DNA of 28,190 bases from positions 1 to 28,190 of IMG/VR virus record IMGVR_UViG_3300042391_000610; one strand, 5' to 3'. Position 1 is the stretch's first letter. Each line of letters begins with the position of its first letter. The notes beneath the pieces were generated by a model that saw nothing but the letters and a program-made list of their open reading frames with translations, was not told the origin of the DNA and searched no databases. Both the position numbers and the translations under genes were made by a program. Below are positions 1 through 28,190 of this stretch, one piece after another. Origin of the DNA: a virus.

Positions 1-2
1 TT

Positions 3-701
3 ACACCAAACGTAGCAATGAACAATTTCTTAATTGATGCCAGTTGGAGAAATAAGGTTCAACATTACATCTTCTTATCATCTAATACAGTTTATCCACC
101 AAAAGGAGATAAGCCCGTAGTAGAGACCGATTTCCTATTTGATGAACCATATCCTGTTTACTTTCCTGTGGGTTGGATGAAAAGATATGCAGAAGTTCAA
201 TGTGAATTATACGCAAAGTATTTACCGGTTAAAATGAAATGTACAATTATCAGACCAGCTAATTTATTTGGTCCACATGATAAATACGATTTCAATAAGT
301 GCCATGTTACTCCGGCAACAATTAGAAAAGTAGCAGACCAAATGAATCCAATTCCTGTATGGGGTGATGGTAGTGAATTGAGAGATTTATTATATATCGA
401 AGATTTCGTAGAAGCATTGCAAATAGTAATGGAAAAAGAAAAAGAAGATTATCAAGTTTATAATGTAGGTTCTAATAGAGTGTATTCCGTATTAGAAGTA
501 TTAGAAATAATGAAAAGAATTGCAAACTTTGATGCACCAACTGAATTTATTAAAGGTAAACCATCAATGATTCCAACTCGTAAGATTGATTCATTTAAGA
601 TTTTTGATAACTTAGGATGGCAAGCAAGTACATCGTTAGAAGATGGATTAGCTAATGCGTATGAATGGTATTTAGAGAATAAATCAGAATTTCAAAACTA
701 A
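3..701 (+). CDS. NAD-dependent epimerase/dehydratase (SDR family), 5' partial
   Basis: This is the C-terminal part of an extended short-chain dehydrogenase/reductase that would act on a nucleotide sugar in the cytoplasm. The frame is open to the left edge, so the first ATG at 18 is probably internal and the Rossmann NAD-binding N-terminus lies outside the window. Visible family features are the strand with FLSSNTVYP (active-site Ser region), the substrate-side motif RDLLYIEDFVEAL, and YNVGSNRVYSVLEVL near the end. The segment that should hold the catalytic YxxxK reads VGWMK (168-182), so Lys is kept but Tyr is replaced by Val. That may mean altered or lost activity. The stop overlaps the next ATG (TAATG), so it is probably translated together with the SGNH-like gene. 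The family is clear; the exact substrate is unknown. Confidence 0.85.
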   Translation, partial: TPNVAMNNFLIDASWRNKVQHYIFLSSNTVYPPKGDKPVVETDFLFDEPYPVYFPVGWMKRYAEVQCELYAKYLPVKMKCTIIRPANLFGPHDKYDFNKCHVTPATIRKVADQMNPIPVWGDGSELRDLLYIEDFVEALQIVMEKEKEDYQVYNVGSNRVYSVLEVLEIMKRIANFDAPTEFIKGKPSMIPTRKIDSFKIFDNLGWQASTSLEDGLANAYEWYLENKSEFQN

Positions 702-1594
702 TGAAAGGAATTCTATTTGCAGGTGATAGTTTTACATGGGGTGAGGGATTACAATATTACTCTCACCTCCCTAATATTAAATGGAATGCAACTCAGCATT
801 ACAGAGAAGATTATACGCCTGCTCATGTAGAATTTATTAAATCAAAAAGATTTGCAAGACAAGTTGCTACACATTTTGAAACATTTGAATATTGTAGAGA
901 AACTAATGGTGGCGATAACACTCAAATTTTTATTTTCTTAGATACATTAAATACACAATGGCAACTAAATTATGTACCAGCAAATTCAAGTCCGGTAGCA
1001 CATAGAATGTTTAGAATGGAATTAGAAGATTTTGATTATGTAGTAGTTCAACTTACTGATATGTTTAGAGCAGAAACTGAATTTACTTATAACGGTGTAG
1101 TAAGAAAATGTAATATTAATTCGGTACAATCTATAAAAAATAGTGAATTTGATAAATATTTAGAAGAAATATATGATGGTGATATAAAAAAATATACACA
1201 CGTTTTTTTAGATGAATTTGCAAAAATGGTAGAGGAAAAGTTTAGAAAATATGAATCTATGGGTGTAAAAAAATGTTTAATACACACTTGGCAAAACGAA
1301 TTAATACCATACATTAAGAATAATTCATTTTTAGAAGATAGATTTATAGAATACAATGTGAATGGAAATATATTTAGTTCAATATGGGATTTACAAAGTA
1401 GAAAAGATAGACCGATAGGTATGAGTATTTCAGATGACCCGTATTTTACAACTATTGGAAAAAAAGTAATAAATGGTCATACATCATTGAAGGCACATAA
1501 AATACAGGCAGAAGCAATTATTAATAAAATAGAAGAAATAGAAAAACAAGTTATATGGCAAACCCAGAATACACTCCGTACAAAGATGCTCTAA
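701..1594 (+). CDS. SGNH/GDSL-hydrolase-like protein (paralogue of 2093-2995)
   Basis: The 297-residue protein starts with a short strand and GDSFTWG, the block I signature of SGNH/GDSL esterases and acyltransferases, with the nucleophile Ser at about residue 10. NGGDN at about residues 69-73 resembles the oxyanion-hole Gly/Asn block, and the C-terminal NGHTSLKAHKI could supply the catalytic His. No signal peptide is visible, so it is likely cytoplasmic or virion-bound. It is clearly related to the gene at 2093: both share GxSxTWGxGL, a QLTDxFR strand, a TWQNE motif and the HxSLxxHKI end. The ATG overlaps the epimerase stop, and the 3' end overlaps the next gene by 40 nt. A role in adding or removing acyl groups on a sugar is inferred from the neighbours; the substrate cannot be told. 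Confidence 0.7.
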   Translation: MKGILFAGDSFTWGEGLQYYSHLPNIKWNATQHYREDYTPAHVEFIKSKRFARQVATHFETFEYCRETNGGDNTQIFIFLDTLNTQWQLNYVPANSSPVAHRMFRMELEDFDYVVVQLTDMFRAETEFTYNGVVRKCNINSVQSIKNSEFDKYLEEIYDGDIKKYTHVFLDEFAKMVEEKFRKYESMGVKKCLIHTWQNELIPYIKNNSFLEDRFIEYNVNGNIFSSIWDLQSRKDRPIGMSISDDPYFTTIGKKVINGHTSLKAHKIQAEAIINKIEEIEKQVIWQTQNTLRTKML

Positions 1595-2100
1595 CGGAAG
1601 CAATGAAAAATTTAGCAGAATTAGAAGATTCTGTTTTTATTGGTCAACAAATAGTTTATCAAGGTAATCCTATGAGTACAACTTTAGGATTTGTACCAAA
1701 AGAAAAAATGATTGAAGTTCCTGTAATGGAGGAATCACAAATGGGAATGAGTTTAGGTATGGCAATGGCAGGTAAGAGAGTTATTACATTCTATCCTCGT
1801 TGGGATTTTATTATTTGTGCAGCAAACCAATTGATAAATCATGTTGATAAAATTGGAATAATGAGTCAAGAAAAATGGAAACCAAACTTAATTATTAGAT
1901 TAGGTAAGGGTAGTGATAAACCAATTGATCCAGGTCATCAACATAGAGGAAATTATTTTGAAGAGTTTAAATCGTTATGTAAAAATATAGAATTCCACGA
2001 TTTAAAAACACCGGTAGATATTGAATTAGCTTACAAATATGCAACTAAACAAGGTGGTATTCATATATTAGTAGAATATCCGGAATTATATTATGCTTGA
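1555..2100 (+). CDS. Transketolase/E1-beta-like pyrimidine-binding domain protein
   Basis: The 181-residue protein matches the thiamine-diphosphate pyrimidine-binding domain of transketolase, DXP synthase and 2-oxoacid dehydrogenase E1-beta. It has an N-terminal YKDALTEAM, then PVMEESQMGMSLGMAMAGKR with the Glu that activates the cofactor, and a segment (AANQLINHVDKIG) resembling the E1-beta dimer interface. The separate C-terminal domain of E1-beta and the diphosphate-binding domain are both missing, so a partner subunit is needed for catalysis. None is present downstream; one may lie upstream of the window. The start at 1555 lies inside the previous gene, but the N-terminal family motif requires it. 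Its 3' end overlaps the next SGNH-like gene by 8 nt. Its place among sugar genes suggests it helps make an unusual sugar or acyl donor, which is inference. Confidence 0.75.
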   Translation: MANPEYTPYKDALTEAMKNLAELEDSVFIGQQIVYQGNPMSTTLGFVPKEKMIEVPVMEESQMGMSLGMAMAGKRVITFYPRWDFIICAANQLINHVDKIGIMSQEKWKPNLIIRLGKGSDKPIDPGHQHRGNYFEEFKSLCKNIEFHDLKTPVDIELAYKYATKQGGIHILVEYPELYYA

Positions 2101-2995
2101 TAAAGGAATCGCATTTACAGGATGCTCTCATACTTGGGGTAGTGGTTTATATTTTTATACACCATTTATTGATATTAAAAATGCGGTAGCAAATAATACA
2201 ACCGATTCACATAATATTACACAGGCTATGTATAAATTTATGAGCGCAAATCGTTTTAGTAGATTGGTTGCAGATAAATTGGGAACATGGGAAGTTAATA
2301 AAATAGATAATGGTGGCTCGGATGATGGCTCTATTACATGGTTAGAATATATAATAGATTTAGAAAATGAAACAGATACAAACGCATTATCTAAAAAACA
2401 TTATAAAAAATTCGCAGACCAACATTATTCCGCAGATGAAATTGGTTATGTAATACTGCAACTTACTGACCCATTTAGGAACTATCAAGTTTATATAAAT
2501 GATGAGCAAATGGAATTAAATGTAGCGGGTGTTAGAGATAGACATAATTTACATCAAAATAATATTAATATGTTTGATGGAAAAATACAATCTGACACAT
2601 ATGAAAAATTATTTAAATTCTATTCTGATAATTTTACAAGTTGGGAAGATATGGAAAAGTTTTTTATACAACAAAATTTAAATCTAATTAAAGAATTATT
2701 TATAAAATACGAAGCAGCAGGTATAAAATGTAGAATTTTAACTTGGCAAAATGAATATGTACCATTTTTAATTGAAGATGAATTTTTTAATAAGATTTAT
2801 ATTAAAATGTATAATAATGCAATAGAATATAATTCATTAGCAGATTTAATGAAATCAGACCCACAAATGATGATTAGTACATCTGATTTAAGAATAAATG
2901 GTAATAAAGTACCTGATGACCACGCTTCATTAGAGTGTCATAAAATAATTGCAAATAGTATTAGTGATTATATTTTAAAAGAAATTAATGGATAA
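2093..2995 (+). CDS. SGNH/GDSL-hydrolase-like protein (paralogue of 701-1594)
   Basis: A 300-residue protein homologous along its length to the gene at 701. Block I reads GCSHTWG rather than GDSFTWG: the nucleophilic Ser is kept while the usual Asp before it is Cys. The Gly/Asn block is NGGSDDGS, the central strand is VILQLTDPFR, and TWQNE is shared. The C-terminus has DDHASLECHKI, compatible with the Asp-x-His block V of the family. No signal peptide or membrane segment is visible. It overlaps both neighbours by 8 nt, which points to translational coupling. The pair flanking a transketolase-type gene probably arose by duplication and divergence. An acylesterase or acyltransferase role on a glycan is a reasonable guess; a non-enzymatic role in this copy is possible given the Asp-to-Cys change. 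Confidence 0.7.
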   Translation: MLDKGIAFTGCSHTWGSGLYFYTPFIDIKNAVANNTTDSHNITQAMYKFMSANRFSRLVADKLGTWEVNKIDNGGSDDGSITWLEYIIDLENETDTNALSKKHYKKFADQHYSADEIGYVILQLTDPFRNYQVYINDEQMELNVAGVRDRHNLHQNNINMFDGKIQSDTYEKLFKFYSDNFTSWEDMEKFFIQQNLNLIKELFIKYEAAGIKCRILTWQNEYVPFLIEDEFFNKIYIKMYNNAIEYNSLADLMKSDPQMMISTSDLRINGNKVPDDHASLECHKIIANSISDYILKEING

Positions 2996-4319
2996 TATTG
3001 TTTTATTATACGATAAGTGGAAATTTAATAAACCAATTCCAAATTGTATAAAACCAGAAATATTAAGTCATATATTTGTTACAGATAGACTAATTGATTC
3101 ATTCGAATTAGAAAATAAATTTGGAAATCAACATAGTAGTTGGATTAGTAATCTTGGTATAAAAGATATTAAATTAGAAATTACTGATAATATTGAATCT
3201 GAAAATTGGGTATATCCGATAGAACCATGGGGGCATTTGATGTATTCTTTAAACATAGAAGCAACGGATGACTTTTGTAATTTCTTTGATTTAATACCAT
3301 CTAATATAATAAAAAAAGTAAATCAGAACAAAGGTAAAATTGTTATAAATTATTCACATGAAGGATGGGTAGGTGATTGGTTATTAAAAGGAATGTATTT
3401 AGGCATTAAAAACGCAGGGATTAAATTTGAAAATGTAATTTTAATTTTAAATGATTATAACTTAGAACAAAAATTACTTTCGTTTAAAGAAAGATTTAAT
3501 ATAACAGAATATCCATCGGTAATTAACTATTCATTTTATTTAACCGCATCTTCAAAACATTTTTTCAATAAACATATTAATAAAGATTTATATAATACAC
3601 ATTATATATTACAAAAACCATTTAAGTTTTTATGTTTAAATAGGCGATTAGATTTACATAGAGTAAAACTATTATCTGAAATTTTTAATAAAATACAATA
3701 CGATTCTATTATATCATTTGATAAAACATTAGTAACAAATGAATTATCTAATTTCTATGAAAAACATTTGGATTTAAAAGAAAAATTTAAAGCTTTGCCG
3801 GCTAAATCAATTGCAGATAGAGAGGATATTGCAAATACAAATGGATATTATCATGAAAATGAAAATTTATTTTTAGAAAGTTATATTAGTTTGGTAACGG
3901 AAACTTCATTTTATATTGATAATGATTTTATATCAGAAAAAATATGGAAACCAATATTTCAATACCATCCATTTATTGTTATTGGTAGACCACATATGTT
4001 AAAATATTTAAAAGAAATTGGGTTTAAAACATTTGATTTTTTAATAGATGAAACATACGACACAATTGAAGACAATGATATTAGAATGGATGTAATTATA
4101 AATGAAATAGATAGATTAAACAAATTAAGCATATATGAAATAGATGATATAATAAAAGATAATTTTCATATTTTAAAACATAATCATCAACTAATGATTG
4201 ATATTGGTAAGAACAACCAAGTTGAAAAATACTTAATTGAAAAAATAAAACACAATAATTATAGGTACTCGGATATATTTAAAGAATTAAAAATACATAA
4301 AAATGATAACATTATTTAA
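2988..4319 (+). CDS. Glycosyltransferase-like protein
   Basis: A 443-residue protein without signal peptide or membrane segments. The N-terminal half holds a possible Rossmann-type strand set (for example KIVINYSHEGWVGDW at about residues 116-130). The C-terminal half has LVTETSF followed by FISEKIWKPI and HPFIVIGRPHMLKYLKEIGFKTF. This pattern is typical of the donor-binding half of GT-B glycosyltransferases of the fucosyltransferase/exostosin kind, in which an E-K pair contacts the nucleotide sugar. FKFLCLNRRLDLHRV in the middle (about residues 213-226) also fits that group. It overlaps the SGNH-like gene by 8 nt and closes the sugar block. It probably transfers a sugar prepared by the upstream enzymes to a phage or host surface target. 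Family assignment is from motifs only; donor and acceptor are unknown. Confidence 0.6.
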   Translation: MDNIVLLYDKWKFNKPIPNCIKPEILSHIFVTDRLIDSFELENKFGNQHSSWISNLGIKDIKLEITDNIESENWVYPIEPWGHLMYSLNIEATDDFCNFFDLIPSNIIKKVNQNKGKIVINYSHEGWVGDWLLKGMYLGIKNAGIKFENVILILNDYNLEQKLLSFKERFNITEYPSVINYSFYLTASSKHFFNKHINKDLYNTHYILQKPFKFLCLNRRLDLHRVKLLSEIFNKIQYDSIISFDKTLVTNELSNFYEKHLDLKEKFKALPAKSIADREDIANTNGYYHENENLFLESYISLVTETSFYIDNDFISEKIWKPIFQYHPFIVIGRPHMLKYLKEIGFKTFDFLIDETYDTIEDNDIRMDVIINEIDRLNKLSIYEIDDIIKDNFHILKHNHQLMIDIGKNNQVEKYLIEKIKHNNYRYSDIFKELKIHKNDNII

Positions 4320-4422
4320 AAAATTGAAAAGTTTATACAAAACTTGGAAATTAAAGAGAGAGTTCAAAAAGAAAATAAAAGAGCTAAGAAAGAGAGACCC
4401 ATTTATCTATAACAATATTTAG
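4303..4422 (+). CDS. 39-residue basic microprotein
   Basis: A short reading frame begins at an ATG inside the last 17 nt of the glycosyltransferase-like gene and ends with TAG just before the promoter-like box at 4425. The product is lysine/arginine-rich, with a predicted amphipathic helix followed by the end motif RKRDPFIYNNI. It fills what would otherwise be a 118-nt gap, and short basic proteins ending in a KRDPFIY-like motif are, from memory, seen in other marine T4-like phages. No SD sequence is visible, so translation would depend on coupling to the upstream gene. The function is unknown. It could be a nucleic-acid-binding or inhibitory peptide, but nothing in the sequence shows this. 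Confidence 0.5.
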   Translation: MITLFKKLKSLYKTWKLKREFKKKIKELRKRDPFIYNNI

Positions 4423-4424
4423 TA

Positions 4425-4434
4425 TATATTTATA
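4425..4434 (+). promoter_or_regulatory. TATATTTATA box, candidate late promoter
   Basis: Exact copy of the 10-bp box found at gene gaps in this window. It ends only 3 nt before the ATG at 4438, so if it acts as a -10 element the transcript would begin at or just inside the start codon (a leaderless or nearly leaderless mRNA). No -35-type element was recognised upstream, as in T4 late promoters. Confidence 0.5.
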
Positions 4435-4437
4435 CTT

Positions 4438-7400
4438 ATGGAATTAGCTAATTTTATTGTCGAAGCTGTTTTAAAACAAGCAGTTACAGACAAAATTGTA
4501 GTGTATGGTGGGCGTTTTCAACCATTTCACAAAGGTCATAAAAAAGTTTATGATGCATTGGTATCGAAATTCGGTTCTAAAAATGTATATATTGCAACAT
4601 CTGATGTACAAGATGGTGATAAATCTCCATTATCATTTAATGATAAAAAAGAAATTGCAACTAAATTATTCAATATTCCATCTTCAAAGTTTGTAAAAGT
4701 AAAACAACCATATCAACCGGTAGAAATATTGAGAGGATACGATGATACAACTACGGCATTGATTGTAGCAGTTGGTGAAAAAGATGATAGTAGATTGGGT
4801 GGTAATTATTTTAAACCATATACAAACGATAAAAACTTAAAAGGATATGCAGTTAACGCATATGTATTCTCTCAGTTACCTTCTAATTCATTTGGTGCAA
4901 CGGATGTTAGAAATATGTTCCGTAACAATAGAATGGGTGGTGAAAGAAAACAAAAAGAATTTGAAAAGTTTTTTGGTAAATTTGATAAAGCAATTTATAC
5001 TAAATTAATTACAAAATTAAATGAAGGTATAGATACTGATAATAATATACCAGGTGGAAAAGCAGATGATTTAACGTTGGTAGATATTGCAAAGAAATGG
5101 GCAGGGGATTACTACGATTACAAAAACGTATTAGATACCGTAAAACAAGAACTAAAACGAGGTATTAAGATTGAATTAGAACATACGTCTGATATTAAAA
5201 TCGCAGCTGAAATCGCTAAAGACCATTTAGCAGAAAAACTTACATATTATCGTGATTTACATAATATAGAAAAAGGTATGTATCAACCACATAATCCAAT
5301 AAAAGAAGCAAGTGCAGCGGGTAGTGGGTATGATGAAAAAACGTTAGACCAATTAGTAGATAATCCTGAGACAGGAGAGAAGGTAAAAGTTCGTTCAGCA
5401 TTAAACTACGATAAAAATCATCCTGCGTATAGAGCAGCTATGGCAATAGTTGGTAAAAGTGGTGCACAACAACCAAACCAAAAACAAAGATCTAACACAA
5501 AACCACAACAACCACAAAATAGAAATGCCGGTGGACCAATGACCGGTACAAATAATAGAGTTGGAGCAAAACCAACACCTGGTGCAAATAATCAAAATGG
5601 TACAAATAGTACAAACAAAACTCAAAAACCATTAGAGAAACCTTTAACGAATCCTGCACAAGCTCAAGAAAAACCACAACAATCTCAACCACAACAAACC
5701 GTTTCGGTAGATAAAGTTAGAAAAGAAATTCCTAATTTTAAGGTAAGTGATAAATCGGATATAGGAAAAGTATCAGTTAAGCAACGTAGAGAAGTATCTA
5801 TGAAGATTGATGACTTAGCCAAAAAATCAGCAGAAGCTAAAGCAAATGGTGAAAAAGCACCTAACTTTAATTTATGTGATATAACAATTCCAGGTACAAA
5901 CTTATATTGTGGTGGTAATAAAGGTATTCCAAGAGAACAAATGCCTCAATTTAAAGGAAAACCACAACCAGGTTCAATTGCAGATGGATTACCAAAGGAT
6001 AAAGATGGTGAAGTAGATACCGAAGCAATGTTTAAAAAAATGTTGGAAGATAAAGGTATTAAAGTATCAGAACCAACGCAAGTTCCGGCAGACCAATTAA
6101 AAGCAACTCAAACTGAATTAGTAGGTCCAAAAGTAGCAGGAATGAGTAAAGCATTAGATGCAGACCCTAATCATCCTGGAATAACTGCTCCAATTTATGT
6201 AAGTTCAGATGGATATGTATTAGATGGACATCATAGATGGGCTGCAATTACCTCACATGAAATAGTAAGCGGTAGAGAGGCAATGATGAATGTTAGAGTA
6301 ATTGATATGCCGATTGACCAATTAGTAAAGGAATCAAATGACTTTGCACAAAAAATTGGAGTTCAAGCAAAAGCCGCAGATGCAAATAAAGAAACACCTG
6401 CGGGTGGAATGCAACCAACCAAAGGAACAACCGCAGCAAAATCGGCTGGTATGGGTAAAGTAGCAACTAAGGCAATTCAAAATCCAGAAGTTGTTGCAAG
6501 AACCATCAAACATAATATTTCAAAATGGTCTGAGAATGAGAAAAAATTCTTTAGAGGTAACCAACATAAACCAAATTCACCGATTAGACGTAGTATCGGT
6601 GAAGCAATTAATAATAAAATAAAATCAATTGTACCATCCGTAAAAAAGGAAATGGAACATTTGGGACATACGTTTAAGCACGCAGGTGAAGGTATCTCAA
6701 ATTTATTTCAAGGTAAACCAATAAGTGATAAAGAAAAAGATGCATTCAAAACATTAGGTAAAACTATTGCATTAAGTGCAGCTGGTGTAATTGTTGGTGG
6801 TGGAATAGGACATGGTGCTGGAATCTTAATGAAACATTTAGGAGTACATTTAGCAGAACATTTAGTTGCAGAAATTGCAATTGGTGGAATTGGTAAAGCC
6901 GCATTATTCGCTGGTACAGAAATGGATGGTGATAACGATAAATATGTTGAATGGTTTACACTACATTATGCTAAACAAATGAAAGATGGTAAAATTCCAT
7001 TAGAAGTTTGGGATAACGCTATACAAGATTACAATAGAGATAAAGAGGATGGTAAATTAGATGGTGATACAAATACCGTTGCAGAAGTAATTACCGAAGT
7101 AGATGAAGATATCAATGTAGATGTGGATAAAGGTGATGTGGTTTTAACTGGTAAATTTAAAAATAAAAAAACAGTTGTAAAGGATATTAGTAAGGACCAG
7201 CACGGAATGCCAACAATCAATGGCAGACAAGCAACAACATTCAGAAAAGTAGAAGAAGGTATTATAAACGAAGGTGGTGCGTATGGACATATGAATCATC
7301 CGTTTGATGTTAGAATGAATTTATCGTTTGGTGATTTAAAAGCAATTGTAAATAATGCATTAGATGGTAACTTAGGTGTGGTTAGAGAGAAGACTGATGG

Positions 7401-8469
7401 ACAAGCATTGGCAATAAGTTGGAAGAATGGTAGATTGATATCAGCAAGAAACAAAGGGCACTTAGCAAACGCTGGAGCAAATGCAATGGATATCAATGGT
7501 GTAGCAACTAAATTTGGTGGTAGAGGTGGATTGACCGATGCATATAATTTCGCAATGAAAGATTTAGAAAATGCAATTAGAGGATTATCAAAAGCACAAA
7601 AGGATAAAATATTTAAAGAAGGTAAGGTGTTTGTAAATTTAGAAGTAATATGGCCTACATCGGTTAATGTTATTCCTTACAATCAAGCACTATTAGTTTT
7701 TCATAATGCAGTTGAATACAATGAAGCAGGTAATCCAATTGGTAAAATAGATGGAGCAGAGAGTATATTGGGTGGAATGATAAAACAAATCAATGCACAT
7801 GTTCAATCTAAATATACAATACAAGGACCTCCAATTGTTAAATTACCTAAAACAAAAGAATTAAGTTCTCAAAAAGGTAAATTTAAATCAATGATAACTA
7901 AATTACAATCTGAATTTGGATTAACAGATAAAGATGGTGTAGCAGATTATCATCAAGCTTGGTGGGAAAACTTTGTAGATAATTCAAAAAAGAAAATATC
8001 AGCATTAGAAAAGGCAGGTTTAGTTAAGAGATGGGCGTTTGATGATAAGAGTATGAGAATAGGTGATATCAAAGATGAAAAAGCAAGAGCATGGGCAGAA
8101 GGAATAGATAAAGGACCTAAAACTACTATTATGAGTGGTAATCTTAGAAAATTTGAAGATATCTTTTTAGGTGTTGGAGCAGAGGTATTATCATTTATGG
8201 GTTCGGTATTAACGGCACAACCTGATAAAGCATTACAGTCAATGAGAGCCGAATTAGAATCTACTGCTAGTCAAATTATGAATGGTGGAACTATAACTCA
8301 AATAAAAAAATTAGAAAAAGAATTAAGTAGATTAAACTCAATTGGTGGATTTGATAAGATTGTACCGAGTGAAGGAATCGTATTTAGTTACAAAGGAAAC
8401 GCTTATAAATTAACGGGAGCATTCGCACCTTTAAACCAAATTTTAGGAATTTTTAAGTTTAGCCGATAA
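4438..8469 (+). CDS. 1343-residue multidomain protein: nucleotidyltransferase, ParB/Srx-like and ligase-like domains
   Basis: Domains in order: (1) residues 20-165, a nucleotidyltransferase of the cytidylyltransferase/NMN-adenylyltransferase fold, with GRFQPFHKGH (25-34) and a C-terminal ATDVRNMF like the ISxTxxR motif; (2) about 238-285, a small phage domain (IELEHTSD...DHLAEKLTYY) resembling DUF5661 from memory; (3) 340-430, a Gln/Pro/Asn-rich linker; (4) about 550-640, a ParB/sulfiredoxin-like segment with DGHHRW (596-601); (5) 776-826, a Gly/Ala-rich hydrophobic stretch that could insert in a membrane; (6) about 945-1343, a domain with covalent nucleotidyltransferase (ligase/capping enzyme) motifs KTDG (K985), NLEVIW (E1069), EGIVF (E1312) and YKLTG (K1324), probably the phage family I recall as DUF6267. 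Possible prohead-protease sites lie at residues 9, 196, 290, 722 and 945, mostly between domains. The gene lies just upstream of the terminase region. A head-packaged enzyme polyprotein is inferred, not shown. Confidence 0.8.
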   Translation: MELANFIVEAVLKQAVTDKIVVYGGRFQPFHKGHKKVYDALVSKFGSKNVYIATSDVQDGDKSPLSFNDKKEIATKLFNIPSSKFVKVKQPYQPVEILRGYDDTTTALIVAVGEKDDSRLGGNYFKPYTNDKNLKGYAVNAYVFSQLPSNSFGATDVRNMFRNNRMGGERKQKEFEKFFGKFDKAIYTKLITKLNEGIDTDNNIPGGKADDLTLVDIAKKWAGDYYDYKNVLDTVKQELKRGIKIELEHTSDIKIAAEIAKDHLAEKLTYYRDLHNIEKGMYQPHNPIKEASAAGSGYDEKTLDQLVDNPETGEKVKVRSALNYDKNHPAYRAAMAIVGKSGAQQPNQKQRSNTKPQQPQNRNAGGPMTGTNNRVGAKPTPGANNQNGTNSTNKTQKPLEKPLTNPAQAQEKPQQSQPQQTVSVDKVRKEIPNFKVSDKSDIGKVSVKQRREVSMKIDDLAKKSAEAKANGEKAPNFNLCDITIPGTNLYCGGNKGIPREQMPQFKGKPQPGSIADGLPKDKDGEVDTEAMFKKMLEDKGIKVSEPTQVPADQLKATQTELVGPKVAGMSKALDADPNHPGITAPIYVSSDGYVLDGHHRWAAITSHEIVSGREAMMNVRVIDMPIDQLVKESNDFAQKIGVQAKAADANKETPAGGMQPTKGTTAAKSAGMGKVATKAIQNPEVVARTIKHNISKWSENEKKFFRGNQHKPNSPIRRSIGEAINNKIKSIVPSVKKEMEHLGHTFKHAGEGISNLFQGKPISDKEKDAFKTLGKTIALSAAGVIVGGGIGHGAGILMKHLGVHLAEHLVAEIAIGGIGKAALFAGTEMDGDNDKYVEWFTLHYAKQMKDGKIPLEVWDNAIQDYNRDKEDGKLDGDTNTVAEVITEVDEDINVDVDKGDVVLTGKFKNKKTVVKDISKDQHGMPTINGRQATTFRKVEEGIINEGGAYGHMNHPFDVRMNLSFGDLKAIVNNALDGNLGVVREKTDGQALAISWKNGRLISARNKGHLANAGANAMDINGVATKFGGRGGLTDAYNFAMKDLENAIRGLSKAQKDKIFKEGKVFVNLEVIWPTSVNVIPYNQALLVFHNAVEYNEAGNPIGKIDGAESILGGMIKQINAHVQSKYTIQGPPIVKLPKTKELSSQKGKFKSMITKLQSEFGLTDKDGVADYHQAWWENFVDNSKKKISALEKAGLVKRWAFDDKSMRIGDIKDEKARAWAEGIDKGPKTTIMSGNLRKFEDIFLGVGAEVLSFMGSVLTAQPDKALQSMRAELESTASQIMNGGTITQIKKLEKELSRLNSIGGFDKIVPSEGIVFSYKGNAYKLTGAFAPLNQILGIFKFSR

Positions 8470-8474
8470 AAATA

Positions 8475-8484
8475 TATACTTATA
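8475..8484 (+). promoter_or_regulatory. TATACTTATA, one-mismatch copy of the promoter-like box
   Basis: In the 31-nt gap after the large multidomain gene, one mismatch (C for T) from TATATTTATA. The next ATG is 16 nt downstream and has no SD sequence. The surrounding DNA is almost pure A/T, so this copy alone would not be convincing. Confidence 0.35.
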
Positions 8485-8500
8485 TATAAAGTTATAATTT

Positions 8501-9163
8501 ATGTTAATTAAGAGCAAAGGCAATAAAGATAAGAAGACATGGATGCATCCGAGTAGAAAAAAGATTTTGGATGTGATGCATGGTAGAGAAAGTGGAAATG
8601 CAACGGTGGGATGGGATAAAGCAAAAGAAAAGAAAGAAGTTGGGGATAGATGGTTTGATTCAAATGGTAAAGAGTGGGAGCAGCATGAAGGATTTAAAAT
8701 AGCAGTTACTCAATACGATGATGCAAGAGCATATTTAGATACGTTAAATACTTGTAAATCTAAAGAATGTAAAACTGGTAACCCAAAAGGAGCTAACCTA
8801 AGATTTATTAAACAAAGTGGATATTGTATTAATTGTTTAGTAGAAAGAGAGGCAAAACTTAGATTAGAAGGTATTTATAAGAACTATGAATATTGGAAAA
8901 TGAACTCAAAAGCATTGGGTACAATTAAAGATGATTTGGCAAGATTTGAACAAGCTAGAAAAGATGCGGACACAGTTCCTACGATTGTAAACGAAGATGG
9001 TAGTATTGAAAAGTGGAGTATTGATGGCGATATTGAAAAAGTAAAAAGAGATTTAGATTCAGATATAGAAGGTCTAAACGAATTAATAATAACATTCCAA
9101 ACCGCAGTAGATGAGGATTGGGAAATAATAAAGGAGAAATATAATGAAATTTTCAACGATTAA
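8501..9163 (+). CDS. Conserved-looking phage protein with paired cysteines, upstream of terminase
   Basis: A 220-residue soluble protein. The N-terminal part is basic and includes GDRWFDSNGKEWEQHEGFK. A central section has four cysteines as CKSKEC (about residues 86-91) and, 28 residues on, CINC, compatible with a zinc-binding knuckle. The C-terminal half is a charged, probably coiled-coil region rich in Asp, Glu and Lys. I do not recognise a characterised family. Its position two genes before the large terminase is where T4-like phages often carry gene 16, and a coiled-coil DNA-binding protein would fit a small terminase subunit, but this is weak and is not claimed in the name. The ATG at 8501 is chosen because it is the first one after the promoter-like box; no SD is visible. 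Confidence 0.7.
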   Translation: MLIKSKGNKDKKTWMHPSRKKILDVMHGRESGNATVGWDKAKEKKEVGDRWFDSNGKEWEQHEGFKIAVTQYDDARAYLDTLNTCKSKECKTGNPKGANLRFIKQSGYCINCLVEREAKLRLEGIYKNYEYWKMNSKALGTIKDDLARFEQARKDADTVPTIVNEDGSIEKWSIDGDIEKVKRDLDSDIEGLNELIITFQTAVDEDWEIIKEKYNEIFND

Positions 9164-9788
9164 GAACATAGTATTAGTAATATTAATTGCACTATTTTTC
9201 TATCAATTAAAAGGTGGTAAGATTAATATTGGAAAAACAACAGTTGTAGATGGTAAACGATATGAAATTATCAAAGAGATACATGATACAACCGAAGTAA
9301 CTAAAACAAATACAAAATGGAAAAAAGGTGAAGATATTTACCATACAACAATTGTACATGATACAACAATTAAATTAGTAAATGTAGATACAGCAGCATT
9401 GTTGTATGACTATTTTGCAAAAAATATATACAATGATACATTACATTTACCAGATAGTTTAGGTTATGTATTCTTAACCGATACAATTACTAAAAATAAA
9501 ATTGAAGGTAGAAAATTTATTGCTAAAGTAAAAGAAAAAGTAATTACAAATACTACAATTGTAAAAGAATTACCTAAAACAAAATTCTTTTATGGTTTAG
9601 AGGGTGGTTTTAATAAAGCAGATTTAATATCTCATTTAGGTATGGGATTATTAATCAATACAAAATCAGATAAAATATATCACTTAGGAGTTGGTGTTGC
9701 AAATAGAACAGGTGCAGATGCAACAACTGGAAAACTTTCACCTTACGTTGGTGGCGGTGTTTATTGGAAGATTAGATTGAAAAAATAA
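9144..9788 (+). CDS. Membrane-anchored protein, possibly spanin-like
   Basis: A 214-residue protein with one N-terminal membrane segment (about residues 7-21, IKNIVLVILIALFFY) preceded by a Lys, giving a signal-anchor layout. A long Thr/Asp/Lys-rich periplasmic region follows, with repeated DTT-type strands (HDTTEVTK, HDTTIKL, TDTITK). It ends with a Gly-rich section (YGLEGGFN, LGMGLLI, YVGGGVYW) that looks like beta-hairpins. A strong SD sequence, AAGGAG at 9131-9136, lies 7 nt before the ATG and inside the upstream gene, which overlaps by 20 nt. This topology could bridge the inner and outer membranes like a spanin, helped by the presence of an endolysin gene in the window, but no motif proves it. 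The stop overlaps the terminase start (TAATG). Confidence 0.65.
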   Translation: MKFSTIKNIVLVILIALFFYQLKGGKINIGKTTVVDGKRYEIIKEIHDTTEVTKTNTKWKKGEDIYHTTIVHDTTIKLVNVDTAALLYDYFAKNIYNDTLHLPDSLGYVFLTDTITKNKIEGRKFIAKVKEKVITNTTIVKELPKTKFFYGLEGGFNKADLISHLGMGLLINTKSDKIYHLGVGVANRTGADATTGKLSPYVGGGVYWKIRLKK

Positions 9789-11377
9789 TGAATACTCCAC
9801 AAAAATCCTTAAAGGATGTAATCAAGGAACAATATCAAAAGTGTGCCGGTGACCCGGTATACTTTATGAAAAAATATTGTAAAATTCAACATCCGATTAG
9901 AGGAAAAATAGCGTTTGAGTTATATCCATTTCAGGAAGATACTCTAACAGATTTTAAAGACCATAGATATAATATTGTTCTTAAATCTCGTCAGTTAGGT
10001 ATATCAACATTAGTAGCAGGTTATGCACTATGGAAAATGATATTCAATGAGGATTTCAACGTTCTTATTATTGCGAACAAACAAGATGTAGCAAAGAACT
10101 TAGTATTAAAAGTTAGAACGATGAACCAACTTTTGCCTGTATGGTTAAGAGTTGCAGAATCGGAAGATAACAAACTTTCCCTTAGATTAAAAAATGGTTC
10201 ACAAGTAAAAGCGGTATCTTCAAAACCTGACTCTGGTCGTTCTGAAGCCTTATCCCTTTTAGTATTTGATGAAGCAGCCTTTATTGATTACATTGATGAG
10301 ATATGGACCGGTACTCAATTGACCTTAGCTACCGGTGGTGATTGTATTGCATTATCTACTCCAAATGGTGTGGGTAATTGGTTTCATAGAATGTGGGTTG
10401 GTTCAGAAAATGGTGAAAACCTATTCAATCCAATCAAACTTCACTGGACGGTGCATCCTGATAGAGAACAAGATTGGAGAGATGAGCAAACACAACAATT
10501 AGGTGAAAAACAAGCAGCACAAGAGTGTGATTGTGATTTCATTTCTTCTGGTGATAACGTAATTGATGGTGACCTTTTAATATGGTATAGTGAAAACAAC
10601 GTATGTGACCCAATTGAAAAGACTGGGTTTGATAGTAATATATGGTTATGGAAAAAACCAGATTATAATCGTTCATATGTAGTAACTGCAGATGTAAGTA
10701 GAGGAGATGGTAATGATTATTCAGCATTCCACATCATAGATATAGAATCGATGGAGCAAGTAGCTGAGTACAAAGGTAAGATAGAACCAACTGATTTTGG
10801 TAATATGTTAATCAGTATAGCAACCGATTACAATGATGCATTACTAATTGTAGATAATGCAAATATTGGATGGGCAACAATACAACAAATATTAGATAGA
10901 GATTATAAGAATTTATTTTGGAGTAATAAAGATGTTCAATATGTAGATGTTAACACACAATGGACTAACAAATATTATAGAGAACAAAAACAAATGATTC
11001 CTGGTTTCACAATTTCATCGAAGACAAGACCTATGATTGTTTCAAAGATTGACCAATATATGAAAGATAAATCAGTTATTATACACTCTAAAAGAACGAT
11101 AGATGAGTTATTTACTTTCATTTGGAGTAATGGTAGAGCAGAAGCAGCTAGGGGTTATAATGATGACCTTACAATGGCATTGGGTATTGGATTATGGGTT
11201 AGAGATACTGCATTAAGATTAAGAAACGAAAGAGGTTCATTGGCACAAAGTGCATTAAACGGATTTGTTAAAACGGAATATAGTCCAGTTTATACACAAA
11301 GAGATTTAAGAGAAGACCCTTATAAAATGAATGTGGGCAGTGATGATTTTGAAGATTTAAGGTGGCTTATTAAATAA
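9788..11377 (+). CDS. gp17: Terminase large subunit (T4 gp17 homologue)
   Basis: A 529-residue packaging motor ATPase and headful nuclease that docks on the portal and pumps DNA into the prohead. The N-terminal ATPase domain has Walker A SRQLGIST (residues 67-74, the T4-type SRQLGxxT), Walker B LLVFDEAA with D161 and catalytic E162, and the coupling motif ALSTPNG (188-194). The C-terminal RNase H-like nuclease has acidic residues in TADVSRGDGNDYSAF (D302 and D310), in LLIVDNANIG (D356), and in the last YNDDLTMAL. At 529 residues it is shorter than T4 gp17 (610), mostly at the N-terminus, which here begins almost directly with the adaptor helix region. No SD precedes the ATG; it overlaps the preceding stop. 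Assignment is secure. Confidence 0.97.
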   Translation: MNTPQKSLKDVIKEQYQKCAGDPVYFMKKYCKIQHPIRGKIAFELYPFQEDTLTDFKDHRYNIVLKSRQLGISTLVAGYALWKMIFNEDFNVLIIANKQDVAKNLVLKVRTMNQLLPVWLRVAESEDNKLSLRLKNGSQVKAVSSKPDSGRSEALSLLVFDEAAFIDYIDEIWTGTQLTLATGGDCIALSTPNGVGNWFHRMWVGSENGENLFNPIKLHWTVHPDREQDWRDEQTQQLGEKQAAQECDCDFISSGDNVIDGDLLIWYSENNVCDPIEKTGFDSNIWLWKKPDYNRSYVVTADVSRGDGNDYSAFHIIDIESMEQVAEYKGKIEPTDFGNMLISIATDYNDALLIVDNANIGWATIQQILDRDYKNLFWSNKDVQYVDVNTQWTNKYYREQKQMIPGFTISSKTRPMIVSKIDQYMKDKSVIIHSKRTIDELFTFIWSNGRAEAARGYNDDLTMALGIGLWVRDTALRLRNERGSLAQSALNGFVKTEYSPVYTQRDLREDPYKMNVGSDDFEDLRWLIK

Positions 11378-11380
11378 TAT

Positions 11381-11390
11381 AATATTTATA
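11381..11390 (+). promoter_or_regulatory. AATATTTATA, one-mismatch copy of the promoter-like box
   Basis: Located 4 nt after the terminase stop and 23 nt before the ATG at 11414, leaving room for a 5' leader that contains the SD sequence GAGGA (11402-11406). It separates the terminase from the head genes and probably starts a new late transcript. Confidence 0.4.
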
Positions 11391-11413
11391 TATTGTATAA
11401 CGAGGAAAATATA

Positions 11414-11947
11414 ATGAAGAAAAGTTTTTTATATGAATTTTTTGGTTTACCTTTAAGTAAATCAAGTCACACTATGGAAGATGGACAAATAGTAGAACTA
11501 GGTAAAGTTTATTCTAATCCATTTGTAAATGCATTTAGTAAGATAACAGAAGATATTGATGATGATATAGATGAGTATGATGTAGATGAGGATGATATAG
11601 AAGAAATGGAAGATTTTATAGCTTTTCTTAAAACTAAGGTTAAAGAAAAAGAAATGTATAATGAATCTACATTAGAGGAAGCAGAGTATCAAGGTAGAGA
11701 AGTACAATTGGGCAAACCAACGGCAGGAGATGTTAAGAAGTTTAAAGTGTATGTAAAGAATCCTGCTGGTAAAGTTGTTAAAGTAAACTTTGGACACGGT
11801 GGAACATCGGCAGCGGCTAAGGGTGAGAAAACAATGAGAATAAGAAAATCTAACCCAAAAGCGAGAAAATCGTTTAGAGCTAGACATAATTGTGATACTC
11901 CAGGACCTAGAACAAAAGCAAGATACTGGTCTTGTAGAAAATGGTAA
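11414..11947 (+). CDS. Small head-region protein with acidic pro-region and basic C-terminal domain
   Basis: The start is the ATG at 11414, 7 nt after GAGGA (11402-11406); an upstream in-frame TTG is less likely. The 177-residue product has two contrasting parts. Residues 1-89 are acidic (for example the Asp/Glu-rich run at about 46-67) and end in TLEE, and the rest is basic, with FKVYVKNPAGKVVKVNFG and a C-terminal FRARHNCDTPGPRTKARYWSC. I recall that end pattern as a small family (DUF5872) found in phages and some large viruses. TLEE-A fits the prohead protease consensus, so the protein may be a head protein whose acidic half is removed and whose basic half binds DNA. It occupies the place between terminase and portal where T4 has sheath and tube genes. 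Confidence 0.75.
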   Translation: MKKSFLYEFFGLPLSKSSHTMEDGQIVELGKVYSNPFVNAFSKITEDIDDDIDEYDVDEDDIEEMEDFIAFLKTKVKEKEMYNESTLEEAEYQGREVQLGKPTAGDVKKFKVYVKNPAGKVVKVNFGHGGTSAAAKGEKTMRIRKSNPKARKSFRARHNCDTPGPRTKARYWSCRKW

Positions 11948-11958
11948 TATAAAATAAT

Positions 11959-13842
11959 ATGGCAGATACTTCATTTTACGGCAGGTTAAAGAAATTATTT
12001 TCAACAGCGGTTATCGTAAGAAATCAGGGTGGAAAGTTAAAGGTAATTGATTATGATGAAACACAAGCAATAGCTACCAATCTTAGAGATAGGTATATGA
12101 GATTGCATTCATCGGCAATGAACAATACTTTTGAAAACTATTTGGCTTATCAACAAATAAGACAAGAGTTATTCAGAGATTATGATTCAATGGACCAGGA
12201 TCCAATCATAACATCTGCATTAGATATTTACGCAGATGAATCAACGAGTAGAAATGAATATGGTAGAATTGTAGAAATCAAAACTAACAATGACCATATT
12301 AAAGATATCCTAACTAACTTATTTTATGATGTTGTAAATGTAGAATTCAATTTATGGCCTTGGGTTAGAAATATGGTTAAGTATGGTGATTTCTTTTTAC
12401 ATTTAGAGATTGCAGAAAACTTAGGTATAGTAGGGGTTCAACCATTATCCGCATATGAAATTACGAGAGTAGAAGGATTTGACCCGAACAATTGGCAGGC
12501 TGTAAAGTTTGTTCATACTCCATTGGCAACTAAATCATTATTCGTAGCAGGTCAAAAAACTGAATACGAAAATTATGAGATTGCACATTTTAGATTATTA
12601 TCAGATACAAACTTTTTACCTTACGGAAAATCAATATTAGAAGGTGCTAGAAGATTATGGAAACAATTATCATTGATGGAAGATGCAATGATTATCCATA
12701 GAATTGTAAGAGCTCCACAAAAAAGAATATTCAAAATTGATGTAGGTGGTATTGCTCCAAATGAAGTAGACCAATACATTCAAAGAATTATAAACAAATC
12801 AAAGAAAACTCCATATGTGAACGCGGATACTGGTGAGTATAACTTAAAGTATAACGTTCAGAACTTAATGGAAGACTTCTATTTACCGGTTAGAGGTAAT
12901 GATAGTGGTACTGAAATCACAAATTTAGATGGATTAGAGTACGCACCTATGGAAGATATCGATTACTTAAAAAATAAGATGTTTGCAGCATTAAAAATAC
13001 CTAAACAACATTTAGGATATTTAGAAGATGGTAATTCAAAAGCTACATTAGCTGCAATGGATATGAGATTTGCAAAAACAATTGAAAGATTACAAAGAAT
13101 TGTAGTTGATGGTTTGGAAAAGATTGCAATTGCTCACTTATACTCACAGGGTATTGATGATAGTGAATTAACTAATTTTGAATTAGAATTAACATTACCA
13201 TCATTAATATACGAACAAGAGAAAATTAATCTTTGGACAATGAAAATGGAATTGATTCAAAAAATGGACCAATTAAAAGTAATTTCTAAAGAATGGATGT
13301 ATAAGAATATACTTAATTTCAGTTACGAAGAAGCAGAATTACAAGTTGAAGGATTGAAAAAAGATGCAATGCTTATGTTTAAGCTTACCAACTTAGAAAC
13401 AACCGGTAATGAAAAACCACAAGACCAGCAAGGTATGATGGGACAACAGCCACCATTAGGAAGTGATGAAACAGGACAACCTATGGATACGGATGAACCA
13501 CCTGTTGATGGTGAGGAACAACCGGAAGAAGAACCAACACCAAACGGACAACCATTAAATGTTGAAGACCAAATCCAAAAATTAAAATCACAATTGGGTG
13601 GTGAAGATGAAGAACAACCACAACAAGAAGCGAAAGCAGTTGGTAGACCAAAAGAATATTCAACACGTGGTAAGGATAAATCACCATTTGGTAGAGATGT
13701 AACTGGTAGTAAAGACTTAAAAAACCAATATAAAAACGAAAGTTTTATAGATATGTTAAAGAAAAACATAACTAAGGGTGGAAAAACAGTAATAAGTGAA
13801 GGAAAATCTATGTTAGATGAACAAAATATCATAGAAAACTAA
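11959..13842 (+). CDS. gp20: Portal protein (T4 gp20 homologue)
   Basis: A 627-residue protein forming the dodecameric portal, the nucleation point of head assembly and the docking site of terminase and neck. Family features are DPIITSALDIYADEST (about residues 80-95), VKYGDFFLHLEI, the stem/clip region with EDAMIIHRIVRAPQKRIFKIDVG, and KMFAALKIPKQHLGYLEDGN near the crown. It is about 100 residues longer than T4 gp20 (524): from about residue 483 a low-complexity Gln/Pro/Glu/Asp-rich tail follows, then a conserved-looking basic and helical end (FIDMLKKNITKGGKTVISEG) with a possible protease site ISE-G. The start ATG lies 11 nt after the previous stop and lacks an SD. Assignment is secure. Confidence 0.96.
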   Translation: MADTSFYGRLKKLFSTAVIVRNQGGKLKVIDYDETQAIATNLRDRYMRLHSSAMNNTFENYLAYQQIRQELFRDYDSMDQDPIITSALDIYADESTSRNEYGRIVEIKTNNDHIKDILTNLFYDVVNVEFNLWPWVRNMVKYGDFFLHLEIAENLGIVGVQPLSAYEITRVEGFDPNNWQAVKFVHTPLATKSLFVAGQKTEYENYEIAHFRLLSDTNFLPYGKSILEGARRLWKQLSLMEDAMIIHRIVRAPQKRIFKIDVGGIAPNEVDQYIQRIINKSKKTPYVNADTGEYNLKYNVQNLMEDFYLPVRGNDSGTEITNLDGLEYAPMEDIDYLKNKMFAALKIPKQHLGYLEDGNSKATLAAMDMRFAKTIERLQRIVVDGLEKIAIAHLYSQGIDDSELTNFELELTLPSLIYEQEKINLWTMKMELIQKMDQLKVISKEWMYKNILNFSYEEAELQVEGLKKDAMLMFKLTNLETTGNEKPQDQQGMMGQQPPLGSDETGQPMDTDEPPVDGEEQPEEEPTPNGQPLNVEDQIQKLKSQLGGEDEEQPQQEAKAVGRPKEYSTRGKDKSPFGRDVTGSKDLKNQYKNESFIDMLKKNITKGGKTVISEGKSMLDEQNIIEN

Positions 13843-13859
13843 TTCTTATTTTAACACCT

Positions 13860-13869
13860 TATATTTATA
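13860..13869 (+). promoter_or_regulatory. TATATTTATA box, candidate late promoter
   Basis: Exact copy in the 46-nt gap between the portal gene and the next head gene. It ends 19 nt before the ATG at 13889, a spacing that would give a short leader of about 10 nt. Confidence 0.55.
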
Positions 13870-13888
13870 AATGGAATAATGTATATAA

Positions 13889-14767
13889 ATGAAACAAATT
13901 AAACATTCAAAGTTCAGAAACACAGGCTTTTTATTTGAATTGCTAGTGAGACAAGTAACCTCTGATATCCTTAACAATAGAAAGGGTATAGCAGAAGGAT
14001 TATTAAAAAAATACTTTAATTCAAAGACCGAATTGTCTAATGAGTTGAAATTATATCAATTTATTGTATCGGAAAGATATAATAGTGAAAACAGAGCAGA
14101 GAGATTTGTTGATGCTGTTGTTGAGAGTAGAGCTAAATTAGATGAAAAGAAAATCTTAAAAGAGAAATATAATTTAATTAAAGAAATTAAAGATAATTAC
14201 GCAATTGAAGATTTCCTACGTTCTCAAATACCTAACTATAAAGTGTTAGCATCGGTATATAAAATATTTGAATACAAAGTAAATGTTGACCAAAATTACG
14301 ACCCTAAAGATTTCGTAAATACAAAATATACATTAGTTGAACATTTAATTGGTAAAACACCAACAACTAAGGCGTTAAGTGAAACTACAATACATACTGA
14401 CTTAAAGAAAGAAGATAAAGAAATTCAATTACTTTCTTACAAAATGTTAGTAGATAGTTTTAATAAAAAATATAATAATCTTAACGATAAACAAAAAGGT
14501 TTATTAAAAGAATATATAAATTCATACACTAATTCTGATAATTTAAAAAATCATGTAGTGGCTGAAGTTAAATCATTAATAAAAGAATTTAAAAGAATTT
14601 CTTCTAAAATTAATGATAAGGTTACAAAAATCAAATTAGCAGAAACAATGAATCAGTTATCAAAAATTGGTAATTCACAAAAAATAAAAGACAATCATAT
14701 CACATCTTTGATTATGTGTTATGAATTGGAAAAGGAATTGAGCGATGTTCAAAAAGGAATTATCTAA
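13889..14767 (+). CDS. Head-region protein of unknown function, candidate prohead core component
   Basis: A 292-residue, mostly helical, charged protein with no membrane segment. It starts KHSKFRNTGFLFELLVRQVT and continues with long amphipathic helices rich in Lys and Glu. T4-like phages outside the T4 group often carry a protein with this kind of start between the portal and the prohead protease, where T4 has its core genes 67 and 68; this is recollection, not a search result. No catalytic motif is visible. It has no SD and uses the ATG 19 nt after the promoter-like box; its 3' end overlaps the next gene by 23 nt. A role in the prohead core is inferred from location only. Confidence 0.75.
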   Translation: MKQIKHSKFRNTGFLFELLVRQVTSDILNNRKGIAEGLLKKYFNSKTELSNELKLYQFIVSERYNSENRAERFVDAVVESRAKLDEKKILKEKYNLIKEIKDNYAIEDFLRSQIPNYKVLASVYKIFEYKVNVDQNYDPKDFVNTKYTLVEHLIGKTPTTKALSETTIHTDLKKEDKEIQLLSYKMLVDSFNKKYNNLNDKQKGLLKEYINSYTNSDNLKNHVVAEVKSLIKEFKRISSKINDKVTKIKLAETMNQLSKIGNSQKIKDNHITSLIMCYELEKELSDVQKGII

Positions 14768-15410
14768 CGAAGATATCAGTAAATTAAAAGAAACGATTCG
14801 TACTAAACTCAGAGAGAAAAAAATCGAAGAGGAAAATACTACGGCATCGGCTGATGGATATAATACTCCATTTGCATTTGGTAAAGATACAAAAGGTGAT
14901 ATCAAACGTAAAGTTAAATCATCTGGTACCGGATTTGAATTTGCTAAGAGTATAGACGAAAATCGTTGGTTGGATTTAAAAAGAGATGAAACTAGAACTC
15001 CATCTCAAAAAGTATCACATGGTATTAGAGAAGTTAAGAATCAATTAGCAGAAATTGAAAGATTTGTTAATTGGTACAATCGATTAAGAAGTGAAAACAA
15101 CTTAGGTAAAAATGATTTCTTCAAACGAACCAACACAAACATTTATAGAATTAAAGAAAGAATCATTAAGATTGCAAGTTCTATACAAGAAATAGATAAA
15201 GCAGAAGGTGAAGATAACATTGAAGAAGTTGAAGGAGCAAAACCTATGGCAGTTGATAAGTATGTAGTTACAGCAACTCCAAAGGGTGCAAGTAAAAATG
15301 CAGAAAGAAGAACTATAACAAAACCGGCACCAAAAAACTCAGCAGAAACACAACAAAAGAGTTTGAAGAAAATGGATAAATATCAATCATTAAGATTAAA
15401 AAAAGCATAA
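14745..15410 (+). CDS. Head-region protein of unknown function
   Basis: A 221-residue charged protein. It begins with a helical segment (SNEDISKLKETIRTKLREKK), then SADGYNTPFAFGK, a central amphipathic region (IREVKNQLAEIERFVNWYNRLRSENNLG), and a basic, Ala/Thr/Pro-rich tail that looks disordered. No enzyme motif, signal peptide or membrane segment is visible. The ATG lies inside the previous gene, preceded by AAGGAATTGAGCG, a usable SD. Its place between portal and prohead protease suggests a head core or minor capsid part. I do not recognise a characterised family. Confidence 0.7.
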   Translation: MFKKELSNEDISKLKETIRTKLREKKIEEENTTASADGYNTPFAFGKDTKGDIKRKVKSSGTGFEFAKSIDENRWLDLKRDETRTPSQKVSHGIREVKNQLAEIERFVNWYNRLRSENNLGKNDFFKRTNTNIYRIKERIIKIASSIQEIDKAEGEDNIEEVEGAKPMAVDKYVVTATPKGASKNAERRTITKPAPKNSAETQQKSLKKMDKYQSLRLKKA

Positions 15411-15411
15411 T

Positions 15412-15879
15412 ATGAAATTATCAGGATTAGTACCGATGCAAGCATTGGGAATGACAACAAGAAGACCAGCAAACGCTATCAAAGAAAGTGAAATGGATGT
15501 AGTTCCAACTGAAAAAGATAGTAACGTAGCAAATGGATTACCTCAAACACAAGGTGATGATAAAATACAATTAAGTAGAGAACATTTCAAAAACATCGTT
15601 AGAGAAGTAATGAAAGAAGAATCTGAATATCAGAGAATATTTCAAAAAATGTTAAGTAAGTTTGGTGTAAATTCTCCAGCTGACTTAAGTGATGAACAAA
15701 AGAAAAAATTCTTTACTTTGGTTAAAGGTATTCAAACTGAATTAGCAGAAAGAATGAAAATTAAAGAAGCTGAACTAAGTGGTGGTCAAAAGAAATTAGA
15801 TGTAGATGGTGATGGTGAAATTGAAGGTTCTGATTTAGCTAAATTAAGAAGTAAAAACGAATCTAAAAAGAGAAAATAA
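15412..15879 (+). CDS. Candidate prohead core protein with an EF-hand-like loop
   Basis: A 155-residue, strongly charged protein. Residues 72-108 form a helical unit (YQRIFQKMLSKFGVNSPADL then DEQKKKFF) of a type I associate with phage head proteins in this position. Residues 130-141, DVDGDGEIEGSD, match the canonical 12-residue calcium-binding EF-hand loop (D1, D3, D5, G6, I8, D12); flanking helices are short, so a dockerin-like or single-loop site is possible. The tail is Lys/Arg-rich. Two candidate prohead protease sites occur, IKE-S at residue 25 and IKE-A at residue 119. If both are used, a middle fragment would be released, as expected of a processed core protein. The ATG follows the preceding stop by 1 nt with no SD. 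Confidence 0.65.
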   Translation: MKLSGLVPMQALGMTTRRPANAIKESEMDVVPTEKDSNVANGLPQTQGDDKIQLSREHFKNIVREVMKEESEYQRIFQKMLSKFGVNSPADLSDEQKKKFFTLVKGIQTELAERMKIKEAELSGGQKKLDVDGDGEIEGSDLAKLRSKNESKKRK

Positions 15880-15893
15880 TTAGAGGATAGTAT

Positions 15894-16739
15894 ATGTTAT
15901 TGAAAAGAGGTGATAATAACGAAAGTGTAAAACAACTACAAACTAAATTAGGTTTAGAACCAATAGGAAACTTTGGTCCTAAAACTGAGGAAGCAGTAAA
16001 AGCATATCAATTAAAGAATGGTTTAACTGCAGATGGTATTGTGGGTGATGGAACTTGGAAAAAGATTATGGGTGAAGCAACAACTTCTACTCCAACACCA
16101 ACTCCGGTAGCAACAACTCCTATTGTAAATAGTGGTGCATTAAAATTACAAAATCTAAAAGGACATATTCCTGAGGCAGTTATAGGAATGATTCCAGATG
16201 TAGCAGCTAAGTTCCAAATAGATACTCCATTAAGATTAGCACACTTTTTAGCACAATGTGGACATGAGAGTGGCGGGTTTAGATTAACAAAGGAAAACCT
16301 AAACTATTCAGCTAAAGGTTTGATGGGTATATTTAAAAAGTATTTCCCAACTGAAGCATTAGCAAACCAATACGCTAGACAACCTGAAAAGATTGCTAAC
16401 AAAGTATATGGTAATAGAATGGGTAATGGTTCTGAAGCAAGTGGTGAAGGTGCAAAATTTTGTGGTAGAGGATATATTCAATTAACAGGAAAGGATAACT
16501 ACACTGCGTTTGGTAAATCAATCGGTGAAGATGTTTGTGCTAACCCACAAGTAGTAGCTGAAAAATACGCATTACTTTCAGCAGCATGGTTCTTTAGCAA
16601 AAACGGATTACATAAAATGGCAGATGGTGGAGCAACTGATGCAGTAGTAACATCAATAACAAAAAGAGTAAATGGTGGTACTATCGGATTAGCTGATAGA
16701 ATCAAACATTTCAATGAATATTATAAATTATTAGCATAA
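15894..16739 (+). CDS. Endolysin: peptidoglycan-binding domain plus GH19-type glycosidase
   Basis: A 281-residue muralytic enzyme. Residues 1-60 are a PG_binding_1 repeat (NESVKQLQTKLG, GNFGPKTEEAVKAYQ, DGIVGDGTWKKI). A Thr/Pro-rich linker (62-78) leads to a glycoside hydrolase 19/lysozyme-like catalytic domain with LAHFLAQCGHESGGF (E125 the likely general acid), ENLNYSAKGL and GRGYIQLTGKDNY. It cleaves the glycan of host peptidoglycan at lysis. It has no signal peptide, so a holin is expected elsewhere; none is visible here. The start has a good SD (GAGGA, 6 nt before ATG), and the stop overlaps the protease ATG. Its position within the head core/protease cluster is unusual. Family assignment is firm. 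Confidence 0.93.
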   Translation: MLLKRGDNNESVKQLQTKLGLEPIGNFGPKTEEAVKAYQLKNGLTADGIVGDGTWKKIMGEATTSTPTPTPVATTPIVNSGALKLQNLKGHIPEAVIGMIPDVAAKFQIDTPLRLAHFLAQCGHESGGFRLTKENLNYSAKGLMGIFKKYFPTEALANQYARQPEKIANKVYGNRMGNGSEASGEGAKFCGRGYIQLTGKDNYTAFGKSIGEDVCANPQVVAEKYALLSAAWFFSKNGLHKMADGGATDAVVTSITKRVNGGTIGLADRIKHFNEYYKLLA

Positions 16740-17320
16740 TGAAACCATTATTAATAGAACATACCTTATTTGAAGGAAAGATTAGCGAAGACCAAAACGG
16801 AAAGTTTTTGGTTAAGGGTGTTTTGCAAAGAGCTGATGCAGCAAATCAGAACAATCGTATATACCCTATGGCAATCTTAATGAGAGAGGCAAAGAAGTAC
16901 GATGTATTAATTAATGAAAGAAGAGCTTTGGGAGAATTAGACCATCCAGAATCGACTGTAATCAACCTTAAAAACGTTTCGCATAATATTGTAGAAATGC
17001 ATTTTGAAGGACAAGATTTAGTTGGGACAGTAGAAGTATTATCTACACCATCTGGAAACATTTTAAAAGAATTATTCAAAAACAATATTCGTTTAGGTAT
17101 TAGTAGTAGAGGATTAGGTTCAGTTAAACCAATGAGAAATGACCAGGTAATGGTACAAGAAGATTTTGAATTGATTGGATTTGATTTTGTTTCTAACCCT
17201 TCAACACACGGTGCATTTTTAACTCCTGTAAACGAAGGTGTAAGTAGAGAAATAGATGAGTGTGGTAGATTCTGTAAGGCACAAGATTTAATGAGACAAA
17301 TTATAGAGGAATTAAACTAA
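16739..17320 (+). CDS. gp21: Prohead maturation protease (T4 gp21 homologue)
   Basis: A 193-residue serine protease of the T4 gp21/herpesvirus assemblin type. It cuts scaffold, capsid and internal proteins after (L/I)xE and then destroys itself inside the prohead. It has the typical N-terminal strand region (GKFLVKGVLQRADAANQNNRIYP), the catalytic-His motif GELDHPE (H69) and the nucleophile motif LGISSRGLGS (S122 or S123), followed by FELIGFDFVSNPST. T4 gp21 is about 212 residues, so this is near full length. The start overlaps the endolysin stop (TAATG), and the stop overlaps the next start. The presence of this enzyme is the basis for searching other head proteins for its cut sites. Confidence 0.95.
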   Translation: MKPLLIEHTLFEGKISEDQNGKFLVKGVLQRADAANQNNRIYPMAILMREAKKYDVLINERRALGELDHPESTVINLKNVSHNIVEMHFEGQDLVGTVEVLSTPSGNILKELFKNNIRLGISSRGLGSVKPMRNDQVMVQEDFELIGFDFVSNPSTHGAFLTPVNEGVSREIDECGRFCKAQDLMRQIIEELN

Positions 17321-17622
17321 TGATAAAGTTAAAAGATTTATTGGGTGAAGCATACAATCCAGCAGAAGCATTCAACAAAAAGGTTAGTAAAATGACCGAT
17401 AATAACGAACATACTGGAGCTACAATTGAATTGGCAATCTATATGGATGATAGAGATGCACTTACTAAATTGAACCAAATCAAAAAAAGACAGGATATTA
17501 AGGGTTCAATTGCAAGTAATAAAGATGCAAATGAAAGAAATAGTATTTTTAATAAATTGTTAAGAAAAGCAAAGAAAGAATTATCCGAAAAGGACTATAA
17601 ATTAATCAATAGTTCATTTTAA
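17320..17622 (+). CDS. Small head-region protein with possible capsid-targeting N-terminus
   Basis: A 100-residue basic, helical protein starting MIKLKDLLGEAYNP. The first ten residues resemble those of the next gene (MIKLKKLMGEG), and LGE-A fits the prohead protease site, as in T4 internal proteins whose short N-terminal targeting peptide is cut off. The rest (EHTGATIELAIYMDD, then Lys-rich helices) shows no enzyme motif. An SD (GAGGA, 9 nt before the ATG) lies in the end of the protease gene, whose stop overlaps the ATG. It may be packaged with the DNA, but this is inferred from the N-terminus and context. Confidence 0.65.
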   Translation: MIKLKDLLGEAYNPAEAFNKKVSKMTDNNEHTGATIELAIYMDDRDALTKLNQIKKRQDIKGSIASNKDANERNSIFNKLLRKAKKELSEKDYKLINSSF

Positions 17623-17632
17623 TATATTTATA
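17623..17632 (+). promoter_or_regulatory. TATATTTATA box, candidate late promoter
   Basis: Exact copy starting 1 nt after the preceding stop codon and ending 5 nt before the ATG at 17638. As at 4425, the spacing implies a nearly leaderless mRNA, or a use other than promoter. Confidence 0.5.
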
Positions 17633-17637
17633 ATAGT

Positions 17638-18486
17638 ATGATAAAGTTAAAAAAATTAATGGGTGAAGGTGAAGATAAGAAAGCACCTTCTCCGATGCAT
17701 AACGAAGCAAGAAGACATTTCTTAGAAGTAATTTCTACCTATAAAGCATTTGGTAGAAAGTTACAAGCTGAACATGATTTAGCAGAAATTGCAAATACAT
17801 TGGGTGGTATCGTAGATGCTGCAACAACATTCGCAGTAAAAGAAAGTGGAAATAACTTTGACCCTGCAACGGTTAAACGTAATATGGGTGATTTAGGAAA
17901 GTTATCAGCACAATTCGAAAAGAGTGCAAACGAAGCAAAACAATTACAACAAAGAATGAGTTCTCTATATGAAGATATGGGACACGTTTTAGGTAGATAC
18001 TTTGATATGCAAGAAATTAGTGATGAAGATGCTGATTTTAGATTAGGTAAAAGACCTCCTAAAATGGAATCTTCTAAGTTAAGTGCATTAATGCCTCAAC
18101 AACAAAATGAAGCAGAAGGTCCTTGTTGGAAAGGATATAAACAAATTGGAATGAAAGATAAAGGGGGTAGACAAGTTCCTAATTGTGTTCCAAATGAATC
18201 GATAGTAAATGAAGGTAATACGGCATACGAAACATTAATGTTAATTAGAAATTTAGAACAAACAAATAAACTATTAGCAAACGACCTTAAAACAAGCAAA
18301 GGATTACCTAACGATAAAAAAGAAAATATCAAAAAATCTATTGTAGTAAATCAGGGTTTAATAAATTATTACAAAGAAAACTATAAAAATCTTAAAAATA
18401 ACGAATCAGTAGTAAAAGAAAGCAAATCAGATTGTGGATGTAATAAAGTACATGACTGTGGTTGTGGTGGACATCATATACACTAA
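17638..18486 (+). CDS. Head-region protein with GPCWKGYKQ motif and Cys/His-rich tail
   Basis: A 282-residue protein. Residues 1-10 (MIKLKKLMGE) resemble the previous protein's start. Residues 20-130 are helical (ARRHFLEVISTYKAFGRKLQ and on). PCWKGYKQIGMKDKGGR with NCVPNE (162-187) is a small motif I recall from various phage structural proteins. A second helical part follows, and the last 18 residues contain four Cys and four His (DCGC, HDCGC, HHIH), a probable metal site. No catalytic motif is seen. It lies between the protease and the bS21/scaffold genes, so it is probably a prohead or minor head component. Start choice rests on the shared N-terminus with the neighbour. Confidence 0.7.
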   Translation: MIKLKKLMGEGEDKKAPSPMHNEARRHFLEVISTYKAFGRKLQAEHDLAEIANTLGGIVDAATTFAVKESGNNFDPATVKRNMGDLGKLSAQFEKSANEAKQLQQRMSSLYEDMGHVLGRYFDMQEISDEDADFRLGKRPPKMESSKLSALMPQQQNEAEGPCWKGYKQIGMKDKGGRQVPNCVPNESIVNEGNTAYETLMLIRNLEQTNKLLANDLKTSKGLPNDKKENIKKSIVVNQGLINYYKENYKNLKNNESVVKESKSDCGCNKVHDCGCGGHHIH

Positions 18487-18500
18487 AAAATAAAATAACA

Positions 18501-18740
18501 ATGAGTACAAATTATAGAGCATTTAAAGTAAGTATAGTATCTAGTTCAGTTGCATTAGGTAAAGGAACAGCATATCCAAACGTATGGGGTATTATGAGAG
18601 GTGAAGGAAATCCAAGTGGTAGTATTAATTTGGAAGGTGGTGGAAGTATCAATTTAACTTCGATTGATAATCACCAAATATTTCCTTGTTACCCAAAATC
18701 AGTTACACTATCATCGGGTGCAATTATAATATTAGAATAA
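18501..18740 (+). CDS. Small beta-rich protein, candidate minor structural protein
   Basis: A 79-residue product starting at the ATG at 18501; an upstream in-frame GTG would extend it into the previous gene and is less likely. The leader is A-rich with no SD. The sequence is Gly/Ser-rich and probably all beta (GSINLEGGGSINLTSIDNHQ), ending FPCYPKSVTLSSGAIIILE, a pattern I associate with short phage structural proteins. No enzyme motif, signal or membrane segment. Neighbours are head and translation genes. Function unknown. Confidence 0.6.
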   Translation: MSTNYRAFKVSIVSSSVALGKGTAYPNVWGIMRGEGNPSGSINLEGGGSINLTSIDNHQIFPCYPKSVTLSSGAIIILE

Positions 18741-18763
18741 TTAAGTTACAAATAAAATAAAGA

Positions 18764-19003
18764 ATGATTATTATCGACAACGTCAACAACGACAATTTAC
18801 AAAAAGCGTTAAAGACATTAAAAAAGAAATGGCAGGATTCTAAGACGGTTGAGCAATTAAGAGATAGAAAATATTTCACAAAACCTTCTGCTAAAAAAAG
18901 AGTTCAAAAAGAAGCGGCAGTTAGAAAACAATTAAGAACATCTAAAAACGCAATTGAATTCTTAAATTTAAAACAAATTCCGAAAAAATTCATCGGACTT
19001 TAA
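18764..19003 (+). CDS. rpsU: Ribosomal protein bS21 homologue
   Basis: A 79-residue phage version of small-subunit protein bS21. The diagnostic region is NLQKALKTLKKKWQD followed by LRDRKYFTKPSAKKRVQKEAA, matching the bacterial pattern (RELRSRQxFTKPSxxRRxKK). The first 55 residues cover the conserved core, and a C-terminal extension ending IPKKFIGL differs from host proteins. bS21 sits near the anti-SD end of 16S rRNA on the 30S platform; in Bacteroidota it helps hide the anti-SD. Phage-encoded bS21 is known from many uncultured phages, where it is thought to replace the host protein late in infection. It lies directly upstream of the scaffold and capsid genes. The start is A-rich with no SD. 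Assignment is strong; effect on translation is inferred. Confidence 0.88.
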   Translation: MIIIDNVNNDNLQKALKTLKKKWQDSKTVEQLRDRKYFTKPSAKKRVQKEAAVRKQLRTSKNAIEFLNLKQIPKKFIGL

Positions 19004-19178
19004 TCGTTTTCTACAAAAAGTATATATGTATATTATATATTCTACATAATGTAGGATTTAATTTATTTAAGATACTCGATGAATACTCTATCTGATATAG
19101 AGTTCCGAAAGAATATCAAAATTCTATTTAAGCCGCCTAATCCTATAATGGCTTAACAAATCAAAAGGACATAAAGAA
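19004..19178 (+). promoter_or_regulatory. Structured leader of the scaffold-capsid transcript
   Basis: A 175-nt gap without a gene. It starts with an A/T-rich stretch holding a weak variant of the promoter-like box (TATATGTATA, 19023-19032). Four successive hairpins follow: 19042-19046 with 19050-19054 (5 bp); 19085-19091 with 19097-19103 (7 bp); 19110-19114 with 19121-19125 (5 bp); and 19128-19135 with 19149-19156 (8 bp including one G-T pair). An SD, AAAGGA at 19164-19169, comes 9 nt before the scaffold ATG. None of the hairpins is followed by a T-run, so they are not classic terminators. They may stabilise the mRNA or control translation. Confidence 0.5.
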
Positions 19179-20402
19179 ATGGCAAGTTCAAAATTATTGA
19201 AAGAAGCAATCGCTGATGCTAAAGCTGTTCGCGAAACTGCCTTGGCTAATGCTAAGATTCAGTTAGAAGAAGCTTTTACACCAAGATTGAAGTCTATGCT
19301 ATCTCAAAAGTTAAGAGCTGAAGCTGAAGACAAAGCATCTGATGAAGATGAAATGAAAGAAGCTTATGGTGATGACGAAGAGAAAGAAGAAGACAAAATG
19401 GAAGAAGATTACAACTCTTCTAACATTGGTGCTGGCAGTGGTGGTACAACATCAGGTCAGAACAACAAAAAACCAACCGAACACAACGCTGGTGCTGAAG
19501 ACAAATTAGGTGCAGCGGATGTTACATCGACTTCTAAAAAACCAGAAGCTGAAGTAGAAGATTACAAATTTGAAAAATCTATTACAGAAGAAAATGATGA
19601 AGAAGAAGAATTAGCAACCGAAGGTGATGAGTACGGTAATGATGACCAGCAACAACACGCTGAGCCAGATGCAGATAATGCAGGTGGTGCAAGTGATTAC
19701 GATGCTGATAATCAACAATCAGAAGATGACTTAGATTTAGAAGCAATCATTAAAGAGTTGGAAGACGAATTACATGGTGGTTCTGATGATATGGAATCAG
19801 AAGATGATTACAATGCAATGGGACATGATGATGTTCAAGATGAATCAGCTGATGAAGTTGATACAGTAATGAATGCAGATGAACCAGATGCGGTAATTGC
19901 TCGTAACGAAAGTGACGACAAAGATGAAGATGACGATATGAATATCGAAGAAATCATCAAAGAATTAGAAGATGAAGAAAAAGCTGAAGAAGAAGAAAAA
20001 GAGAAAGTAGAAGAATCAAAAAGATTGAAGAAAGAATTAGCAGAAGCTATTTCAGTAATCAAATCATTGAAATCTACAATCAATGAAGTAAACTTATTGA
20101 ACGCTAAATTATTGTTCTCTAATAAATTATTTAGAAGTTATAACTTAACTAACGAACAAAAATCAAAAGTAATTGATTCTTTAGATAGAACAAATACAGT
20201 TAGAGAAGTGAAACTTGTTTACTCAACATTAGCTGAATCTATGAAATTTGCAACTAACTCTCCAAAGAAGAGTTCTAAGCCAATGGCTGAAGGTGCAAGC
20301 AGAGTTCAGACTAGTACAAAACCAACAGCTCAAAAAGCAATCGTTAGCGAAGGTACAACTTACGCAAACAGATTTAAAGAGTTAGCTGGAATTTTAAAAT
20401 AA
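19179..20402 (+). CDS. gp22: Prohead scaffold core protein (T4 gp22 homologue)
   Basis: A 407-residue, extremely acidic protein that forms the internal scaffold of the prohead and is later digested by gp21. Asp/Glu-rich low-complexity blocks fill residues 45-290. The C-terminal third holds the conserved gp22-type helical region: KSLKSTINEVNLLNAKLLF, then FRSYNLTNEQKSKVIDSLDR and TVREVKLVYSTLAES. Possible protease sites occur at LKE-A (residue 9) and LEE-A (about residue 30). A strong SD precedes the ATG. It follows a structured leader and lies directly before the capsid gene, as in T4. At 407 residues it is longer than T4 gp22 (269), mainly from the acidic repeats. Confidence 0.9.
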   Translation: MASSKLLKEAIADAKAVRETALANAKIQLEEAFTPRLKSMLSQKLRAEAEDKASDEDEMKEAYGDDEEKEEDKMEEDYNSSNIGAGSGGTTSGQNNKKPTEHNAGAEDKLGAADVTSTSKKPEAEVEDYKFEKSITEENDEEEELATEGDEYGNDDQQQHAEPDADNAGGASDYDADNQQSEDDLDLEAIIKELEDELHGGSDDMESEDDYNAMGHDDVQDESADEVDTVMNADEPDAVIARNESDDKDEDDDMNIEEIIKELEDEEKAEEEEKEKVEESKRLKKELAEAISVIKSLKSTINEVNLLNAKLLFSNKLFRSYNLTNEQKSKVIDSLDRTNTVREVKLVYSTLAESMKFATNSPKKSSKPMAEGASRVQTSTKPTAQKAIVSEGTTYANRFKELAGILK

Positions 20403-20426
20403 CAAAAAAAATAAGGAAAAAACAAA

Positions 20427-22055
20427 ATGGCAAATTTTGATTTATCGAAACTTATGGAAGGCAAAAACCCAACATCTATTATGCTTGAGCAGACTAGAGG
20501 ATTAAAATCTAAGTGGGAAAAAACTGGTCTTTTAGAAGGAATAGACAACAAACCTCAACAACACGCAATGGCTGTGTTACTTGAAAACCAAGCAAAACAA
20601 TTGCTTGATGAAGCAACTGGAACAAGTACAACTGGTGGTTCTGAAGAATGGAGTGGCGTAGCTCTTCCATTAGTAAGAAGAATCTTTGGTGAAATCGCTG
20701 CGAAAGAATTCGTAAGTGTTCAACCAATGAACTTACCATCAGGTTTGATTTTCTACATGGACTTCAAATATGGTACATCAACAAACGGATTTACTAAGGG
20801 TGATTCTATCTATGGTAATTCTGGTGCAGTAGGTAAAGATTCTTTATCTCCAGCTGGTGACAAATTAGGTTCTACACAATCTCCAACAGGTGGTTTGTAT
20901 GGTGCTGGAAGATTTGGTTACACAGTTAATGATGCACAATCTTCATCAGTTGCAAATTTATGGTCAACATCTTCAGTATCTTTTGCTGATGTAAGCTATG
21001 ATAGTAACTTCGTTGCTACTGGTTCATACAAGAAAGTAACTGTGGGTATTCCTTCAGATGCTGATTTTAATGCAGTTAAAGCATTTACAATTGCTGGTGC
21101 ACAAATCACCGGTGATATTTATCCTCAATTTACAGCTATTAGTAGTACAAATGTAACTTTCATCACCAACGAGATAACTGGTATATTAACTGGTTCATTA
21201 GTGCTTAACTATGAAAAACAACCAACTGCAGCTAATAGAGGTGATTATGAAGATAGAGATGCAGATAGATTAAATGACGTTGCTGACGGAAATTCTTTGA
21301 ATATCCCTCAAGTTGACTTAGAATTGAAATCTGAAGCAATCGTTGCTAAGACTCGTAAGTTGAAAGCAGTGTGGACTCCTGAATTGGCACAAGATTTAAA
21401 CGCTTATCATTCAATTGATGCAGAAGCTGAATTAACTTCTATGTTATCTGAGTACATCTCTTTAGAGATTGATTTAGAAATCTTAGATATGTTAAAAGCT
21501 AACGCATTAACTACTGAATATTGGTCTTTAAAAGTTGGTCAAGAATGGAACGGTTCTGGATTCTCAATTGATTCTGATGTAGCTGCAGCTTCTGCATACA
21601 CAAGAAACACTTGGTTTCAAACTTTAGGTACTAAATTAAATAAAGTATCTAACAAAATTCACCAATTGACTATGAGAGGTGGTGCAAACTTTTTAGTAGC
21701 ATCTCCTGACGTATGTACAATCTTAGAATCAATTCCAGCGTTCTCTGTATCTGCTGATAAAGATGCTAAGCAATTTGCAGCTGGTGTAACTCAAGTAGGT
21801 TCTATTGCAAACAGATATACTGTTTACAAAAACCCTTACATGACTGAAAATGTAATCTTAATGGGTTATAAAGGAAATAACTTCTTGGAAACTGGTGCCG
21901 TTTACGCTCCTTACGTTCCATTGATTTTAACTCCTTTGGTTTACGATCCAGATAACTTCACACCAAGAAGAGGTGTTATGACTAGATACGCTAAGAAACT
22001 AGTTAGACCTGAATTCTTCGGTAAAGTTGTAATCGGTGACTTGAACTTATTATAA
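20427..22055 (+). CDS. gp23: Major capsid protein (T4 gp23 homologue)
   Basis: A 542-residue HK97-fold capsid subunit. Recognisable gp23 segments are PLVRRIFGEIAAKEFVSVQPM, then the most conserved ELAQDLNAYHSIDAEAEL (about residues 319-336), and the C-terminal end with YKGNNFLETGAVYAPYVPL, DPDNFTPRRGVMTRYAKK. T4 gp23 loses 65 N-terminal residues after LTE-A. Here LDE-A at residue 62/63 is an equivalent site, so the mature subunit would begin ATGTSTTGG. AAGGA (20413-20417) lies 9 nt before the ATG, consistent with strong expression. A terminator follows at 22079. Assignment is secure. Confidence 0.97.
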   Translation: MANFDLSKLMEGKNPTSIMLEQTRGLKSKWEKTGLLEGIDNKPQQHAMAVLLENQAKQLLDEATGTSTTGGSEEWSGVALPLVRRIFGEIAAKEFVSVQPMNLPSGLIFYMDFKYGTSTNGFTKGDSIYGNSGAVGKDSLSPAGDKLGSTQSPTGGLYGAGRFGYTVNDAQSSSVANLWSTSSVSFADVSYDSNFVATGSYKKVTVGIPSDADFNAVKAFTIAGAQITGDIYPQFTAISSTNVTFITNEITGILTGSLVLNYEKQPTAANRGDYEDRDADRLNDVADGNSLNIPQVDLELKSEAIVAKTRKLKAVWTPELAQDLNAYHSIDAEAELTSMLSEYISLEIDLEILDMLKANALTTEYWSLKVGQEWNGSGFSIDSDVAAASAYTRNTWFQTLGTKLNKVSNKIHQLTMRGGANFLVASPDVCTILESIPAFSVSADKDAKQFAAGVTQVGSIANRYTVYKNPYMTENVILMGYKGNNFLETGAVYAPYVPLILTPLVYDPDNFTPRRGVMTRYAKKLVRPEFFGKVVIGDLNLL

Positions 22056-22078
22056 TCTTTAAGAAAATAATAAAAATA

Positions 22079-22107
22079 GGAAAGGGGGTAGAAATACCTC
22101 CTTTTTT
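22079..22107 (+). terminator. Rho-independent terminator after the capsid gene
   Basis: Stem AAAGGGGGTA (22081-22090) pairs with TACCTCCTTT (22095-22104), ten pairs with one G-T, closed by a GAAA tetraloop. The T-run continues to 22107. It ends the head transcript 24 nt after the capsid stop. Confidence 0.9.
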
Positions 22108-22118
22108 ATGTCATTTTT

Positions 22119-22128
22119 TATATTTATA
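22119..22128 (+). promoter_or_regulatory. TATATTTATA box, candidate late promoter
   Basis: Exact copy 11 nt after the terminator T-run. It ends 38 nt before the ATG at 22167, giving a leader that contains AAGGA (22154-22158). Terminator and new promoter back to back make this the clearest promoter context in the window. Confidence 0.65.
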
Positions 22129-22166
22129 TTTGAACAAAAATAAAAACAAAAAAAAGGATTAATAAA

Positions 22167-22478
22167 ATGTCTAGAGTAAAAAGAATTTTCCCTGAATTAC
22201 CTGATGTAACTCCAGTAGCAGGAACAAAGATTTTAGTAACAGATGCAGAAAATTTCGCATTTGGATATGCAGATGTAAGTACATTACAAGTAACATTGGA
22301 TGGTACAGGTTTAGCAAGTGATGCTGCTTTGAGTGCAGTTAGTGCTTCATTTGCTTCAGTAAGTAGAGTATATAACATTAGTGGTAGTTTTGCAAATGAT
22401 GGTGCAGCAGCTGCAGCAAACATCCCAGTAGGTGGATTGTATCACACATCTGGTACAGTTAAAGTTAGATTATCATAA
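22167..22478 (+). CDS. Small virion-like protein in its own transcription unit
   Basis: A 103-residue, Ala/Ser-rich protein. It starts with SRVKRIFPELPDVTPVAGTKI, has a central low-complexity Ala/Ser helix (SDAALSAVSASFASVS), and ends IPVGGLYHTSGTVKVRLS, a C-terminal pattern I associate with small phage capsid or fibre-base proteins. No signal or membrane segment. It has its own promoter-like box, a strong SD (8 nt from the ATG) and a terminator right after it, a layout expected for a protein made in high amounts. A head decoration or similar virion part is the best guess; I do not recognise a characterised family. Confidence 0.7.
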   Translation: MSRVKRIFPELPDVTPVAGTKILVTDAENFAFGYADVSTLQVTLDGTGLASDAALSAVSASFASVSRVYNISGSFANDGAAAAANIPVGGLYHTSGTVKVRLS

Positions 22479-22496
22479 TTTAATTTGAATAATAAG

Positions 22497-22523
22497 AAAG
22501 GGAGTTTAGTTACTCCCTTTTTT
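22497..22523 (+). terminator. Rho-independent terminator
   Basis: Stem AAAGGGAGT (22497-22505) pairs perfectly with ACTCCCTTT (22512-22520), nine pairs around a 6-nt loop, with the T-run ending at 22523. It is followed by ATGTC as in the terminator at 22079, suggesting the two cassettes are related. Confidence 0.9.
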
Positions 22524-22531
22524 ATGTCGTA

Positions 22532-22541
22532 TATATTTATA
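22532..22541 (+). promoter_or_regulatory. TATATTTATA box, candidate late promoter
   Basis: Exact copy 9 nt after the terminator T-run and 11 nt before the ATG at 22553. Same terminator-then-box order as at 22079-22128. Confidence 0.6.
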
Positions 22542-22552
22542 TAAAAGTTCTA

Positions 22553-23602
22553 ATGGATAAAATTTATATAGTTACAGCGGGAGATTCATTTACAGATTCA
22601 CATGTAAAATTCGTAGATACTGATAATTCACAAACAGTTTTTGATGTAGTTAAAATGTTTAATGAAAAGATTGGATTATGTGCTCCAAACTATATGATGA
22701 AATATCAATTATTTTTATTAAAAGAATTAATTGATAAAGGAATTGAATTTGAATATTATAATGTAGGTAAAGGTTCTTCTGGTAATCATGTTATAACTCA
22801 TCGATATAGAAAACAAATAAATGAATTATTAGAAAAAGGTATTGACCCAAAAAAAATATATGGTACATTGCAATTAAGTGGTTTAGTTAGACCAACAAAT
22901 CCGGTATATGAAATTGAATTTGATTTACCAAATGTAGAAGGGGGCGAGTGGGATTATTTAAATAATATAGATGAATATACATTTGAATATAAAAATGTTT
23001 TAGAAGCACATCTTACAAATATGGAAAATATTATCAAATTTAATGTTGATAATGGTATTACAAATTTTAAAATGTTTTTTGGTTGGAATATTTTGTTTGA
23101 AGATGAATTAATTAAATATGAAGTAAAAGATAGATTTGAAAATATTGATACAAATTATTTTTTTATATTTCCATATACCGAAAAGGAAGATTTTGTAGCA
23201 CATAATTGTTCTGGAAATAAACGATTACTACAACAATTATTTGGAATAAAACCAAAATACTTCGCACCTGCTGGAAATTATGGTGGAATGAATGAATTTG
23301 TAAGAGAACATTGTAACGAAGGTGAATATTGGTATGGTGCATATAATGATCCACACTTAAACACATTCGGTAATTGGATTTGGTATATAAAGTTTTATAG
23401 ACAATTATTTCAAACTTGGAAAGTATTGGATGATGTTAATACAATAGAAACAAATACAAAAACATACAATATTTTACAAACAATATTTCAGATAAATTTC
23501 CAAACTTTTAAAGATAGTTACAATTTTGATTTCTCAAACAATGAAATTTGTATAGAAAAACAAGCAGAATATTATAAAAAGTATTTTATGAAACATAATT
23601 AG
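22553..23602 (+). CDS. Third SGNH/GDSL-hydrolase-like protein, between capsid and neck genes
   Basis: A 349-residue protein with an early GDSFTD motif (about residues 10-15, nucleophile Ser at 12), then YYNVGKGSSGNHVI (about 68-81), which fits the Gly/Asn block of SGNH proteins, and a C-terminal NDPHLNTFGNW that could give the Asp/His pair. It is not a close copy of the two upstream SGNH-like proteins, and its C-terminus is rich in Asn, Phe, Lys and Tyr. No signal peptide is visible. It has its own promoter-like box but no SD, and the next gene again has a box, so it may be a separately expressed accessory insertion in the structural cluster. A hydrolase or transferase acting on a virion or host-surface glycan is a guess. 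Confidence 0.6.
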   Translation: MDKIYIVTAGDSFTDSHVKFVDTDNSQTVFDVVKMFNEKIGLCAPNYMMKYQLFLLKELIDKGIEFEYYNVGKGSSGNHVITHRYRKQINELLEKGIDPKKIYGTLQLSGLVRPTNPVYEIEFDLPNVEGGEWDYLNNIDEYTFEYKNVLEAHLTNMENIIKFNVDNGITNFKMFFGWNILFEDELIKYEVKDRFENIDTNYFFIFPYTEKEDFVAHNCSGNKRLLQQLFGIKPKYFAPAGNYGGMNEFVREHCNEGEYWYGAYNDPHLNTFGNWIWYIKFYRQLFQTWKVLDDVNTIETNTKTYNILQTIFQINFQTFKDSYNFDFSNNEICIEKQAEYYKKYFMKHN

Positions 23603-23611
23603 AATATTTTT

Positions 23612-23621
23612 CATATTTATA
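23612..23621 (+). promoter_or_regulatory. CATATTTATA, one-mismatch copy of the promoter-like box
   Basis: Lies in the 32-nt gap before the neck gene, ending 13 nt before the ATG with AAGGA (23625-23629) between. One mismatch from TATATTTATA. Confidence 0.45.
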
Positions 23622-23634
23622 CAAAAGGAAAACA

Positions 23635-24873
23635 ATGGCATCAGATTTAGTAACTAATATTAATTGGCCCGGAAGCTCATCATTTACATATGGTTCAACT
23701 CCATTTGGTTTATATGAGAGTGAAAGTATATTTAGAGAGCACGCCGATAAAGTAAATGATTGGGTAGCTAAGAGATTAGGATATCCGGTTCAGAACGTAG
23801 AATTATTACCGGATAACATATATGCAGTATTTGAAGAATCAATTTCAGAATATTCTGCACAGGTAAACGCATTCAATATTCGTAACAACTTATACAATAT
23901 GTTGGGACACGATAATAGTAATAGTTTAACAAATACTTACATTGAAGGTGGAAATACAACACAGATAGTTACTATTGCAAATTCATATGGTTCAGAAATT
24001 GGATTAGGACCAGGTGCAACTGTTTACAAAGGACACGTTCAATTACATAGTGGAGTTCAAAGATATGATTTAAAAAACTTATCAGCGGTATCAGAAAGTT
24101 TAGTAAATGCAAGTGGACAACCATTTGCAACAATACCAAAAGGTGAATTAGAAAGTGGTTCTCATTATGGTGAAAATATTACAATTACAAGAATATACTA
24201 TACTGGAGTTCCGGCTATTAGTAGATTCTTTGACCCTTACGCAGTATCGGCAATAGGAACATTAAATTTAATGGATGAGTTTGGATTTAGTTCATTCTCG
24301 CCGGCAGCACAATTTGTATTAATGCCAATTTATGAGGATTTATTAAGAATACAAGCAATTGAATTTAATGACCAGGTTCGTAGAAGTGCATATACTTTTA
24401 ATTTGGTAAACAATGTATTAGAAATATTCCCAATTCCTGGTTCATCAACATATAATCCAACTCTTTTATGGTTTGAGTATGTAATTACCGATGAAAGAAT
24501 TGAGGCAAGTATGATTCATAAGCCAAACGTAATTAGTAGTTATGCAAATATTAGATATGATAATATGACATACGCTTCTATTAATTCAGTTGGTAAACAA
24601 TGGATATGGAAATATACTCTAGCATTAGCAAAAGAATTATTAGGGGGTATTAGAGAAAAGTATGCAAGTATTCCAATTCCGGAAGGTGAAATTTCATTAG
24701 ATGGTGCAAGTTTAAGAGCGGAAGCACAAAATGATAAAGATAGATTATACGAACAATTAAGACAAGATTTAGAAGAACTTAGTAGACCAAAACAAATGGA
24801 ATACAAAGCACAGGAAGCTGAGCAAGTTCAAAAAATGTTAAAGAATATTCCATTACCATTTTATATAGGATAA
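23635..24873 (+). CDS. gp13: Neck protein (T4 gp13-like)
   Basis: A 412-residue protein assigned to the neck/head-completion group by sequence character and gene order before a gp14-like gene. It has PFGLYESESIFREHADKVNDW near the start, GYPVQNVELLPDNIYAVFEE, a beta-rich middle, and FFDPYAVSAIGTLNLMDEFG then QWIWKYTLALAKELLGGIREKY. The C-terminal helix is charged (ERLYEQLRQDLEEL-type). In T4, gp13 and gp14 join the portal to the tail and close the packaged head. It is longer than T4 gp13 (309), with the additional length probably in the central beta region. It has an SD 5 nt before the ATG and leads a tight run of neck and tail genes. Confidence 0.8.
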   Translation: MASDLVTNINWPGSSSFTYGSTPFGLYESESIFREHADKVNDWVAKRLGYPVQNVELLPDNIYAVFEESISEYSAQVNAFNIRNNLYNMLGHDNSNSLTNTYIEGGNTTQIVTIANSYGSEIGLGPGATVYKGHVQLHSGVQRYDLKNLSAVSESLVNASGQPFATIPKGELESGSHYGENITITRIYYTGVPAISRFFDPYAVSAIGTLNLMDEFGFSSFSPAAQFVLMPIYEDLLRIQAIEFNDQVRRSAYTFNLVNNVLEIFPIPGSSTYNPTLLWFEYVITDERIEASMIHKPNVISSYANIRYDNMTYASINSVGKQWIWKYTLALAKELLGGIREKYASIPIPEGEISLDGASLRAEAQNDKDRLYEQLRQDLEELSRPKQMEYKAQEAEQVQKMLKNIPLPFYIG

Positions 24874-24877
24874 GCAA

Positions 24878-25333
24878 ATGCCGCGTTTCATAGGAACAAA
24901 AGATTATAATTTCTTTCAAAACATAAGTAGAGAATTGGTAGATGCAGTGGTACAAACACAAGTCTTCTTATTCAAAATGATTTCAAATGAAAGTAAAACA
25001 AACCTTTATGGTGAGTCTTTGGATAAGGCATACTATGAGGGTGTTTCTATATTTGGTATGGTAGAGTATGGTGATGAAAGTCAACAATATGATGGGTTTG
25101 GACAAGATACAATACAAGAAGTAACATTTAGATTCAATCAAGATACATGTATTGTAAAAGATGTAATGCCAGAAGTTGGTGATATAATTTCTTTCAATGA
25201 TGGTTACTACGAAATTACAAATACTAACCAAACACAATTAGTAGGTATGCAAGCCACTAATAACTTTGGTATAGAATGTATTACTTACTTAACAAGACGT
25301 TCTCAATTGAACATAGAACCTAGGAATATATAA
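24878..25333 (+). CDS. gp14: Neck protein (T4 gp14-like)
   Basis: A 151-residue protein following the gp13-like gene. Segments such as NLYGESLDKAYYEGVSIFGMVEYGDE and the strand-rich VMPEVGDIISFNDGYYEITNTN fit the gp14/head-closure family of T4-like phages, which sits between the portal/gp13 and the tail. It is shorter than T4 gp14 (256), so it may be the conserved core only. The stop overlaps the next ATG (TAATG), and AGGA lies 7 nt before its own start. The identity rests on residue pattern and gene order, so it is likely but not certain. Confidence 0.72.
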   Translation: MPRFIGTKDYNFFQNISRELVDAVVQTQVFLFKMISNESKTNLYGESLDKAYYEGVSIFGMVEYGDESQQYDGFGQDTIQEVTFRFNQDTCIVKDVMPEVGDIISFNDGYYEITNTNQTQLVGMQATNNFGIECITYLTRRSQLNIEPRNI

Positions 25334-26418
25334 TGGCAACTAATAACCCTTTAAGAAAACCACTTAATAGAGCAGAACAATTACCGAGAGCGGATGTAGA
25401 ATCTCGTAGAGGTATTTCATTATATGATGTTGATAGTGCTATTTTCAATTATATGAATGAGGTAGTTGTTCCTAAATTAAAAGTAGATAATGCAGAAATA
25501 AATGTACCGGTTATTTATGGTAATGCAGAAAGATGGAAAGCAGCACAAATAGATGGGGTATATAGAGATAAGAGAGGTAAAATTCAGTTACCACTTATTA
25601 TGTTTAAAAGAACGACGGTTGCACGAAATGAATCAATACCAATGTTAAATAGGTTTGTACATTACCCATCATTTCAAAAATATTCTAAGAAAAATGTGTA
25701 TGATAAATTTTCTATCTTAAATAATTTTCAACCAAGAAAAGAAGTGTATGATGTAACTATGCCAGATTATGTGGATATTAGTTATGAGGTGATGATTTGG
25801 ACAAACTTTACCGAACATATGAATACGATTGTAGAATCTTTCAAATGGGCAGCAGATGAATATTGGGGTGATAAAGATAAATTTAAATTCAAAGTAGAAA
25901 TAGATTCATTTGATAAGGTTATGGAAATGACTGATAATAGCGAAAGAATTGTTAGAACTGAATTTACAATGTTAGCAAAATCATATCTTATTCCTGAAAG
26001 ATTTGATAACGAACCAACTACTAAAAAATCAATTTCTAATAGAGCAACTATTGTAACTATTGAAACTGATATGAGTGGTAAAGCAAGTGCAGATATTTCA
26101 ACAAATGATTATAATACAAATAAAGTATTGTATGATTATTTAGAAATTAATAATAGTAAAAGTAATAATAGTACATCAGTTGGATATGCGGTTATATTTA
26201 ATGGTGTTCAAATAATTCAACCACCAACTCAATTAGATGTATTAGTAGAAGATACAATAAAAGTATATGTGAATGGTGTTAAATACTCTAAAAATTATTA
26301 CGATTTAACGTATACAACAAATACAATTACAATTACATTCAAACCAGCGATGGACCCAACTACACCATTAGATAACAATGATGAAGTACATATTGCCGGT
26401 AAATTTTTATTAGTATAA
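25333..26418 (+). CDS. gp15: Tail completion/sheath stabiliser (T4 gp15-like) with extra C-terminal module
   Basis: A 361-residue protein. The N-terminal two thirds match the gp15 type: VPVIYGNAERWKAAQIDGVYRD, LPLIMFKRTTVARNES, and YEVMIWTNFTEHMNTIVESFKW (T4 gp15 has similar VPITY and IFTRYEDDM-IVEQIL segments). gp15 caps the tail tube and sheath and binds the neck. From about residue 275 a beta-rich extension follows with VYVNGVKYSKNYYDL and ITITFKP, ending VHIAGKFLLV. T4 gp15 is 272 residues, so this extension is about 90 residues more. A similar pattern occurs in the gene at 26741. Both ends overlap neighbours as TAATG. Confidence 0.75.
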   Translation: MATNNPLRKPLNRAEQLPRADVESRRGISLYDVDSAIFNYMNEVVVPKLKVDNAEINVPVIYGNAERWKAAQIDGVYRDKRGKIQLPLIMFKRTTVARNESIPMLNRFVHYPSFQKYSKKNVYDKFSILNNFQPRKEVYDVTMPDYVDISYEVMIWTNFTEHMNTIVESFKWAADEYWGDKDKFKFKVEIDSFDKVMEMTDNSERIVRTEFTMLAKSYLIPERFDNEPTTKKSISNRATIVTIETDMSGKASADISTNDYNTNKVLYDYLEINNSKSNNSTSVGYAVIFNGVQIIQPPTQLDVLVEDTIKVYVNGVKYSKNYYDLTYTTNTITITFKPAMDPTTPLDNNDEVHIAGKFLLV

Positions 26419-26741
26419 TGAGTGTATTACAAAACATATTACCCTATGTTAGTTTAATAAATAAAAAGTTGGATTATGTAAATACAGATTCAACTTATTT
26501 TATTTTTGAGTTAAAAGGATATAAATTACCTAAAAATATAATAGATAAAAATAGTGGTAAAATTTTAAAAGAAAGACAAGCTATTATTTTATTAGATATA
26601 AATCAACAAAGTATTGCAATGTATGATTATGAAATAGAAGATTTTGGTAGCAGTGTTAGATTTAAATTACCTATTTCTAATTTTCCATATACATTAGATT
26701 CAAACGATATCTTACAAGTAACAGGAACGTTTAGTAAATAA
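26418..26741 (+). CDS. Small tail-region protein of unknown function
   Basis: A 107-residue beta-rich protein, Ile/Leu/Lys/Asn-rich, with no signal peptide or membrane segment. It ends DSNDILQVTGTFSK, similar in layout to the end of the gp15-like neighbour (NNDEVHIAGKFLLV), so it may be a stand-alone copy of the same type of module. Start and stop overlap neighbours as TAATG, so it is translated only with them. Function unknown; a virion or tail accessory role is inferred from the operon. Confidence 0.6.
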   Translation: MSVLQNILPYVSLINKKLDYVNTDSTYFIFELKGYKLPKNIIDKNSGKILKERQAIILLDINQQSIAMYDYEIEDFGSSVRFKLPISNFPYTLDSNDILQVTGTFSK

Positions 26742-27283
26742 TGAAACATAGACCTAACATATCAGTTCAGCAAAAATCTAATACAAAATTAGAATATTTA
26801 AAATATTTGGCAGAGGAAAATATCCAACCAAATGTTAGTGTGCCTACATTTGTAGCACCCACCGGAAAACAAAAATCTAAACCAAATCTTAATATACAAA
26901 AAAGAAATTTAGATAAAGTGAATCAACATAGAATTGATATGATGCAATGGGTAAATAGAGAAGTTCCTGTAATTGCTGATTTATTAATAGAATATTCAAC
27001 TTATTATGTATTAACTATTACTTCGTATAAATTATTATTTAATAATGAAACACCAACTGCAAAAGATTTTGATATTTATTGTAATGGCTTAAAGGTAGAC
27101 GTAAATACATATGATGTAACCGTTGGTGAAAATATTGTAATTACTATACAAAAAAGTGAGGCGGTGGATGATAGTTTTGATGAAACAAATTTTGAAATAG
27201 TAAGTAAGTGGGATTGGATTAATTTAGATACTGAAAATTATTTTGATTTAACAACGGAAAATGACGAAAATATAATATTATAA
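26741..27283 (+). CDS. Small tail-region protein with gp15-extension-like module
   Basis: A 180-residue protein. The N-terminal 60 residues are basic and Pro/Asn/Lys-rich with two KxNxxVQ/KPNLNIQKRN-type repeats, and probably disordered. The C-terminal part (from about residue 85) is beta-rich: DFDIYCNGLKVDVNTYDVT, ENIVITIQKSEA and NFEIVSKW, which parallels the NGVKY...NYYDL...ITITF...HIAGKF order in the gp15-like protein. No SD; the ATG overlaps the previous stop. Function unknown; a structural connector is a guess. Confidence 0.6.
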   Translation: MKHRPNISVQQKSNTKLEYLKYLAEENIQPNVSVPTFVAPTGKQKSKPNLNIQKRNLDKVNQHRIDMMQWVNREVPVIADLLIEYSTYYVLTITSYKLLFNNETPTAKDFDIYCNGLKVDVNTYDVTVGENIVITIQKSEAVDDSFDETNFEIVSKWDWINLDTENYFDLTTENDENIIL

Positions 27284-27284
27284 A

Positions 27285-28190
27285 ATGGCAAAAATAAAAA
27301 TATCAGAACTACCTTCTTTAAATCCTGCAACATTAGACACAACCTATGTAGTGGGGATATCGGGTAGTACCACCTATAAAATTTCAATCAATCAATTAAC
27401 TTCTTCATTAGATACAACATTTGCATCCGATTTAGTTGTTAATGCAGTAAGTGGTACAATTAATACATTAGCTACAACCGCATCTTTTAATACATTATCA
27501 ACTTCGGTAGATAGTAGATTAGATGGATTAGAAAGTTTTAGTAGTTCAGCAGATAATAGATATGTTTTAAGTGGTAGTATCACACAAACAACTTGGGATA
27601 ATATTGCAAATAAACCATTTGGTATAGTTTCGCAATCAACTGATTTAAGTTCATTAAACACTATATCAGCATCTTACTTATCATTTACACAATCTTATTA
27701 TAGTGCAAGTTCATCATTTGATAGTAGAATAGATGGTTTAGAAAACGCAACATCATCTTACTTAACATCATTAAATGGAGCAATAAGTTCTTCAACACAA
27801 ATATCTGATTTAGGATTTGTAACAGGTTCATACACTACTATAACTTCATTCAATAGTTTAACACAATCTTTCAATTCAATATCACAATCATTTAGTGTTA
27901 TTAGTGGTAGTGTTGGAACAATTGATTTTAGTACATTGGCAACAACTGCTTCAAATACTTTTATAGGAAATCAAACAATTAGTGGTTCTACATATATTAG
28001 TGGTGGATTGGATATTAAAAATAATGGATATTCTTGGAGTTTTGATTCAAATGGTAAGACTAGAATACCAAACATTACCTTTAATTCAGACAGAGGAACT
28101 GGTATGGTTGGTATTAAACCTGTGGCGGGTAGAGAATTTCAAATCGAAACATCAACTGCGGAAAGTAGTGCAGGTCCTTGGGTTTTTGGA
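27285..28190 (+). CDS. Fibre-like repetitive structural protein, 3' partial
   Basis: A reading frame from the ATG at 27285 stays open to the window end (302 codons seen). The N-terminus, KIKISELPSLNPATLDTTYVVGISGSTTYKIS, is the kind of start found on phage tail-fibre and adhesin proteins. A Ser/Thr/Asn/Gly-rich repetitive region follows, in which DSRLDGLES and DSRIDGLEN recur about 60 residues apart, with many SxSF/TQSFNS-type strands, as in trimeric beta or coiled fibre shafts. The last part seen (ISGSTYISGGLDIKNNGYSW) looks like the start of a globular or beta-helical domain. It begins 1 nt after the preceding stop with no SD. A host-recognition or baseplate-fibre role is likely but cannot be settled from a partial gene. 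Confidence 0.75.
   Translation, partial: MAKIKISELPSLNPATLDTTYVVGISGSTTYKISINQLTSSLDTTFASDLVVNAVSGTINTLATTASFNTLSTSVDSRLDGLESFSSSADNRYVLSGSITQTTWDNIANKPFGIVSQSTDLSSLNTISASYLSFTQSYYSASSSFDSRIDGLENATSSYLTSLNGAISSSTQISDLGFVTGSYTTITSFNSLTQSFNSISQSFSVISGSVGTIDFSTLATTASNTFIGNQTISGSTYISGGLDIKNNGYSWSFDSNGKTRIPNITFNSDRGTGMVGIKPVAGREFQIETSTAESSAGPWVFG

Follow-up and report, generated by a model that had tools for sequence, protein, structure and literature searches.

The 28,190 nt of viral DNA analysed here (positions 1 to 28,190 of IMG/VR record IMGVR_UViG_3300042391_000610; the window) belongs, judged by its sequence, to a T4-like phage of Bacteroidota and is its packaging and head region. From 9788 onward it is a packaging and structural module almost throughout, and PHROG matches, with position and homology serving for the scaffold, give the T4-like head order of TerL, portal, prohead protease, scaffold and gp23-type major capsid protein (MCP). 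The scaffold gene, for which the PHROG search returned no match, lies between protease/bS21 and MCP. The gene for ribosomal protein bS21 adjoins these core structural genes and is on the same strand (Table 1); the bS21 homologue noted ahead of the scaffold, capsid, 22167 and neck genes is borne out by the PF01165 and 7jil matches. Phage-encoded bS6 or bS18 partners were sought in 20 relatives and none was found. A Bacteroidota host, to that level though not to species, is supported by the affinity of bS21 and by promoters of the lineage: TTTG-N17-21-TAnnTTTG is present 13 times in the window lineage against 0.5 expected, with no instance of the Bacteroidota -33/-7 bipartite motif inside the window itself.

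Table 1. Features of the bS21 to neck region, in window coordinates
Feature	Positions	Strand	Details
bS21 gene	18764-19003	+	79 aa; Pfam PF01165, E 1.3e-13; N-terminal half Bacteroidota-like
bS21 codon 54	18923-18925	+	Arg, against Tyr54 of Bacteroidota; alignment ungapped from KPS motif on
bS21 C-terminal extension (...IPKKFIGL)	18950-19000	+	from alignment
bS21-scaffold gap with structured leader RNA	19004-19178	+	175 nt; conserved, covarying
Leader core	19071-19117	+	stem 19071-19077/19111-19117; hairpin 19085-19091/19097-19103
Leader second hairpin	19129-19155	+	stem 19129-19134/19150-19155 (helix 3)
Scaffold SD, AAAGGA	19164-19169	+	spacing 9 nt; conserved in window lineage and most of sister lineage
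Prohead scaffold (core) protein gene	19179-20402	+	position, and homology to immuto gene in same place
MCP SD, AAGGA	20413-20417	+	spacing 9 nt
T4-like MCP (gp23 family)	20427-22055	+	phrog_138, E 4.6e-76; immuto MCP 51%
Late-promoter-like ATATTTATA before gene 22167	22120-22128	+	motif 67 against 2.9 expected in window lineage
Gene 22167 SD, AAAGGA	22153-22158	+	spacing 8 nt
Gene 22167, small late gene	22167-22478	+	no match in PHROG search
Neck SD, AAAGGA, within ATATTTATA-then-AAAGGA stretch	23613-23629	+	spacing 5 nt
Head-tail adaptor (neck) gene	23635-24873	+	phrog_211, E 8.3e-12

Bacteroidota hide their own anti-Shine-Dalgarno (anti-SD) sequence and, to our knowledge, bS21 is the ribosomal protein that phages carry most often. 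In Flavobacterium johnsoniae it is Tyr54 and the C-terminal region of bS21 that keep SD use down, and both Y54A and a C-terminal deletion raise translation of strong-SD reporters (PMC9976891). The window bS21 scores 46 bits, against a curated cut-off of 27, for the Pfam Ribosomal_S21 domain; the best-ranked relative of solved structure is the F. johnsoniae bS21 of 7jil (E 1.6e-7), and its nearest bacterial relatives are all Bacteroidota. What, then, of residue 54? The aromatic stacking on A1534 that Tyr54 provides in the anti-SD-masking bS21 of Bacteroidia is a feature that the window protein, with Arg54, does not share. Tyr occupies the position in 80 of the 80 nearest bacterial bS21s, and 21 other Bacteroidota-type phage bS21s have it too save for a single His (Tyr 20, His 1). 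Most syntenic phage bS21s have Arg54 (50 of 61 aligned sequences, 60 of them from phages, some from the same contig, plus the F. johnsoniae reference), and the loss of Tyr54 is lineage-wide rather than sporadic; the S. aureus protein has Lys, also basic, at this position. The C-terminal extension is present in the window lineage, in L013 and in L016, and absent in the sister lineage. The bS21 gene has no SD of its own (upstream dG -1.8 to -2.6), and phage bS21 genes generally are without the strong SD typical of many host rpsU genes.

The leader RNA in the gap between bS21 and scaffold is an undescribed structured element, with one copy per genome and that always ahead of scaffold. Its core has an internal loop, GAUGAAU/UUCCGAAA, helices 1 and 2 covary, and in helix 3 all cells are paired, with compensatory change in 4 of the 6 pairs. 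There is some likeness to the S6:S18 (rpsF) leader RNA, whose ligands are partners of bS21 in anti-SD masking, in the hairpin and in a CC that lies in a loop close to the start codon (PMC4647458). However, that likeness is of loop letters only, and with the Rfam 15 covariance models the window leader gave no match at E up to 10, nor did the leaders of four relatives give any at gathering score.

The AAGGA or AAAGGA noted 5-9 nt before the ATG of the scaffold, MCP, 22167 and neck genes is present as described, and the genes listed in that note as SD-less do lack a usable SD. The contrast between the two sets stands only in part: SD-like motifs are also found at seven further genes (9144, 11417, 14745, 15894, 17320, 24878 and 25333), in some cases inside the gene before, and three late genes are SD-less, namely TerL (9788), portal (11959) and protease (16739). 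The split ‘late genes have an SD, others do not’ is thus not confirmed. With SD-positive defined as -6.7 kcal/mol or better at a spacing of 4-13, the proportion of SD-positive genes in the window is 39%, compared with 10% in shuffled upstream windows, and the motifs are conserved in relatives. A late-versus-other contrast inside the window was dropped as a test since, being almost wholly late module from 9788, the window alone cannot contrast late with early genes.

Could the AAGGA(G) motifs serve transcription or mRNA stability instead? In favour of such a role, AAAGGA at the neck gene comes directly after ATATTTATA, the motif there following the late-promoter-like TATTTATA at once; the neck SD may be at the extreme 5′ end of its mRNA. 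However, at the sheath gene and 22167 the promoter-like box precedes the motif by some 24 nt or more, near the scaffold and MCP motifs there is none, and in unrelated leaders the motif stands 4-10 nt from the ATG, as an SD would, all of which makes this explanation very improbable.

Late-region records of the window lineage have 33-44% SD genes against 9-12% expected, and the cultured Flavobacterium phage vB_FspM_immuto (MW353175), in which no bS21 was found, has 5% against 6%, with an SD in 0 of its 21 late genes that have an upstream gap. By our own count, every contig of the window and L016-like lineages (55 of 55) has AAGGAG or AAAGGAG in its sheath leader, whereas none of the 22 from the sister lineage does, nor does immuto; tube leaders follow the same pattern. 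Among orthologue clusters of the window lineage that leave a clear gap upstream, the SD is conserved for sheath, tube, MCP, scaffold and neck and for two others, a 549-561-aa gene between tail genes and a 50-aa gene before helicase. Otherwise its genomes are largely SD-less and their non-late genes are near chance, so the host is no general SD user. The predicted SD enrichment in late genes is seen in these records but is not exclusive to late genes, as conserved SDs mark RecA and DnaB too in the L016-like lineage, where small genes likewise have SDs.

Neither is there a simple rule by which Arg54 explains SD use. It fails on the sister lineage, which has an Arg54 bS21 yet a conserved intergenic SD at scaffold only, and on the distant lineage G013, which has Tyr54 and is SD-rich (its host was not identified). 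In L013, with an extended Arg54 bS21, MCP is without an SD; phages with a Tyr54 bS21 of the F. johnsoniae type have no SD enrichment. L052 and G021 keep the scaffold SD, and bS21 was found in neither. That the scaffold SD depends on bS21 was also rejected, the SD-positive and SD-negative counts of 21 and 6 with bS21 and 2 and 2 without it (our own count) not differing significantly. For the MCP SD there are only three changes on the MCP tree, too few for an independent-pairs test, so the association test is under-powered and no statistical bS21-SD link can be shown.

Are the SDs then mere leftovers from ancestors in SD-using hosts, with phage bS21 a supply or replacement part that leaves SD reading unchanged? 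It would complete 30S subunits, or displace host bS21 and so block host autoregulation, which phage bS21 genes, being without the strong rpsU-type SD, would themselves escape; the mostly SD-positive outer lineages of the MCP tree also fit, since the SD may be ancestral. Against this, the sheath proteins have diverged to about 58-60% identity, yet AAGGAG has been kept without exception in leaders that are otherwise A/T-rich, which requires current selection, and the loss of Tyr54 spans the whole lineage. We consider this unlikely.

The explanation we regard as the best overall, though tentatively and at somewhat less than even likelihood, is the one originally predicted, that phage bS21 frees the anti-SD and so favours SD-bearing virion mRNAs. 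The phage bS21 mRNA, being SD-less, would be readable by unmodified host ribosomes, and its product would take the place of the host protein in a share of the 30S subunits; incorporation into E. coli ribosomes is on record for another phage bS21, that of HTVC008M (as cited in PMC9976891). With Arg54 in place of Tyr54 there would be no stacking on A1534 of 16S rRNA and the anti-SD would thereby be left free, the situation of the Y54A mutant of F. johnsoniae, and we infer that such ribosomes would prefer SD-carrying phage mRNAs, chiefly those for the high-copy MCP, scaffold, tail sheath and tail tube. The Bacteroidota host, the loss of Tyr54, the conserved SDs on the most abundant virion proteins and the SD-less bS21 gene are in keeping with that prediction, and suggest, short of proof, that the virus adjusts host ribosomes to its own advantage. 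Its late-only aspect is not upheld, however, and the bS21-SD link is no more than plausible because RecA is also marked in a related lineage, the sister lineage has its SD at scaffold only, and two phages in which bS21 was not found have a scaffold SD. That phage SDs are weaker than those of host rpsU also counts against this explanation. A fuller form, in which a Bacteroidota phage clade uses an SD-less-translated Arg54 bS21 to make dedicated SD-reading ribosomes on which its few SD mRNAs (capsid, scaffold, sheath, tube) outcompete the SD-less ones of the host, scaffold adding its leader RNA, is possible but less likely than not.

Phage bS21 could also be a separate adaptation, the SDs being read without it, by natural bS21-less ribosomes, a subpopulation that may grow once host synthesis stops, or by a partly masked host anti-SD. 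Bacteroidota ribosomes without bS21 do initiate better on SD mRNA (PMC9976891), several Bacteroidia have SDs on some ribosomal genes, the RecA and DnaB SDs need no late protein, and scaffold SDs persist in L052 and G021. On the other hand, immuto, though grown on Flavobacterium, makes no such use of SDs in its late genes, Tyr54-bS21 phages of the F. johnsoniae type are unenriched, non-late genes of the window lineage are near chance, and phage SDs (-7.7 to -11.2 kcal/mol on the scale of this analysis) are far weaker than that of host rpsU (below -13; PMC9976891). On balance it is somewhat unlikely.

How does the proposed freeing of the anti-SD by phage bS21 stand beside known systems? Immuto shares the T4-like head module order and an MCP 51% identical, but no bS21 was found in it and its late genes are without SDs. 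In F. johnsoniae too, SD reading is governed by Tyr54 together with the C-terminal portion of bS21, but there host bS21 autoregulates its own rpsU through an exceptionally strong SD (PMC9976891), whereas the phage bS21 gene is SD-less and its proposed targets have moderate SDs. A Tyr54-less phage bS21 beside a few SD-marked virion genes provides a definite case in which to test whether a virus makes specialised ribosomes, with a natural series for experiments: Tyr54, short Arg54, Arg54 with extension, and no bS21. The general idea of phage bS21 retargeting Bacteroidota ribosomes late has already been published for other phages (PMC9723584; PMC9976891). The phages of Chen et al. 2022 (PMC9723584) likewise have Bacteroidota hosts and bS21 near capsid, prohead protease, portal and terminase, and co-expression with late genes and ribosome takeover were proposed for them; but their bS21 is on the strand opposite the structural genes rather than on the same strand, and SDs on late genes, a feature of the window, are not reported in the portion of that paper on which this comparison draws. 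Residue 54 is given there as aromatic in 61 of 61. On its predicted protein sequence a phage bS21 with Arg54 is new here, is contrary to the published claim of a retained aromatic, and limits that statement.

The original prediction had a bS21 homologue standing directly ahead of late genes that bear Shine-Dalgarno (SD) motifs, and in this window of 28,190 bases from an IMG/VR virus record (GC 30.7%) the bS21 identity is secure. The four SDs that had been named, those of the scaffold, capsid, neck and 22167 genes, are all present with the spacing claimed, but the division into late genes with an SD and other genes without is only partly right, since SD-like motifs also precede seven more genes and are missing from several core late genes. 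SDs are enriched overall, in 39% of window genes versus 10% after shuffling, with pairing scored by our own nearest-neighbour sum, without initiation penalty, against the tail ACCUCCUUUCU, whose letters we take to be those of the F. johnsoniae 16S rRNA 3′ tail. The closest annotated phages by major capsid protein (MCP) include Microcystis phage Mel-JY01, with an annotated RpsU at the same place, and the cultured Flavobacterium phages 'immuto', in which no bS21 was found.

Genes of the window, and copies of the scaffold leader RNA in related phage contigs (L numbers)
Feature	Position	Basis
TerL	9788	PHROG match
Portal	11959	PHROG match
Endolysin	15894	PHROG match
Prohead protease	16739	PHROG match
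bS21	18764	PHROG match
Scaffold	19179	No PHROG match; position ahead of MCP and homology to immuto gene in same place
gp23-type capsid protein	20427	PHROG match
Neck/adaptor protein	23635	PHROG match
Scaffold leader RNA	L222:16145-16280	
Scaffold leader RNA	L359:7814-7945	
Scaffold leader RNA	L092:18716-18837	

Is the host one of the Bacteroidota? All of the 80 top-scoring bacterial hits for the aligned Arg54 bS21s are. The bipartite TTTG-N17-21-TAnnTTTG, which we take to be the Bacteroidota −33/−7 promoter, occurs in intergenic regions 13 times versus 0.5 expected in the window lineage, 33 versus 0.6 in the L016-like lineage and 17 versus 0.4 in the sister lineage, and all six related records of the window lineage that extend past the late block contain it. 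None lies within the window itself, an absence that means little because immuto has none either although its host is Flavobacterium. Non-late genes of the related long records have SDs at near-chance frequency, as expected for a host not using SD. A late-promoter-like box, ATATTTATA, lies upstream of late genes (window 4426, 11382, 13861, 17624, 22120, 22533, 23613), is strongly enriched in the lineage (67 versus 2.9 expected) and is shared by immuto and by the sister lineage; a transcript from the boxes ahead of genes 4438 and 17638 would be nearly leaderless. Around gene 22167 are two terminator-like hairpins, AAAGGGGGT..ACCTCCTTTTTT (22078-22110) and AAAGGGAGTT..ACTCCCTTTTTT (22496-22527); downstream of each lie TTTATGTC[A/G]T and a ATATTTATA box.

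Alignment to F. johnsoniae bS21, gapless from the KPS motif through position 54, puts Arg in the window protein at the site of Tyr54. Among 61 aligned bS21s (60 phage sequences, some contigs twice, and the F. johnsoniae reference, itself one of the Tyr) residue 54 is Arg in 50, Tyr in 6, Lys in 3, His in 1 and Val in 1, and it is Tyr in 80/80 bacterial relatives, the best 80 matches. Other phage contigs with a F. johnsoniae-like bS21 have Tyr54 (20/21) or His (1/21), in agreement with the aromatic residue 54 in 61/61 phage bS21s of Chen et al. (PMC9723584). McNutt et al. reported that Tyr54 is uniquely conserved in Bacteroidia and stacks on A1534, and that with Y54A the output of a strong-SD reporter rises by 70% in vivo, while an SD template gives a 3-fold higher protein yield in vitro (PMC9976891). 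Many bacterial rpsU genes have a strong SD; the phage bS21 genes of F. johnsoniae type (L094-L114) do not, and so seem to evade rpsU autoregulation.

Phages of the window lineage conserve the SDs of MCP, scaffold and neck. The sheath gene, which lies outside the window, has AAGGAG/AAAGGAG in 55/55 contigs when the window lineage and the L016-like lineage are taken together, versus 0/22 of the sister lineage (readable starts, duplicates removed, our own count), and the tube gene has the same pattern. Ortholog clusters in which the gap is clear and the SD conserved comprise, across nine window-lineage records, sheath, tube, MCP, scaffold and neck, together with a gene between tail genes and a small pre-helicase gene; the sister lineage has scaffold only, and the L016-like lineage has RecA and others too. 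SD use is therefore not confined to late genes, with RecA and the small pre-helicase gene carrying conserved SDs. The RecA motif (G019, L337-L346; G020, L347-L352) is a strong AAAAAGGAG, the DnaB genes of G019 and G020 have conserved SDs as well, and that of the window-lineage 50-aa gene before DnaB is a strong GGAGGA. By gene class, counting only SDs inside the intergenic gap, late genes exceed others in records G018 (5/14 vs 7/58, p 0.048), G019 (10/36 vs 6/67, p 0.014) and the sister G006 (4/14 vs 3/101, p 0.004), p values that are descriptive because late blocks and cut-offs were chosen after part of the data had been seen and starts came from our own simple gene caller. The difference is not significant in G020 (5/31 vs 8/43), the sister G005 (2/18 vs 2/76) or G021 (1/15 vs 4/111), and immuto has 0/21 vs 5/80. 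A distant T4-like lineage (G013, L237-L241; L084; L086) has Tyr at position 54, yet its genes are SD-rich; no Bacteroidota promoters were found in it.

The finding is real, and stronger than first seen by virtue of Arg54 and of SDs that mark the virion's most abundant proteins in a genome otherwise poor in SDs. It is weaker in one respect, as its dependence on bS21 is a proposal: the sister lineage shares residue 54 with the window yet shows hardly any SD use, the scaffold SD is kept in L052 and G021 where no bS21 is detectable, and on the MCP tree there are only three changes in the MCP-SD trait. The C-terminal extension (..IPKKF..) is common to the window lineage, L013 and L016 and missing from the sister lineage, and one reading, that Arg54 alone is insufficient and the extension matters, fits most facts; the exception is L013, with the extension and without the MCP SD. 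The sister-lineage phages with undetectable bS21 (L353-L364, i.e., G021, 245 kb; L020; L025; L052) have an intact head module, and the scaffold SD is retained in some and absent in others. The broad idea that phage bS21 retunes Bacteroidota ribosomes is prior art.

The gap between bS21 and scaffold, 175 nt in the window (19004-19178) and 168-199 nt wherever bS21 is present, is conserved in length and structure across both lineages. For 24 leader sequences RNAalifold gave 19 pairs, 11 with compensatory changes, and a hand-drawn three-helix structure has both-side changes in 12/20 pairs versus 1-5 when pairing partners are slid by 1-3 columns, the covariation score being 0.43 versus at most 0.18 in these controls; with sequences so related, shuffles alone would overstate covariation. 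The window leader on its own is not an unusually good folder (z −1.37), and Rfam had no match to it. With a covariance model no record shows more than one copy, located before scaffold; the hits extend to Mel-JY01 (E 1.7e-5) and L090 (0.00096), and L078, L091, L068 and L089 give weaker, only suggestive ones in the corresponding position. The leader is present both with and without bS21 and therefore belongs to the scaffold gene. An invariant UAUU precedes its second hairpin and AAUA lies inside it, which could form a pseudoknot. A CC in one of its internal loops recalls, though only as a lead, the S6:S18 leader.
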